A stretch of DNA of 64,000 nucleotides, from the NCBI RefSeq assembly GCF_000007345.1, contig NC_003552.1, forward strand, positions 4,402,001 through 4,466,000, read 5' to 3'. A model generated the notes under the pieces. That model had not been told where the DNA came from, ran no database searches, and worked only from the letters and a program-made list of their open reading frames with translations. The translations under genes were made by a program, and so were the position numbers. This DNA is from Methanosarcina acetivorans C2A. Lineage in GTDB: Archaea; Halobacteriota; Methanosarcinia; Methanosarcinales; Methanosarcinaceae. Shown piece by piece: positions 1-64,000 of the stretch. The stretch's first letter is position 1. Each line of letters starts with the position of its first letter.

Positions 1-1035
1 TCAAAAATTCCAAGGCTTCCAGAGAACGAGAATATTTTTAAGATTATCAATGAGAGCAAAGATCAAAAAGACATTAACAAATTGTTAGAGAATGCTTCAG
101 AGTTGATAGAAATAATACCGGAAATAACCATTGATCCTGAGAGAATGAAACCGACAATTGGAATCATTACTGCTTTACCAAAAGAATATGCTGCGGTTAA
201 CATATTACTGGAAAATAAAAAAGACAAATATAAGATCTCAGGCTATGGAGCAGGCCGAAGGTATTGCTTAGGAGAAATACTTTCCGAGGAAGGGAATAAA
301 CACAACTTAGTTTTGGCAACTTCAGGCATGGGAAATAATATTGCTGCAACAAGGGCAGCTCTTCTTCTTGAGCACTTCCCAAATGTAAAATCAATTATTA
401 TGGTTGGCATTGCAGGAGGTGTTCCAAATCCATATAAAGAGAATGTTGATGATCATGTTCGTCTGGGAGATATAGTTGTTTCAAATGAAAACGGGGTTAT
501 CCAGTACGACTTGATAAAGCAAGAGATTCAGGAAATTACTTGTAGAAATCCTCCCAGACCACCGAGTTCGAGTCTTATAGAAGCAGTAAGATACCTTGAA
601 GCAGAAGAAATTCTTGGAAATCGCCCATGGGAAAAATATATCGCTCAATCTCTTTCTCAACTTAAAATTGATCGTCCTTCCGAGGATAAAGACATTTTGC
701 ACAATTCAGACAATCAGGATGAAATTATTTCTCATCCTGAAGACCCGAAGAGAGTAAATGGTCAACCTCGAGTCTTTACAGGACCTATCGCTTCTGCAAA
801 TATACTTCAGAAAGACCCAAATGCAAGAGATAAATTACGGGATAAGTTCAAAGTAAAAGCCATTGAAATGGAAGCTTCAGGCATTGCAGATGCAACATGG
901 AACCATGAAGTAGGTTATCTGGTGGTAAGGGGCATCTGTGATTATTGTGATTCTCATAAAAATGACGAATGGCAACAGTACGCAGCAGTTGTGGCAGCTG
1001 CGTATACAAGAGCCTTAATCGAATCGATTCCATAA
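1..1035 (+). CDS. Nucleoside phosphorylase-domain protein, 5'-truncated by window edge
   Basis: The frame is open from the first base, so the gene begins outside the window; the first possible in-window start (TTG at 82) has no ribosome binding site. From about residue 50 the visible part is a PNP_UDP_1 (MTA/SAH nucleosidase superfamily) domain: IGIITALPKEYAAV at its start, a glycine-rich ATSGMGNNIAA, IMVGIAGGVP, the substrate-binding-type EMEASGIAD and the C-terminal RGICDYCDSHKN. This branch is the one found fused in fungal NLR-like proteins and in bacterial ATP/nucleoside-cleaving immune effectors, so nucleotide cleavage in response to a trigger is a reasonable inference; a plain housekeeping phosphorylase is less likely because a helical region of at least 45 residues precedes the domain. 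What lies further upstream is unseen. It converges with the glycosylase gene downstream. Confidence 0.8.
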   Translation, partial: SKIPRLPENENIFKIINESKDQKDINKLLENASELIEIIPEITIDPERMKPTIGIITALPKEYAAVNILLENKKDKYKISGYGAGRRYCLGEILSEEGNKHNLVLATSGMGNNIAATRAALLLEHFPNVKSIIMVGIAGGVPNPYKENVDDHVRLGDIVVSNENGVIQYDLIKQEIQEITCRNPPRPPSSSLIEAVRYLEAEEILGNRPWEKYIAQSLSQLKIDRPSEDKDILHNSDNQDEIISHPEDPKRVNGQPRVFTGPIASANILQKDPNARDKLRDKFKVKAIEMEASGIADATWNHEVGYLVVRGICDYCDSHKNDEWQQYAAVVAAAYTRALIESIP

Positions 1036-1067
1036 CCACAAATACCAATAGAATTGCAAAATCGAAT

Positions 1068-1916
1068 TCAATACAGCGAAACAAAACCCTCCAGCCTTTT
1101 CTGATAAAACAAATACTGCTGAGCATACCCGCAGTAATAGCCGAAGTATTCCCGCCCCCATTCTCCCATACAGCTCAGGTTCGTGCAGGTTTCAAAGTAG
1201 CTGTCATCGATGTGGTAATGCTGGATGATCTGCCTGACATGGGTGTCAACAGGGAAGGCTTCCATTTTCTCAAAGGCGAAAAGGAGAACGCAGTCGGCAA
1301 CTTTTTCCCCGATGCCGCGAAGCCTCATAAGGCGTTCCCTTGCGTACCGGTATTCCAGGCGGTAGAGGACGTTAAGGTCAAGTTCGCCTGAAGCCACATC
1401 TCTTGCTGCTTCTTTTATGCGTTCGGTCCGGAAGCCGAGCTTGCATTTGTCAAGCAGGGAAAGGTCGGCTTCTGCAAGGGTATCGGGGTCGGGAAAACTG
1501 AAATAGCCTTCTTCGAGTTCCTGACCGAAAAAGCGGCTCAGGAGATAAATTCGTTTCTGAATTGTGGGGATGCTTGAGGCTGTTGCGAGCATATAAGAAA
1601 TCAGGCATTCCCAGGGGTCCTGCCGGATCAGGCGAAGCCCGCTGTATTTGTTGATCGCCCTGTTTATCAGGAGGTCTTTGTTTATGCTTTCGTAAATCGA
1701 GGGCAGATCGTCGTCCAGGCGGAAATAGTGAGAGAAAAATTCAGGGGGGAGCCGGGAATCGATCAGCAGTTCTCCGCTGTCCTCCTCCTGCGAAAGCCGG
1801 ATAACATGGTCTCCTACAACACCTGTCCACCAGTCCCCTGACTTTTCCCAGCGGAAGACCTGCCCGCAGTCGAGGGTGTAATCGAGGTTGAAGATTTCGG
1901 GCTCAAGCCTGTACAT
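1068..1916 (-). CDS. ogg: 8-oxoguanine DNA glycosylase / AP lyase (OGG family)
   Basis: Base-excision repair enzyme that removes oxidised guanine. The N-terminus has the OGG_N signature CGQVFRW (residues about 17-23). The C-terminal half has the helix-hairpin-helix LRGIGEKVADCV with the catalytic lysine, followed about 20 residues later by FPVDTHV with the catalytic aspartate, giving a complete HhH-GPD active site. At 282 residues it is close to archaeal OGG1-like proteins. Its ATG overlaps the 3' end of the upstream sugar-kinase homologue by 14 nt, and GGGAG sits 9-10 nt before it, so the two are probably co-transcribed and translationally coupled. No odd features. Confidence 0.93.
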   Translation of the reverse strand: MYRLEPEIFNLDYTLDCGQVFRWEKSGDWWTGVVGDHVIRLSQEEDSGELLIDSRLPPEFFSHYFRLDDDLPSIYESINKDLLINRAINKYSGLRLIRQDPWECLISYMLATASSIPTIQKRIYLLSRFFGQELEEGYFSFPDPDTLAEADLSLLDKCKLGFRTERIKEAARDVASGELDLNVLYRLEYRYARERLMRLRGIGEKVADCVLLFAFEKMEAFPVDTHVRQIIQHYHIDDSYFETCTNLSCMGEWGREYFGYYCGYAQQYLFYQKRLEGFVSLY

Positions 1917-3333
1917 CCAGTTCCAGCTCCCTTAGAAAAGTTGCGGCAGTTAAGGTATCTCCAAGTCCGACAGTGGTCAGGGGGGATTTAGAAAGCAGGG
2001 TGGGCAGGATGCAGAGCATATATCCCTCCCTTAAAGCATAAGCCCCATGTCCCAAAGCCTTTCCGTTGAAAGCTTTAAGGAAGAGCTGCAACTGCTCCCT
2101 TCCGAACAGACTCTCCTGAAGTTTTGAAGCCTCCTTTTCCACAAATTCCCGCCCCTCAAGCCTTCCCGAAGCTGCATAGACTCCTGCACAGCTGAGCCCA
2201 AAACCCATGGCTTCAAGCTTCTTTTCGGCGAACTTTAACAGGGCAGGATCATCGATGTCGTCCCATTTTCCTGAAATTCCGGAACCGCCGGAGTTTCCTG
2301 GCTTGAAGGCAGCCAGGACAAACTCCCTTGTGTGAATGAAAATTTTCCCGATCCCGTACCGGGAAGCAAGTTCACAGGTAGCCTCACCTACAGCTCCGGC
2401 TTCCATACTCATAATCCCCTTGGCGAGAATACCGTGCAGGTTGCTAAGCATTGCAAGCTCGTCCTCGTTCATCCCGATGCTGTTTGAGATCCCGGCAAAC
2501 TTCAGGAAAACGGAATTTGCAATCTCCTTGCTTGCAAAATGCCCGAATTCCAGGTGGACTCTGAGCTTTTCGTTCCTTGCCCTCCAGGCCTCAAGCCGGG
2601 CAAATGAATCCTCAAGGACTTCCCTGTAGGTGCTGTCATCAGGATAGGTCTCAAGCAGGAGATGGAAACCTGATATAAGTACGCCGTCGATCTCACAGGC
2701 GTGCTGAAGGGCATAGGTTTCAAACGAGGGGTTAACAAAAAGTTTGAAATTCAGGTGGTCGCAGGTTGCTATGAAACGGTTTTCCCTCGGAGCCCTGATC
2801 TCTGTTCCGTAAAGAGAAAAAGTTTCGCCTTCGGAAAAATCAAAAACGAAATGTATGGGGTCCTGGTTACTGAAAGAGGAACCCAGACTCTTTCCGGGTT
2901 TTGCCCCAGACTTTTCCTTTGCCTGCAGAGGAGCATCCGGAAAATAGACTGCTTTTTTCGAGAAGAGAGAAAGCTGGGTTCGGGACGGGACTGCAACATT
3001 GGGGACAACCCTGGAAGCCCCGAGTTCGGAAAGCGCATTTGCCATAATCCCGGCATTTCCCCCCATCCTCACAAGGGATTTTTCAAAATAGCGGTTCTTC
3101 AGGAACTCAAATACGGACTGCTCAAAAACAAGCCATTCGGCTCCGCATCCGTTTTTCATACAATAGGCGAGCCCCGCCACAAAATCGGATTCAGAGAGGA
3201 TTTTTCCGGGAGGGTTTTCTATTTTCTCAAGGATTTCAGTCTTTTCAAAAGTGTTCAGCAGCTCAGAGACTTCAGATCCGCTGATCCTGTATACTGAATC
3301 TATGTTTACGTTGTAACCGCAAAGTATATTCAT
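1903..3333 (-). CDS. ADP-dependent phosphofructokinase/glucokinase family paralogue
   Basis: A 476-residue member of the ADP_PFK_GK (ribokinase-like) family. It keeps the N-terminal GYNVNIDSVYRI sugar-binding region, RMGGNAGIMAN, and near the C-terminus TTVGLGDTLTAA, the GXGD motif carrying the catalytic base. It is clearly homologous to the next gene upstream (3536-5011) but diverged throughout and shorter, so the pair looks like an old tandem duplication with altered substrate or role. The family phosphorylates fructose 6-phosphate or glucose using ADP in archaeal glycolysis. Substrate cannot be assigned from sequence. It is followed, with overlap, by ogg. Confidence 0.85.
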   Translation of the reverse strand: MNILCGYNVNIDSVYRISGSEVSELLNTFEKTEILEKIENPPGKILSESDFVAGLAYCMKNGCGAEWLVFEQSVFEFLKNRYFEKSLVRMGGNAGIMANALSELGASRVVPNVAVPSRTQLSLFSKKAVYFPDAPLQAKEKSGAKPGKSLGSSFSNQDPIHFVFDFSEGETFSLYGTEIRAPRENRFIATCDHLNFKLFVNPSFETYALQHACEIDGVLISGFHLLLETYPDDSTYREVLEDSFARLEAWRARNEKLRVHLEFGHFASKEIANSVFLKFAGISNSIGMNEDELAMLSNLHGILAKGIMSMEAGAVGEATCELASRYGIGKIFIHTREFVLAAFKPGNSGGSGISGKWDDIDDPALLKFAEKKLEAMGFGLSCAGVYAASGRLEGREFVEKEASKLQESLFGREQLQLFLKAFNGKALGHGAYALREGYMLCILPTLLSKSPLTTVGLGDTLTAATFLRELELDVQA

Positions 3334-3535
3334 CTGATCGGTTCCTGTAGATTTGAATTGAAAAGCAGCCTCAGATTCGGGCTTTCGGGTTGGGAATTTA
3401 TCTATCCGTTACAAAAAGAGGCAGGGAAAAAATCTGCCCTCCCCCTAACTTTTATAATTGTTTGAGAATTTTATTCGGGAAATTTCTTTCTAGAATTTCG
3501 TTTGGAGAATTTCGTTTGGAAAACTCACAGAAAAA

Positions 3536-5011
3536 TTATTTCCCTGAATGTTTCTGTTTAATCTTTGCAAGCATGGCAACAAAAGCTCCTGCAGAAATCG
3601 TATCTCCTATCCCTACTGTAGCTTTAGGCCTCTCCACCACCTTGGAAGGAATGAGAATCGCGTCATGTTCCGACCCGTAGACATATCCGTACTCAAACTC
3701 GTCCGGGGTACAGAGCTTTCTACCCGTGCAGTACAGCTGGAAGTTTTCCAGGTCTTCCAGCCCTATGGACGAGACCGGTACTTCCAGCCCGGCTTCGGCT
3801 TCCGCAAGGTTCTCGATATTTCCGTTGAGGGCCTGAGCAGCTGCCAGGACCGAAGAAAAAAGCAGGGAGTCCCTGTGTTCTTTCAGGGTAAGAGGGTGGC
3901 CTTTTGCCAGGATGCAGATATAAAAACCGAGCGAATGGACATGGACTCTTTCGAGATCCAGGTCTTTCATGAGCTGGACAGCCCCCTGGTAGAGGGACAT
4001 AATCCCGTTTTCCCCTTTCCTGATTACGGAATAGGACAGTTCCTCATGTCCCAGCACGTTCAGGGCATTTGCCACCTCCACGGTGTCAAGGCCCAGGGAA
4101 TGGACGTGCCTGGCAACAATTTCGGTAAGAATAGCTTTCCTTATAAGCCGGTTCTGGATGGATGTAAGTTCCACATGGATGCGGAGTTCAGGGTTCAGGG
4201 ACTTCAGCTTTTCGATAACTTTTACGGAATTTTCGACATAATCTTTATAAGTGGACCCGTCTTCATATTCCTCTTTTATCATCTGATACCCGGAAAGCAT
4301 TGCCCCGTCAACCGGCAGGAGTGTGTCGAGCTGTTCGTAAATCTGCTTATCCATGTCCAGGCGGAGCCATTTAGGACGGGAAGAGATGATCAGGCGATTA
4401 TCCCTCGGGACTTTGAAGGTGTTCCCGGCACATGTTACATTCATGTCTTTGGAATACTCAAGGATCCAGTTGACTTTTGACCCGATCCCGGGTTTGAAGG
4501 CTTCTCCCGGAGGTTTCAGGAGGACCTTTCCGTTTTCAACCTTCGGATGCAGGATATTCCCCGTAGCTGTAAAATATTCTGCCTGTTCCTCGGAAAGCCA
4601 GGGGACGTAAGCTACCACTTTTTTTAACCCTAGCCGACCAAGGAGATTCGAAATAATCCCTGCCTGCCCGCCCATGCGGGCGTAGTCGAAACCAAGGTGC
4701 TCTTTGAGCCACTCATGAATGTCTGCTGTATATGCGGGCACTTCTGCGGCTTTTCCTTCCCGCATGGAAATAAGCAACCTGGCAACAAAGTCAAGAGGTT
4801 CTGCAATCTCTCTCGGGTATGCTGCTACCCTGTCCTGGATATCGGACTCATCAAAAAACCCGACAAGCTTTGACAGGTCTTCTTCAGTCAGGTGCCTGAT
4901 AGCATCTATATTGCTGTTATAAGCTACAAACATCCCGTCCAGATAAGGAAGGGCTTCTTTTGCATTATAAAACGCTTCTGCATGGCGTTGTTCCCATTCT
5001 TCTATGTCCAC
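3536..5011 (-). CDS. pfkC: ADP-dependent phosphofructokinase (bifunctional PFK/GK type)
   Basis: A 491-residue ADP-specific sugar kinase of the modified Embden-Meyerhof pathway. Motifs: FVAYNSNIDAI near the N-terminus, YARMGGQAGIISNLL, and the C-terminal ATVGIGDTISAG containing the catalytic aspartate. Length matches the usual 450-500 residues. I chose the GTG at 5011: it follows AGGGGG with a 9-nt gap, and the longer open frame upstream only translates a 21-bp tandem repeat. Methanosarcina homologues are reported to phosphorylate both fructose 6-phosphate and glucose. A diverged paralogue lies 200 bp downstream on the same strand. Confidence 0.93.
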   Translation of the reverse strand: MDIEEWEQRHAEAFYNAKEALPYLDGMFVAYNSNIDAIRHLTEEDLSKLVGFFDESDIQDRVAAYPREIAEPLDFVARLLISMREGKAAEVPAYTADIHEWLKEHLGFDYARMGGQAGIISNLLGRLGLKKVVAYVPWLSEEQAEYFTATGNILHPKVENGKVLLKPPGEAFKPGIGSKVNWILEYSKDMNVTCAGNTFKVPRDNRLIISSRPKWLRLDMDKQIYEQLDTLLPVDGAMLSGYQMIKEEYEDGSTYKDYVENSVKVIEKLKSLNPELRIHVELTSIQNRLIRKAILTEIVARHVHSLGLDTVEVANALNVLGHEELSYSVIRKGENGIMSLYQGAVQLMKDLDLERVHVHSLGFYICILAKGHPLTLKEHRDSLLFSSVLAAAQALNGNIENLAEAEAGLEVPVSSIGLEDLENFQLYCTGRKLCTPDEFEYGYVYGSEHDAILIPSKVVERPKATVGIGDTISAGAFVAMLAKIKQKHSGK

Positions 5012-5100
5012 TTCCGTAAACCCCCTGGAATAAAATAAAGCATCCAGAATTAAAAAATTGAATTGACCTGGGATGAAGGAAAACAAAACCAGAATAAATA

Positions 5101-5160
5101 CGGGTTTTTGAGCACCCAATACGGGTTTTTGAGCACCCAATACGGGTTTTTGAGCACCCG
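5101..5160. repeat. 21-bp tandem repeat, nearly 3 copies
   Basis: Unit CGGGTTTTTGAGCACCCAATA occurs twice in full and once in part. Its length is a multiple of three, so it keeps a frame open ahead of pfkC without being coding. The rest of 5012-5352 is AT-rich spacer with loose repeats of a CATCACGCTGTAAATTC-like motif near 5268-5312; no gene seen. Confidence 0.85.
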
Positions 5161-5352
5161 GATTATTCCGCTTATACTTCCCCTATTTCCCATTTTACGT
5201 TTATTTTATTTAACTTTGTGCAGATTGGAGACCTGAGGGCAGACCAGAACGATCCGAATTCAAAATCATGCTGTAGATTCTACAGCAATTAAACATCACG
5301 CTGTAAATTCCGCATCAATTCAAGGTCAATTCAGATTCTATATTAATCAAGT

Positions 5353-6540
5353 TCATGTTGTATATTCGGCATTGATCCTGACATAATCGTAGGTCAGGTC
5401 ACATCCCCAGGCTGTTGCGGACTCCTTTCCCATTCCAAAGTCGAGGGTAATGATAATTTCCTCATTTGCCATTATCTTATTCAGGAGCGCAAGGTCTGAA
5501 ACCCTGGAAATTTCCCCGGACTTCACAAGCTCGACTGTTTCTCCCCCTGCTGAGAAAGATAGGGAGAGCCTTTCCTGCTCAAGTTCGGCGCCCGAATATC
5601 CGGCAGCAGCCACAACCCTGCCCCAGTTGGGGTCCTTCCCGAAGATTGCGGACTTGACCAGCGGGGAACGTACAATAGCCTTTACAGCAAGCCTGGCGTC
5701 TTCATAGGTTTTTGCACCTGTTACCCTGGCTTCGATCAGTTTCGTAGCACCTTCCCCATCCCTTGCCATCTTTTTTGCAAGGTCCGTAAACAGATAGATC
5801 AGCGCATCTTCAAACTCATCGAGGCATTCCATACAGGGCTTGATTCCGGACTTACAGGTAGAGGTGAAAAGCACCATATCATTCGTACTTGTGTCTCCGT
5901 CGACAACAACCATGTTGAAAGTCTTGTCCACAGCTATCCTGAGAGCTGCATCAAGAACATCAGCAGGCACCAGGGCATCAGTATATGCAAAGCAGAGCAT
6001 GGTGCCCATATTGGGCTCGATCATGCCCGAACCTTTTGCAATTGCCCCTATCCTGACCCCACAGTCGAGTTCCACAGCAACCTCTTTTAAGGCTTTGTCA
6101 GTTGTCATAATCGCCTTTGCAGCCGCAAGGCTGCATTCTGGGGAGCTGCCAAGCCCTTCGAGGACTTCGGGGAGGTGTTCCCTTATCCAAGAAACATCAA
6201 GCCTTCTGCCAATTACTCCTGTTGAGGCAACTGCAACAGTATCAGGTTCGAGGTCAAGACTTTCAGAAAGTGCCGATGCCATTTCCATTGCATCCAGAAA
6301 ACCGTCATCACCAGTAAAGGCATTGGCGTTTCCGCTGTTTGCAATTATAGCAGAAAGCTGGTGCTGAGTTTCAATTACTCCTTTACTAAGAACAACAGGA
6401 GCTGCAGTGACCTTATTCTTTGTGAAAACACCTGCTGCAGGACCTTCAGCCCGGATGACTGTAATTCCCATTTTTCCGAGCTTTATCCCGTTTGCAGTTA
6501 CGCCCTTTACCGCACATATTCCACCCTCGATTTTCTTCAT
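5353..6540 (-). CDS. argJ: Bifunctional ornithine acetyltransferase / N-acetylglutamate synthase
   Basis: Transfers acetyl from N-acetylornithine to glutamate in arginine synthesis. The autocleavage region reads KGSGMIEPNMGTML around residues 170-185: the nucleophilic threonine is present, but the residue before it is glycine rather than the usual alanine. VDGDTSTNDM and GKDPNWGRV are further family hallmarks. Start is ATG at 6540, 7 nt after AAAGGAGA; an upstream TTG at 6561 overlaps the preceding gene and is not needed. The protein has 395 residues, normal for ArgJ. It is the last gene of argC-CBS-argJ, 17 nt after the CBS gene. Confidence 0.96.
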   Translation of the reverse strand: MKKIEGGICAVKGVTANGIKLGKMGITVIRAEGPAAGVFTKNKVTAAPVVLSKGVIETQHQLSAIIANSGNANAFTGDDGFLDAMEMASALSESLDLEPDTVAVASTGVIGRRLDVSWIREHLPEVLEGLGSSPECSLAAAKAIMTTDKALKEVAVELDCGVRIGAIAKGSGMIEPNMGTMLCFAYTDALVPADVLDAALRIAVDKTFNMVVVDGDTSTNDMVLFTSTCKSGIKPCMECLDEFEDALIYLFTDLAKKMARDGEGATKLIEARVTGAKTYEDARLAVKAIVRSPLVKSAIFGKDPNWGRVVAAAGYSGAELEQERLSLSFSAGGETVELVKSGEISRVSDLALLNKIMANEEIIITLDFGMGKESATAWGCDLTYDYVRINAEYTT

Positions 6541-6557
6541 GAAAAATCTCCTTTCAC

Positions 6558-7022
6558 TCAAAGCTTTGCAAGACCTTCAATAATATCTCCACGTGTGACA
6601 ATCCCGACCACACGGTCGTTTTCCATTACTGGAAGCCTGTTGATCCTGTGCCTGACCATAAGTTCGGAAGCTTCTTCAACCGAAGCTTCGGAAGAGATTG
6701 TGTGTACTTCCTTTGTCATCATCTCTTCAACCTTTGTAGAACCAACATCGGAAAGCATTTTTTTAGTTTCTTCCCAGCTGAGGAGTTCCCTTATCGGCAC
6801 CTCTATGACTTCAAAAGGACTAGGAAGCCAGAGGTTTCCTTTTTCTGGAATTACGAGCAGCTCAAGCAGGTCAGCCTCGCTTACTACCCCAACAAGCTGT
6901 CCGTCCTCAAGGACAGGAGCTCCGCTAATATTGTTTTCCTTAAGGAGCTTTGCAGCTTCCCGGACTGTGTCGTCAGGCTTGCAGAAGACGACGTCAGGAT
7001 TCATGACATCTTTTACTTTCAT
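6558..7022 (-). CDS. Tandem CBS-domain protein in the arginine operon
   Basis: A 154-residue protein made of two CBS motifs and little else: MKVKDVMNPDVVF with VREAAKLLKENNISGAPVLEDGQLVG in the first half, and VEEMMTKEVHTI with ASELMVRHRINRLPVMEN in the second. Such stand-alone pairs bind adenine nucleotides or SAM and act as sensors. It lies between argC (74 nt upstream) and argJ (17 nt downstream) in the same direction, suggesting but not proving that it tunes arginine synthesis to energy state. No DNA-binding or catalytic domain is present. Confidence 0.92.
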   Translation of the reverse strand: MKVKDVMNPDVVFCKPDDTVREAAKLLKENNISGAPVLEDGQLVGVVSEADLLELLVIPEKGNLWLPSPFEVIEVPIRELLSWEETKKMLSDVGSTKVEEMMTKEVHTISSEASVEEASELMVRHRINRLPVMENDRVVGIVTRGDIIEGLAKL

Positions 7023-7096
7023 CAGACTACCCCAAGATAAAATTCCATTCTTTATTTTAATCCGTCACCAGTTATATGTTCTCGCCTGCTCTACCT

Positions 7097-8110
7097 TTAC
7101 GGAGCTGCTGCAGGCAGCCAGAGCCCACGGGTCTCAGCCAGTCCGAACATAAGGTTCATGTTCTGGATAGCCTGCCCTGATGCGCCTTTGACAAGATTAT
7201 CGATTGCCGAGAGCACCACAACCCTGTTATTCTCTTTATCTGCTTCAAAACCGATATCACAGAAGTTAGACCCCCTGACTGCGGTAAGGGACGGGACTCC
7301 TCCCGGAAGCCGGACGAAGGGTTTGTCCCTGTAAAATTCCTCATAAATTTCCTGCACATCTCCGGTCGAGAGAGGCTCTTTTGTAAAGAGGTGGGCAGTC
7401 GTAAGGATTCCCCTGATGGACGGGATCACATGGGGAGTGAAGCTGATATTCCTAAGCTTTCCGTCCAGCCTGGTTAGCTCCTGTAAAATCTCAGCCCTAT
7501 GCCTGTGGGCAGTAAGCTTATAGGGGATAATATTTTCTGCGATGTTCGGATAATGAGAGGTTTCCGTCGGCGAGATCCCGGCACCTGAAATCCCTGTTTT
7601 GGAATCAAAGACTGCAATATCTATTAAACCTGCTGCCGCGAGAGGAGCTGCTGCAAGGTTTGCTCCGGTAGGAAAACAGCCAGGGTTTGCCACAAACTCT
7701 TCCCTGGCAGCTTCAGGGTGAAGTTCTACTAACCCGTAAACTGCCTTCCTGGGGTCGCTGTGCTTGATCCCATAAATATTTTCAAATACAGGAGTATCAA
7801 GCCTGTAGTCTGCGCTGAGGTCGATTACCTTTGTACTGCCGTCGAGCAGTTCGGGGACATAATTCATAGCAGTCCCGTGAGGCACCGCCACAAAGACCAC
7901 ATCACAGCGCTCCCTGATTTCTTCGGAAACCGGATTTTCATACTTTAAGTCCAGAAAACCGGTGAGATGCCTATGGGTGCTTGATACGGGTTTTCCTGCA
8001 AGACTCCGGGAAGTTGCTAGCTCAAGCCTGACATCGGGGTGGCTTACAAGTAAGCGCAGGAGTTCTCCTCCTGTGTATCCGGAAGCTCCTATAATTCCTA
8101 CCTTGATCAT
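7097..8110 (-). CDS. argC: N-acetyl-gamma-glutamyl-phosphate reductase
   Basis: NADPH-dependent third step of ornithine/arginine synthesis. The N-terminal Rossmann motif GIIGASGYTGGELLRLL (residues 5-21) and the active-site cysteine in FVANPGCFPTGANLA (around residue 145) are intact, as is the HRHRAEI region. 337 residues is typical. First gene of argC-CBS-argJ. No strong Shine-Dalgarno is seen before the ATG, which is common for leaderless or weakly led archaeal first genes. Confidence 0.96.
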   Translation of the reverse strand: MIKVGIIGASGYTGGELLRLLVSHPDVRLELATSRSLAGKPVSSTHRHLTGFLDLKYENPVSEEIRERCDVVFVAVPHGTAMNYVPELLDGSTKVIDLSADYRLDTPVFENIYGIKHSDPRKAVYGLVELHPEAAREEFVANPGCFPTGANLAAAPLAAAGLIDIAVFDSKTGISGAGISPTETSHYPNIAENIIPYKLTAHRHRAEILQELTRLDGKLRNISFTPHVIPSIRGILTTAHLFTKEPLSTGDVQEIYEEFYRDKPFVRLPGGVPSLTAVRGSNFCDIGFEADKENNRVVVLSAIDNLVKGASGQAIQNMNLMFGLAETRGLWLPAAAP

Positions 8111-8230
8111 GGGTACTCACTGCCATTGTAATGTCAATACAAGATAATTAAGCTTGTTATCGAAAAAAACCAGAAAGAGAGCTCTAAAGATGGTTGACAG
8201 GAGAAGAGTAAGCTCATAAGATTATTTCCG

Positions 8231-8315
8231 CTATGGATTATTCGCTACGGATTATTCGCTACGGATTATTCGCTACGGATTATTCGCTACGGATTATTCG
8301 ACTATGGATTATTCC
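8231..8315. repeat. 14-bp tandem repeat, six copies
   Basis: Unit CTACGGATTATTCG, four exact copies flanked by two CTATGG variants. The array reaches the 3' end of the broken pilin gene and appears to supply its stop codon. Confidence 0.9.
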
Positions 8316-8795
8316 GGGACTACAATTATTTTCTCTTTGACCTCAAGTTCGCGTTTTGCAATAAGCCCACCGCTTTCGAGATCGACCACTCTTACAGTAA
8401 CCGGATCTCCCGGCACCAGCTCCATTGCAGGCAGTCCACTCCTGTTGAGAGCAAGAGCCCTGTATCCCCCGGTTTCAAGGGTTCCCAGTGCAGTGTCATT
8501 GAGCATGTATGAGGTACCATTGATATCCATTAACCGACAGCGATGAACTGTCAAAAAAGAGCGGATTCCCTCCGGAATGTTCGAACTCAAGCGAAGTTCC
8601 GTCCTCGGTAAAGCATACCTGAAGTTTTGCTGCTGGTACCCCTTTATGGGAGGAGTCCGTATAGCCCTCAAAAATGACTGCAGAAATCAGGCCTGTAAGA
8701 ATGAAAACTATGGCTATCGTGACCGCAGTTCCGATAACAGGAGCTATCCCCCTTTCATCTGAGCTCCCCAATGTTGAAATATTCCTGACCGTCAT
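8309..8795 (-). pseudogene. Type IV pilin-like protein (archaeal DUF1628-type), frameshifted
   Basis: The first frame (from ATG 8795) starts with a class III signal: charged N-terminus, DERGIAPVIG, then a hydrophobic helix TAVTIAIVFILTGLISAVIF. It continues sensibly to about FFDSSSLSV near 8535, then ends shortly after. The continuation INGTSYMLNDTALG to the natural end lies in another frame. Joining the two gives a normal pilin of about 160 residues. One frameshift, near a run of six T and the AATGGATATCAATGG stretch around 8520-8545, separates the halves. This may be real inactivation, phase variation or a sequencing error. Confidence 0.75.
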
Positions 8796-9025
8796 ATTGC
8801 CCTCCGGATAGAAAAGTCATAAAATTAATATTAAGACAGTGCAGTTTAAATTTCTAGATATATAAGGGTAATCAAGATAGCTCCTGACATGTTAAGATCA
8901 GCTTCATTCAAGCATGTATCTCTGGAAAGGTTGCCCTGTAAGGTAAACTATTTTACCTTTCTCAACCTTTTTTCATGCAAGAAAATTCTTATGAGTGCCG
9001 ACTTCCAGTAACAGGAGGGAAATAA

Positions 9026-9448
9026 TTGAGCAAAAAAAAGATGATTTACCTTGCAGGTCCGCTCTTCTCGCGTGCCGAACTCGAATATAACCTGAAACTG
9101 AAGGATATGCTGCTCAACAATAGCTTTTCCGTTTTTTTGCCCCAGGAAGAAGCAGAAGATTCGGCAATGGGGCGCGAAAGTCAGAACCAGGAATATATAT
9201 TCATGAAGTGCGCGGAAGGTGTGAACGCCTCAGACCTTGTTGTCGCTGTCCTTGACGGGGTGGACGTGGATTCAGGGACCGCCTGGGAGATAGGGTATGC
9301 CTATGCAAAAGGAAAACCTGTTATAGGACTCAGAACTGATTTCAGGGAACTTGCAGACGGTATCGTGAACCTGATGGTTGAGATGTCTATCGTTTCCCTG
9401 GCAAGAGACGAAGAAGAACTGCTGAAAATGCTGGAAAAATTCCGATAA
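9026..9448 (+). CDS. Nucleoside 2-deoxyribosyltransferase family protein
   Basis: 140 residues. IYLAGPLFSRAELEYN at the N-terminus is the typical nucleotide-binding AGPLF motif, and DLVVAVLDGVDVDSGTAWEIGYAYAKGKPVIGL carries the family's aspartate and the SGTAWEIGYA segment with the nucleophilic glutamate. Members swap bases on 2'-deoxynucleosides or hydrolyse deoxynucleoside monophosphates. Start is TTG at 9026, 7 nt after a full AGGAGG, and decides against the downstream ATG at 9041. Monocistronic. Confidence 0.9.
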   Translation: MSKKKMIYLAGPLFSRAELEYNLKLKDMLLNNSFSVFLPQEEAEDSAMGRESQNQEYIFMKCAEGVNASDLVVAVLDGVDVDSGTAWEIGYAYAKGKPVIGLRTDFRELADGIVNLMVEMSIVSLARDEEELLKMLEKFR

Positions 9449-9985
9449 CCTTCTTCTTTCAGTTTATAATTTCCTGTTTATAAGCTACAACCGGGTATAC
9501 AGCTTATTAACTTCATCTACCTGCTATTTATCCACCTACTATTTTTCCACCTACTATTTTTCCCCGGTTTCACTAAATGCCGGTCCTTTACCTTTTCTGA
9601 AATCTCTTTTTACTCTTTTCTGAAATTTTTCATTACAATGTTCCGGGAACTTCCTTCATCTTTCTCTGGAATGTCCCTTTACCCTTCAAGAACCTTTACC
9701 CTTCAAGAACCTTCGGTTATCGTTTTCCGAAACATTTCCTCACCTTTTCCCGAGAACATCTCACAAAAATATAAATGGATTACGTCTGTTAACTGAGTCG
9801 TAAAAATGACCTTTGTTTTTTGCAGAAAACTCATGAAAAGTCTTTTTTTATTCAATATAAATTATCTCCCAAATGAGACAAAGCTTAAAAAATATTCAAA
9901 TCCAGTAGCCCCAAATATAATGATTATTAATTTTAAAAATACTTATATGGAAGATGAGACATATTAAAAGTAGGAGGTTAAAAAA
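9449..9985. other. Intergenic spacer with short direct repeats and a promoter
   Basis: 537 bp without a gene. It contains small direct repeats (CACCTACTATTTTTC near 9530-9560, TTTACCCTTCAAGAACC twice near 9690-9712). A TATA-like CTTATATG at 9942-9949 probably drives the small gene that follows. Confidence 0.6.
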
Positions 9986-10153
9986 ATGACCTTTCCAAAG
10001 GGATACACTTTTACTAAAGTGAGGACTTCCCGCGGGCCCGAGGTATATGTGACCCAGTTCGGGAAACTGGTAAAGGTTGTACCCTGCAGCCAGCATGTGG
10101 AAATATCCGAAAGATATGCCAGCGACCTGATCAGGCAGATCGAATCGGATTAA
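9986..10153 (+). CDS. Small conserved-looking protein, 55 residues
   Basis: A short gene easily missed by length cut-offs. ATG at 9986 follows a textbook AGGAGGT (from 9972) with a 7-nt gap, and TATA-like CTTATATG lies 40 nt before the start. The product begins MTFPKGYTFTKVRTSRGPEV and continues with VYVTQFGKLVKVVPC and a helical C-terminus ending RQIESD; about half beta-strand, half helix, mixed charge, no membrane segment. G+C and codon use are like the neighbouring real genes and unlike the AT-rich flanks. I do not recognise a family and assign no function. Confidence 0.8.
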   Translation: MTFPKGYTFTKVRTSRGPEVYVTQFGKLVKVVPCSQHVEISERYASDLIRQIESD

Positions 10154-10357
10154 AAGAGAAGAAATTATCCGAATTTTCATTTTTGACTCGGACCATTTCA
10201 GTCAAGCCTTTTTCGGCCGAACCCTTTTCGGTCCATCCTTTTCTGCATAACTGCTACATAGTATACAGACTTTTTTTGACAACATCCGAAATATGAGGGA
10301 ATAATTTTAATTTTAGATTAATAAAATAATCCTAACGAAAGAAAGGAATCTGAGAAA

Positions 10358-10780
10358 TTGATCAGGACTTACATGGAAACAGACCTTGAAGAAATGGTAA
10401 GGATCTGGTACGACGCATCGGTCGTTGCCCATCCTTTTGTTTCGGCTTCTTTCTGGGCTTCGCATAAATCCGCAATGAAAGAAAAATATCTGCCGCTTGC
10501 CGAAAATTATGTTTTTGAGCAGGAAGGAGAGGTTGTGGGCTTTATTTCACTTGCCGGAGAGAGAGTATGCGCCCTTTTTGTAGCTCCCAAAGCGCAGGGA
10601 AAAGGCATAGGAAAAGCTCTCCTCGAGCACGCAAAAACCCTGAGAGACAGGGTCTCCCTGAGGGTCTACAGGGATAACAAAAAAGCCATCCACTTTTATG
10701 AAAGTAGAGGGCTTAAAGCTACCGGGGAAGAGGTTGACGAGCACACAAGCTGCCTGCAGGTTTTGATGGAATGGGAATAA
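10358..10780 (+). CDS. GNAT family N-acetyltransferase
   Basis: 140 residues with the acetyl-CoA binding motif VAPKAQGKGIGKALLEHA (about residues 75-92; Q-x-x-G-x-G loop) and the C-terminal NKKAIHFYESRGLK segment. The overall pattern resembles the YjaB/PhnO-like small GNATs; substrate unknown. Start is TTG at 10358 after AAAGGA. Stand-alone gene with AT-rich spacers on both sides. Confidence 0.9.
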   Translation: MIRTYMETDLEEMVRIWYDASVVAHPFVSASFWASHKSAMKEKYLPLAENYVFEQEGEVVGFISLAGERVCALFVAPKAQGKGIGKALLEHAKTLRDRVSLRVYRDNKKAIHFYESRGLKATGEEVDEHTSCLQVLMEWE

Positions 10781-10850
10781 AGTCCCGGGCCGGGGCTTCA
10801 GGCCTTTGATGCATGTTCAGTTTAAAGTTAGACACTGGACCCTATCAGGG

Positions 10851-11145
10851 TGAACCAGCTCAAAATTAGCCCAATAAAATTTAACCCGGTCAAGTCGAAC
10901 CTATTAGATTGAACCAAATCAAATCGAACCAGATAAGGTTGAACCAAATCAAATTGAACCCGATAAAGTTGAATCAAATCAAGTTGGACTCAATGAAATG
11001 CCATAAGAGTAAAGAAAGAAGAAAGAAAAAAAGAAAGGCAGGAAGTAAAGGAGAGAAGGCAGGAAGTAAAGGAGAGAAGGCAGGAAGTAAAGGAGAGAAG
11101 ACAGGAAGTAAAGGAGAGAAGGCAGGAAGTAAAGGAGAGAAGGGC
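10851..11145. repeat. Degenerate AACC-type repeats followed by a 21-bp tandem repeat
   Basis: 10851-10995 consists of degenerate units resembling TTGAACCAAATCAAA. 11035-11140 holds five copies of GGCAGGAAGTAAAGGAGAGAA (21 bp). Because 21 is a multiple of three an open frame runs through it, giving AGSKGEK repeats, but this composition reflects the repeat and is not convincing protein. Each unit contains AAAGGAGA, a Shine-Dalgarno-like string; the last copy sits about 9 nt before the next gene's ATG. Confidence 0.8.
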
Positions 11146-11146
11146 C

Positions 11147-12142
11147 ATGAATTATAAAGGAGACAGATCCTTTCAAGGGGGAGAAGACTTACTTTTCCGG
11201 CATCTTTTACCCGATACGCCGGAAGTAAAGAGAATAAAAAGTCTGCGGGGCAGAGAGTACGAATATGCCGAGTATATAGGGATAGTAGAATATTCAATCG
11301 CCAGGCATTTTTGCGAGACTGACAGAAAAATAAAGGACCGAGATGCAGTATCGGCATTAAAGAATATCAGGAAAAACTTCAACAAAGACGTTGCTTTTTT
11401 CAAACCTGGGCTTGAAAGAGAAATCGTCAAAAACCTGGTAGAAATCCTTGAAGAAAAACCGATAACCCATCATGAGTTGAAACTGGTGATAGACTACGTT
11501 TTAGACGTTATCGAGAACAGAGCATGGATGGAAGACGAACAGGCATACCTAAAATGGGTAGCTTACATTATGAACCTGTTCACGGAAGAGGAGAGTGAAG
11601 AGTATGAGAAAAGCATCAAAAAGCTCGCTGCCAGACTGGGCCTTTCCAGAAAACACGCGGACCTTATGCTCATGAAAGGGGAAGAGGAAGATTATTTCGA
11701 ATTTGTAGAGGAGTACGGGGCAGAAAGTGAAGGAGACGACGGAGATGAAGGATGGGGTGAAGGAGAGGAGCCGGACGAAGAAGAGCTGATAGCTGAGATG
11801 GAAAGAAGGTTCCTTTCAATGGAAGATTCTGAAAAGTTCGATTTCCTGATGGAAAACGGCCCTGAGTTTTACGAATTTGTGGGACTCTACATCTCCGAAC
11901 TGGCAGAAAAAGGAGAATTCGGAAGAATCCAAGAACTCTACAGCAAACTCACCGCGAAATACGACGATTTCCTCTTCCTGTACGTGTACATGGGAGCAAC
12001 CTACCTTGAGATAGACCCTGCACTTGCAAAGTCCTATTTTGAACTGGCACTGAAAGCCCTCGATAATCTCGATGAGCTTTCGGCCTCCACAAAAGAAAGA
12101 CTAAGAGACAACTTCCTTTCCCTGATCAAGAAAATAAACTGA
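11147..12142 (+). CDS. Acidic protein of unknown function, paralogue A
   Basis: 331 residues, strongly acidic. Homologous end to end with the protein at 14867-15964: both share LPDTPEVKRIKSLRGREYEY / VPDTPEIKEIKS near the start, an ALKNI helix, DYVLxxIxNRxW-EDxQAY-KW in the middle, a K/R-rich LGLSRKHADLMLMK segment, an acidic linker (about residues 180-215), then a C-terminal helical repeat region with FDFLMENGPEFYEFVGLYI and YMGATYLEIDPALAKSYFELAL that looks TPR-like. No signal peptide, no catalytic motif. Translation may start from the Shine-Dalgarno-like tail of the preceding repeat. Family not recognised; a scaffold or adaptor is the mildest guess. Confidence 0.8.
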   Translation: MNYKGDRSFQGGEDLLFRHLLPDTPEVKRIKSLRGREYEYAEYIGIVEYSIARHFCETDRKIKDRDAVSALKNIRKNFNKDVAFFKPGLEREIVKNLVEILEEKPITHHELKLVIDYVLDVIENRAWMEDEQAYLKWVAYIMNLFTEEESEEYEKSIKKLAARLGLSRKHADLMLMKGEEEDYFEFVEEYGAESEGDDGDEGWGEGEEPDEEELIAEMERRFLSMEDSEKFDFLMENGPEFYEFVGLYISELAEKGEFGRIQELYSKLTAKYDDFLFLYVYMGATYLEIDPALAKSYFELALKALDNLDELSASTKERLRDNFLSLIKKIN

Positions 12143-12449
12143 TTGCAAACTGGGGTGGCTGCCAAAGGATCTGTTTATCAGATGGGCTGTCTATCAGATG
12201 GGAAGATAAACAGAGTAGAAGCCGGACAGCCCTTTATCCGAATTCTTTTTTATAATATCACCCTATCCGATGAATCCTTCTAGTCAGGAAAACTCTGTTC
12301 GCTTTCTGAGAAGGAGTCTTTTTTCTTAAAGCATTTTTCTTAAAGCGATGAACACTGCTACGCTGAGTATTGCTTAGAATCATCATTTTTATAACAGTTC
12401 AAGGATTATTCTAAGCTATCATAAGCCATCATTACAGTGATGATCATCA
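12143..12449. other. Intergenic spacer
   Basis: 307 bp with no gene. Small repeats CTATCAGATGG (12173-12200) and TTTTTCTTAAAGC (12319-12346) are the only structure seen. Confidence 0.5.
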
Positions 12450-13346
12450 ATGGCAAAAAACACATCAAGCTCAAACAGCGCAAACCTTGGTTTTGAAGAA
12501 AAACTCTGGCAGACAGCAGATAAACTCAGAAACAAATCTCGCCATCCGCGGCATAGACAATGACGGCATTAAATGGGGAGACACCTTCCATAACGATCTG
12601 CACAAAGATCTGAAAGCCGATTTCATCCTCTCAAACCTGCCCTTCAACGACTCTGACTGGAACGGCGAACTCCTGACCGAAGACCCCCGCTGGAAATTCG
12701 GAGTCACTCCAAAAGGCAATGCCAACTTCGCCTAGGTCCAGCACTACATCCACCACCTCTCCCCTGCAGGAATAGCAGGCTTCGTCCTCGCCAACGGCTC
12801 AATGTCCTCAAACACCTCCGGCGAAGGCGAGACCGGAAAAATATCATCGAAGCCGACCTTGTGGACTGCATGATAGCCCTTCCAGGCCAGCTCTTTTACA
12901 ACACAGGAATTCCGGCCTGTCTCTGGTTCCTTGCCTGCGACAAAGAAAACAGCGGTTTTCGGGACCGACGCGGAGAAAGCCTCTATATCGATGCCCGGAA
13001 CATGGGAGTGTTAAGGAGGGACCGCACCCACCGCGAACTAACAGATGAAGAAGTCCGAAAGATTGCCGAGACCTACCATGAATGGCGCGGGGAAAAAATA
13101 GAGAGTGGAAAATACGAAGATGTGCCCGGTTTCTGTAAAGCTGCAACCCTTGATGAGATCAAAAAGCATGATTATATCCTGACCCCTGGCCGTTATGTAG
13201 GTTTTGAAGAAGCTGAAGAGGATGATGAGAAGTTTGAAGAGAAAATGGAGAGGCTGACCACCGAACTTTTGGAGCAGTTCAGGAAATCCGAGGAGCTGGA
13301 GAGGAAGATAAAGGAGAATTTAGCAGGGCTCGGGTATGAACTCTGA
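12450..13346 (+). pseudogene. hsdM: Type I restriction-modification methyltransferase subunit remnant
   Basis: N-terminus [20 protein letters not shown] from ATG 12450 is typical of HsdM but stops near 12556. A second frame then gives [21 protein letters not shown] and [14 protein letters not shown]: the m6A catalytic NPPF is here NLPF. A TAG replaces the expected tryptophan at 12733-12735, followed by frame changes to [25 protein letters not shown] and an intact C-terminal tail ending at 13346. Roughly 150 or more residues (the SAM-binding motif I region) are missing between the first two blocks. Clearly dead. Matching hsdS and hsdR relics lie downstream on the same strand. Confidence 0.93.
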
Positions 13347-13416
13347 AGAAAGGGAATTAAACATTATTAGTATCTATGATGCTTAACTTGTGAGTATAAG
13401 CAAGTATGGGTTTATA

Positions 13417-14290
13417 AGAGCCTATCCGAAAAGTCCTGCTGCTCTGAAAGTTATCCATGCGCATGCGAAATGTATCATTGCTAGATAATTCTCAATCTTC
13501 TTTTCCCATCTAATAAGCAGTCTTCTAAATCTGTTTATCCATGAATGTGTCCTTTCCACAACCCACCTTCTTGCCCTATAACCTGGTATATCTATTCTTA
13601 TATTTTCTTCTCCCCGTCTCCTTATATGAGCAGAATATCCATACTCTTCAACCAGTTCTCTGATATCAGGAAAATCATATCCTTTATCCATACAGATATT
13701 TTGAATTCCATCCTCTGGAAAAGGTCTTTCAATAATAATAGCATCAAGAGTCCCTTTCACAAGCATTTTATCATGACGATTTGCTCCATCCACAACAGCT
13801 GAAAGTGGCATGCCTTTACCGTCTGTTAACAGGCTCCTTTTCGTGCCTTTTTTGCCACGGTCAGTTGGATTAGCTCCTGTCCCAGCTCCACTCAATGGTG
13901 CTTTTGTCATGGCCCCATCAATAGCTTGCCATTCCCACTCAAGTCCTTCTTCATCATCATAATCCAGCAGACCTAATTGCCATATTTTCTCAAATAAGCC
14001 TGATATTTGCCATTCCTGAAATCTATCATGTACAGTGCTTGGTGCTCCATAACATCTTGGCAACGCTTTCCATTGGCAACCTGTACGAAGGAGGTAGAAA
14101 ATGCCATTCATTATTTTCCGATCATCCTCTCGCGGTCTTCCAGCCTTCTTTTTAGGTTTGGGCAATGGCAGTAAAGCTTTTATTTTAGTCCACAATTCAT
14201 CAGAGATCTCGTAGTCGTGTCCTGTTTTTCGTTTTGTCACTACAAAACATTACCCTAAATCGTAAGCAAAATACTTTTCGGATAGGCTCT
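13417..14290 (-). mobile_element. IS5-like insertion sequence, apparently complete
   Basis: 874 bp bounded by inverted repeats AGAGCCTATCCGAAAAGT (left) and its complement at the right end, flanked on both sides by TA. One transposase fills it. The transposase stop codon lies inside the left inverted repeat. Inserted just after the hsdM relic. A non-autonomous element with the same ends abuts it directly. Confidence 0.93.
13422..14240 (-). CDS. IS5 family transposase
   Basis: 272 residues, intact. N-terminal DUF4096-type region (SDELWTKIKALLP, GRPREDDRKIMNGIFYLLRTGCQWKALP) and a DDE catalytic core: first Asp in WQAIDGAMTKAPLSG, second in CMDKGYDFP, Glu in RWVVERTHSWINRFRRL. Full length with perfect-looking ends, so this copy could be active. 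The IS427-like subgroup is suggested by the YREK-type RWEKK tail but not proven. Confidence 0.95.
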   Translation of the reverse strand: MTKRKTGHDYEISDELWTKIKALLPLPKPKKKAGRPREDDRKIMNGIFYLLRTGCQWKALPRCYGAPSTVHDRFQEWQISGLFEKIWQLGLLDYDDEEGLEWEWQAIDGAMTKAPLSGAGTGANPTDRGKKGTKRSLLTDGKGMPLSAVVDGANRHDKMLVKGTLDAIIIERPFPEDGIQNICMDKGYDFPDIRELVEEYGYSAHIRRRGEENIRIDIPGYRARRWVVERTHSWINRFRRLLIRWEKKIENYLAMIHFACAWITFRAAGLFG

Positions 14291-14292
14291 TA

Positions 14293-14422
14293 GAGCCTAT
14301 CCGAAAAGTGTTGTGACCTATTGTAACTTACCATTAGCAATATGCAAAACCGAAGAGGATGCCCTGCTATTATAGACCTGCTGTAACTTTTCGATCGCAT
14401 TACCGACTTTTCGGATAGGCAC
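14293..14422. mobile_element. 130-bp MITE sharing the ends of the adjacent IS5-like element
   Basis: Begins GAGCCTATCCGAAAAG and ends with its complement CTTTTCGGATAGGCAC (one mismatch), with TA on each side and no coding capacity. Apart from the terminal repeats its interior does not resemble the neighbouring IS. It touches the IS through a single shared TA. Confidence 0.88.
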
Positions 14423-14429
14423 TAAGTAA

Positions 14430-14667
14430 GTATGGGTTGAGAATGGAAAGAATCAATTAGAACAGATTCTGCAAGAAGGAGAAGGCATTCGTATCGAGTT
14501 CAAGAAGTCTTTTTCTCCGTCAATTATAAAAGAAATTGTTGCTTTTGCCAATACAGCTGGTGGTAGTATAATTTGTTGGGGTCGATGATTCCAATAATGT
14601 AGTTGGTTCCCCGCTCAAAAACGAAATAAAATCCCGAAGATACCTCAGCAGATGGCGCAAAATGTAG
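14430..14667 (+). pseudogene. AlbA_2 (Schlafen-like) DNA-binding domain fragment
   Basis: Reading from 14430 gives NQLEQILQEGEGIRIEFKKS, then SIIKEIVAFANTAGGSI, the classic N-terminal AlbA_2 pattern (E-F-K-x-S ... I-A-F-A-N-T-x-G-G). A frameshift near 14575 is needed to continue as VGVDDSNNVVGSPLKNEIKS before a stop at 14665. Only about 75 residues survive of a protein usually 400 or more long. Genes of this kind often sit between hsdM and hsdS in type I loci, which fits the relics on either side. Confidence 0.85.
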
Positions 14668-14866
14668 AACATTGAGTAAATTTCAATTCCATTCTGATAT
14701 TGTGGAGTGATCATGTAAAATAAAGCAAATTCGAAGTTGAAGTAAACAGTGAGTCATATGTATATGATATATAACTACAGCAAAAGAAATTAAAAAAGCG
14801 AAATAATTTTAGGATAAAACATTCATTCGAAATCCATAATAAACCAATAATCAGAGAGCAGTATTT

Positions 14867-15964
14867 ATGAATCCTGATGAAAACAATGAATTGATTGAAG
14901 AAGATTTATCCTTGTCCGAGTTTCTCGTGCCGGATACGCCGGAGATAAAGGAAATTAAAAGCATTTACAATAAAGAATACGAATACAGTGATTATCTGAG
15001 TGAAATCGAGTTTTCAATTGCCGATTATTACTACAACGCGAACCGGAAAGTAACGGACAAAGACGTCATAAGGGCATTGAAGAATATAAAGGAAAACCGT
15101 GACAAGCCAATCAACTTCTTTGAAAAACCTCTTGAAAAAGAAATTGTAAAAAGCCTTCTCGAGCCTCTTGAGGAAAACCTGCTTTACGACCATGAATTCA
15201 CCCTTGTCCTTGACTATGTTTTGTGGTCCATTGACAACAGGTCCTGGCTTGAGGACAAACAGGCCTATGTGAAGTGGATCACGTATGTACTTGACTTTTT
15301 TTCAGAAGCCGAAGAGAAAAAATACGAAAGCAAGTTCAAAAGATTTGCCCGCAAAATGGGAATATCCGGGGCTCAGGTTGATATGCTCCTCATGAAAAAA
15401 GAGGCTGAAGATTTCTTTGATGAGGACGATATTTTTGGAGAGGGCGGCTTACTCGAAGAACTGGCGTTAGAAGATATTTTAGAAGAGGACAGGGTAGCGG
15501 ACGACCTTGAAACCGGTTTCTTTTTAATGACCGAGGATGAAAAATTTGATTTTCTGCTGGACAAAGGCCCTGATTATGTTGAACTTGTCCAGGATTATGT
15601 CATGGGACTTGCGGAAAAAGAAGAGTTTGAAAAAATCCAGGATTTTTACAAAAAATTCAATGAAAAACATGAAGACTTCTTCCCCCTGCATTTTATTGTG
15701 GGGTCTGCCTACCTTAATAGTGACCCTGCTCAGGCAATATCTTATTTTGAAAAAACTCTGAAAGCCACCGAAAATTCCGAAGAATTCCCCCCGGAAATGA
15801 GAGAGGAACTGAAAAGAAATATGGACCTTCTAACAAGCCTTCTCCTTGAAGAAGCTACTGAGAAAGTTGAAGAGAAAGCCACTGAAAGCAAAAAAGGCAA
15901 AAAGACATGCAAAAGCGGCAAAAAAATTTCAAAGAAGAGTTTTGAGAACAAAGCCGATTCTTAA
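14867..15964 (+). CDS. Acidic protein of unknown function, paralogue B
   Basis: 365 residues; same architecture as paralogue A at 11147 (VPDTPEIKEIKS, DVIRALKNIKEN, DYVLWSIDNRSWLEDKQAYVKW, acidic linker about 185-215, TPR-like C-terminal part with HFIVGSAYLNSDPAQAISYFEKTL). It differs in a lysine-rich C-terminal tail (KKGKKTCKSGKKISKK) absent from A, which might contact nucleic acid. Lower G+C than A. Stands between the AlbA_2 relic and a divergent AAA ATPase. Function unknown. Confidence 0.82.
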   Translation: MNPDENNELIEEDLSLSEFLVPDTPEIKEIKSIYNKEYEYSDYLSEIEFSIADYYYNANRKVTDKDVIRALKNIKENRDKPINFFEKPLEKEIVKSLLEPLEENLLYDHEFTLVLDYVLWSIDNRSWLEDKQAYVKWITYVLDFFSEAEEKKYESKFKRFARKMGISGAQVDMLLMKKEAEDFFDEDDIFGEGGLLEELALEDILEEDRVADDLETGFFLMTEDEKFDFLLDKGPDYVELVQDYVMGLAEKEEFEKIQDFYKKFNEKHEDFFPLHFIVGSAYLNSDPAQAISYFEKTLKATENSEEFPPEMREELKRNMDLLTSLLLEEATEKVEEKATESKKGKKTCKSGKKISKKSFENKADS

Positions 15965-16081
15965 AAAGCATCTATATAAGAAGATGCAGTTGCCGCAGAG
16001 AAGTTCGCTGCGGCTTCCTGTTCTCATAAAGTTGGAAGAGCGTCAGAAAGGAAGAAAAGGAAGAACGATCACAGCTAAAGA

Positions 16082-17338
16082 TCAGAAATTCAAGAGCCAT
16101 CTCCACAGCGGGATTATGCTTATTTTTTTGCCTTCGATGATTTCCTCGGATTCGATATCCTCGCTTATGACATAACCGTGAGAAAGTTCAAAGGCTGTGA
16201 GAAATTTTAGCAGGCCTTTGAGGTCTCTTTTCCGGATGCTGCTTCTATATTTGCATTCGATGGGCAGAATCTCACCATCCCGGACAAGTATGCAGTCAAC
16301 TTCGTCTTTTCCGCTTCGCCAGAAGAATTTTGCTCCGGAACTGCTGACCACGAGGTTTTCAACGACTCTTCCGAATTCCGGTTCTTCCCAGAGGTCCACT
16401 ACAAGACTCGGGCTTGTCAGGTAAAGCCGCTTTGTCTTTTTTTCACTTGTGAGAAGGTTTCTGGAGAAGTTATAGCATTTTTGCAGGAGAAAACCCCTTT
16501 CAAGATAGGAGATATACTTTGTAAGAGTTACCCTGCTTATGCCGAGATCATTGGCAAAAGCTTCGTAATCGGTAATCATGCCGGGGTTTGAAGCTACAAT
16601 ATAGAGGATGCGTTTTAGCAGGTCTTCGTATTCTATCGGGAAAATTTTTGGCAGATCTTCATAGACAGCCTTGTTGACAATTGAATCTACATAAAGGTGG
16701 ATAAAGCCTTCATCTGCAGTTACGAGTTCCGGAAACTGTCGCCTTACGTACAGCAGAACCTGCTCTTTTACCAATTCCTTGAAAAACTCAGGCTTTTCAG
16801 CCAGTTCTCCTTCCCCTTTCAACACAAGGAATTCCCTGAAGCTCAAAACCGGCAGGTGAAAAAGAAAAATCCTTCCAGCAAGGGATTCTTCAGCCTTCTG
16901 TTTAAGAAAAAGCGAGGAAGACCCTGAAATGAAAAACTTGAGGTCAGGAAAACTATCGTAATAATATTTCAACTGTTCCTGCCAGCCTTCAAGCTTCTGT
17001 ACCTCATCAAGGAAGATGTAAAGCTTCCCCCCGTTTCCCGCCTTTGCAAGCTCTACCCCGAGCCTTGCCTGATACTCGCTTATAACTTCTTCAAGGGAAG
17101 CCCCAACCTCATCAAACGAAAAATAAAGAATCCTCTCCCTTTTCACTCCATTTTCGACAAGATAATCTATGAGCTGCTTTAAAAGTACAGTCTTTCCCGT
17201 CCGCCTGAGCCCTACAACTCCCACAACCGGCCTTACATCCGCATATCTCACAAGCTCTTCAAAAAGCCCCCTCTTCACATCATATCCATAACTGAAGCCC
17301 TCCCTCCAGTGAAAATTATATTTTGCGAGATTGATCAT
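16082..17338 (-). CDS. AAA_14 / DUF4143 family ATPase
   Basis: 418 residues. Walker A GLRRTGKTVLLKQ (about 43-55), Walker B KLYIFLDEVQK (about 105-115), sensor FFISGSSSLFL, and a C-terminal DUF4143-type region: a winged helix (GISRVTLTKYISYLERGFLL) followed by a nuclease-like fold (KDEVDCILVRDGEILPIECKYR). This PD-(D/E)XK-like E-x-K is typical of the family, which is abundant in archaeal genomes and of uncertain function. Complete, transcribed against the relics around it. Confidence 0.92.
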   Translation of the reverse strand: MINLAKYNFHWREGFSYGYDVKRGLFEELVRYADVRPVVGVVGLRRTGKTVLLKQLIDYLVENGVKRERILYFSFDEVGASLEEVISEYQARLGVELAKAGNGGKLYIFLDEVQKLEGWQEQLKYYYDSFPDLKFFISGSSSLFLKQKAEESLAGRIFLFHLPVLSFREFLVLKGEGELAEKPEFFKELVKEQVLLYVRRQFPELVTADEGFIHLYVDSIVNKAVYEDLPKIFPIEYEDLLKRILYIVASNPGMITDYEAFANDLGISRVTLTKYISYLERGFLLQKCYNFSRNLLTSEKKTKRLYLTSPSLVVDLWEEPEFGRVVENLVVSSSGAKFFWRSGKDEVDCILVRDGEILPIECKYRSSIRKRDLKGLLKFLTAFELSHGYVISEDIESEEIIEGKKISIIPLWRWLLNF

Positions 17339-17795
17339 GTTTTAGCCCCCAGGGAAATTCTCTGTAGGAGATATTTTTCTGCGGTAGAATGGTCTGGCTG
17401 AATGCCCCATCGTATTTTGTATTATATGTTAATTCTAATTATCATATTTTTCGATTTTACGTTAATTTCGATTAACATATTCTTCAATTATGCCAGCCCA
17501 TGCGTAAAATTACTGCATAAAATGCCCGTGAATAATTCAGGGAATATGCAATAATTCCGCTGCCAGCACATTAATAAAAACCCAAAATTTATAGAAAAAG
17601 AAGATATTTACTAATATCTGTAACCCGCAAAACCATATTCACCTTACCGGGTCGTTCTTGTCCCGCCCGAGTTTCGCTTCGGGAGCACGAGGTCCTTTTC
17701 GCTGCGTTCAAGAGGACTGAATCACTAATATCTAGGCCCTTACAACCATATTCACCTTACCAGGTCGTTCTTTCCCGCTCGCCTGCGAGCGGCCT
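17339..17795. repeat. Spacer with dispersed GC-rich repeat, copy 1
   Basis: No gene. Within 17637-17790 an ACCATATTCACCTTACC-GGTCGTTC block occurs twice, with CCGAGTTTCGCTTCGGGAGC and GCTCGCCTGCGAGC (hairpins) in between and after. The same blocks recur inverted at 18550-18700 and directly at 58420-58605, with a partial copy near 59785-59830. Confidence 0.85.
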
Positions 17796-17796
17796 T

Positions 17797-18485
17797 GCCG
17801 ATAATATCATTTCAGATGCAAAAAAGCTGGACAATGTAGAAGTAAAGAAGAATGACATTCTGTTTAACATCACTGGAAATTCTATTTGTAGATGTTGTAT
17901 CGTTCCTGGTTCAATTTTGCCGGCAAGAGTTAATCAGCACGTTTCAATAATTAGAACAAACATTAGAACAAACACTAAACTGTATTATAAATTTCTTTAT
18001 TGCTACTTATGTTTAAAGAGAACAAAAGAAGCTTTACTTTCCTTCGATGCAGATGGTACGAGAAAAGCAATCACCAAAGGGAATCTCGAAAAATTAGTGC
18101 TTCCTTTACCAAGCTATACAGAGCAAACCCAAATTGGAGATTTTATTGGGCTAGTAAATGACAAAATCGACCTCAACAACCAGATGAACTCCACACTCGA
18201 ACAAATCGCCCAGACCCTTTTCAAACGCTGGTTCATCGATTTTGAGTTCCCGGATGAAAACGGAAACCCTTACAAATCAAGGGAAGGCAAAGAGTACCGA
18301 ATGACTGTTTTGATCAACTGTTGATATGTATCCCACCTGAGAAAATTATTGGAGAATTCGATAGAATCATAGTTGAATTGTTTGAAATGATAGAAAACAA
18401 CTCGAAAGAATCCATACGTTTAAAAGAAATTCGTGATTCTCTTCTTCCCAAACTCATGTCAGGAAAAATTCGTGTTAAGAATTAA
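17797..18485 (+). pseudogene. hsdS: Type I restriction-modification specificity subunit remnant
   Basis: First block: VEVKKNDILFNITGNSICRCCIVPG, ITKGNLEKLVLPLPSYTEQTQIG and the coiled-coil spacer LVNDKIDLNNQMNSTLEQIAQTLFKRWFIDFEFP, that is the end of a target-recognition domain plus central helix, ending at 18324. After a frame change come IPPEKIIGEFDRIIVELFE and RDSLLPKLMSGKIRV to the natural stop at 18485. The start and most of the second recognition domain are missing. Dispersed repeats in opposite orientation border it on both sides. Confidence 0.92.
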
Positions 18486-18549
18486 ATAAGTTCAGGGTGG
18501 AATGGTTTAGTTCAGCGTTTTCTTTTTTTTTACGGGAAAGACCGCTCTC

Positions 18550-18720
18550 CTGCGTCGAGCGGGACAAGAATGCCCCGGTAAGGTGAATATGGTTGTAAGG
18601 GCCTAGATATTAGTAACTCGGTCCTCTTGAACGCAGCTCACTTCTTCCCATAAATAGCCTGCTTGAGCGGAGCGAAACAGACCGCGTACTCCCGAGGCGC
18701 AATTCGGGAAGGACAGTGCA
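18550..18720. repeat. Dispersed repeat, copy 2, inverted relative to copy 1
   Basis: GGTAAGGTGAATATGGTTGT, GGGCCTAGATATTAGTAA, CGGTCCTCTTGAACGCAGC and CGAAACAGACCGCG... follow in the reverse order and strand of the 17637-17795 copy. Together they form a long imperfect inverted repeat around the hsdS relic. The remaining 18720-18968 is spacer with no gene. Confidence 0.8.
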
Positions 18721-18968
18721 CTGCAGAGCCGCAAATCTGCCGAGACACGTTAAAGAAAGCTAATATGGTCCTCTGTTTTTCCAAAAATCGTTTCTTTAAA
18801 ACCGCCTGCCGGATTTGAATTCAAATCAGTTCTTTTGCCGGCTCCGATTTATTTAATGAGTTTTTGAAAGCGGTAGACTGCACCGCTAACAGAAAAAGTA
18901 TATTAAAACAGCTATTCACACTTTTCATTCATGATCCCTATTTAAAGCTGGAGAAGGATATAGATAGA

Positions 18969-19208
18969 TCATCGCAATATTCGTTTCCGAAGTTCTATAT
19001 TTATGGGATCAAGGTTCCAATTTTTAGCTTCAAGAACTTCTTCTCCTATCAGGAGAGTTCTATTTTTAGCTTCAAACTTCTTTTTTTTGGCTTCAAGCTT
19101 CTCTTTTTTGGCTTCAAGCTTCTCTTTTTTGGCTTCAAGTTCTTCGATGTAAGAAACAACAGCCGCCGGGTTTGACCGGATAAGATTGAGAATTTCTTCA
19201 TTTTTCAT
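18969..19208 (-). pseudogene. N-terminal fragment of an IS66-like transposase
   Basis: ATG at 19208 after AGGGGAG begins MKNEEILNLIRSNPAAVVSY, the usual N-terminus of IS66-type transposases, then a coiled coil of LEAKKEK heptads produced by an in-frame tandem repeat (TTGGCTTCAAGCTTCTCTTTT-like units, 19085-19140). The frame ends after 79 residues without any catalytic domain, and no other part of the transposase is nearby. Confidence 0.7.
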
Positions 19209-19459
19209 AAACAGCTCCCCTAAATTTTGTTTTATAATACTCAATATGAGGAAGGCGATAATTGGACTTACATGAAATATAAGTTAGAAATAGGTAATGG
19301 TAGGAATAGACAATAGCCATACCGGAAGCTCGATCAAAGAAACACAAAAACGTAGCATTGGACTACCAAGCTGCCAGCACCGATCAAGGTTAGTACTAAT
19401 TTAGATCAGTATTTTGAAATACCAATAATATGGGAAATCGCCAGTACATCTCAGAAGCT

Positions 19460-19816
19460 TTAAAACTCCCCTGAAAACCGGGGATGAACGGGCCCTCCAG
19501 TTAGGGGATTCCAGATATTGCCGTTTATCCCTATAGCAAGATAAACAGTCCATCCCACTCTGGCTTTTGAGCTGATTTTCTCAGAAACAATTACAGGGCA
19601 TATAGTCTGGCCTAGTGTATAGTACTCATAAAGCCAGAGTTTTCCGGGCTCAATTTTTTCAATCTTGAAATAGCCTGAGAGTCTTTTGGTGTATGTTTTT
19701 AAAGGTTGAGATTCGATGTATTCGAAGAGGAGGAGGGCAAGTTCTTTAGCTGCAGGGACATCAGCCTTGAGTTCCTGGACATCTTTTTGGGTTACCTCGT
19801 AGATTTCATCATTCAT
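19460..19816 (-). CDS. Hypothetical protein
   Basis: 118 residues from ATG 19816 (MNDEIYEVTQKDVQEL). Contains an N-terminal helical half with KELALLLFEYIE and a C-terminal half rich in beta-type residues (LWLYEYYTLGQTICPVIVSE, VGWTVYLAIGINGNIWNPL). No recognised family, no signal peptide. An alternative ATG lies 6 codons upstream. Faces the hsdR relic tail to head. It could itself be a truncated or transferred gene. Confidence 0.55.
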   Translation of the reverse strand: MNDEIYEVTQKDVQELKADVPAAKELALLLFEYIESQPLKTYTKRLSGYFKIEKIEPGKLWLYEYYTLGQTICPVIVSEKISSKARVGWTVYLAIGINGNIWNPLTGGPVHPRFSGEF

Positions 19817-19852
19817 GTAGCTATTTGCATGCATCCATTTAACCAGATCAGA

Positions 19853-20080
19853 GGTGACGCGACATTAAGGCTCATGGCCGCAGAACTTGTAAAAATCATC
19901 AGGCAAAATGCAGGTGTTGACTGGACCCTCAGGAAAAACATCCAGGCTAAGATGAGAGTTAGTGTAAAAAGGCTGTTAAAAAAGTACGGTTATCCCCCGG
20001 ACATGCAGAAGCTTGCTACTGAAAACATCCTCAAGCAGGCTGAACTGCTCTGCAGGGACGTAGGCCTTTCAGTAGCATAA
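19853..20080 (+). pseudogene. hsdR: Type I restriction endonuclease subunit, C-terminal remnant
   Basis: About 75 residues: LRLMAAELVKIIRQNAGVDW, KNIQAKMRVSVKRLLKKYGYPPD and ILKQAELLCRDVG up to the stop at 20078-20080. This is the conserved C-terminal helical domain of HsdR. All helicase and nuclease domains (about 900 residues) are absent. It is in the same orientation and order as the hsdM and hsdS relics. Confidence 0.9.
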
Positions 20081-20123
20081 ACTTAGATTAACTATTTTCA
20101 AAAAAGAGACTCGAAGTGGCATT

Positions 20124-20810
20124 TTACCCTTTTTGTTTTTTCTCATCGCTAACCAGGTTGCCGTCTTCGAGAGTTATTACTCTATCAACATACTCGGTAT
20201 GCCAAGGTTCGTGTGTTACCATTACGATTGTCTGGCCATATTTTTCATTCAATTCTTTGAAAACATCCAGTACCTGTTTTGAGTTACTGGTGTCCAGGTT
20301 TGCACATGGCTCGTCAGCAAACAATATGTCAGGCTTTTTTGCTATGGCTCTTGCGATTGCCACTCTTTGCTTTTCCCCGCCGGATAATTCATCAGGAACC
20401 CTATTGTGTTTTCCTTTCAGGCCAACCTTATCCAGTGCTTCAAGAGCGGTTTTATAGGATTCCTTCCTTGATTTTCCTTCCATCATGGAAAGCACGTAAA
20501 CATTTTCTGCAGCACTCATTTCATTGATGAGTGCATAATCCTGAAAGACATAACCAACCTGCGTTAGCCTGTAATAACTTCTTTCGGCTTCAGGCAAGCT
20601 GGAAACCTGCAATCCCCGAATGGTGTATTCTCCATCCGTTGCGTCGTCCAGTAATGCCAGTATCCTCAGGAGAGTCGTTTTTCCGCTTCCGGATGCGCCC
20701 ATTATCGCTACAAATTCCCCTTTCTTTATTTCGAATGAAACACCCCTGAGAGCCTTGACAGCTGTTTCCCCTGTTCCGTAATACCTTTTCAGGTCCTTTA
20801 CTATGATCAT
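20124..20810 (-). CDS. ABC transporter ATP-binding protein (MacB/LolD type)
   Basis: 228 residues from ATG 20810 (MIIVKDLKRYYGTGETAVKAL). Walker A GASGSGKTTLL, Q-loop VFQDYAL, signature ELSGGEKQRVAIARA, Walker B DILFADEPCANLD, and the switch histidine in IVMVTHEPW. An upstream ATG at 20825 overlaps the permease gene. Works with the FtsX-like permease encoded just upstream; such pairs extract lipoproteins, export peptides or support envelope processes rather than import. Confidence 0.93.
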   Translation of the reverse strand: MIIVKDLKRYYGTGETAVKALRGVSFEIKKGEFVAIMGASGSGKTTLLRILALLDDATDGEYTIRGLQVSSLPEAERSYYRLTQVGYVFQDYALINEMSAAENVYVLSMMEGKSRKESYKTALEALDKVGLKGKHNRVPDELSGGEKQRVAIARAIAKKPDILFADEPCANLDTSNSKQVLDVFKELNEKYGQTIVMVTHEPWHTEYVDRVITLEDGNLVSDEKKQKG

Positions 20811-20812
20811 TT

Positions 20813-22021
20813 TTATCGTCCCCATATGGCTTTGAGTATGCTCTCTCTTGACACACTCCAGGCAGGGAGTACTCCGGCCATCACTGATAGTATAAGCATG
20901 GTAAATATGCTTTGAATAAGTAGCATAGGATCTATCTGGGGTCTTATTTCCATGGTTTCGTAGAATATTACCGGGTTCGCCTGGAAGTAGAACATGAGCG
21001 CAAAGTATAGTATTAATCCTGTGAATATTCCTAAGGAAACATAGAACATGCTAAGGAACGCATAGGACAATACTATTGATCCCGGAGTAATGCCTACTGC
21101 TTTTAAAATACCGATCTCTTTTTTCCTATTAAGTACGTTAATATAGATGATTATAAGTACGAGTGCTGCTCCTACGACCAAACTCACAAACTTTGACATG
21201 GTATCTATAGCACCCATGCTTTGCATTGCCTGCTTTATGAGAGCTTCTGACTTATCAGCCCATGTGAAGACCTGCTCATTCACGCCTGCTTCTCTGATTT
21301 TATCCTGTATCCGGGCTTCGCCCCCTTGATTGTCAACCCTTACGACTACACTGGTAGCTTTACTTCCTTCCAGGCCATAGACTTCCTCTATTTCCTTGTA
21401 GTGGACTAAAGCATTAAGGTCAACAAGTTCAAACGTGCCTTCCATTATGCCTTTCACTTTATAGGTTCTCTTCACACCATTGCTGTATGTCACATCAACA
21501 AGCGATCCCGGTCTTACTTCACCCAGGTTATCATAGATTTCCGATCCAAAACCTGTACCTGCGATCATAGCCCCAATGATAATCTCGTCCCGGGAGAGAT
21601 CTCCTAAGAAATCTCCTTCACTGATAATGTAGGGATATCTTGAAACTTCATGCTCTTCCGTAGGAAGCAACCCTGTTACAGTTACTCCTACCACTTTCTG
21701 TTTATGCTCAATAGATGCTCCCACATCCAGTCTTTTTGTTGCAGCTCTCACACCTTCGACTGCCCTGACTTTCTGCAAAACGTTATCGGCATTGTTAATG
21801 TAAGTGTTGTCGCCTGTAGGTTCTATTACAATATCCCCATAAGCGTAGTCCTGCATAAATCCGGTAAATAGGACTGTCATTCCTCCTATCATTGACGGGA
21901 GGAATACTAAGTTCATATAGATGAGTGAGAGAACAAAAACTATGAACATCAGTGTTTTTTTGTTTCCTCTTTTTATACTGAAATATGCAATGAGGGCTCC
22001 CACCCTGATGTCGTTAATCAT
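20813..22021 (-). CDS. ABC transporter permease, FtsX/MacB family
   Basis: 402 residues: one N-terminal membrane helix (about 24-45), an extracytoplasmic MacB_PCD domain (about 45-270), then three C-terminal helices (FVSLVVGAALVLIIIYINVL; LSYAFLSMFYVSLGIFTGLILYF; LIQSIFTMLILSVMAGVLPAW). The NRKKEIGILKAVGITPGSI loop after the second helix is typical of FtsX. Stop and ATPase start are within a few bases, so translation is coupled. The CARDB-like surface protein gene lies 12 nt upstream. Confidence 0.93.
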   Translation of the reverse strand: MINDIRVGALIAYFSIKRGNKKTLMFIVFVLSLIYMNLVFLPSMIGGMTVLFTGFMQDYAYGDIVIEPTGDNTYINNADNVLQKVRAVEGVRAATKRLDVGASIEHKQKVVGVTVTGLLPTEEHEVSRYPYIISEGDFLGDLSRDEIIIGAMIAGTGFGSEIYDNLGEVRPGSLVDVTYSNGVKRTYKVKGIMEGTFELVDLNALVHYKEIEEVYGLEGSKATSVVVRVDNQGGEARIQDKIREAGVNEQVFTWADKSEALIKQAMQSMGAIDTMSKFVSLVVGAALVLIIIYINVLNRKKEIGILKAVGITPGSIVLSYAFLSMFYVSLGIFTGLILYFALMFYFQANPVIFYETMEIRPQIDPMLLIQSIFTMLILSVMAGVLPAWSVSRESILKAIWGR

Positions 22022-22033
22022 ACTGGAGACCTC

Positions 22034-23263
22034 TCATTCTTCTTTGTTGTCAGGATGGTTACCGCTGCCTTCCATTAACTGCCTGATTACCTCATCTTTT
22101 GATTTTTTCGTCCTATAATTAATGTATATTAGTCCTCCAATAACTGCTAATACCAGCAATACAATTGCAGCTCTTCCTGCTCCACCATTAGTTTCCAAAA
22201 CTATAAGATTGATTTTCGTTTCAATCTGTTCTTCTCCAAAATCATCACTATACGTTATGGTTACAGGAATTTCGTATTCCCCTGATTGATCAGCTATAAA
22301 AGTAATTACCGCAGGCCCGTCTTCATTCGGATCAAGAGTTCCTATAAAGGATTCTTTTAATCCCTTGAACGGATGGTCAGCATAGGCTCTTATTGAGTTT
22401 ATTGTTCTGTCACCGGAGTTTTCGATCCTCATAGTCAATTCTACTGTGTCACCCATATAAGGAAGAACAGGATCAACCTTTACAGATGCGAGGTTCAAAG
22501 TTCCTTTTTTGTCAAGCACAGTTATGTTAATGTCATATTCGTCTTTTTGTTTGCCAAAATCATCTTCATACTCTATAATGACAGGGATTTCAAACTCTCC
22601 TGACCTGTTTGCCTTGAACTTGAATAATGCAGTTTGACTTTCATTTAAGCCAAGAGTTCCGATTGAAGAAGTTTTAATTCCCTTAAACTCATGATCCAAA
22701 TTAACTGATACAGATTTTGCTATCGCTTCCCCATAATTTTCTATGCCTAACCTTAAGTCAACTGTATCGCCCTCATAGATATATTCTGGACTTGTTTCGA
22801 CAGAAGAGATCCTTGGTTCAGCGTCTTCGCCTATCACTCTTATTTCAACTTCATAATATTTTTCCGTATCAACGGGTTCATTTGCATATGTTAATTTCAT
22901 TTTTATAAGATGAGGACCGGGTTTAGCATCAGGAGTTGTTCTCATGTGATATATCAGGTACCTTTCACTTGTACTATAAGTTAATTTTGAAACTTTAGTA
23001 ACTAAATTTTCAGTAACTATTATATCTGAGGGGATGCTGATTATCTCAAAAGTAACATCTTCAGGAGTTTTAGTACCGCAGCTCTCAAGATTAATTCCCA
23101 GAGTGAATTCTTCATCGACACCTATTGAACTGGGACTTATTTCCTGTAATTCTGCGTTTACGCATGCATAACTAGAAATTTCTGCTTCAACAATAGAAAT
23201 TCCTGTTAAGCTGATTGTAAAAACTAATAAAAACAAATATGTTAGCTTTGTACTCTGGCTCAT
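22034..23263 (-). CDS. Exported CARDB-like repeat protein with C-terminal membrane anchor
   Basis: 409 residues. Signal peptide LTYLFLLVFTISLTGISIVEA, then three tandem beta-sandwich repeats of the COG1361/CARDB type (VDTSPEYIYEGDTVDLRLGIENYGE and VDPVLPYMGDTVELTMRIENSGD mark the second and third), and a C-terminal helix AAIVLLVLAVIGGLIYINY followed by RTKKSKDE. Archaeal ABC exporters of the MacB kind often have such a partner outside the membrane. ATG at 23263 follows GAGGTG with an 8-nt gap and overlaps the stop of an upstream remnant as ATGA. Confidence 0.9.
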   Translation of the reverse strand: MSQSTKLTYLFLLVFTISLTGISIVEAEISSYACVNAELQEISPSSIGVDEEFTLGINLESCGTKTPEDVTFEIISIPSDIIVTENLVTKVSKLTYSTSERYLIYHMRTTPDAKPGPHLIKMKLTYANEPVDTEKYYEVEIRVIGEDAEPRISSVETSPEYIYEGDTVDLRLGIENYGEAIAKSVSVNLDHEFKGIKTSSIGTLGLNESQTALFKFKANRSGEFEIPVIIEYEDDFGKQKDEYDINITVLDKKGTLNLASVKVDPVLPYMGDTVELTMRIENSGDRTINSIRAYADHPFKGLKESFIGTLDPNEDGPAVITFIADQSGEYEIPVTITYSDDFGEEQIETKINLIVLETNGGAGRAAIVLLVLAVIGGLIYINYRTKKSKDEVIRQLMEGSGNHPDNKEE

Positions 23264-23527
23264 TTTTTATTCACCTCGGTCTGGATTTTTTCTGTAAATT
23301 CGACAAGGCTTTTAAAAATTAAATCTAATGAAATCATTTGCTGATAATAATATTCGATTATTTTGAGCAGTTCTTCAGAGCCCTCGTCGTTACTGTTTTT
23401 ACATCTCTCAGTTACTATTTTTACATCTCTCAATTATTGCGGAAGCTCTTTAATCACAGGGATGATCATGAGTTCATTCTTGGATTTTACTGCGTTGATT
23501 ATCATTCTCAACATCCTTATTTCCCAT
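23261..23527 (-). pseudogene. Remnant of an unidentified gene at the head of the ABC operon
   Basis: One frame gives MGNKDVENDNQRSKIQE, a stop, another stop, then after an imperfect 22-bp tandem duplication (GAGAGATGTAAAAATAGTAACT and its copy, about 23384-23430) a good run SNDEGSEELLKIIEYYY and SLVEFTEKIQTEVNKK, whose TGA overlaps the next gene's ATG. The stop/start overlap suggests it was once the first gene of the operon. Family not recognised. Whether a shorter form is still translated cannot be judged. Confidence 0.45.
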
Positions 23528-23559
23528 ATTTTAAGCGCATAATTCAACATCAGGGAACT

Positions 23560-24170
23560 TTATGCGCCTAAGGATGTGGAACGTAAGTAATAACGCTCAT
23601 GAATTGTCGGCTTCTCCCATTCATGTGTCAGCTTCAGATGATATTTGTGAATAGATGCACCCTTGCCCGGCCCCTCAAAAGCGATGATTTCATAGCCCCT
23701 TTTTATCAGGTAGCGATAAACACTGTGAAAATCTTCCATGCACGAATCGTATCCGCCGTGAATGACAAGGACACCTTTTTTATTGCCTGAGGCCGGGATC
23801 CGCAATGCGGGGAGATATGCACTCTCATACGGAATCAGATGCTTTTCTAAAGAAGTACCCTTGACTGTCTTGTAGTACATCTCCTGAAATTTATTGTAGA
23901 GAATCTCTTTATCAGGATCAATATGAGGGATTGAAATTCTGCAATTTGATAATAAAACGCTGCATTACACAATCGACTTTCCGATTCCGCCCGCCTGCCA
24001 AGTTCTACGAACCAGCATTTCCAGTCTGTAGCGTTTTTAATTCTTGTGCCAGCCCGTTTTGCGTCGTTATAACTTAGGTAACCCAAGTTGTACCATGCGT
24101 TGATTCGAAAATTCAAGTGTAAGTTGTCGTTGAAGTTTTCAAACCCTACTTAAAAATCAAGATCATTCAT
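23560..24170 (-). pseudogene. Alpha/beta hydrolase, disrupted and 3'-truncated
   Basis: ATG 24170 opens MNDLDF, stop, then in frame NFRINAWYNLGYLSYNDAKRAGT and WFVELGRRAESESRLCNAAFYYQIAEF. A frameshift near 23930 leads to MYYKTVKGTSLEKHLIPYES, VLVIHGGYDSCMEDF (oxyanion HGG) and IIAFEGPGKGAS. The nucleophile elbow, acid and histidine regions after that are missing. It lies directly downstream of the TetR gene and of an operator-like dyad, so it was probably the regulated target. Confidence 0.85.
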
Positions 24171-24312
24171 ACAGAAACCTCTTTTTGGTTGCAAGTCTTT
24201 GTCTGAAAGCCTAATACGTTTTATATTGGAAATCCATTCACAGTCTTTGACTTTTATGAAATTCTGCTTGTTCTTCCTTTTTCTTTTAAGACAGCCCTCC
24301 TAACGAATCATT

Positions 24313-24333
24313 AACTAACTACCCAGTTAGTCG
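24313..24333. promoter_or_regulatory. TetR operator-like dyad ahead of the hydrolase relic
   Basis: CTAACT-ACCC-AGTTAG is a perfect 6-4-6 inverted repeat. The same half-sites form the larger dyad at the tetR promoter. It lies between tetR and the hydrolase pseudogene, on the hydrolase's upstream side. Confidence 0.65.
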
Positions 24334-24353
24334 AATTTAGAAAAAATATACAA

Positions 24354-24998
24354 TTAAGTTATCAAATGAGCTGCAAGATGCGTCTTTTTAAATGATTGAT
24401 AAAACTTTTCACGTAATTCTTCTTCACTAATGTTGTAGAACCTCTCCCATTCGTCCTTATATAATGCATAACTAAATAAGGGCATTAAGCCCGTAAAAAA
24501 TTCTGTTATCAACAATTCCTGTTTATCGACTGGAAAACTAAGCCCTTTGGCTTCATATGCTTTGCGAATATTCTCCATCTCTGAATCAATAATTAAATTT
24601 CCAACCTTCATAACAATTGAAATATTTGATGCAGATTTCGTGGACTCTGCAATGGCAACTTTAATGATTTTTCTTTTTTCTATTATGAAATTCATGTATT
24701 TATTAAATAGATCTCTGTAACTATCTTCTTGCCCGATATCAGAAGATCTTTCTACACTTTTAATCAAGATTTTTTTTACATCTTCAACCAGAGAGGTAAA
24801 AAGTGTATCCAATATTTCATCTTTGCTTTTAAAATAATAATATATAAGAGCCTTGTTCACACATGCCTTTTTTGCAATATCGTCCACTCTGGCTCCATCA
24901 AAACCCACTTCGGAGAAGATTTCTTCAGCTACCAAAAGTATTTTAGTCCTTTTTTCTACAGCGTCTCTTTTATTCTTAACATCTCCTTTACTTCGCAT
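24354..24998 (-). CDS. TetR/AcrR family transcriptional regulator
   Basis: 214 residues. The N-terminal TetR_N domain is clear: KRTKILLVAEEIFSEVGFDG, ARVDDIAKKACVNKALIYYYFKSKDEIL with the recognition helix. The C-terminal ligand domain is unassigned. Start ATG 24998 lies inside a large dyad, and with a TATA-like box only about 28 nt upstream the message is probably leaderless. Likely represses itself and the neighbouring hydrolase, now broken. Confidence 0.95.
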   Translation of the reverse strand: MRSKGDVKNKRDAVEKRTKILLVAEEIFSEVGFDGARVDDIAKKACVNKALIYYYFKSKDEILDTLFTSLVEDVKKILIKSVERSSDIGQEDSYRDLFNKYMNFIIEKRKIIKVAIAESTKSASNISIVMKVGNLIIDSEMENIRKAYEAKGLSFPVDKQELLITEFFTGLMPLFSYALYKDEWERFYNISEEELREKFYQSFKKTHLAAHLIT

Positions 24999-25031
24999 GT
25001 AACTAACTACTTAGTTAATTACATATATAAT
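24997..25031 (-). promoter_or_regulatory. tetR promoter with overlapping operator
   Basis: A 28-bp dyad (24997-25024; 24 of 28 positions self-complementary; half-site ATGTAACTAACTA) covers the tetR start codon. TATA-like TTATATATG lies at 25022-25030 on the minus strand. Expected transcription start about 25 bp downstream falls at the ATG, so a bound repressor would block the initiation site. Confidence 0.7.
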
Positions 25032-25147
25032 TTCTGTTTGCACTTTGCACTGAACTATTATGGAAGAGATCAGCGAGAGGGTAGATTTAGGATTTCTCAA
25101 TAAAATGAAAAAGATCCTGTCAAAAACAAAATTTTATTTCCTTGATT

Positions 25148-25766
25148 TTATCTGTAAATTTTCCCTCTGACCACCATCAATTCCTCAAATGAAACCTTTT
25201 TTCTCCGAACAACATCGACCTCGAATCCCAATCTCTCCATCCTTTCCTTCACTGCTTCAGGCCCGGTAATTGAAGAAATCAGCACCAGAATTTTTCCTCC
25301 TGGTTTCAGGTAGTTTCTGACCTCGTCCAAAAACCGGTCAAGGGTTTCCCGCCCGCTGGCTCCGCCGTCAAAAGCATAATTTAGCCAGCCTGGGACTTTC
25401 TCTTCTTCGGAAGTGGGGAGGTAGGGCGGGTTGAAGAGGATGAGGTCAAAGGAAGTTTTCGAACTTCCCGGTTTCAGACCCCCTGAAAAGGTCGGTGCGG
25501 ATTACCTCAATCCCGTTTGCTTTTGCACAGAGAGCGACATGCGGGTTGATCTCGATTGCAAGCACGCGGATGTCCTTAACATTTGCCCTGAGCACGGCTG
25601 AGACGAAAACCGAGCCTACCCCGATTTCAAGGATACGCATGCCCGGCTATGCCTCTTCAAGGGCTGTGTCCGCAAGCAGGAAGGAGTCTTCCGCAGGCTC
25701 GTAGACAAGGTCTGAGGCTCCGAGTTTGATCCGGGTATTTTTGTATTCTATTTGTATCCCCTTCAA
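25148..25766 (-). pseudogene. HemK/PrmC-like (HEMK2-type) methyltransferase, inactivated
   Basis: Joined frames read IEYKNTRIKLGASDLVYEPAEDSF, an in-frame TAG, MRILEIGVGSVFVSA, a frameshift at about 25455, FDLILFNPPYLPTSEEE and finally LKPGGKILVLISSITGPEAV to RGKIYR. The NPPY motif marks a glutamine/adenine-type N-methyltransferase, and the short length fits the HEMK2/Mtq2 group that modifies release factor. SAM motif I has GSV where GSG is expected. A palindromic insertion GGAAGTTCGAAAACTTCC accompanies the frameshift. The IS66-like relic ends just 20 bp upstream of its presumed start. Confidence 0.85.
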
Positions 25767-25788
25767 ATTGAGTGGACGTGTGTGTCTT

Positions 25789-27560
25789 TTAACTCAATGA
25801 GCTTTTCTCTCTAATTAGTTGAACCAGAGATGGCATTTCTAATTTATTGCTCACTCTGTCACATATATATTTATATGCACTTACGCTCAGTTTCTTTGCT
25901 GTCTGAACAATCGTCATGAATGTATCGTTTGCCTTTGTTCCTTCATCTGTTATTGTTTGAAGGCTCACATCTCATTTTCTTACCTTTGCTCTTGCCGCCA
26001 GTTCCGCTGCATTATTATGCAACGGAACCTCCGGTAAAAGCAGTACCTTCAATAAATGTTCCTTATTCTCTTTTGTCTTACCGATTCTTTCATCCAGCTG
26101 TTCATATCCTGTTATAGTCGAAAACAATTGGTCAAACTTAGTTGATAATTGCTCCACTACCCCTGAATCTGGTTTTATTCTAAACTCAGATAGTTCCCCA
26201 TAAAATTCCCAGTACCTTTCCAGAAAAGCTTCCAGCTTTTCTTTATAATATGGTACTATTGGTCTCAATTTCTTGTAGTTTCTACCTCATGAATCCATCA
26301 CAGAGCATGATGAGATGCGATCTGCTTGAATTGACGTGCATCATCACTCAGAAGTGTGATAACCACAGGTATGTCTGCACTTTGATGATATGCCGCAATC
26401 GCACAGGCTTCAAGAACTTTTTCTTAGTAGTTTTATATCTATTAAGCGAGAAAACACAATCCAGTTTTCGATGCATTTCTTCGTCACTGAATATTTGGTT
26501 TTTAAAAGAAGAGAGCTTTTCCATACAGATTTGGGAAACATTAAATGTTTTCATCAGATCAAATGCTTCATCAATAAAGCAGTACGTTTTTTTCCACATA
26601 AAAGTACATCTAATACATTTTCTCGGTTCTTATTGAGAACTGTAAAATAAGCAGCATAATAAGGATTGCAAAGAATCTGAGTATATTGATTGACACCGTT
26701 GACTCTTACGCCTGTATCATCGATCTGCCGATAAGACGTAGCCTTTAGACCTTCCTGAAAAAGTTCAGCTTTTTCCTGATGGAAGATATCAATATCTTTT
26801 GTCAAAATTCGAGAAATGGTTGCTCTGGATATCTGCACGCCAATATTTTCCAGAAATTCATGTATTTTGGGCTCTGAAACATTAGCAACATGTTTAAGGG
26901 CGATTATCCTAGACTTGATTCCGGGACCAAATTTGCCTTTGATACCATATGGCAATTCTCCTGAATATATTCTGTGCCCAGAGGGAGAATAAAAAATCTC
27001 GAGCCTGTAGTTTGTGTTCACAGGCTTTATGGATAAATCCTGAATTATTACGTCTCTGTAGCCTTTAGGATACGCATCACTGGGTAAAACAGATCTATCA
27101 ACTGTACATGTTTCAGTTCGATGAGCTTCTATTTTGTCCAGTTTAGATCTAGGTTCTTTGTCCTATGGAAGTTTTCTATTCCGTCTCTCTTTCTCGGAAG
27201 AAATATCTTCATTCTTTTTAGAGCCACGAATCTTAGAGGCTGTCTTAAAATTCAAATCATTTCTACATTTGGATAGTACGCATTGTTGATCTTAAGGTCA
27301 CTCAGTAAATTAATTATATCTAACATATTAGCTCGATGCATAATATCAAATGCATTAGACATCATGGTTAAAATTTAAACTTTAGACATTTAACGGTTCA
27401 ATTCTACCGTTTTTTAGTCCAAATATATGAGTCCTATCCCAATTGTATAATCAAATTGAATTTTAAGACACGCTCTTAGGTTTGGTTTGTTCACCTTTGA
27501 GTAAATTGATTTCATCGATTAATGAGGCATAGTTAAATAAACTCACTATTTAGTGCATAC
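25789..27560 (-). pseudogene. IS66-like transposase, multiply broken and hosting a MITE
   Basis: Read from 27560 down: SLFNYASLIDEINLLKGEQTK, a 238-bp insertion, IRGSKKNEDISSEKERR, TAG, then AHRTETCTVDRSVLPSDAYPKG, YRLEIFYSPSGHRIYSGELP, KHVANVSEPKIHEFLENIGV, and the first catalytic Asp in YRQIDDTGVRVNGVNQYT. After further frame breaks come MRPIVPYYKEKLEAF and VPLHNNAAELAARAKVRK (catalytic Glu region), a TGA for the next Arg, and DVSLQTITDEGTKANDTFMT to the stop at 25789. Several stops and frameshifts make it dead. Confidence 0.88.
27237..27474. mobile_element. 238-bp MITE nested in the transposase relic
   Basis: Left end AGGCTGTCTTAAAATTCAA; right end is its complement with two changes. Flanked on both sides by CTTAG, a 5-bp target duplication, and removal of one copy restores the transposase frame exactly (KPK-IRG). 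The interior has a short minus-strand frame, MSNAFDIMHRANMLDIINLL, perhaps the start of a parent element's transposase. Confidence 0.9.
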
Positions 27561-27574
27561 TTCATTTCCAGTTT

Positions 27575-28114
27575 ATCTCTTTTACAGGGCGAAGTTGTTT
27601 AGTAGATTTTAAGATTCTCCCTCACACGAAAAAGCCCATTTTGCCCGCGAATTATGCGTTTTTCCTGAAAAAAATCCTGTTTTGAGAAAACTGAATACAG
27701 GCGAACTAACAAAAGATTTAAATATAATGAATGCTAACTACATGTTAGTAACTGAGTAATACTAACAGTCCCACAGTAACCATAACATACTAACTGTGAG
27801 GTTAAACTCAGTTATCTGCCCAAAAAACCTGCGAACAGACTGAAGGTGAACCTGTATCACCTTTAAAAACGGATTTATTCCTCCACTGAGAAGAGGATGT
27901 GAGCCTGAAACTCTCATCTGTCTTGCCTGCAAGACCTAGAAAAGCAAACAAAAATCTCCACTCTCAAACCTCCATCCCCTGGCAGGGGTTTCCACATCTT
28001 TCAGGCAGGCCTCCTGAGGAAAAAGAAAAGGCACTGTTCCGCACCTCCAGAACTACTTACAGATCAGGTTAAAGATCATCTAAGGAGAAAGATCATCTAA
28101 GGAGAAATTAGTAC
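27575..28114 (+). promoter_or_regulatory. hsp20 upstream region: promoter, dyads and long leader
   Basis: TATA-like ATTTAAATATAAT at 27716-27728, then CTAAC-TACAT-GTTAG (27734-27748) and GTTAGTA-N9-TACTAAC (27744-27766), with another ACTAACTGTG...CAGTTA dyad further on. If transcription starts near 27750 the leader is about 365 nt. Just before the gene a 17-bp unit GATCATCTAAGGAGAAA is doubled, giving two Shine-Dalgarno sequences; the second is 9 nt from the ATG. No open frame seen in the leader. Confidence 0.65.
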
Positions 28115-28573
28115 ATGAAATTCCCAATTAAGAGACCATCCCGCGACGTGTGCAACTGGGACCCGTTTGATGAGATCAGAGGAATGCAGGAATACATGGA
28201 ACAGATGATGAGAACATTCCCTGCACTGGAAAGCAGATATGCAGGCGGGACCTTTGCCCCATTAACCGATGTCGCGGAAGAAGACAACAAAGTAATTGTT
28301 ACAACCGACCTGCCGGGCATCAACAGAGAAAATATCGAACTGAGCCTGAAGGACAACTTCCTTGTAATCAGCGCGTCCAAAGGAAAAGAAGAGGAAAACG
28401 AAAAGGAAGGCTATCTCAGAAAAGAGAGGTCTTTCATGCGCTACTACCGTGAGATTCCTCTTCCGAAAGGCGTAACCGAAGAAGGGGCAACCGCCCAGCT
28501 CAAAAACGGCGTCTTAACTGTCACCATGCCAAAAACAGAGGCATTAACCGAAAAAAGAATCCCGATCGAGTGA
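28115..28573 (+). CDS. Small heat shock protein, Hsp20/alpha-crystallin family
   Basis: 152 residues: variable N-terminus (WDPFDEIRGMQEYMEQMMR), alpha-crystallin domain from APLTDVAEEDNKVIVTTDLPGINRENIELSLKD to the strand-9 motif KNGVLTVTMPK (A-x-x-x-n-GVL), and a C-terminal I-P-I. ATP-independent holdase that binds unfolding proteins. Isolated gene with a long, dyad-containing upstream region, consistent with stress control. Confidence 0.96.
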   Translation: MKFPIKRPSRDVCNWDPFDEIRGMQEYMEQMMRTFPALESRYAGGTFAPLTDVAEEDNKVIVTTDLPGINRENIELSLKDNFLVISASKGKEEENEKEGYLRKERSFMRYYREIPLPKGVTEEGATAQLKNGVLTVTMPKTEALTEKRIPIE

Positions 28574-29199
28574 TCGGGGCACTATCATAGCCAGATTCAC
28601 TGCTAAGAGAACGGCTGCTTTAATCACCACATAACGATGAGAACAATAAAACCAACAAAACCGATAAAACCTACACCGTTAGAACCTATAAAACCGCAAA
28701 AACCAGATTTGCCGACAGGACCTGCAGGTTATCAAGCCTGCAGGCAAACCTTCGTGGCCAACCCATTAAATTTAAGTCCAGAATTGTATTCAAGTCCATT
28801 CCACTAAACTGCGAATCAGCTAACAAAAGCAAAATCCACTAAAAAACGCCTCTGCCATAAAAACATTTTTCCTCCACCCATTTTTTCCTCCACCTGTTTT
28901 TCTATCAATTTCCCCACTAACTTTTTTCATTAACATTTTTCATTAACGTTTTTCGTTAACGTTTTTCCATAAACTATTCTATTTTTTGACATAATCCTGG
29001 AAAAACCCGAAAAAAGTAGCGTTTTTGTAATTTATTGTGAGTCTGAAAAGTGGAACCCAGGAATTGGTATTGAGAAGAGGTACCTGGAAAAAGGATCAGG
29101 AAAGCAAGGTACAGGCTTGCAAAACTTCAAGCCCCGGAAAAAAGAAACTTCAGGTTTTTTCCAGACCGTTCTTCCTCCGGAACCTGGACATCTTCCGGG
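28574..29199. other. Intergenic spacer, low complexity
   Basis: 626 bp. Short repeats of AACCNATAAAACC near 28645-28710, CCTCCACC/TTTTT strings and four CATTAACNTTTTT-type units near 28925-28970. A 65-residue open frame at 29037 has no homology-like features and overlaps the MFS gene; not called. Confidence 0.5.
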
Positions 29200-30420
29200 T
29201 CAGATTACTTTCTCTGGCTCCTCTACTTTTTTGATAACCACAAAGCCCGCAAGGAGCATCAGCAGGGCGCAGGCGTAAAAGGGTGTTACAAAGGTCATAT
29301 AGCCTGCAAGGAAACCTCCGAAGATAGGCCCGAAAGCCATTCCTGCTGCCTGTGCCGTTGTTATTATGCTGAGCCTTGAGCTCAGGGATGAACCGTCCGA
29401 AAGATCAGCTGCAAGCGCCATTGCAGGCGTGTCTATAGCAGCTACGAGAAGTCCCTGAAAAGCCCGGAAAATGATAAGCTGGCCTACGCTTGCGATGTAG
29501 CCCATCCCGACAACCAGCGGGGCACTCAGGAAAAGGCCTCCAACAATTAATTTCTTCCTGCCTATCCGGTCCGAGAGGCTGCCGAGAGGCGCCTGGAAAA
29601 GCAGCCTTGCAAAAATGTAGGCTGAAACCGCAACTCCCAGGGAAAGTTCGGAAGCTTCAAGCCTTACCTCATATTCGGGAAGAAGGGCAACTACCATCAT
29701 TATCCCGACCATCATCATCAGCATGGCGCCTGCAAGGGAATAAACCGAAGCATAGCTTTTTTTACCGCTTATTTTTCTGGAAACCGGTTCAGGAGAACCG
29801 CGGGTTTCTTTAACGAAAAAGGTCACAAGCCCCAGGCTTACCACTCCGAGCAGGGCGCAAAAATAAAATCCGGCATCAAAACCCCAGTATCTGGCTATTG
29901 CTCCCCCTACAACAGGCCCGAGCCCGAAGCCAACTCCTCTGATGGTCGTATATACTCCCACGGCTTTTCCCCGGGTCTCGGAAGTCGAGATGTGCGTAAC
30001 CATGGCGATAACCGCAGGTATGGTTGCCCCTACCGTAATCCCCTGCAGCAGCCGGATAAAAAGCAGTTGCTCATAGCTTGTTACCTGCGAATAAAGGAAA
30101 GAAAAGAAGGTATACCCTATCAACCCGAAGAGGATGAAAGGTCTCCTGCGGTCAAGCCTGTCCGAAAGCCTGCCCATAAGAGGCTGAGTAAGGGCGCTGA
30201 AAAGCCCGAAAACCGTAATTACAAGCCCCGCTCTGGTAACAAGGGGAAGTCCGGAAAAAAAAGATGCCCCGAGGTCGGAGATATATAAAGGAATCAAAGC
30301 AACCAGCATCCCCGAACCCAGATCTTCGCAGAACCTGGAAAAGGAGAGGACATAGAGCTCATGATTAATATTGCCGAAAAATTCCGGAAACACATTTTTC
30401 TGCAGGTTACAGGTGTTCAT
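29200..30420 (-). CDS. Major facilitator superfamily transporter
   Basis: 406 residues, 12 predicted membrane helices. MFS signature loops GRLSDRLDRRRPFILFG between helices 2 and 3 and GSLSDRIGRKKLIVGG in the second half. Resembles proton-driven drug/multidrug exporters of the DHA1 group. Substrate unknown. Single gene, ATG at 30420. Confidence 0.92.
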   Translation of the reverse strand: MNTCNLQKNVFPEFFGNINHELYVLSFSRFCEDLGSGMLVALIPLYISDLGASFFSGLPLVTRAGLVITVFGLFSALTQPLMGRLSDRLDRRRPFILFGLIGYTFFSFLYSQVTSYEQLLFIRLLQGITVGATIPAVIAMVTHISTSETRGKAVGVYTTIRGVGFGLGPVVGGAIARYWGFDAGFYFCALLGVVSLGLVTFFVKETRGSPEPVSRKISGKKSYASVYSLAGAMLMMMVGIMMVVALLPEYEVRLEASELSLGVAVSAYIFARLLFQAPLGSLSDRIGRKKLIVGGLFLSAPLVVGMGYIASVGQLIIFRAFQGLLVAAIDTPAMALAADLSDGSSLSSRLSIITTAQAAGMAFGPIFGGFLAGYMTFVTPFYACALLMLLAGFVVIKKVEEPEKVI

Positions 30421-30691
30421 GTTTCTTGCTCAACTCAACTTAAAAGTGAGTATTATCCAAAAAATAACAAATATCTTACACTATAAAACAATGTTGAAAT
30501 CGTCTTGCTCAAACGTAATAAAGGAAAGATGAAACGAAGAAAAGACGGAAGGGAAAAAGATGAAATGAATGAAAAAATGAATGAAAAAATGAGAGGAAGC
30601 ATGTGAAACGAGGAAAAGATGAAAATAAGTGGAAAATAAAGGGAAATGACCAGACCTTAAAAAGTTTCATAAATTGAGATGCTCAGAAACC

Positions 30692-31291
30692 TCAAAACTT
30701 TTCTTCTATGACTTCCCCTTCGGGTTCCTTTTCCTTGAAGATCTGCCCTTCGAAACAGTAGACCTCTGCTCCTTTGGCCCAGGCGTCCGGAGAAAGGCCG
30801 GCTTTCATACACGTATGGCCCAGGAAATCTATGGAATCCATTTCATTCTCAGGAGCGACCTGAGGGAGCAGCAGCCCCTGACAGTAGCCCTGTTTTACGA
30901 TGAGCCCGTGTTTGCCGATCTCTACCTTGTCCGGAAGTTCTTTCGGAGGGGCGTTGATCTTTTCAGGTTGAGTCAGGATTGTAACCTCGACAATCAGGCT
31001 TTCCAGCTCTTCTCCCCCGACCGGAGGAAAACGCGGGTCGCGCACTGCCGCAGAGATTGCGGAGTCAATGATAGCCTGCTCAAGCGTAGAGTCAGGATAA
31101 GGATGCCCTATACAGCCCCTTAACATTCCTTTTTCCGTTAATGTGACAAAAACTCCCCTGTTTTCTCCGAAAACCGGCGGAAGATCTGTACCTGCATCCC
31201 GGGGTCCGGGAACCCTGCCTCCCAGTAGAAGCGTTTCAATGGTTTTTCTTGCAAGCTTGACTGCAACCCTGCCTTCTGTTTCTGTAAGCAT
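30692..31291 (-). CDS. AMMECR1-domain protein
   Basis: 199 residues. The invariant [34 protein letters not shown] segment identifies the AMMECR1 family (conserved from archaea to human). Biochemical role is not settled; in some genomes it is coupled to MEMO or radical SAM genes. Here it stands alone. ATG at 31291. Confidence 0.93.
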
Positions 31292-31537
31292 GCTTGAACC
31301 AACACCTGTAAACTGCGTATAACTTGTTAATTATGCCTTGAAGTTTATATGGCTTGAAGCCTGTAAATGCCAGCCCGGGAATATCATCACAGGTTAGATG
31401 TGATTGGATACGAAAGCTGGTATAACAGTATGTTTATTGGAGCTGGTTAAAGTACATTTCTGGCATTGTCCGGATTCCTGCAGAAAATGCCAGGTAAAAA
31501 TCTTTTCTGACTGCCGGAACTTGCAGGAAATAAATTT

Positions 31538-32776
31538 TTAAAGCTTTTTAGCTTCCTGATATTTTATGTAGGCAGCTTTCAGAGACTCGACTCCCGGCAG
31601 CTTTTCTCCTGCAAGATAATCAATACAGGCTCCCCCACCTGTGCTGATATGCGAGAAGCGGTGTTCAAGGCCTAGATGTGCAACCTCAACTGAGATGTGA
31701 CCGCCGCCAATGATCGAGAAATCGGATTTAATGGCAGCTTTTATAATTTCGTGGGTCCCGAGGGCAAAATCTTCAATCTCGGAAACTCCTGCAGGACCGT
31801 TTAAGACAACGGTTTTGGAGTTCTGGATTTCATTTGTATAGTCCACAATAGTTTCGAGCCCAATATCATTAATAGGCAGAGAATCGGAGTTTAGCTCGGA
31901 GATATGAACTTCAACGCGTTCCCTGTTATCGTTTAAGGCTACGTCTTTTGGAAGGCCGATCCTGTCTTTAAACTTCGCAAGCAAGCCTCTTGCTTTTTCA
32001 ATCTGGTTTTCGTAACCCTGAGATTTGATGAAATCCATGTTGACTTTCCCGATGTTTACTCCCGAAGCAGCAAGAGCAACATTTGCAACCACACCTGTAA
32101 GCAGCACCCTGTCAGCCCCGCCACTTGTAAGGACGTTTTCGGTCACTCTCAGAGAATCGTCTACCTTTGCCCCACCCAGCACGAAAATGCTTGGCCTTTC
32201 TCCTCCTTTTACTCCCCGATCCAGAGAAACAAGCTCTTTTTCCATTACCCTACCCGCGCCTGACGGAAGGACCTCGGTAAAGCCTACAACCGAGAGATGA
32301 GACCTGTGAGCTACTGCAAAGGCGTCGTTCAGGAAAATATCAACAAAAGGTGCCAGTTTTTTAACCATATAGGTATTAGCCTGCTCTGCAGGTGTTCTTT
32401 CAAGGCTTTCTTCCGAATAAAACCGGACGTTTTCGAGCATGATTACGTCCCCGTCCTCCATAGAGGCTATATGGGTTTTTGCAAATGTCCCGAAAATGTC
32501 ATCCACATAAGTAACTTGCTTGCCCAGATATCTTGACAGCAGGTGGGCATGAGGTTTCATAGTAGTGAAATCTTTTTTCCCGGGCCTGCTCTGGTGAGCA
32601 AGCAGAACGACTTTTGCGCTCTCAAGGTCTTTCAAGGTCGCAATATGGCTTTTAATCCTCATATCGTCCAGAATGTGGCCCTGTGTGTCCATAGGAGAGT
32701 TCATGTCGACCCTTAAAAGAATCGTCTTTCCGCGTATGTCAAAGTCATCGATCGTAAGAAAGTTTCTGGAAGTCAT
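31538..32776 (-). CDS. pgk: Phosphoglycerate kinase
   Basis: Converts 1,3-bisphosphoglycerate and ADP to 3-phosphoglycerate and ATP, acting here largely in gluconeogenesis. Motifs: RVDMNSPMD (substrate-binding N-domain), HQSRPGKKDF, FLNDAFAVAHRSHLSVVGF, VLGGAKVDDSL, VVLNGPAGVSE, and GGGHISVEVA near the C-terminus. I prefer ATG 32776 (MTSRNFL) over GTG 32788; neither has ideal spacing. 412 residues. Confidence 0.95.
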   Translation of the reverse strand: MTSRNFLTIDDFDIRGKTILLRVDMNSPMDTQGHILDDMRIKSHIATLKDLESAKVVLLAHQSRPGKKDFTTMKPHAHLLSRYLGKQVTYVDDIFGTFAKTHIASMEDGDVIMLENVRFYSEESLERTPAEQANTYMVKKLAPFVDIFLNDAFAVAHRSHLSVVGFTEVLPSGAGRVMEKELVSLDRGVKGGERPSIFVLGGAKVDDSLRVTENVLTSGGADRVLLTGVVANVALAASGVNIGKVNMDFIKSQGYENQIEKARGLLAKFKDRIGLPKDVALNDNRERVEVHISELNSDSLPINDIGLETIVDYTNEIQNSKTVVLNGPAGVSEIEDFALGTHEIIKAAIKSDFSIIGGGHISVEVAHLGLEHRFSHISTGGGACIDYLAGEKLPGVESLKAAYIKYQEAKKL

Positions 32777-33106
32777 TACCCTCAGCACACCTTTGTAAAC
32801 GAGATTTTATATATATCAGAGAATAAAGTCTAAAAAATAAAATATTTGAGAATCTTATTCTTTCAGTATTGGTTATCTTTGTCATGGAATTTTTTACATA
32901 AATAAGTTTGTTCCCATTTGAGTCTCAAGAGATGGATTACCGATTTTATAAGGAAAGAAGGAAGAAAAAGGCAGTCAATGCCGGGGAAAAAGCAGTTAAC
33001 ATCGGATAAAAAATAATACTGATTGGATACAGTTTTCAGGTAAAAGCTGTATTCTCAGGAGTACTGTAAAAAGTAATCTCAGGATTACTTCCCAAAAACA
33101 AGGAAA
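32777..33106. other. Divergent spacer between pgk and udg
   Basis: 330 bp, AT-rich, with a TATA-like TTTATATATATC at 32804-32816 reading toward pgk. Nothing else recognised. Confidence 0.5.
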
Positions 33107-33718
33107 ATGAAGGAGCTAGAAATTGTGGCAGCCGAGGAAGAAAACTGCGGAAATTTTGAAGAGAGGGTTCAGAAACTGGTGGAAGCCGGGTATGAGACCG
33201 TCGCAAGGGAAGCAATAGCCTGTACACGATGTCCTCTCCATAAAAGTGCGACTAAAAGAGTTATAGGAAAAGGGTCCTGCAACCCTAAAGTAATGTTCAT
33301 AGGCGAAGCTCCCGGAAAAACCGAAGATGAAACAGGAATACCTTTCAACGGAAGGGCAGGGAAAAAGCTGGACAAAATGGTTGAGTACATGGGGCTCTCA
33401 GAAGAAGACTGGTTCGTAGCAAACACCGTCAAATGCCGCCCTCCGGAAAACAGAAGGCCAAAAGCAAGTGAAATAGAATGCTGCAAACCTTTCCTTATTG
33501 CCCAGATAACCCTGCTTGACCCCGAAATTATAATTCTCCTCGGCAACACAGCTGAAAAGGCATATTGTCCGGAAAGAAAACTGGAACGGGGAGTCCCTGT
33601 AGAATACGAAGGAAGAATGATCCTGAAACTCTACCACCCTGCAGCGCTAATTTATACGGCTTCAAAAATAGATGTTCAGAAGGCTTTCATAGATAAAAAC
33701 AGGGATCTATGGCAGTAA
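33107..33718 (+). CDS. udg: Family 4 uracil-DNA glycosylase (4Fe-4S)
   Basis: 203 residues. ACTRCPLHKSA gives the first two cluster cysteines; NTVKCRPPENRRP and ECCKPFL supply the others. Catalytic motif GEAPGKTEDETGIPFNGRAGKKLD and C-terminal YHPAALIY are intact. Removes uracil from deaminated cytosines. ATG 33107 after AAGGAAA; a GTG at 33125 with AAGGAG is an alternative. Confidence 0.95.
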   Translation: MKELEIVAAEEENCGNFEERVQKLVEAGYETVAREAIACTRCPLHKSATKRVIGKGSCNPKVMFIGEAPGKTEDETGIPFNGRAGKKLDKMVEYMGLSEEDWFVANTVKCRPPENRRPKASEIECCKPFLIAQITLLDPEIIILLGNTAEKAYCPERKLERGVPVEYEGRMILKLYHPAALIYTASKIDVQKAFIDKNRDLWQ

Positions 33719-33789
33719 AAAAAGAAGAAACTGATAAAGAGGGCAGTAAAATCAGGCAAAGGAGAATTTGAGAGAGGAAGGTAATAGAA

Positions 33790-33875
33790 GAAGTAGGAAG
33801 AGAAAAGGGAAAAGGGAAAAAGGAAAGGGAAAAGGGAAAAAGGAAAGGGAAAAGGGAAAAAGGAAAGTTGAAGGG
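33790..33875. repeat. Purine-rich GGGAAAAGGGAAAAAGGAAA repeat
   Basis: About four units of a purine-only sequence downstream of udg; no coding sense. Confidence 0.75.
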
Positions 33876-34007
33876 GAAAGAGGGGGAAGCTGGAAGAAAA
33901 TATAAAAGGAAGGCATTGTTCATAAAATATAAATAAAACGATCCCGCAATTATTATTCGAATTTGTTTTATACTATTATATAGCAGCCTGGGGGTACGAA
34001 TATAGCA

Positions 34008-34298
34008 ATGGTGAAGATGTCACCGGACATATTTTCATGTTCGGACGACGAGGGGAATCTGGACATTGAAATCGATATGTTTGGGGTAAAGAAAGAAAAT
34101 ATCGAACTGAAAATGGTCGAAGAAGGCTTTTTTGTAAGAGCAAAAAGGGAAGAAACCGGGGTAGAGTATGTTGGAACTTATGCATTCTGCTGCGCGGTCG
34201 TTCCTGAAAAAGCTGTTGCAAAATACGTTGATGGAAAACTCTATGTGAAAGTGCCTTACAGGGAAAGTACAGAGACCGTAGATGTTAAAATCCAGTAA
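34008..34298 (+). CDS. Short Hsp20-like protein
   Basis: 96 residues, essentially an alpha-crystallin core: NLDIEIDMFGVKKENIELKMVEEGFFVRAKRE and KYVDGKLYVKVPY. It lacks the N-terminal arm and the C-terminal I-x-I, so higher-order assembly like normal Hsp20 is doubtful. TATA-like TTTATACTATTATATA lies 25-40 nt upstream. Confidence 0.85.
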   Translation: MVKMSPDIFSCSDDEGNLDIEIDMFGVKKENIELKMVEEGFFVRAKREETGVEYVGTYAFCCAVVPEKAVAKYVDGKLYVKVPYRESTETVDVKIQ

Positions 34299-34431
34299 AA
34301 ACCCTGTATGGAACCTGATTAACGAAGCTGGAAATTATCAATCAGCACCAATTTTTAGAGCAATTATTAGCAGCAATTAGCTCAGGAATTCAACTTTCTA
34401 ATTTGTAAGATCCAGATAAAATGGAGGAAGT

Positions 34432-34626
34432 ATGCATCCGGTAATCGACTATCACAAATGTAACGGCGCTCTCGCCTGCTATGAGGTCTGCCCTGCAGAA
34501 GTTTTTGACATTAACGAGATCGATAATGTAAAAAAAGCCGTGGTAACTAACCCTGAAAATTGCATAGAGTGCGAGCAGTGTGTGGAAGCCTGTCCTGCAG
34601 AAGCTATCGAGCTTGTTGAAAGCTGA
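34432..34626 (+). CDS. Two-cluster ferredoxin, first cluster altered (copy 1)
   Basis: 64 residues. C-terminal motif CIECEQCVEACP is a normal 4Fe-4S site. The N-terminal motif reads CNGALACYEVCP: the second cysteine of C-x2-C-x2-C-x3-C-P is alanine, so a 3Fe-4S or lost first cluster is expected. ATG preceded by GGAGG. The same layout occurs in the next gene. Confidence 0.92.
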   Translation: MHPVIDYHKCNGALACYEVCPAEVFDINEIDNVKKAVVTNPENCIECEQCVEACPAEAIELVES

Positions 34627-34837
34627 ATTCTAAGACCATTATTGTGATAAGATAAAGCAGAGGAATCAATCAACCGGTTAAAAAGTGAAGGAATAAAACA
34701 ACTAAACAACCGGTTAAAAAAGGAAGAAGTAAAACAGCGGTTAAAGCCTGAATTTCAGAAAGAAACCAAAATTCCAGAAGTAAATATTCCAGAAATAAAT
34801 TAAACTAAATAAATTGGAACTCCGGGAGAGATGGAAA

Positions 34838-35032
34838 ATGCACCCCAAAATTGACTACAATAAATGTGTTGGCTCACTTGAATGCTACGATGTATGTCCT
34901 GTGGAATTGTTTGACGCTGAAGAGACAGAAGAAGGAAAAAGGGCAGTTGTGGCACGTCCTGAGGACTGCATCGAATGCGAACAGTGCGTAGATGCCTGTC
35001 CGACCGATGCGATAGAGCTTGTAGAGGATTGA
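34838..35032 (+). CDS. Two-cluster ferredoxin, first cluster altered (copy 2)
   Basis: 64 residues, 60-70% like copy 1 by eye. First motif CVGSLECYDVCP has serine in place of the second cysteine; second motif CIECEQCVDACP is intact. I start at ATG 34838 (MHPKIDYNKC, matching copy 1) with GGGAGAG upstream, not at the TTG at 34814. Low-potential electron carrier; partners unknown. Confidence 0.92.
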   Translation: MHPKIDYNKCVGSLECYDVCPVELFDAEETEEGKRAVVARPEDCIECEQCVDACPTDAIELVED

Positions 35033-35144
35033 AAAGGTTTGGGGAGGTAAGACCGAAAGAGATAAGACTGCAATTATGAATCAAGACTATAATTATGAAG
35101 CAAGACCGTAATTATGACGCAAGACCGTAATTATGAAGCATGTG

Positions 35145-35669
35145 TCAATCCCTGTCATGGGCCTCCTTGATAGGGAAAAGCACGGCATAGCGGGTATAGG
35201 CTGGGAAAGTTTTCTGATCATCGTGCTCTATGTCGGAGGATACACAATCATCTTTTTTTCCTGACTCCTCGGAAAGGGTAACCGCCTGTCCGGAAAGATT
35301 TGTCCGGCAGTTTTCCAGAAGTTTTTCCAGAACATCCAGAACAAAAGGATCTTTATCCCTGTTTTCCCGGGGCACCAGCAAAACCGGCTGCTCCGCAGGA
35401 GCATAGATTTTGACTTCACGGCCTTTGCAACTCCATTTTACCTTTCTGACCTTTATCAATCCAACCTTTTTCAACACCTCAAGGTTGTAGGTCAGTGTAT
35501 TCAAGCGGAGCCCAAGCTCTGAGGCAAGTTCGCTTGCAGACATCTGTTTTTTCTGAAGCTGTTTAAGGATCTGCATAGGGAGGGGCCTTGAAAGAGTCCT
35601 TGCAAGCAGGGACACCTCCGCCGGGATAGACAGGACAGGCACGGGGATTAAATCCTCAGTTCTCTCCAA
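35145..35669 (-). CDS. Winged-helix transcriptional regulator (ArsR-like)
   Basis: 174 residues. SRPLPMQILKQLQKKQMSASELASELGLRLNTLTYNLEVLKKVGLIKV is a HTH_20-like DNA-binding domain; after a KGREVKIYAP wing the C-terminal part is unassigned. Start TTG 35669 is 9 nt after GGAGG, better spaced than the TTG at 35678. Converges on the ferredoxin pair. Confidence 0.88.
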   Translation of the reverse strand: MERTEDLIPVPVLSIPAEVSLLARTLSRPLPMQILKQLQKKQMSASELASELGLRLNTLTYNLEVLKKVGLIKVRKVKWSCKGREVKIYAPAEQPVLLVPRENRDKDPFVLDVLEKLLENCRTNLSGQAVTLSEESGKKDDCVSSDIEHDDQKTFPAYTRYAVLFPIKEAHDRD

Positions 35670-35678
35670 ACCTGTCAA

Positions 35679-36048
35679 CCTCCTTTTCAGTTCCCGAAAG
35701 TAAAGAACCCAAAAACATTACAGTTACCTCATTCTTATCTCTTCTCTTATTCCTTTTTTATTCCGAGCTTCTATTTTCTTTCCTGCCCGGAACTTTTATT
35801 TTCCTTTTTCCGGAGATTTCGTTTTTCCTTTTTCCGGAGATTTCGTTTTTCCTTTTTCCGGAGATTTCGTTTTTCCTTTTTCCGGAGATTTTATTTTCTT
35901 ATCAGGCCAGAAATTCTATTTCCCTTATTAGTCCGGAGTTTCAAACCCTCCTGATTCTCAGGACTCTGAACCCTTGAGCCTTTACAATCAAATGCCCATT
36001 TGTTTTTCTGAAAACTGAATGACAATTTGTATTCAGTATGATCAGTTT
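35679..36048. repeat. Spacer with 24-bp tandem repeat, about four copies
   Basis: 35800-35892 carries units of CCTTTTTCCGGAGATTTCGT(TTTT). No gene in the rest of the 370-bp spacer. Confidence 0.85.
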
Positions 36049-37476
36049 TTACTTGAGTTTCATTGTGAAAGATTTCCAAAAATTCCAGTACCAAGAAGTA
36101 GGCGGTTCTGTACTTGTGTTGGTGAATTTATCCGATTCGTTTTCAGAAGAAGGAGATGAAGAAAAACCAGCGGTTGAAGTATCATCAGTAACTGAAGTTT
36201 CATCAGTAACTGAAGCACTTCCGAAAACAAGACTTCCCAGGTTAGATGCATCTGTTCCATTGATGATTTGATTTAGTGTAAACTCCCCGAATTCATCTCC
36301 GACATTGAGAGTTCTGGCATTTGCATAATCGGCAAGCCAAATTCCATCAATCCAGACGATCCTTTTTTCTGACCCCACGAATAAATTTTTGACATGGACT
36401 TTCATGACAACAATATTGTTTTCACCCTGAACATCGTCAAGAGCAACAGTCCATGTCCTGTTGTCATCAGTATCCATTGAGACATTTTTATCGGCGATAT
36501 ATTGACCGTCCCTGGTAAGTTCAAGCCAGGCTTTCTCACTGTCAATATCAATCTCCCTGACCTCGAGAGCATAACCCTGACCGAGGTCGAGGATTTCACC
36601 GGCTTCGAGGACTTGCGTTTCATTGCTGTCAAGAATCAAACCGGTAAGCTTGTTAACATGCGAATCCCAGATATTTCCATCAGTGGGGAACAGCGGAACA
36701 TATTCCGCTCCAAATAAGTTGATTACCGGATACTGTTCATCAGACCAGCTATCGCACTCATAACCGGCAGCGGTAACATTACAGGTAAGGGCAGGTTCCA
36801 TATTGTTTTCGAAAACAAGACTTCCCAGGTTAGGTGCGCCTGTTCCGTTGATGATTTCCTTTAGTGTAAATTCCCCGAATTCGTCTCCGACATTGAGGGT
36901 TCTGGCATTTGCATAGTTAATAAGCCATATACCATCAATCCTGACGATGCAATTTTCTGCACCCACGAATATGTTGCTGACATAGACTTTCATGACAACA
37001 ATATCGTTTTCACCCTGAACGTTGTCAAGAATAACATTCCACGTCATGTTGTTATCAGTTTCAATCGAGATACTCTGGTCAGCTACATATTGCCCGTCTC
37101 TGGTTAATTCAAGCCATACATCCATATAGTCAATACTGATTTTCTTGACTTCGAGAGCATAGCCTTCACCAAGATATATTTTTTCTCCTTGTCCAAGTGT
37201 ATGTGTTTCATTGCTGTCAAGCATCAAACGGGCAAGCTTGTTAACATGAACAGCACAGATATTTCCATTAGTTGTGAACAGCGGAACGTATTCTTCTCCA
37301 CATAAATCGATTATCGGATACTGTTCATCAGACCAGCTATCGCACTCATAACCGGTAATGGTAACATTACAAATAGTGCTTCCATCGCTAACATTGTCTG
37401 CTGCACTTACAGTGCCTGCTGCAGCTGCAACAAAGACAGCAAGAGCAGCCAGTAAAACTGCTGTATGTTTCTTCAT
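36049..37476 (-). CDS. S-layer-domain (DUF1608-type) exported protein
   Basis: 475 residues. Signal peptide AVLLAALAVFVAAAAGTVSA. Two nearly identical domains of about 190 residues follow, each with ECDSWSDEQYP, VNKLxxLxLDSNET, GYALEV, WLELTRDGQYxAD and NARTLNVGDEFGEFTL, the repeat of Methanosarcina S-layer tiles. The end is a Ser/Thr-rich linker (TDETSVTDDTSTAGFSSSPS) and then WYWNFWKSFTMKLK; the expected membrane helix is missing. Either a secreted form or a C-terminally damaged gene. Confidence 0.9.
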   Translation of the reverse strand: MKKHTAVLLAALAVFVAAAAGTVSAADNVSDGSTICNVTITGYECDSWSDEQYPIIDLCGEEYVPLFTTNGNICAVHVNKLARLMLDSNETHTLGQGEKIYLGEGYALEVKKISIDYMDVWLELTRDGQYVADQSISIETDNNMTWNVILDNVQGENDIVVMKVYVSNIFVGAENCIVRIDGIWLINYANARTLNVGDEFGEFTLKEIINGTGAPNLGSLVFENNMEPALTCNVTAAGYECDSWSDEQYPVINLFGAEYVPLFPTDGNIWDSHVNKLTGLILDSNETQVLEAGEILDLGQGYALEVREIDIDSEKAWLELTRDGQYIADKNVSMDTDDNRTWTVALDDVQGENNIVVMKVHVKNLFVGSEKRIVWIDGIWLADYANARTLNVGDEFGEFTLNQIINGTDASNLGSLVFGSASVTDETSVTDDTSTAGFSSSPSSENESDKFTNTSTEPPTSWYWNFWKSFTMKLK

Positions 37477-37688
37477 TTTGTTCTTTTCTCCTTATTTTTT
37501 ACGAAGTGATTGAATATATTATGGGGTCTGCAAAAATCTAGAATCGCTTCCGCTAACCGTTGGTTGTTACCCATAAAGACCCGGAAAACATCAAGGTCTT
37601 TTATCAGAACCCCAAACGTTTGAAATTATTGCTAGATCTAAAAACATAAAGTGGGAAAAAATTCTTACCTGTTTCTTTATGAAATGGA

Positions 37689-39152
37689 TCAGGAAGTTGA
37701 GGAGGAATTCTCCTCCCCTCCTCCCTCAAGTTTTGCGAGTGCCTCCTCCGCAGAAGTTCTGACGTATCCGTATTCTTCCATATCCACGCTGATCCGGCGC
37801 AAACCTTCAATAGCTTCGGGACCACCAAGTTCTCCAAGGGCCCGGACTTCCGCAACCCGAACTTCACTTTCCCTTTCGGTCTCCAGAGCTTTGAGGAGAG
37901 GGGAAACAGCTCTTCTATCTCCAAGTTTTCCAAGTCCCTCCGCAGCAAACCGCCTTATCTTGTAATACTCATCCCCCAGCAGTAAAATCAGGGGCTCGAC
38001 TGCCCCCGGATCACCAATATCCACGAGGGACCTCACGACTTCTCTCTTTACATACCAGTCTGCAAGTTTAACGGAGCCAGCTTCTCTAACATCTTCATCC
38101 GAAGCTGCAGAAGCCCCTGAGAAGTCCGAAGTTTCAAGATGGAGAAGTTCTACAAGAGAAGCCACGGCTTCTTCACCTCCTGAATTGCCCAGAGCCCGGA
38201 TTGCAGCCATCCTCACATCCTCTTCCGGGTCTCCGAGAGCCTTGATAAGAGGCTGCTCTGTTAGAGAAGCTTCCTCACGGCCGAAACGCCCCAGGGCGAA
38301 AACAGCTGCCCTGCGAACTTCCTTGTCCCTATCATCCAGCATGCCAACAATGGGAAGTACAAGGTCTGGGTCCTGAATCCCTATAAGGGCATAGTTAGAA
38401 TCCGGGTTCTGAGTCCCTATAAGGGCATAAATACTGTTAACACGGACCGTTGGGTCTCTGCTGTCCAGTAATTTGAGAAGTTTTTCAACGGTTTCCTCAT
38501 CCCCTGACTCTCCTACAGCATCTGCCGCATATTCCCCGAGTTCTTCGTCACTAAAAAGCTCGATAAGAGGATCAACGGCCTTCGGGTCTCCAATAGCTCG
38601 AAGAGCAGATATGGAGCTCCTGCGTACTTCTTTATTATCTTGATCCAGAAACTCTAGAAGGGGGTCAACAGCTTCAGGAGCTTTCAATTGCTCAAGGGCA
38701 AAAATGGAACTGATTACTACCCTGTCGTCGTCGTCTTTGAGAAGCTCGATAAGTGGAGCCACGGCTTCTGCTGCTCCCAGGTTTCCGAGTGCTTCAGTCG
38801 AATTAATACGAACTTCCGGCTCAGGGTCCTCAAGAGTCTTTATAAGAGCTTTTGAAGCTCTGGGTTCTCCTATCCTCCCAAGGGAATAAGCGGCAAGGCT
38901 GCGAACCTGAGGATCCTCGTCTTTCAAAGCCTTTATCAGAGAATCAACCGAAGGCTCCCCTATATCGATAAGGGCATAAGCCGAAGCATAACCTACATCC
39001 AGGTCTTCATTCCCGAGGTTCCGGACCAGTTTATCCACCCTGGCCTCGAGAGGGTCCTTGCCAAGACAACCGGCACAGATTCCGGAGAACAAAAGCAAGA
39101 GAAGAAAAATTTTTGCATACCTGAAACCGAAAAGTTCACATCGCTTTACCAT
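37689..39152 (-). CDS. HEAT-repeat lipoprotein
   Basis: 487 residues. Lipobox FSGICAGC with the lipidated Cys at 29, then about 14 PBS-lyase-type HEAT repeats of about 31 residues (VRSLAAYSLGRIGEPRAS, VRINSTEALGNLGAAEA, VRMAAIRALGNSGGEEA). A binding scaffold anchored outside the membrane. Start ATG 39152 is 5 nt after the stop of the preceding gene with GAAGGTG suitably placed. Last gene of a three-gene operon with a CARDB-like protein and a membrane wHTH protein. Confidence 0.9.
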   Translation of the reverse strand: MVKRCELFGFRYAKIFLLLLLFSGICAGCLGKDPLEARVDKLVRNLGNEDLDVGYASAYALIDIGEPSVDSLIKALKDEDPQVRSLAAYSLGRIGEPRASKALIKTLEDPEPEVRINSTEALGNLGAAEAVAPLIELLKDDDDRVVISSIFALEQLKAPEAVDPLLEFLDQDNKEVRRSSISALRAIGDPKAVDPLIELFSDEELGEYAADAVGESGDEETVEKLLKLLDSRDPTVRVNSIYALIGTQNPDSNYALIGIQDPDLVLPIVGMLDDRDKEVRRAAVFALGRFGREEASLTEQPLIKALGDPEEDVRMAAIRALGNSGGEEAVASLVELLHLETSDFSGASAASDEDVREAGSVKLADWYVKREVVRSLVDIGDPGAVEPLILLLGDEYYKIRRFAAEGLGKLGDRRAVSPLLKALETERESEVRVAEVRALGELGGPEAIEGLRRISVDMEEYGYVRTSAEEALAKLEGGGEENSSSTS

Positions 39153-39157
39153 ATGCA

Positions 39158-40033
39158 TCACCTTCTCTCCTCTCCCGGAGGAAGTAACAACTCAGCAGAA
39201 GTCGATCCATTCTGCCACGTCGAACTCACATTAATCAAGAAACGATCCCCGCTCTTTCCAACAACAACATTCTTGACAGGCATATAGGATTCTCCCGAGG
39301 GATTTCCATGTGCTATTTCCACAACTGCGTAGGGATAATCCGGCCAGGTCCAGAGAGGAGTCTTGGTATACTCCCCCACATCATAAAGTTCAGAAGATGC
39401 AAACACCAGCTCTCCGGTCCTTTCGTCTGTCACTGTCAGGTTCACGGGTATGTCTTCTGCAGAACCTGATCCTTTGTTAATAAGGTAGCCGTAGATTCTG
39501 TAAACATCAGAAGTATTCCTGCTCTCGATTTTCCTGCTCTCGATTTCATATTCCAGCTTCAGGGAGAGATTTTCAGGAATTTCAGGAGTAGGGATCTCTA
39601 CAAGATAGGTACCTTCATCAAGAATCCTACCATCTCCAAGAACTTTCACCTTTACCGGGTATTCGCCTGGAAGTACATACCCAATCCATACGCTGACCGA
39701 ATTATTTCCAGGAAGGAGGTGGATCGGCGTCTCATGAGATACAAAGTTGACATCCCACGGGTCTTCGGAATCAGAGGGAATGAGCAATCCAGAATTGGGG
39801 TGAGCCACTCCGTCACTGCCCACATACGTATTCTCGGCTTCAATCCATACGTCCACAGGCATTGAACCATTATTCTGGAGCACTATATCCAGCTGTCCCG
39901 ACTCATGAACTCCAATGGGAGATGCGTTCATTTCTGCAATATGCACGTCAGTCCCTGTCCCGTAATACCAGAAAATTCCCAATAACAGTATAAGAAAGGC
40001 AGCTGAAAGCGTAATCAGAACATTTTTCTTCAT
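39158..40033 (-). CDS. Exported single-helix protein with CARDB-like domain
   Basis: 291 residues. N-terminal helix VLITLSAAFLILLLGIFWYYG acts as anchor or signal; then IAEMNASPIGVHESGQLDIVLQNNGSMPVDVWIEAE and NSVSVWIGYVLPGEYPVKVKVLG, beta-sandwich sequences like CARDB/COG1361, and a second sandwich (YRIYGYLINKGSGSAEDIPVNLTV). Its ATG overlaps the stop of the upstream wHTH gene by 4 nt. Function unknown; likely surface-exposed. Confidence 0.88.
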   Translation of the reverse strand: MKKNVLITLSAAFLILLLGIFWYYGTGTDVHIAEMNASPIGVHESGQLDIVLQNNGSMPVDVWIEAENTYVGSDGVAHPNSGLLIPSDSEDPWDVNFVSHETPIHLLPGNNSVSVWIGYVLPGEYPVKVKVLGDGRILDEGTYLVEIPTPEIPENLSLKLEYEIESRKIESRNTSDVYRIYGYLINKGSGSAEDIPVNLTVTDERTGELVFASSELYDVGEYTKTPLWTWPDYPYAVVEIAHGNPSGESYMPVKNVVVGKSGDRFLINVSSTWQNGSTSAELLLPPGEERR

Positions 40034-40659
40034 TTCATCTCCCCCTTCATTCCACCATCCCCTACAAGTCCTTCAGCTATCGAAATACAGTTAGTAAGTC
40101 CATACTTCTTCTTGTCTATTATGCCTCTCCGTTCCAGATTCATAAGGACGCGGGAGACCTTAGCCTTGGAAAAATCAAGGGAATTGACCAGTTCATTCTG
40201 GAGAATTCGCCCTCCTCTGTTCACAATCAATTCTATGGCTTTCCTTTCATCTCCCTCAAGGGCCTTTAAAAGAACATCCGTAGGATCAATATCCGGCCCA
40301 GAGGGCAAAGCCCCCTCTGAGGGAAAAGCATCCCCCGAGGGAGTATTGTAAGGAAAGACTTCGATATTCTCCTCAAAAGCGGATTCTACTGTAGCATTGA
40401 CATTTGTTAACTCTCCTGCGGGCCCCTGTAAAGGATAAAATGACCCTGAAACCCCCAGAGACAGTAAAACCTGGGTCAGAGCCAGACCACCGAAAAAACC
40501 GGAAAAAAAGAGAATATACGCTTCTTTTACCGTGTACACATATGGTATATCTATAACCTTGAATGCGTCCCCATCAAGCTGGATCACCACTGGAGTGTCT
40601 TCAAGCAGAAGATCAATGGCGACAATGCTTGACAGGAGCAGGATACCCACAGCCAGCAC
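40030..40659 (-). CDS. Membrane-anchored winged-helix protein
   Basis: At least 209 residues. Two N-terminal helices (AVGILLLSSIVAIDLLL; AYILFFSGFFGGLALTQVLLSL) flank a short external loop, a linker rich in Pro/Asp/Ser follows, and the C-terminus is a MarR-like winged helix: IELIVNRGGRILQNELVNSLDFSKAKVSRVLMNLERRGII. The GTG at 40659 has no ribosome binding site, while GAGGTGG stands exactly 7 nt before an in-frame ATC at 40680 that would add QERKRF. First gene of the cassette with the CARDB-like and HEAT lipoproteins. Confidence 0.85.
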   Translation of the reverse strand: MLAVGILLLSSIVAIDLLLEDTPVVIQLDGDAFKVIDIPYVYTVKEAYILFFSGFFGGLALTQVLLSLGVSGSFYPLQGPAGELTNVNATVESAFEENIEVFPYNTPSGDAFPSEGALPSGPDIDPTDVLLKALEGDERKAIELIVNRGGRILQNELVNSLDFSKAKVSRVLMNLERRGIIDKKKYGLTNCISIAEGLVGDGGMKGEMK

Positions 40660-40680
40660 GAATCTTTTTCGTTCCTGGAT

Positions 40681-41029
40681 CGTACTACCACCTCATTAAC
40701 TACCTCCAGTATGTACGAAACAAATGTTATAATTTTAGTTTAACCTGACCCCGAGACGTCTCAGAATTCCGAGACCACCGGTGGAAGATAGCGAAAAATA
40801 TTTTGGGCTGGTATATTGAAAAATAAGAGGATTTATCTCTGGTGAGATGAAAAATAAGCCAAGACAATGAATAAATCGAGCACGTAAATAGGCAGGCAAA
40901 TGGGTCTAGCAAATAAACAGACATATTAAGGGTAGGTTAAGAAAAACATAGGAAGAAAAAAGACCAGTCATGATAAAGGTAATCAACCATATCATTTATT
41001 CTTCAAGATATCAGTTTTTCGTCAGAGTA
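40681..41029. other. Intergenic spacer
   Basis: About 350 bp; nothing recognised apart from the ribosome binding site described for the wHTH gene. Confidence 0.4.
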
Positions 41030-41776
41030 TCAGTTTTTCTTCAAAGTAAGTCGCATATCAACTGCAAAAGCTCCCTTTCCCTCTTCCAGAACCATCATGG
41101 GATTGATCTCAAATTCCTCAATTTCCGGAAAATCGCAGACAAGCTTTGAAACTCTTAAAATGGCATCAACCAGGGAAGTAATATCCAAAGGCTTTTCCCC
41201 CCTGGCTCCGGCAAGGAGAGGGTAGGTTTTGATTCCTGTGACCATCCCCCTTGCTTCTTCTTCGCCCACGGGGGCAATTGCAAACTGCACATCCTTGAGG
41301 ATCTCGACATAAACCCCCCCAAGCCCGAACATCAACATGGGCCCAAAGGTTGGATCGCGGACCATCCCGATAATTGCTTCTTTTCCGCCTGAGAGCATTT
41401 GCTGCAGCTGGACACCTTCAAGAACCGCATCAGGCTTTTTTTCAGGGATGTTTTCCATCATTTCACGATAGGCAACCCGCACCTCATCTCCGTGTTTCAA
41501 GGAGAGCCTGATCCCTCCGACATCCGATTTGTGGGAAATCTGCGGAGAGACGACCTTCATCACCAGGGGGTAGCCTATTTCTTCTGCAGCTCTGAAGGCT
41601 TCCTCCTCGGTTTTTGCAAAAGCGGTCTGTACTGCAGGAATGCCGTAAGCTTTCAAGATGTCAAAAGATTCAAGGCCCAGCGTGCGCCGCTCAGCCTCTC
41701 GTGCAGCCCTGAGAATTTCAGCCGCTGCTTCCCTATTTACCCCTAACTCAGGAGAGATAAGATCAAGCGGTTTCAT
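41030..41776 (-). CDS. ADP-forming acyl-CoA synthetase, beta-type (ATP-grasp) subunit
   Basis: 248 residues. ATP-grasp_5 domain: [56 protein letters not shown], later [22 protein letters not shown] and EINPMMV. In the family this subunit carries the ATP/ADP site and a phospho-relay with an alpha subunit. No alpha subunit is encoded nearby, so the partner must be elsewhere. It lies 3 kb from ackA but is not in its operon. Confidence 0.92.
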
Positions 41777-41810
41777 AATCATATAATATAGTCAGGACAG
41801 TTATTTACCT

Positions 41811-41940
41811 CACTATTCTTACCTTACTACCTCACTATTCTTACCTTACTACCTCTCTATTCTTACCTTACTACCTCTCTATTCTTACCTTACTACCTCT
41901 CTGTTCTTACCTTACTACCTCTCTATTCTTACCTTACTTA
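41811..41940. repeat. 20-bp tandem repeat, six to seven copies
   Basis: Unit CTATTCTTACCTTACTACCT with minor changes (CACTATTC, CTGTTC). Fills the gap between two convergently unrelated genes on the same strand. Confidence 0.9.
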
Positions 41941-42216
41941 TTCCTGTCCCGACTGATCTCCGGGTGATAAGGAAAGACAGGGTACACCCTTCTTTCTCCC
42001 CTTTGCGACCTCTGCAGCATTGGCAATAATCTCTATCTGATATCCTTTTTTGGATAGATTTTCAATCTGCTCGTCTGAAAGCAGCCCGTGAATCTCAAAC
42101 AGACAATCATCAAGCTGCTTTGCAGTTTTGCTAAAGACGTCAAGATCATGCAACCGCTGAAGATCACGCAGCAGATCCCACGTGCTGGCATGAATCCTGA
42201 CAATATAATAGCCCAT
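41938..42216 (-). CDS. Stand-alone homologue of the carboxypeptidase N-terminal domain
   Basis: 92 residues from ATG 42216 (MGYYIVRIHASTWDLLRDLQ). Aligns over its length with residues 1-75 of the adjacent M14 carboxypeptidase: VRI-A-T-xxLxxLxxLxxLD, then GLLSDEQIENLSKKGYQIEIIANAAEVA against GVLTDEQIKLVESAGYKVEVISDLSKVA. It looks like a detached propeptide-type domain. Such domains can fold or inhibit their protease; here that is inference. Confidence 0.75.
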   Translation of the reverse strand: MGYYIVRIHASTWDLLRDLQRLHDLDVFSKTAKQLDDCLFEIHGLLSDEQIENLSKKGYQIEIIANAAEVAKGRKKGVPCLSLSPGDQSGQE

Positions 42217-42380
42217 ATGACTCAGTCCTTCACCCAACGATGTTTATTTGGGAGTAAAGCGCTCGAAACTGCTAGTTAAGGGCAAGTTAGCGAGACAAAA
42301 CCCGTCACATTGCGGGTTTCTTTCTGGCCCGGTTTTTTATGCATCCTCGACAGAATATTGACAGAATATCATAACCCTGA

Positions 42381-43754
42381 TCATACCCCGACCATAACAC
42401 CCTTACCAGCCTGTACATCCGCACTGCTGCTCACGGCCCAGCAAAGTTCGCCCATCGCAGCGCAGACATCTTTGATGATATTGTTCATCTCACTAAAGGG
42501 TGGAACAAACTCCTGACCGAATTCTATTGTGTAGGTGTATACCTTCCTGTTCAACCCGTTCACGATATGGCGACTAAATACATAATCATCTGATGTCGCT
42601 GATGTAGGATAAAGCCCGACAGCCTGCTGGACGGTGTAGATCTTACCGCGGACGGCTGCCAGTGCCCCGTTCATGCGGTGAGCCAGGTTTACAGCCTTGT
42701 CCCGGTCCGGGGGGGATATGAACTCTCCGTAACGCGTATCGTTGGGAATCCCACGCTTTCCGTCATATACAGGATTCAGGAAGTTTTGTTCAGGATAGGT
42801 AGTCTGGTTATCGTCATCTCCCCAGCTGTACAGGATAAGTTCGCTGTAACTATGTATATCCACAAAGTAACCAATATTCTTGTATGTGTCGAACAAATAG
42901 CGCACATTGCGTGTCTCTGGCTCAGAAAATGCACCTTCCCCTTTATACGTGGAACTGGCCGGACTGGAAGAAGTCCCAATCCCACTGTCCCACAGGAAAT
43001 CGAAATTCCTGTTTAAGTCTACACCCGGCGTGGAAGGACTGACAGCGGTGTTCGGATTTCGGTTCTTGCGCCACCATACATCCTGGGTCTGGCTATAGTT
43101 CTTACCGTCCGGGTTCACATCAGGGAACACAAACAGATCAATGTTTTCAAGAATCGTGTGAACCTGATCTGCAGTGAAACTCTTTCCTCCGTAGGTTATC
43201 CCGTTGTTGGCACGGTAAGCATTGATAAGATTGACAAGGAAAGTTATACAGATATCCGAACCTCCCCACTCTCTTGCGTGCATACTGCCTGTGAACAATA
43301 CGCCAACCCGATTCGTATTTGTCCCGGCGCGAACACGGACAGCATGAGAGGTCCGATTCTCCCAGCTCTGATGCGGAAGTTCGATGAGGGTCACGAGATC
43401 TGGATGCAGGGCCTTGAGGTTGATAAGAGCAGATTCAACCTCATCCGCAGTCATGTAACCCAGTACGGCACGCTCTTCAAACCTGGAGACCCCAGGCGCT
43501 CCAGCAAAGCGATTAACTTGTGACACATCCTGTACTCTTTCCACAGCGACTTTTGAGAGATCGGAAATGACCTCCACTTTATAGCCTGCCGACTCAACCA
43601 GTTTAATCTGTTCATCCGTCAGGACCCCCGGAACCATTAAACGGTCAGTCTCCAACTTTTGTGCAGCGCGATACTTTAAATCAAGATCTAATCTCTCCAG
43701 CGCCCTTAACTCTTCAAGGGTTCTGGCGATTATCCGGACCGAATAGCTTGTCAT
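42381..43754 (-). CDS. M14 family zinc carboxypeptidase
   Basis: 457 residues. Domain order: N-terminal propeptide-like domain (1-75), linker, M14 catalytic domain. Zinc ligands in SMHAREWGGSD (H-x-x-E) and FVDIHSYSELIL (His); substrate-binding VDLNRNFDFLWD; catalytic Glu in YTYTIEFGQEF. No signal peptide is visible, which is unusual for this mostly secreted family, so either cytoplasmic or exported by another route. A free copy of the N-terminal domain follows 160 bp downstream. Confidence 0.93.
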   Translation of the reverse strand: MTSYSVRIIARTLEELRALERLDLDLKYRAAQKLETDRLMVPGVLTDEQIKLVESAGYKVEVISDLSKVAVERVQDVSQVNRFAGAPGVSRFEERAVLGYMTADEVESALINLKALHPDLVTLIELPHQSWENRTSHAVRVRAGTNTNRVGVLFTGSMHAREWGGSDICITFLVNLINAYRANNGITYGGKSFTADQVHTILENIDLFVFPDVNPDGKNYSQTQDVWWRKNRNPNTAVSPSTPGVDLNRNFDFLWDSGIGTSSSPASSTYKGEGAFSEPETRNVRYLFDTYKNIGYFVDIHSYSELILYSWGDDDNQTTYPEQNFLNPVYDGKRGIPNDTRYGEFISPPDRDKAVNLAHRMNGALAAVRGKIYTVQQAVGLYPTSATSDDYVFSRHIVNGLNRKVYTYTIEFGQEFVPPFSEMNNIIKDVCAAMGELCWAVSSSADVQAGKGVMVGV

Positions 43755-44044
43755 TTTAAATACCTCCCTTTGTCGTGGCGCTGTCGGCGAGCAGAAGACA
43801 CATAGTCATTTACATCATTTTCGCTACGGAACAACTGCCCGTTTGCCAGCACCTCCACGGCACGTCAAACATGCTCCTCATCAGGAAAAACAGGTTCACT
43901 ACGGACTGAAGTCGGCGACAAGCCGGTATTTTAAGTTCCTTTCGACAACATCAAAAATATAGCCTATTTTCAAGAAGGCTTTTTCTGGAACCCGACAGAT
44001 ACCCGGGAGAAATTCCGATTTACACCAGGCACGAATAAGCCAAT

Positions 44045-44191
44045 TCAAACAGCAAGCGATAACGCGGACGAAGTACCCAAAAACTGTCCGTACGGTTCCT
44101 GGAAGAATCGACCCAACGTGTCCTGTACCATATCCTGTACGAGATTAGTTGTAATTTCCATGCCAGGATTCCCATCACTATCGGATACCAT
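44045..44191 (-). pseudogene. Short coding remnant or very small protein
   Basis: From ATG 44191: MVSDSDGNPGMEITTNLVQD then QDTLGRFFQEPYGQFLGTSS to a stop. Protein-like composition extends upstream in frame (VQVGIEEPII) but reaches no start codon before a stop, and MQVKVQV sits in the neighbouring frame, as expected after a one-base shift. No family recognised. Confidence 0.35.
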
Positions 44192-44569
44192 AATGATTGG
44201 TTCTTCGATTCCGACCTGTACCCTTAACCTGTACTTTAACCTGCATCACCTAACCTGCATCACCTAACCTGTATCCCCGAAATAGATATGTTGATTTTTA
44301 TATAAATATACTTGTTATCGTATCAACAATCCAAATAATCAACAATTGGAAAATTTATCCTTGGTTAAGAATTTATTTTTCCTCACCATTTTTTGAACCT
44401 GATCCCTATTTTCAGATCACAGAGATACAGAAAAAACCAGAAATATGGTTTAATATTTGAAAAAATTACACCGAATTGTGTAAAAGGTGATAAAAATAAT
44501 TTAACTAAAATAAAATACAAAGTAGAATATAGGCAAAATAAAAGTATATTTAAAACTCAGCTGTAGAAA

Positions 44570-44708
44570 TAGAAATGGAAATAGAAATGGAAATAGAAAT
44601 GGAAATAGAAATGGAAATAGAAATGGAAATAGAAATGGAAATAGAAATGGAAATAGAAATAGAAATAGAAAAGGAAAAGGAAAAGGAAAAGGAAAAGGAA
44701 AAGGAAAA
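44570..44708. repeat. Purine hexamer microsatellite (GAAATG/GAAATA/GAAAAG)
   Basis: About 8 copies of ATAGAAATGGAA followed by GAAATA and then six or so GAAAAG units. Ends at the 3' side of ackA. Confidence 0.92.
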
Positions 44709-44721
44709 ATATCCTTTACCT

Positions 44722-45948
44722 TCAGATTGATACTGATCTGCGCAGCTTTACTTCGGTCTCACAGATTTCCTTTGTGTCCCTTGCAATGGTTAGTTCTTCG
44801 TTGGTCGGGATAACAAGGACTCTTACTTTTGCATCAGGAGTGCTGATATCGATTTCCTGACCTCTGATCTTGTTCTTTTCTTCGTCGATCTCTATGCCGA
44901 GACCGTCAAGGCCGGAGAGGATTCTCTTCCTGATACTTGCACTGTTTTCTCCAATGCCTGCTGTAAAGACTACCGCATCCGCACCATTGAGTACGGCTGA
45001 ATACTCACCTATGACCTTCTTAATCTTGTATGCAAAGATTTCAAGGGCGAGTTCGGCTCTCTGGTTGCCTTTGGAAGCTGCTTCATCGAGGTCCCTGAAG
45101 TCGTTGCTGAGCCCGGAGACTCCAAGCACGCCTGACTTCTTGTTCATGAGGGTATCGATTTCTCGGGTCGTAAGGCCTTCCTTTTCCATAACGAAGGGGA
45201 CTACTGCAGGGTCAATCGAACCGCACCTGGTACCCATTGCAACTCCTTCGAGCGGGGTAAAGCCCATTGTTGTCTCAACGGATTTTCCGCCGTTAACAGC
45301 CGTAATGCTTGAGCCGTTTCCTAGGTGGCAGGTGATGACTTTGACTTCTTCTTCGGGTTTTCCGAGCATAGCGGCAGCCCTTCTGGCAACGTAAAAGTGA
45401 GAAGTGCCGTGGAAACCGTATTTTCTGATCCCGTACTTTTCGTACAGTGTGTACGGCAGAGCATACATGTAGGCATAGGCCGGGATTGTCTGGTGGAATG
45501 CTGTGTCAAAAACAGCAACCATCGGGACGCCTGGCATGATCTCCTGACAGGCAGTAATTCCCATCATGTTTGGAGGATTGTGGAGAGGAGCCAGTTCAAA
45601 GCAGTCCTTGATTGCCTGTTCTACGCCTTCATCGATCAAAGCCGAGGAAGTGAACTTTTCTCCACCGTGCACAACTCTGTGCCCGACTGCATTGATTTCG
45701 TCCATGCTTTTGATGACACCGAGCTCGGAGTCCGTAAGAGCCTTGACGACTTCCTCAAGGGCAACCTTGTGGTTAGGAAGGTCGGTCTGCTTTTCCAGTT
45801 TCTTGCCGTCAGACCTCTTCTGGGTAATGATCGAGTTGTCGATGCCTATCCTCTCACAGAGCCCTATTGCAAGAGGGGACTCGTTTGTCATATCAATTAA
45901 TTGATATTTGAGAGAAGAACTCCCTGCGTTTATAACCAGTACTTTCAT
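44722..45948 (-). CDS. ackA: Acetate kinase
   Basis: 408 residues, the exact length of the Methanosarcina enzyme. Start ATG 45948 ([17 protein letters not shown]) follows TGGGGTT; the longer open frame only adds upstream spacer. Motifs: [31 protein letters not shown] (catalytic Asp), [12 protein letters not shown] and [14 protein letters not shown] (catalytic Arg), and [14 protein letters not shown]. Converts acetate and ATP to acetyl phosphate, the first activation step of aceticlastic methanogenesis. Follows pta by about 100 nt. Confidence 0.97.
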
Positions 45949-46052
45949 TTGTAAACCCCAGTTCAATCCATTGTTTTCCAATCACATTTAGAGTTTCGGA
46001 TAGAATAATACTATGTATGAAAGTTAATAAAACGCTTCCGAAACGTTTTCGA

Positions 46053-47054
<1,002 letters not shown>

Positions 47055-47300
47055 TCAACCAACCTCCTATATAATTAGAGTAATTTAAGTTAGCTGGGTC
47101 TTGATATATAAATTTACGTAAAAAGCATAGTGAAATATATAAAAATAAAAAATATATATTTCGAACACTCAATATATATTATTTCGGATATTAATTCCCA
47201 AAATATATAAATATTTGAGATAAGTTTTACGCCAAAGGTGTAAGAATTTAAAACAATTGTTATGAATATAAATGACAAATTGATATAAAAGAATTCCGGA
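47055..47300 (-). promoter_or_regulatory. Divergent isf / pta-ackA control region
   Basis: 246 bp, very AT-rich. On the minus strand TTTATATATC (about 47106-47115) lies 52-61 nt before the pta start, predicting a short leader. ATATATATTTC/GAACACTCAATATATATTA blocks at 47150-47185 form an imperfect inverted array between the two promoters. The region must hold the regulation of acetate genes; no specific operator is recognised. Confidence 0.6.
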
Positions 47301-47309
47301 ATGATAAGA

Positions 47310-47879
47310 ATGAAAATATTAGGGATATCAGGCAGCCCGAGGAGGGGTCAGAACTGTGAGAAAATGGTTGGAGTTGTTCTCGAGCTTGCAAAAGAAAGGG
47401 GGTTTGAAGCCGATACCGTTTTTCTCTCAAACAAGGATATTAGCCCCTGCAAAGCTTGTGGAGCCTGCAGAGAAAAGGATTTCTGTGTGATTGACGACGA
47501 TATGGAAGAAGTTTATGAAAAGATGAGGGCAGCCGACGGCATAATTGTTGCAGCCCCCGTATATATGGGAAATTACCCTGCCCAGCTTAAAGCTCTTTTT
47601 GACAGGAGTGTCCTGCTTCGCCGCAAAGACTTTGCACTCAAAAATAAAGTTGGAGCAGCTCTTTCAGTCGGAGGTTCAAGAAACGGAGGCCAGGAAAAGA
47701 CCATTCAGTCCATCCACGATTGGATGCACATTCACGGAATGATTGTGGTCGGGGACAACGCCCACTTCGGCGGAATTGTCTGGAACCCTGCAGAGGAAGA
47801 TGCCGTAGGAATGCAGACAGTTTCCGAAACTGCAAAAAAACTCTGTGATGTGCTGGAACTTATCTGGAAAAATAGATAA
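47310..47879 (+). CDS. isf: Iron-sulfur flavoprotein
   Basis: 189 residues from ATG 47310 (MKILGISGSPRRGQNCEKMV); ATG 47301 is possible. Flavodoxin-like FMN fold (GISGSPRRG, AAPVYMGNYPAQLKALFDR, SVGGSRNGGQE) plus the compact cluster motif CKACGACREKDFC (C-x2-C-x2-C-x5-C). This is the Isf family of Methanosarcina thermophila, a homodimer holding a 4Fe-4S cluster and FMN, proposed to take electrons from ferredoxin and reduce oxygen species. Divergent from pta-ackA. Confidence 0.94.
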   Translation: MKILGISGSPRRGQNCEKMVGVVLELAKERGFEADTVFLSNKDISPCKACGACREKDFCVIDDDMEEVYEKMRAADGIIVAAPVYMGNYPAQLKALFDRSVLLRRKDFALKNKVGAALSVGGSRNGGQEKTIQSIHDWMHIHGMIVVGDNAHFGGIVWNPAEEDAVGMQTVSETAKKLCDVLELIWKNR

Positions 47880-48062
47880 ATAACAAATTATATAAATTAA
47901 ATAAGTCAAAATATAATAAAAGAAAAAATATGATTTTCAGAGAAAGAGCCTGGTCCAATAAACAGATTTATATATTTTTAAAAGATACATTTAAATAAAT
48001 GCTCGAAATCTTCTGGGGCAGAAAAAGAATTTCAGGAAAATAAAATTCAGAACCCTGAAGAT

Positions 48063-49886
48063 TTGTTTTTGCAAAAAGAGTTTCAAGCACAAAAAATTCC
48101 CTCGAGGCGCGAACATTTGGAAGTTGATCCAGAGTCCAGATTCAGATTCCACAGCATAAGAGAATACCCAAGGCTAACGGAGTACATCACCCGATTTGAT
48201 ACCGAAGCTACAAGGGTCAACTCAATTGCAATTTTAATCGGACTCCTGACAGGCCTCGTAATAGGAATTTATGACCGCACCCTCCAGTACAGCAATGCTC
48301 TTTTCGGGATGCAGCAGGGATCCTCTTTACACGAGTTCCCACACTATTATGTAATATTGATGCCTGCCCTCGGAGGGCTGCTGGTGGGATTAATCTCCCA
48401 CTTCCTTATAAAAAAGAGATATGGCGTTGAAGGGCTTATAGAAACCGTAACCCTCCGCGGAGCAAGAATTAAGCTCAGGGATTCTTTTTTGGAAGTCTTT
48501 GCTTCGATAATCACTATCAGCTCGGGAGGCGCCCTAGGTAAGGAAGCTCCGGGAGTCCTTGCCGGAGCCGGGACAGGTGCTCTTGTGGGGAGGATCCTGA
48601 AGAGCCCTGAAAGGCAGCTCCAGACTCTTCTCGGCTGCGGGGCTGCCGGAGGGATTGCAGCCGCATTCAACGCTCCACTTGCAGGGGTAGTTTTCGTAGT
48701 AGAAGTGATTTACGGGGAACTTGAAACAAAGACTTTTATTCCGATAGTAATCTCCTCGGTCTTTGCAACCCTGGTCTCAAGTACACTTTTCGGGATAAAA
48801 CCTATCCAGATCTCCCCCTACCAGCTGATCAGCCCCTACAAGGAACTCGGGCTCTACCTTATCCTCGGCCTCCTTGCAGGGCTTGTCTCGATAATGCTGA
48901 TCCGGACACTCTACTACACAAAAGACATCTTTTCGGAAATCCCCCTCCATCCGGTTTTCAAACCTGCTCTTGGAGGGCTTGCAGTAGGGGTAATCGGCCT
49001 CTTTTACCCCAGAGTCCTGGGAATGGGCTATAATGTAATAATGGATGCCCTGAACAACGAGTTTACCTTCCAGCTCCTGCTTATCCTGCTCTTCCTCAAG
49101 ATCCTTGCCTTTTCCCTGAGCCTGGGCTCGGGAGGTTCGGGAGGAACGATTGTCCCCTCCCTTTTCGCTGGTGCGATGTTAGGAGGAGCTTTCGGGACAG
49201 CCGCAAACGTACTGTTCCCGGGGACGATAGCAGAATCGGGAGCCTATGCAATGGTCGGGATGGGTGCAGTCTTTGCCGGGACTGCCCGGGCTCCTCTTAC
49301 CGCTATCCTGATTCTTTTTGAGATTACCAGGGACTACAGTCTTATCCTCCCCCTCATGTTTGCCTGCGTGCTGAGCAACGTAATGTCCAATGCCATTTAT
49401 TCCGAGTCCATTTTTACGGAAGGGCTACGCAGGAGAGGGTTCAAAATAAGGAAAGGAAGGGAAGTCGATATCATGGTATCCATGCTTGTAAAAGATGCCA
49501 TGGTCACACATGTCCAGACCGTCTCCGAAGAAAAGAACGTGGGGACCCTCATCGCCCTCATGCAGGCAAGCCGCCACGCAGGTTTTCCGGTCCTTGATTC
49601 CAGAGGCAAGCTTTCAGGGATAGTGACACTCTCGGACCTCCGGAGCAAAGTAAAGTACGGAGAAGTCGATAAAAAGATAGGGGATATAGCCACTCACGAT
49701 GTGGAAATCGCCTATCCAGACGAAACTCTTGAAGCCGTCCTAAAACGCCTTGGCTCAAAGCAAATAGGCAGGCTCCCTGTCGTGGACCGCATGGATAAAA
49801 CCAAACTCCTCGGCCTCATCACCCGGAGTGATATTGTGAATTCGTATAATAAGAAAGTCGTGGAAAAAGTCCGGGACACCGACTGA
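48063..49886 (+). CDS. ClC-type chloride channel/antiporter with CBS pair
   Basis: 607 residues. ClC membrane domain of about 430 residues: GGALGKEAPGVLAGAGTG keeps the gating glutamate (Glu161), GSGGSGGTIVPSLFAGAMLGGAFG is the second selectivity segment. A cytoplasmic pair of CBS domains follows (VKDAMVTHVQTVS...VLDSRGKLSGIV; IGDIATHDVEIA...LLGLITRSDIV). GKEAP instead of GKEGP is a mild departure. Gating Glu suggests a Cl-/H+ exchanger. Start TTG 48063; no clear ribosome site. Confidence 0.93.
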   Translation: MFLQKEFQAQKIPSRREHLEVDPESRFRFHSIREYPRLTEYITRFDTEATRVNSIAILIGLLTGLVIGIYDRTLQYSNALFGMQQGSSLHEFPHYYVILMPALGGLLVGLISHFLIKKRYGVEGLIETVTLRGARIKLRDSFLEVFASIITISSGGALGKEAPGVLAGAGTGALVGRILKSPERQLQTLLGCGAAGGIAAAFNAPLAGVVFVVEVIYGELETKTFIPIVISSVFATLVSSTLFGIKPIQISPYQLISPYKELGLYLILGLLAGLVSIMLIRTLYYTKDIFSEIPLHPVFKPALGGLAVGVIGLFYPRVLGMGYNVIMDALNNEFTFQLLLILLFLKILAFSLSLGSGGSGGTIVPSLFAGAMLGGAFGTAANVLFPGTIAESGAYAMVGMGAVFAGTARAPLTAILILFEITRDYSLILPLMFACVLSNVMSNAIYSESIFTEGLRRRGFKIRKGREVDIMVSMLVKDAMVTHVQTVSEEKNVGTLIALMQASRHAGFPVLDSRGKLSGIVTLSDLRSKVKYGEVDKKIGDIATHDVEIAYPDETLEAVLKRLGSKQIGRLPVVDRMDKTKLLGLITRSDIVNSYNKKVVEKVRDTD

Positions 49887-50426
49887 AAACAACAGCCTGT
49901 AAAAGCCCGGGCAAAAAACGTTTCGGTTATATCTCTTCAAGGTACTTCCTTTTCCCCCGACGTAGTAGCTTTTTTGTAGGACGCTGTTTATAATTGTAAA
50001 GGGAATAGGATACGGAGTAGGCCAAATAATGTATTACCAGACAACCTTTATCAGAGGACCTGGAAAAAATACTGAAGTTTTCATACATGGTCCTGGTTTT
50101 CCTGGAATAATACTTTGGTCTGGCTCTTCAATGAATCAAGAGAGCCGTGGGGAAAGCATGGACCGACCCGATGTGTGAAGTGCTGGAGGGGTAAAAAGGC
50201 TTCACATAAAAAGGCTTCAAGCTTCTTGTTTCCAGAATCGATTATGTGTAGATGGCGTTTATCTCAGCCGAATGATCGCAAGAGATCCGGGATTACTGGT
50301 CCGGGGCATCTATCGCAAAACCGCCTCGTTGGGAAGCGCTTCATTAATGATTCTTTTACAGGCGAGTGGAGTAAGATGTTCCGGCGATGAACTACGGAAT
50401 GAACTGAGGTAAAGAGGTGTCAGTGC
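49887..50426. other. Spacer with coding-like debris
   Basis: 540 bp. A 49-residue frame (50029-50178; MYYQTTFIRGPGKNTEVFIH) and a run VDGVYLSRMIARDPGLLVRGIY...[10 protein letters not shown] (about 50247-50408) have protein-like composition but no matching start and stop; I read them as decayed genes. Confidence 0.4.
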
Positions 50427-50921
50427 ATGGAAAAAAATAATCATGCCAGGATTATTGCAGAACCGGGAAAACAGGAGATCATCATCACACGGGAGTTTGA
50501 TGCTCCACGAGAACTGGTTTTTAAAGCGTTTACAGATTCGAAGCTTTATACAGAGTGGCTGGGACCACGAGGCTTCACAACGACTCTTGAGACATTTGAA
50601 CCGAAAAATGGCGGATCCTGGCGATATATTCAAAGAGATCAGGACGGCAACGAATATGCATTTCATGGAGTGAATCACGAGGTCACAGCACCTGAAAGAA
50701 TTATCAGCACTTTTGAGTTTGAAGGACTTCCGGAAAAAGGGCATGTCGTCCTTGAAACAACGAAATTTGAAGCTTTACCGGGTAACAGGACAAAACTAAC
50801 ATCTCAATCTGTCTTCCAGACGGTTGAGGATCGTGACGGAATGCTCCAGTCAGGTATGGAAGAAGGCGTCAACGATTCTTATGATCAACTTGCAGAACTT
50901 TTGGAAAAGATGGAAAGGTAA
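50427..50921 (+). CDS. SRPBCC (AHSA1-like) family protein
   Basis: 164 residues. [31 protein letters not shown] is the standard start of the AHSA1/START-like fold, [22 protein letters not shown] and [12 protein letters not shown] the core strands, [20 protein letters not shown] the C-terminal helix. Binds hydrophobic ligands; individual role unknown. ATG preceded by AGAGG at a slightly long distance. Confidence 0.92.
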
Positions 50922-50977
50922 AGATCCGGATTTGAAGTAAAAATAATCTGTAAGGATAACCGGCAAGGGGAAACAGC

Positions 50978-51106
50978 ATGGCAGACAGCAACAATGCAAT
51001 CTGGGACAGGCTACCTGAAACACCATATCCTGAACTCAAGAAACTCAATCGCCTGGTTGGCAAGTGGAAAATAGGAGGAGAAAGATGCCAGAAGGCAAAT
51101 ACGTGA
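50978..51106 (+). pseudogene. N-terminal stub of a DUF1579/SRPBCC-type protein
   Basis: 42 residues, MADSNNAIWDRLPETPYPEL then KKLNRLVGKWKIGG, after AAGGGG at correct spacing. PELKKLxxLVGxWK is the usual start of short ligand-binding beta-barrel proteins of about 150 residues. The rest is gone: it runs into the hydrolase start, whose AGGAGG lies inside it. Still translated perhaps, coupling to the hydrolase. Confidence 0.6.
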
Positions 51107-51876
51107 ATGTAAATAACCTCAATATGTACTACGAACTGCACGGAACCGGCAGACCGCTTATCCTGCTTCATGGCGGCGTCGGTGCGAGCGAAATGTTCGG
51201 CCCGATCCTGCCGGACCTTGCTGAAAACAGGCAGGTCATCGCAGTCCATTTACAGGCCCATGGGAGGACAGCCGACATCGACCGACCTCTAAGCTTTGAG
51301 TTAATGGCCGATGACATTGCGGCACTGGTAAAGCACCTGGGAAGCGAAAAGGCCGATATCATGGGTTACTCTCTTGGCGCGGGCGTTGCCATGCAGACCG
51401 CCATCAGGCACCCGGATCTGGTCCGCAAGCTCGTGGTCGTCTCAGCTCCCGTCAAGCGGGACGGATGGTACCCCGAGGTTCTGGAAGACATGGCACAGAT
51501 GGGCCCGGAGACTGTAAAAGCCATAAAGCAGAGCCCGCTCTACCAGCTCTATCCCGAAACCGACTGGGAAGTGCTCTTCACCAAGATTGGCGACCTGCTC
51601 GGGAAGGACTATGACTGGTCGAAAGACGTGGCTGCGATTAAGTCCCCCACAAGGATCATCTTCGCGGATGCGGACGCTGTACGTATGACGCACATAATGG
51701 AGTTCTTCGCGCTATTTGGTGGAGGGCAACAGGACGCCGGTATGGACGGTTCCCGCCGGCCGATGGCACAGCTTGCGATTCTGCCGGATATGACTCATTA
51801 CAATATTCTCTCCTCTCCTTCACTGGCCGCCTTCGTAACAAAATTTCTCGACTCACCCATGCCGGAGACCAGGTGA
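51085..51876 (+). CDS. Alpha/beta hydrolase
   Basis: 263 residues. ATG 51085 is 6 nt after AGGAGG. Oxyanion LLHGGVGAS, nucleophile GYSLGAG, acid in RIIFADADAVR, and histidine in LPDMTHYNIL form a complete catalytic triad. Closest in style to small esterases and C-C hydrolases; substrate unknown. Upstream stub overlaps its start by 22 nt. Downstream, 51877-52040 holds only a 21-residue frame (MAKTGSQFANEEAVKKVQGTG), probably debris. Confidence 0.92.
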   Translation: MPEGKYVNVNNLNMYYELHGTGRPLILLHGGVGASEMFGPILPDLAENRQVIAVHLQAHGRTADIDRPLSFELMADDIAALVKHLGSEKADIMGYSLGAGVAMQTAIRHPDLVRKLVVVSAPVKRDGWYPEVLEDMAQMGPETVKAIKQSPLYQLYPETDWEVLFTKIGDLLGKDYDWSKDVAAIKSPTRIIFADADAVRMTHIMEFFALFGGGQQDAGMDGSRRPMAQLAILPDMTHYNILSSPSLAAFVTKFLDSPMPETR

Positions 51877-52040
51877 TTGGTATTCCCTGATGGCCAAAAC
51901 CGGATCACAATTTGCAAACGAAGAAGCTGTCAAAAAAGTCCAGGGCACAGGCTAAGCAGCAAACCTAAAAAAGTCCCCTGACAAAAAGAATAGGACTGAA
52001 AAGAAAACGGGGATATTCTTTATAAAAATGGGAGAATTTT

Positions 52041-55000
52041 ATGCAAAAGGCTGAAGGAAATTCATGCGGGGACGCAGAAGAATATTTGGAAAACATAATA
52101 CTTGAAGCCGCAGGTGAAATACCTGCTCTCTATATCGAACCGTCTGCAAGAGAAATACTACCTATCACACGCCGGATTTTTGAAGAAAACACTTTTCTTG
52201 CCCATGAATTCAAAATTTCCCAGCTTGTAGAAAAAGAAAAGCGCCTGATAATTTACGGAGAAGCGGGTTCGGGAAAAACAAGTACTCTCAAGTGGCTAAA
52301 TACCACATGGGCCGGGGAATATCTCGAGAAAAAAGAAGAATACATTCCTATTTATGTAGCCCTTGATTCTTATGTTAAAGGTTCTTTTTATGCATATTTG
52401 GAAGCAAAAGCAAAACGAAAAGGGATTTTGGAACCTGATTTGAGAGAATTACTTGAAGGAAAAGCCCTGCTGCTTTTAGACGGGCTTGACATGCTCAGAT
52501 CTTCCGATAACTTTTCTCCCCTTGATGAAATTTCCGATTTCATTTCCGATCATGAAGACTGCAGATACGTTATTGCCTCAAGAAACGGCCCCTCTGGCAG
52601 TATAAAAAGTACTTTTGCCGTTTGCGAGCTTGAGAAATTCTCAGATGAAAAAATAGGGCTCTTTATAGAGAGTTCCGTCCCCAACAAGAGACAGGCAAAA
52701 ATTCTGAAAAGCAGAAGCCTGAATGAAACCAATTCACATCCTTTTCTCCGAAATCCCCTGCTGCTCAAACTCCGGATTAAAACTTCAATCGCCGGAATTG
52801 GGATGGGGGGAAAAAAGAGACTTAATCAAGAGCTTACTTATTTTGACCCTGAATTTATCCCCTCCAATCGGGCAGAACTTTACCAGGCTTTTATTTCAGA
52901 GCTTTTCAGACATTCCGGGACTAAAGAAGATTTCTTCAGTTCCGAAAAGATACTCTCCATGAAAAAAAGCAGAGATATGGAAAACTGCGGCCTGGGAAGC
53001 GGAGAGTCGAGAAGCTCTGAAAAACTGCCTTCCAAAAATACTCCGAGAACAGGCTCGGAAAAAATGGATTTCGAAAGAATAGAGATTGAAAGTTTTCTAA
53101 TGGACCTGGCATTCAGGCTTCAGTGCGAGCACAGGCTTTCATGCAAGTACGGATATGCCCTTGAAATCGCAGAAAAGTACGCAAAACAAAATCCTGCAAA
53201 ACAAAATCCATCCGGAAAAATTGAATCTAAAAAAACAGAAGACAAAAAAACAGAGTATAAGAAAACAGAAGCCAGAAAGCTTCTCAAGGCTTGCTTCGGG
53301 CCAGGGCTCCTGACCAGAAACCGTTCTGAAGTAAGGTTCGGGATAAACCTGGACCTTCAGGAATACTTTGCAGCTTTAAAGCTGAAGCAACACTTTGAAC
53401 AGGGAACAGAGACCTCAGAAGCATTCGGGCACCCGGGATGGGAAAACGTTGTGATATTCGTCTCGGAGATGGTCGAATCAGGAGAAAAACTGGTAAACTC
53501 CATAATTTTGAGCAAAAACCTGGACCTTGCTTCAAAATGTGCCGCTAAAACAAGCCTCGAAACAAAAGAAAAATTATGTTCGTTACTTGCCGGAAAACTG
53601 GACAGCAGGTACACGCTGGAAAAAATGAGAGTAATCCGGAGCCTGGGCAGGCTTGGAGACTGTGGAATTGAAGCCATTTCAGGAGTGCTTGGGCACGGAG
53701 ACACGGGAGTGAAAAGAGAAGCAATAAGGGTTCTCGGGGAGACAAGATCGGAAATGGCCCTTGTCCCTCTGACAGCTGCATTTGGGGATGAAGATTACTC
53801 CGTGAGGATCGAAACCGTAAAGGCTCTCAGTATGATAGGGACGGAAAAAGCTGTCGACCTGCTGACGAACGCACTGGCGGATAAGAACCGGGCTGTCCGC
53901 CTGGAAGCAACCGATTCACTGATGCGGATAGAGTCAGAAAAAGCTCTTGATGTCCTTATTTCCGCACTTGGGGATAAAGATGATTTTGTCCGTTTCGGAG
54001 CTATGGGAGCTCTGGGCAGGGCAACTCCTCAAAAAGCGGCAACCCCTCTCATAAAAGCATTTAAGGAAGAGGACAAACTTGTCCGATGGGGAGCTGCAGA
54101 AGCCCTGGGGCAGATGAGGTCGGAAAAAGCTGTCGAACCGTTCATGGATGCCCTGCAGGATGAGGACGAATTTGTACGATGGATAGCGATAAAGGCACTC
54201 GGGAAAATCAAATCGGATCAAACCCCTGATACCTTTACCTGTACACTTGGAGATAAAAGCCATTTCGTCCGAAGAGAAGCCGCAAAGACGCTCGGGATGT
54301 TAGGTTCGGAGAAAACACTTGATCTCCTTGTTTCCGCGCTTTCGGATGAGAACGAATTCGTAAGAAAGGCAGCTGCTGAAGCCCTCGGAGAGAGAGGACC
54401 CGAAATTGCAGGCTCAAATACAGCTGTTGGTGCACTTGTAAAGAGATTAAGTGATGAAAGCCATTTAGTTCGGCTGGAAGCGGCAAAGGCACTCGGAATG
54501 ACAAGGTCCAGGGAAGCTGTTACCCCTCTTCTTCTGGTACTGGGGGATGAAAACCGGTTTGTCCGAAAAGAAGCAGCAAAAGCACTCGGGAAGCTGGAAC
54601 CCGAAAAAGTCCTTGAACTGCTTATTCATGCGCTTGAGTCAGGTAACCATTTTATGAGGCAGGGGGCAGTAAGAGCCCTGGGACAGATGAGTTCTGATGA
54701 GACCCTCCAGGTATCGGATAAAGTCTTCGACATTCTTGATAATGCCTTTAAGGATGAAGATAAGCTTGTACGAAGGGAAGCAGCCAGAACTCTGGAAAAT
54801 ATATCCGGAAACAGGCCTGAAAGAGCCTTTCAGTCCCTGATTAATGCGCTTGACGATGAAGACGAAGAGGTCAGGAGGCTGCTGGCCGGGGTACTGGGGT
54901 GCCTGGGTTCTGAGACAGCTGTGCCCCGGTTGATCGGGGCTCTCAAGTCCGAAGACGAAAATGTGCGGCGCTTTGCAGCTGAAGCCCTCGGGCAGATAAG

Positions 55001-55514
55001 ATCCGAAAAAGCCCTGGAGCCCCTGATAGATACCATGTTTTTCGATGCATCTGGAATTGTGAAAGGAGAAGCGGCCAGAGCTCTTGGAAAAGTAAAATCC
55101 AGAAAAGCCATAGAACCGCTTATTGACGCACTCCTTGATGAAAACAATGAAGGCAGATGGGGAGCTGCCGAAGCCCTGGGCAGGATTAAAGCTGAAACTG
55201 CAGTTGGACCCCTGATTCTCGCTCTTTCAGATAGAGATGACTTTACACGGTTTGCTGCAGCAAAAGCTCTTGCCAGGATAAAACCCAAAAAAGCTATCGA
55301 ACCTTTGATCAATGCCCTCTATGACCGGAACCGCTTTGTAAAAGCAGAAGCTACCGGAGCCCTCATGAAAATTTGTACGAAAGAAAATAAAGATCGGATG
55401 CAGGCTTTACTTGCTTCAGAAAATGAGCTCGCGGCAAATCTCGCGTTCGAAATCCTGGAAGAAATTGAAATGCAGGAAGTATCAAAAACCCGGCTGTTTC
55501 CGGACCTGCAATAA
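52041..55514 (+). CDS. NACHT-type STAND NTPase with HEAT-repeat C-terminus
   Basis: 1157 residues. Short N-terminus (1-70), then a NACHT P-loop domain: Walker A IIYGEAGSGKTSTLKW (about 70-85), Walker B ALLLLDGLDMLR (about 140-151), sensor RYVIASRNGP, and HPFLRNPLLLKLRI, followed by a winged-helix-like part to about 520 with a charged insertion (KIESKKTEDKKTEYKKTEARK). From about 525 to 1120 there are some 18 PBS-lyase-type HEAT repeats (VRxxAxxALGxx-S). Resembles signalling/immune NTPases with a repeat sensor, but no N-terminal effector is fused. ATG preceded by GGGAGAA. Confidence 0.92.
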   Translation: MQKAEGNSCGDAEEYLENIILEAAGEIPALYIEPSAREILPITRRIFEENTFLAHEFKISQLVEKEKRLIIYGEAGSGKTSTLKWLNTTWAGEYLEKKEEYIPIYVALDSYVKGSFYAYLEAKAKRKGILEPDLRELLEGKALLLLDGLDMLRSSDNFSPLDEISDFISDHEDCRYVIASRNGPSGSIKSTFAVCELEKFSDEKIGLFIESSVPNKRQAKILKSRSLNETNSHPFLRNPLLLKLRIKTSIAGIGMGGKKRLNQELTYFDPEFIPSNRAELYQAFISELFRHSGTKEDFFSSEKILSMKKSRDMENCGLGSGESRSSEKLPSKNTPRTGSEKMDFERIEIESFLMDLAFRLQCEHRLSCKYGYALEIAEKYAKQNPAKQNPSGKIESKKTEDKKTEYKKTEARKLLKACFGPGLLTRNRSEVRFGINLDLQEYFAALKLKQHFEQGTETSEAFGHPGWENVVIFVSEMVESGEKLVNSIILSKNLDLASKCAAKTSLETKEKLCSLLAGKLDSRYTLEKMRVIRSLGRLGDCGIEAISGVLGHGDTGVKREAIRVLGETRSEMALVPLTAAFGDEDYSVRIETVKALSMIGTEKAVDLLTNALADKNRAVRLEATDSLMRIESEKALDVLISALGDKDDFVRFGAMGALGRATPQKAATPLIKAFKEEDKLVRWGAAEALGQMRSEKAVEPFMDALQDEDEFVRWIAIKALGKIKSDQTPDTFTCTLGDKSHFVRREAAKTLGMLGSEKTLDLLVSALSDENEFVRKAAAEALGERGPEIAGSNTAVGALVKRLSDESHLVRLEAAKALGMTRSREAVTPLLLVLGDENRFVRKEAAKALGKLEPEKVLELLIHALESGNHFMRQGAVRALGQMSSDETLQVSDKVFDILDNAFKDEDKLVRREAARTLENISGNRPERAFQSLINALDDEDEEVRRLLAGVLGCLGSETAVPRLIGALKSEDENVRRFAAEALGQIRSEKALEPLIDTMFFDASGIVKGEAARALGKVKSRKAIEPLIDALLDENNEGRWGAAEALGRIKAETAVGPLILALSDRDDFTRFAAAKALARIKPKKAIEPLINALYDRNRFVKAEATGALMKICTKENKDRMQALLASENELAANLAFEILEEIEMQEVSKTRLFPDLQ

Positions 55515-55616
55515 CTCCAAAAAAGGAACAGATTTGAATGAAGCGATAAGAATTATTTAAAAAATTTTAAAAATCGGTTTAAAAAATATCATTTTTAAAA
55601 CATCGGAGCCAGAAAA

Positions 55617-56657
55617 ATGGAAAGAAACCTCAGGAAAAATTTTCTTAACGCTCTTTGCGGAAATCCAGTTGGCATGACCCCTGCCCTTTCTGTCACCCAG
55701 ACCGGAACCGTTGAACTGATGGATCTGACCGACGCCTCCTGGCCGGAAGCTCATTCCGACCCGGAAAAGATGGCAACCCTCGCCCTTGCAGGCCACGAAA
55801 TTGCGGGCCTTGAAGCCGTACGTTATCCCTACTGCCTGACCGTGCTTGCCGAAACCATGGGCTGCAACGTGAGGATGGGCACAAAAGATATCCAGCCCTC
55901 GGTCCTGTCTCACCCCTTTTCCGAAGGTCCGGAAAAACTGAAAGTCCCTGAAGCTCTGCTCGAAAAAGGAAGAATTCCCATTGTCCTCAAAGCAACCGAA
56001 ATCCTGGCAGCCCGTGCCGGAGAAGAAAACGGAAAGGAAGAAGTTCCCCTCATAGCAGGGATGGAAGGCCCCCTTACTGTTTTTACCCACCTTGCGGAAG
56101 TTAAGAATTACCTGATCTGGACTATAAAAAAACCCGACTATGTCAATGCCTTCATGGAGACCTGCACCGAGATCTGCATCGAATACGCAAACGCCCTCTT
56201 AGACTGCGGCGCAGACACTCTCTCCATGCCCGACGGCGGGATAGTAGGCTCAAGAATGATGCCTCCTTCGGTTCTTGAAAACTCCGTCAAACCCTTCTAC
56301 AAACGCCTCTGCAAAAAAGTAAAAGGCCCCGTAATCCTGCACATCTGCGGTGACGTGGGCGATTCCCTGGGAACTCTTTCGGAATGCGGTTTCGAAGCCA
56401 TCAGTATAGAAGAAAAAGTTAGCCTCAAAGCTGCAAAAGAAGTCATCGACGGCAGAGCAAGGCTAATCGGAAACGTCTCCCCTTCAAGGACCCTGCTCTT
56501 CGGAACCCCTGAAGCCGTGAAAGCCGAAGCAAAGCAATGCCTCTCGGACGGCGTGGATATCCTTGCCCCGGGCTGCGGGATTGCACCGAGGACCCCGCTT
56601 GCAAATATAAGGGCGCTTGTGGAAGCGAGGAACGAGTGGTACGGGGAGAAGGAATGA
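55617..56657 (+). CDS. Methylcobamide:CoM methyltransferase family (MtaA/MtbA-like)
   Basis: 346 residues, uroporphyrinogen decarboxylase-like barrel. Zinc ligands HICGD (His/Cys, about 242/244) and the later PGCGIAP cysteine (about 320) are all present, as required for thiol activation of coenzyme M. EGPLTVFTHL and MPDGGIVGSRMMPP are typical. Such enzymes move methyl groups from a corrinoid protein to CoM in methylotrophic methanogenesis. No corrinoid protein or substrate methyltransferase lies nearby, so the methyl donor is unknown. Clear coding quality; ATG at 55617. Confidence 0.9.
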   Translation: MERNLRKNFLNALCGNPVGMTPALSVTQTGTVELMDLTDASWPEAHSDPEKMATLALAGHEIAGLEAVRYPYCLTVLAETMGCNVRMGTKDIQPSVLSHPFSEGPEKLKVPEALLEKGRIPIVLKATEILAARAGEENGKEEVPLIAGMEGPLTVFTHLAEVKNYLIWTIKKPDYVNAFMETCTEICIEYANALLDCGADTLSMPDGGIVGSRMMPPSVLENSVKPFYKRLCKKVKGPVILHICGDVGDSLGTLSECGFEAISIEEKVSLKAAKEVIDGRARLIGNVSPSRTLLFGTPEAVKAEAKQCLSDGVDILAPGCGIAPRTPLANIRALVEARNEWYGEKE

Positions 56658-57183
56658 AAAATAGGAGAGGAAAAAAGTAAGGAGAGGAAAAAAGTAAGGA
56701 GAGGATAAAAGTAAGGAGAAAATTCAGACCAGCTTTTTAGCTGTCTCCGGACAGTTACGTAGTACCCGTATTAAACGGGCTCCTGTTTTATTACATAACA
56801 TAAAATTCCTCAATGTTCACATCTCGTGAAGCACCTGGACCTGTCAAATACCAGGAAAATCTTTTTTAAGGCCTCTATTTAACCAAAAAAGTTACGAATT
56901 CGATGAATAAAACATCGCCTTACATATCCCCCAATTATTATAAAAGATAGTTAATATTAAGTGCGTTTATACTACAATATATATGATTAATTAGGAAATT
57001 AAATAAGTTCTAAATTTAAAAATAGTTAATTTTAAGTTCATTTATGCTATTATATACATGGGGGATTATAAAATTAAAAAAGTTCCAGATGAAACTAAAA
57101 TATTAAACCGTTTTTAATCCAGCTTCAACATGAAAGTTATGAATTATTCAAAATTAGCAAAGTGAATTAGGGATGGGGGAGTT
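56658..57183 (+). promoter_or_regulatory. Spacer with GGAGAGGAAAAAAGTAA repeats and a 75-bp-period direct repeat
   Basis: 56660-56722 has three AGGAGAGGANAAAAGTA units. Two imperfect copies of an AT-rich block starting ATAGTTAATNTTAAGT begin at 56947 and 57022 (period 75 bp), and TATCCCCCA / TGGGGGATTATAA strings flank them. The promoter of the sugar amidotransferase gene must lie here. No gene. Confidence 0.6.
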
Positions 57184-58323
57184 ATGACAGAGAATGAATA
57201 CTTGAAAAGATGTAGCAGGTGTATATTACCTGAAACAACACCAAACATTATTTTTGATAAAGATGGTGTTTGTAATTTTTGCCGTTCTCACATAAAAGTC
57301 CGGTATGAAGGGGAATCAAAACTTAGAGAATTATTGCACTCGCATCGCAAAGATAGCAACAAATATGATTGTGCTATAGGAATAAGTGGCGGGCGGGATA
57401 GCAGTTACGCCCTCCTCAAGCTCGTAAAGGATTATAACCTGAAAGTTCTGGCAGTTAACTACGAAAATCCGTTTACTGACCCGCAGGCTAAAACCAATAT
57501 TGAAAATGCTGTAGAAGCGTTAAATGTTGACGTTGTTAGTTTCAAATTGAAGAATAATATTCATGAAAAAACATTTAAACATAATTTCACTTCATGGCTT
57601 CGCAAACCATCTCCTGCAGCCATACCTATGATGTGTATCGCCTGTAAATTGATTCTTCCGAATGTGATTAAATGCGCAAAAAAGTATGGTGTGAAATGTA
57701 TAGTTACAGGAGGTAACCCATATGAATACACATCTTTTAAAAGAGAATTACTGAATGTTTCAACAGATGAAACTTACATGAAGCTCTTAAAAAAAAGCTT
57801 TGGCTTAAAAGGGTTTGGAGGAATTGCGAGTGAAATGTTAAATAACCCAATGTATTGCCATCCGATGTGCATTTCCACAATGATAACAGGATTTTTGTAT
57901 GGAAATCCTTACAGCTTCGGACCCAAATTTTTGTCCCCGGATATTGAGTTTATAGACATATTTCACTACATTCCCTGGCAAGAAGAGGAAGTTTTGTCAA
58001 GAATTAAGCAGGAATTGAAATGGGAAAGCCCGAAAAGATTCAGTTCATCCTGGAGATTTGACTGCACTGTAAGTCATTTAAAAGATTTTATGTATTTGAA
58101 AACCCTCAACATGACCGAAAAAGATGATTTTTATTCTAAAATGGTGAGAGAAGGTCTGATGACTCGGGAAGAAGCGCTCATAAGGATAAAAAATGAAAAC
58201 AAACTGCATATGGATGAAATACGAAAATTACTTGACAGTACCGGAATCAGCGACGTTTCCCACTTAAAAATGGATAAAGAGGAAATAATTCGGAAAGAAA
58301 TACTGGCCGAACAAGTCGGATAA
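57184..58323 (+). CDS. N-acetyl sugar amidotransferase
   Basis: 379 residues, WbpG/TIGR03573-like. N-terminal cysteines RCSRCILPETTP and CNFCRSH, the PP-loop GISGGRDSSYALLKL for ATP activation, and MMCIACKLILPN. Adds an amidine/amide to an N-acetylated sugar nucleotide with ammonia from a HisH/HisF-like partner, in polysaccharide synthesis. No glycan genes surround it, so it is an orphan here. GGGGGAG before the ATG. Low G+C compared with neighbours. Confidence 0.92.
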   Translation: MTENEYLKRCSRCILPETTPNIIFDKDGVCNFCRSHIKVRYEGESKLRELLHSHRKDSNKYDCAIGISGGRDSSYALLKLVKDYNLKVLAVNYENPFTDPQAKTNIENAVEALNVDVVSFKLKNNIHEKTFKHNFTSWLRKPSPAAIPMMCIACKLILPNVIKCAKKYGVKCIVTGGNPYEYTSFKRELLNVSTDETYMKLLKKSFGLKGFGGIASEMLNNPMYCHPMCISTMITGFLYGNPYSFGPKFLSPDIEFIDIFHYIPWQEEEVLSRIKQELKWESPKRFSSSWRFDCTVSHLKDFMYLKTLNMTEKDDFYSKMVREGLMTREEALIRIKNENKLHMDEIRKLLDSTGISDVSHLKMDKEEIIRKEILAEQVG

Positions 58324-58695
58324 TTTTTCATCAAGCATATCAAAAACGATCTATTGTTTAAAGGCTGGTAAGCCTTATTTCGAGGCCTGGGTTTGGAACT
58401 GGTATTTCCCCACCCGAGTTTCGCTTCCCGAGTTTCGCTTCCCGAGTTTCGCTTCGGGAGCACGAGGTCTGTTTCGCTACGCTCAAGCAGACTAATTGAT
58501 GGGCTATAGAGTAAACTGAGATCAAAAAAGACTAACTAATAAGATTTCTAAACAGTAAAACGTTATTCACTATACCAACCATTTCTTGTCCCGCTCGCCT
58601 GCGAGCGGCTTTTCACGTGAAAAAACAGAAGAAGCAAATACAGGAAAAAGAGAAAAGAAGCAATTTTTCCTTAAAATATTGAGAAATCAATTATT
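58324..58695. repeat. Dispersed GC-rich repeat, copy 3
   Basis: CCCGAGTTTCGCTT three times, GGGAGCACGAGGTCTGTTTCG, GCTCAAGCAGACTAA, and TTGTCCCGCTCGCCTGCGAGCGGC (hairpin) in 58410-58605. Same family as the copies around hsdS. No gene in the spacer. Confidence 0.85.
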
Positions 58696-59403
58696 TTATT
58701 CGATTTCCGCAATTAAAGGCATGTGATCACTCAGAGAAATCCAATCTTCATATTTACCAAGATTGACAGGTTTCCTGCAATTGATGAGGTCGACCGGTGC
58801 AAAGATATAATCTATATGATAAGGGGTTTGCCTATTTTTTCTGAAATATAGCGTAGGGTCCTTCTCATTTCCAAACTTTACCTGTTTTGATGTATGATAG
58901 ATACTGGAAATCTCAAATCGATTTAACAGATTAATTACATCGGCAAGTGTTCCATGAAGAGGATACTTGAGGTGTTCACTATCCCAGATAACATTCCAGT
59001 TAAAATCGCCTGCAATAATTGTTGGGGAGCCGAACATATCTTTATAATAATTCAATGACTGCCAGACTTCCCCAATGTACCTTCTTCCCGGATCTTCTTT
59101 ATTGTTCTGTGACCAGACCGCGATAAGATTTATTTCTCTATTATGAGACACTTTGACCGGAAGGACATACCTGTAACTTTCACAATAGGACTCATGAATT
59201 GCAATTTCAAAGCCATTGAAACTAAAAACAGCCAGACCCTTGTTTCGATTCTCGCCTATCCATAAAACATCATCATAAAACTTATTTTTGAACTTGTCCG
59301 GATGCTCACACTCCGGTACTACTAACAAATCAGGCTCATAGGGAAGAATTTGTTCGTATTTCTTTCTGAAAGCCATGTTGCAATTCCAGGCTATAATTCT
59401 CAT
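58696..59403 (-). CDS. Endonuclease/exonuclease/phosphatase family protein
   Basis: 235 residues from ATG 59403 (MRIIAWNCNMAFRKK). EEP fold motifs: WNCN, VVPECEHPD (metal-binding Glu), IIAGDFNWNV, HIDYIFAP, and SLSDHMPLIAEI (catalytic His). Metal-dependent phosphodiesterase; DNA repair nuclease or lipid/sugar phosphatase cannot be told apart. Low G+C. Confidence 0.92.
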   Translation of the reverse strand: MRIIAWNCNMAFRKKYEQILPYEPDLLVVPECEHPDKFKNKFYDDVLWIGENRNKGLAVFSFNGFEIAIHESYCESYRYVLPVKVSHNREINLIAVWSQNNKEDPGRRYIGEVWQSLNYYKDMFGSPTIIAGDFNWNVIWDSEHLKYPLHGTLADVINLLNRFEISSIYHTSKQVKFGNEKDPTLYFRKNRQTPYHIDYIFAPVDLINCRKPVNLGKYEDWISLSDHMPLIAEIE

Positions 59404-59412
59404 GTTTAACAC

Positions 59413-59974
59413 ACTATTCGGTTACTGATCACTAAAATACTTGCTACAAATCGGAGAAGATCTTTCTTAAAAATAAGAAGCATCAGGACAAAAAGTTTGT
59501 TTTTTTGATTGAACTTATCCTGAAAACTCAAAATTGTTTCTCAAATAACAGAATTAAAAACGGCAAAAGCCTGAAAGGTCTGAAAGAACTCAGAAGAAGC
59601 AAAATTAAATTATACTTGAAGAACTCTTTTACATGCTCGTTTTATTGTGTTACTAATTTTCAAATTTCTTCTTCCTTCTCTTACTTTTTGGGTAGGACCG
59701 CCAGACAAGCTGGCGGGTTTTCCTATATTATGCGAATTTAAAAACCTTTTTTGAAGATAAGAAGAAGTTCTCCTTGCCCGTGAAACCTTATTCGCTTTAC
59801 CGAGTCATTCTTGTCACGCTCGACGAAGGAGAGCGGTCTTTCCCGCGAGAAATAGAAAGAATTAATTTAAATGGTTTCAATAAGGGAGCTGATAGAGAAG
59901 TAAAGAAGAAATGCTCTTGTCAGCAGGGATATAATGGTTTTTTCAGAATTAGCTTTAGGCTTTCTTACTAACTT
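59413..59974. other. Spacer with a hairpin and a partial dispersed repeat
   Basis: CCGCCAGACAAGCTGGCGG plus TTTT at 59699-59721 is a stable hairpin, possibly a terminator. 59785-59835 carries a partial, degraded copy of the dispersed repeat (TTATTCGCTTTACCGAGTCATTCTTGTC). Short open frames here lack gene-like features. Confidence 0.5.
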
Positions 59975-60106
59975 TGAGCTCATCCCAAAACCTATTTTAT
60001 CCCTGCATCGGTCAAAATTTCAGAATTATTTTCATTATCTGTGACTCGATTGACTATTTCAGATTCAAGATTCGGAGAGCCGATTTTGGGTTTTGGGATA
60101 AGCTCA
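59975..60106. mobile_element. 132-bp MITE-like element
   Basis: Left end TGAGCTCATCCCAAAACC; right end is its complement GGTTTTGGGATAAGCTCA with one mismatch. No coding sense. Cuts into the 5' side of the following fragment. A TT flanks it on each side. Confidence 0.8.
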
Positions 60107-60285
60107 TTATATATGATTCTTCCAAGAAAATCCCTAAAGAAATTTCTGATACTTACTCGAAAGTATATGGTAAAGCAATAGAAGAGTTTTCAAATAAGCA
60201 CTGTAAATTGAATGGGATGCAGATTGAGGTATTTTTTCGTCCGAAAAAAGTGGAAATCACAATAAGAAAATACCTAAAAATCTGA
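60107..60285 (+). pseudogene. C-terminal fragment of an unidentified protein
   Basis: About 59 residues: YDSSKKIPKEISDTYSKVYG, EEFSNKHCKLNGMQIEVFFR, KVEITIRKYLKI. Protein-like, but the frame upstream runs through the MITE, so its own 5' part has been removed. Not recognised. Confidence 0.5.
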
Positions 60286-60302
60286 TTTTGTGACCTTATC
60301 AC

Positions 60303-60668
60303 TCATCCCATCAATTCCGTATCCTCATGCGAATAAGCCGGCGCACAGCAGCAAAGTATTTTCAGCTCCTCTTCACCTGCATTCCTGACCCTGTGCGGAG
60401 TTCCGGGCGCAATACAGATGGAATCCCCTTTTCTGACCTCGAATTCTTCCGATCCGAGGGTCATTATCCCGCTGCCTTCCGTGATGTGATAGATTTCTTC
60501 GCTTAGCCGGTGTCTGTGAAGAAGCGTTTCCCCTCCGGCAGGCACGATGGCTTCGGCAAGGCTCTGCTTTGAGTTGCCGTGGACTGCGGGATGCATAAGT
60601 TCACGGATTATTGAGCCGTCTTTTGTGATGTAGGGTTCTACCATTTCGTATCTTGTTTTTATCCGCAT
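60303..60668 (-). CDS. Cupin-domain protein
   Basis: 121 residues. Cupin motif 1 ETLLHRHRLSEEIYHITEGSGIM and motif 2 GDSICIAPGTPHRVRNAG hold the metal ligands (two His and Glu, then His). Mannose-6-phosphate isomerase-like small cupin; activity unknown. Alone. Confidence 0.92.
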   Translation of the reverse strand: MRIKTRYEMVEPYITKDGSIIRELMHPAVHGNSKQSLAEAIVPAGGETLLHRHRLSEEIYHITEGSGIMTLGSEEFEVRKGDSICIAPGTPHRVRNAGEEELKILCCCAPAYSHEDTELMG

Positions 60669-60757
60669 TCAGAACTACTGATACTGGCAACTATATAACT
60701 ATTTTTGGATTAAAGAGAGTTTGGATTAAAGAGAGTTTGGATTAAGGAGAATTTGGA

Positions 60758-61411
60758 TTAAAGAGAGGGGGAGACTTCATCTTCCTGTAAAAGTTCTGAA
60801 AAAAATGCCGGGCAGTCCGGGATCAAGCTGGCATCTATCAGAATTAAATTCAGGTAAAAAGGCCCACCACCTTTAATTTTCACAGGAGATAGGTCGAGAA
60901 AATCCCGGATATCTGTTGGGTGTTCAAGAAAAAACTTCTCAAGCTCCGGGTGGTTCAGGTTTTCTTTGCAGGGGAGACCTGCGGCATAGATTGTGGAATC
61001 TAACAGGGTCCCGGCTCGTGCGTCCAGAAGGAGGGCAAAGAAGGAATACAGGCCGTACGGCAGGTCAAGCATGTACCGCGCGTCTGCATCAAGTTCGGAT
61101 AATAAAAGGTTCCGGGTCTTTTTCCTGTACACCCCTAAAAGCAGTATCGTATCTTTGGAAAGAAGTTCCTGGACCGTATCCGGCAGGAAAAAACCTCCGA
61201 AGACGAACTCGCACACTTCATAAGTCGAAGCTGTAAAATCGTTTCTGACAAACAGCATGCCGTCCTGGTCCGAGAGCGAATACCCCATATTGCCCTGAAG
61301 ATCGATTATAGGGTATTTACCCGCAACAGCATCCTTCCAGAACTTTTCAAGAGCTCTGTCCTCTATTCGGGACAACAGATGTATACATTTTCCAACAGCA
61401 ATACCTTCCAA
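60758..61411 (-). CDS. Hypothetical protein
   Basis: 217 residues, intact, no recognised domain. Begins MEGIAVGKCIHLLSRIEDRA; later GKYPIIDLQGNMGYSLSDQD, SKDTILLLGVYRKKTRNLLL, and a C-terminal GGPFYLNLILIDASLIPD. Mixed alpha/beta, soluble, moderately acidic. Codon use is normal for the window. GGATTAAAGAGAGTTT repeats lie at its 3' end (60709-60765). Confidence 0.8.
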   Translation of the reverse strand: MEGIAVGKCIHLLSRIEDRALEKFWKDAVAGKYPIIDLQGNMGYSLSDQDGMLFVRNDFTASTYEVCEFVFGGFFLPDTVQELLSKDTILLLGVYRKKTRNLLLSELDADARYMLDLPYGLYSFFALLLDARAGTLLDSTIYAAGLPCKENLNHPELEKFFLEHPTDIRDFLDLSPVKIKGGGPFYLNLILIDASLIPDCPAFFSELLQEDEVSPSL

Positions 61412-61698
61412 GAGTAAACCCTCCCATGATTCTGCAGCTCAGTTTCATCCCGATTTCCCCGATCAAAAAACCCCTTTGTGGAATTAAAGGTCACAGGAGA
61501 TTAATCGCAATATAATATATAAACTTCATAATATAAATGCCTGGACATGAAAAAAGGCCAAATAATTCAGAAACCAGATAGAAACCAGATAGAAATTCAG
61601 AAAAAGAAATAAGGAAAGAAATGAGGAAAGAAATAAGAAAAAATTATCGAAAAAAAGAAAAAACTTTGAATTTTACTGCATATCAAAAAAACTGGATT
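61412..61698. other. Spacer with A-rich repeat
   Basis: 287 bp. GAAACCAGATA and GAAAGAAAT(A/G)AG-type repeats at 61568-61640. No gene seen. Confidence 0.4.
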
Positions 61699-61983
61699 TT
61701 ACTCGAGTTTTTCTATTCTCTCTTTCTTGACAAAGGGCTTACTGATTTTCGCTGGCATCCATTCAGGTCTGTTTTTTGGAGCTGCGACAGTTTGCTTCCA
61801 TGCTTTGAAAACATGAATTTTCTTTGTCCCGCGCTCTCTGAGCCGGATGACATCCGGTTTCGATTTGGTTCCTGAGCCCCTGTTTGCGGCTTTAAGGGCT
61901 GCCTGCCGAGGCTGTTTACCAGTGAAAACTCCGTGCTCGTTACCATCTACATCCCGTAGAACAAAATTTCTTGTGTCAGACAT
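61699..61983 (-). CDS. Non-histone chromosomal protein MC1
   Basis: 94 residues, the usual size. MSDTRNFVLRDVDGNEHGVFTG, KQPRQAALKAANRG, LRERGTKKIHVFKAWKQ and PEWMPAKISKPFVKK are the strands and loops of MC1, a monomer that bends DNA and is abundant in Methanosarcina. Start ATG 61983 follows GGAGATG; the longer frame is upstream leader. Confidence 0.97.
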   Translation of the reverse strand: MSDTRNFVLRDVDGNEHGVFTGKQPRQAALKAANRGSGTKSKPDVIRLRERGTKKIHVFKAWKQTVAAPKNRPEWMPAKISKPFVKKERIEKLE

Positions 61984-62356
61984 AAGGGTCATCTCCAAAA
62001 ATATGTTATTAGAGACTAATAAAATCTAAAGTATATATAATTTTTCTTTAAATGTTGTCTATGGATATTGTTTTATGAAAAACGTCCCTCAAATTAAAAA
62101 TTATGTATACACTTAATCTGGAACTGACCGGCCAGAGAAAAACAATATCATTAGCAGTCTTTATAAAGTAAAATAAGAAAATCGCAATGAGATGACTTCC
62201 CTCAATTTATAGTTATCGTTCGTATTTTTTCTTTGTTCACAGGTAGTAATCATAAGTACTTGTTATCATAAGTACTTGTTATCATAAGTACTTGTTACGT
62301 TAAAAGTGAGATATTCCAACTGATTTTTACAGGTTGATCCGGTAAAATTTTGAAAC
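61984..62356. promoter_or_regulatory. Spacer upstream of MC1, with 16-bp tandem repeat
   Basis: TATA-like TTATATATACTTTAG reads toward MC1 at 62022-62040. ATCATAAGTACTTGTT is repeated three times at 62249-62296. No gene. Confidence 0.6.
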
Positions 62357-62809
62357 TCATTTTACCTTTTCCGCCCTTTTTTTGAGGGCGCTGTTCATAT
62401 CCCCAAAACTGCGTACCGTACCTTTCTCTATAGACCATGAAACGCTGATAAAAGGAATTGCAATCCCACTAAATTTCTCTTTCTGGATAAAGCGTACCCT
62501 ATGGCCTGAAATTTCTTCCAGGATAAAGCTACGCTCCCCATCGAGAAGTCCAGGGAAGAAAAAATTTCCTTTCCAGGTAAGTTCTTTTTTTGGCTCTAGC
62601 CGAATGATCCTCGGATGAATAGTCACGCCTTTTTCCCATTCAGGCTTCATGAAAACTTTAAGTTTACTTCCTACCTTTACCTCCCCGCTTATTTCCCTTA
62701 TGTAAGGGTTCCACTGGGGATAGGCTGCAAAATCCGTAAGGATTTGCCAAATGCGATCCGCAGAAGCGAATATCTCGATTTCTGTGCTGATTTCTTTTTT
62801 GAACCCGAT
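62357..62809 (-). CDS. SRPBCC family protein with a probable non-ATG start
   Basis: About 150 residues: ISTEIEIFASADRIWQILTDFAAYPQWNPYI is a perfect start of the START-like fold, then SGEVKVGSKLKVFMKPEW, a DGERSFILEEISGHRVRFIQKE core and a C-terminal helix GDMNSALKKRAEKV. The first ATG (62650) would cut off this first third. No ATG, GTG or TTG exists in frame before it, but AGAGGAG is placed 8 nt ahead of an in-frame ATC at 62809. Start therefore uncertain. Confidence 0.8.
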   Translation of the reverse strand: MGFKKEISTEIEIFASADRIWQILTDFAAYPQWNPYIREISGEVKVGSKLKVFMKPEWEKGVTIHPRIIRLEPKKELTWKGNFFFPGLLDGERSFILEEISGHRVRFIQKEKFSGIAIPFISVSWSIEKGTVRSFGDMNSALKKRAEKVK

Positions 62810-62824
62810 GGTTGCAACTCCTCT

Positions 62825-63221
62825 TTCATTTTTCCTGATCTCTTTTAGTCTATCAAAGGCAAACTTATTAATTCTACTTATTTGAACCGGGAGCAGGGAA
62901 GATAAAGTATGAAAAAAGGACTACGGACTTGTTCAGTTGGCTTGTTCAGTTGGGCTTGTTAAGTCACTTGTTCGGTTAACTCGTCCAGCCAACTCATTCA
63001 TCAGCTCTTTTAGTCGGCTTTTCCAGTCAGCTTTCCCAGTCGGCTTTTCCAGTCAGCTTTCCCAGTCAGCTTTCCCAGTCAGCTCTTCCAAGCAGCTACT
63101 CTTCAAGGTCCGGTAAGGAATCATAATTTTCGCTTAAAGGACAGAGCGCTTGCTTAAAAAGCATAAGAAAGCCTGCTTAAAAAACATGAGTCTGCTCAAA
63201 GACCATTTTACTAAAAAACCT
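62825..63221. repeat. Spacer with CAGTCAGCTTTCC repeats
   Basis: 63010-63090 is made of units AGTC(G/A)GCTTT(T/C)CC, with looser CTTGTTCAGTTGG copies before it (62928-62975). No gene. Confidence 0.8.
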
Positions 63222-63896
63222 TCAGGACATGCCGAAGAGTTTTTTCTTTAACTTTCGCTTTACGCTTCCGTACATCTGTTTCAGGATGATAGGAGTGGGG
63301 GTACTTTTCCCGGCAGGGGAAACTTTTCCTTCTCTTATTGCCCTGAGCACTGCCTCGACTGTTTTTTCGGAAGCATCGATTTCAGTATATGCCTGCCCTA
63401 CCATTTCGGGGATATGGGAGTCGCTCCCTGCAACAGCGGGGATTCCAAGCCTTTCTGCCTCAACTAAGGCTTTTCTGTTGGCTCCGTTGAAAAGGCAACG
63501 TGAATTGAAGACCTCAACCGCATCCGTATCAAGCCCTTCGAAACTTCCGATTCCGTGAGAGCTGCTCTTAAAAGGATGGGGAATGATGACCGTGCCTCCG
63601 AGTTTTCGAGCCCTTCGGATAGTTTCTTCCGGACTTAGCCGGGGTTCGATATCCTCTTTGATTCCCAGGACCAGGATATGTCCCTTTGAGGAGCTGACCT
63701 CCACGCCGGGGATAACTGTAATTTCGAGACCAAGTTCCAGGGCTTTTTTTGCACAGGCAAGCCCGCCTTCAACCGTATCATGGTCACAGATAGCAAAGCC
63801 GTCAAGGCCCCTTTTGAGGGCATTCTCAAGGATATCCTCATGGCTTGACTCACTATCTCTTGAATACTCGGAATGTACGTGAAGATCGAATTTCAT
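63222..63896 (-). CDS. PHP-domain metal-dependent phosphoesterase
   Basis: 224 residues. FDLHVHSEYSRDS (HxH), ICDHDTVEGG (DHD), VIPGVEVSS, IIPHPFKSSSHG and AVAGSDSH carry the metal ligands of the PHP fold complete. Related to small archaeal phosphatases/nucleases; substrate unknown. ATG at 63896. Confidence 0.94.
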   Translation of the reverse strand: MKFDLHVHSEYSRDSESSHEDILENALKRGLDGFAICDHDTVEGGLACAKKALELGLEITVIPGVEVSSSKGHILVLGIKEDIEPRLSPEETIRRARKLGGTVIIPHPFKSSSHGIGSFEGLDTDAVEVFNSRCLFNGANRKALVEAERLGIPAVAGSDSHIPEMVGQAYTEIDASEKTVEAVLRAIREGKVSPAGKSTPTPIILKQMYGSVKRKLKKKLFGMS

Positions 63897-64000
63897 GCTA
63901 ATATAAAAATGCGAGTAGAATTTATATAAATTTTGAAACGGACATTAATAAAGAGAAAAAGAGAAGGAAAGCAGGCACTTTACGGGGGGTTTCGGGTCAG

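Follow-up and report, generated by a model that had tools for sequence, protein, structure and literature searches.

Does a compact operon of the methanogen Methanosarcina acetivorans encode a system by which an archaeal cell reads the state of its own envelope? To our knowledge, archaeal envelope sensing and the control of S-layer genes are largely open subjects and few membrane-bound archaeal regulators have been studied. M. acetivorans is genetically tractable. The window analysed here is a stretch of 64,000 nucleotides (positions 4402001–4466000) of a genome that consists of a single contig of 5,751,492 bp. An initial annotation of this window had grouped three genes as a one-way envelope-sensing system, composed of a membrane-bound DNA-binding protein, an exported sandwich protein and an external repeat scaffold.

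Organisation of the operon

The three genes are located on the minus strand in the order wHTH, CARD, HEAT and are followed by a gene for an S-layer protein. CARD is used here as a label for the exported two-sandwich protein of the operon.

40030..40659, minus strand: wHTH regulator, 209 aa from GTG; TM1, outer loop, TM2, linker and C-terminal DUF7343
39158..40033, minus strand: CARD, 291 aa; N-terminal anchor, exported, two beta-sandwich domains; proposed sensor or co-component
37689..39161, minus strand: HEAT-repeat exported lipoprotein-like protein, 490 aa; Methanosarcinaceae-specific third gene
36049..37476, minus strand: S-layer (DUF1608/PF07752) protein, 475 aa; downstream, with its own upstream region

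The open reading frames of the window confirmed the tight coupling of the three operon genes, whose ends overlap or touch: the wHTH/CARD junction is ATGA, an overlap of 4 nt, and the CARD/HEAT junction reads GTGA/TGATG. Because the arrangement is conserved across genera and families, it lies far beyond chance.

A regulator with two predicted membrane helices

The C-terminus of the wHTH protein was assigned to DUF7343 (PF24034, E=4.5e-19, above the Pfam cut-off), and the winged-helix fold was matched as well. Two hydrophobic helices were found by Kyte-Doolittle hydropathy and by AlphaFold2. In the AlphaFold2 model, TM1 is followed by a beta hairpin (residues 24–37), TM2 (44–67), a disordered linker of about 55 residues and the winged helix (126–194); the model as a whole is poor (pLDDT 58) and good in the wHTH part only. 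The domain match and the two helices uphold the earlier description of a membrane-bound DNA-binding protein. With a DNA-binding domain and at least one predicted TM region on one chain, the protein has both features by which transmembrane transcription regulators (TTRs) are recognised. Upon alignment of 59 wHTH sequences, the outer loop of about 25 residues and its flanks (P..IQ....F....PY.YT...AY) showed the same degree of invariance as the DNA-binding domain. The linker varied, and it was short in the wHTH proteins of the ANME-2 loci (f2) and of the f5 loci.

The exported partners

CARD has one N-terminal hydrophobic helix (Kyte-Doolittle), followed in the AlphaFold2 model (pLDDT 79) by two all-beta domains at about residues 30–147 and 156–284. 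Foldseek matches to this model were Ig-like double domains with low TM-scores. No Pfam family was assigned to the window CARD, and CARDB (PF07705) exceeded the Pfam cut-off in 0 of 15 CARD relatives, one of which reached a sub-threshold E=0.02. The earlier label ‘CARDB-like’ therefore holds for the fold, with its two all-beta domains, and fails as a family assignment. A sequence search of solved structures with the CARD profile returned nothing usable. In one metagenome-assembled genome (G019, locus L073) the CARD frame is split into two ORFs, by a real break or an assembly error.

The repeats of the HEAT protein are unambiguous (HEAT_2, E=6e-81, Pfam), and one N-terminal hydrophobic helix was found here too (Kyte-Doolittle). 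A lipobox-like CAGC is invariant in 15 Methanosarcina HEAT proteins, its −3 residue being Cys, not the usual L, V or I. The corresponding N-termini in genera g14 and g17 read GFATGC, GFSAGC or GFSIGC, and no clear lipobox was seen in genus g21. In this last genus (loci L120, L121 and L122) the HEAT partner reaches 1128–1690 aa, and two of the loci, L120 and L121, carry a second HEAT-like gene close upstream of wHTH and in the opposite orientation.

Conservation and obligate pairing

Among 40 relatives examined, 14 further Methanosarcina genomes carried all three genes, and five genomes from two other families carried wHTH–CARD but lacked HEAT. A profile search located CARD in 70 of the 238 genomes of the class and gave nothing convincing beyond the class in 393 genomes of the phylum. 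CARD loci were found in the order Methanosarcinales only; outside it, weak matches to sandwich proteins were obtained, several beside MacB-type ABC transporter genes, and no pair. Named records bearing CARD include Methanosarcina, Methanosarcinaceae MAGs and an ANME-2 archaeon.

In 59 of 59 loci examined, which are phylogenetically non-independent, wHTH lies directly upstream of CARD, mostly with a 4-bp overlap, and the pair is kept although the genes further upstream of wHTH differ between genera. Co-occurrence elsewhere, on which the initial annotation had made its reading depend, was thus observed for these two genes. In the reciprocal search with a wHTH profile, every intact full-length ortholog was accompanied by CARD. 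Among genomes lacking CARD, the best match came from a Methanosarcina (G024; locus L152, G024:C360:1-9030) and consisted of frame-split wHTH remnants only; the locus gave no CARD match and no close HEAT match, consistent with a deletion in which the whole unit was lost. A tandem duplication of the wHTH–CARD pair, followed by an S-layer-domain gene, was seen in one f5 genome (L139).

HEAT follows the pair as third gene in g1, g14 and g15, in all g21 loci and in four of five from g17; the remaining g17 locus and the g24, f2 and f5 loci lack it. Of the three-gene system proposed earlier, the wHTH–CARD core was retained and HEAT set apart; judged by its distribution, HEAT is a Methanosarcinaceae addition, accessory to the core pair.

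Leader, promoter block and near-palindrome

The region upstream of wHTH contains three elements.

40756..40778, minus strand (genome 4442756-4442778): conserved operator-like near-palindrome of 23 bp, GTGGTCTCGGAATTCTGAGACGT
40717..40735, minus strand: TATA/BRE block, AAATTATAACATTTGTTTC, at fixed spacing in Methanosarcinaceae and f2
40689..40694, minus strand: Shine-Dalgarno-like GAGGTG, in nearly all aligned Methanosarcina leaders

The consensus palindrome core, GTCTCAGAATTCTGAGAC, is perfect over 18 bp, of which the window copy keeps 16. In a mismatch scan, 40 of 40 Methanosarcinaceae and f2 loci for which enough sequence ahead of wHTH was available had the near-palindrome, separated from the TATA block downstream of it by 19–21 bp (20 bp in 33 of them); it was not detected ahead of the operon in f5. 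Because the neighbouring genes on the upstream side change from genus to genus, the promoter block belongs to the wHTH operon; for the same reason a function as terminator of the upstream neighbour was ruled out. In its own genome the near-palindrome is unique at up to 3 mismatches. A search of that genome for the operator gave no second strong site, and no regulon was drawn; the element was not found at the window S-layer gene either. Its fixed phase upstream of the TATA block fits a site for an activator or an autoregulator, and the regulator that binds it may be wHTH itself.

An in-frame ACG (40681-40683) behind GAGGTG is an alternative start of wHTH. Of 19 leaders, 17 have ACG at this position, one has ATG and one AAG; in other genera TTG or ATG is seen there (read by eye). 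The GTG or ATG at 40659 is conserved as well, with ATA in one leader, and no codon-position bias was present between the ACG and GTG starts. From the leader alignment, translation from ACG instead of GTG is possible.

S-layer genes downstream

The length of the window S-layer protein (475 aa) fits that of MA3598 of M. acetivorans (PMC3361143 Table 1). A literature search found MA3598 in one S-layer paper and no publication on the three window genes of the operon. An iterated profile detected 38 S-layer-domain ORFs across 30 loci; each one is situated downstream, on the operon strand, and there were none on the upstream side. PF07752 was confirmed by Pfam in 16 of 43 sampled downstream proteins. 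As each genome holds roughly 10–28 S-layer-domain matches, chance adjacency should be rare, and three or more distinct gene contexts show the adjacency. Several f5 loci have an S-layer-domain gene that begins 22–60 bp after CARD and is probably co-transcribed with it. In Methanosarcina it lies some 140–350 bp behind HEAT and has its own upstream region. S-layer genes were absent at the loci of g14, g17, g21 and f2 and at some others. The downstream S-layer-domain gene, which was outside the three-gene set of the initial annotation, is the strongest envelope link of the locus. Based on this neighbourhood the operon is probably tied to the S-layer, and the window S-layer gene may be a target of wHTH.

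Short-loop and long-loop DUF7343 regulators

DUF7343 TM proteins other than those of the CARD type were divided by their outer loop into 19 short-loop and 17 long-loop cases; one of the short-loop cases, L121, also pairs with CARD, at a lower score. A neighbouring gene for an anchored exported partner accompanied 19/19 short-loop and 2/17 long-loop proteins (Fisher p=2.4e-8, uncorrected for related genomes), the long-loop relatives carrying an ectodomain of their own. The exported partners lie on either side of the regulator, vary in sequence from one subfamily to another and, for the most part, match no Pfam family.

Both types occur in M. acetivorans. Three DUF7343 regulators (L146–L148) have an ectodomain of about 120 residues between two TMs. 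They share with wHTH the DUF7343 domain and the order TM1, ectodomain, TM2, linker and winged helix, but differ in that the ectodomain, with a weak CarboxypepD_reg-like match, is part of the chain and no exported partner is adjacent. A second short-loop 2-TM DUF7343 regulator of this organism (L149:1771-3115, own genome about 5371270-5372614) is encoded by a gene that overlaps one for an anchored exported protein of 209 aa. An ABC-2-like permease gene is the upstream neighbour of the L149-type pair in sister genera.

From these sequence comparisons the simplest account would be a sensor domain supplied either in cis or in trans. We consider it about an even proposition that the Methanosarcinales possess a class of short-loop 2-TM DUF7343 regulators with interchangeable, apparently unrelated exported sensors encoded next to them, with fused sister proteins, the window pair being its widely conserved, S-layer-tied member.

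Discussion

That wHTH binds DNA from the membrane and works together with an exported partner is well supported by the inseparable pairing in 59 loci. Our main reading, at a probability of roughly 0.6, is a split ‘co-component’ TM regulator in which CARD is the sensor in trans of wHTH, and which is autoregulated at the near-palindrome and influences neighbouring S-layer-type genes. The regulator would be held in the membrane by its two helices, with the short conserved loop outside and the winged helix inside on a flexible linker. CARD, anchored by its one N-terminal helix with both beta-sandwich domains outside, would dock on the outer loop; we infer both this membrane complex and the signal passing through it. 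CARD would read something in the pseudoperiplasm or the S-layer, in Methanosarcinaceae together with HEAT, which possibly presents the change. A change in CARD would alter how the winged helices pair or where they are placed, and with it their binding to the near-palindrome that lies 20 bp ahead of the operon's TATA block, so that the operon regulates itself and nearby surface-protein (S-layer-type) genes probably respond too. Such a system would sense the envelope and signal one way, as originally suggested.

The promoter region also admits an owner other than wHTH. The near-palindrome could belong to another regulator while wHTH controls distant genes only, a reading with which the missing element in the f5 loci agrees, binding by wHTH being a proposal; yet the element stays upstream of this operon in changing contexts, keeps a fixed phase to TATA and has no other copy in the genome, which leaves this possible but on the doubtful side. 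A simpler role for the exported proteins, in which CARD, HEAT and the S-layer protein are structural and wHTH is a local repressor or activator with CARD as a product and not a sensor, draws on the surface proteins that surround the locus in several families. It would have to accommodate a membrane-resident regulator whose outer loop is conserved, and a CARD that is never found without wHTH whereas other surface proteins change. That short-loop regulators have dissimilar partners, and long-loop regulators an ectodomain of their own, also speaks for a sensor, and we regard the structural role as unlikely.

Proteolytic release, in which CARD and HEAT gate a site-2 type protease that cuts TM2 or the linker and frees the winged helix, seems rather improbable. 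The disordered linker between TM2 and the winged helix would offer a place to cut, and an M50/site-2 protease-like protein is encoded three genes upstream in one f2 locus (L077; read by eye). No protease gene was noted beside the other loci, however; f2 and f5 have a short linker, and the second TM and the loop are conserved beyond the needs of a mere tether. At L077:2675-5218, genes for a KaiC/RecA-like ATPase, a membrane protein and the M50/site-2 protease-like protein stand directly upstream of wHTH–CARD.

The split regulator favoured here resembles the co-component systems ToxR/ToxS, TcpP/TcpH and VtrA/VtrC, in which a membrane winged-helix regulator and an anchored extracytoplasmic partner are encoded by adjacent, often overlapping genes (PMC9214523). 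Adjacency or overlap (4 bp) of the partner gene is shared by wHTH–CARD. The structural parts differ: wHTH has a C-terminal MarR/ArsR-like DUF7343 and a short outer loop, unlike the N-terminal OmpR-type HTH and C-terminal periplasmic domain of the ToxR/S type, and CARD has two beta-sandwich domains where the ToxR/S and VtrA/C partners are lipocalin-like. The locus is moreover archaeal, with a 2-TM regulator and lipoprotein and S-layer neighbours, and no homology is indicated. wHTH–CARD is thus ToxR/ToxS-like in layout and outside the structural definition of co-component systems by the type and end of its DNA-binding domain, its periplasmic domain and its partner. By analogy, this suggests an archaeal version of the bacterial two-protein envelope sensors.

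TTRs, including ArnR, have a DNA-binding domain and a TM region on one chain, as has wHTH (PMC10269533). The table of characterised TTRs in that survey gives no associated protein for ArnR, its archaeal entry, whereas the sensor of wHTH appears to be a separate, obligate protein. The Methanosarcina SlmA/DUF1608 S-layer proteins (PMC3361143) are of the same family as the linked downstream gene; they are the presumed target or ligand and not parts of the regulator.

The locus offers a testable system: a regulator with its obligate partner and proposed sensor, a candidate operator, and an S-layer gene close by. If a short outer loop means a partner in trans, this rule would predict the sensor partners of other archaeal membrane regulators, those of ANME-2 included.
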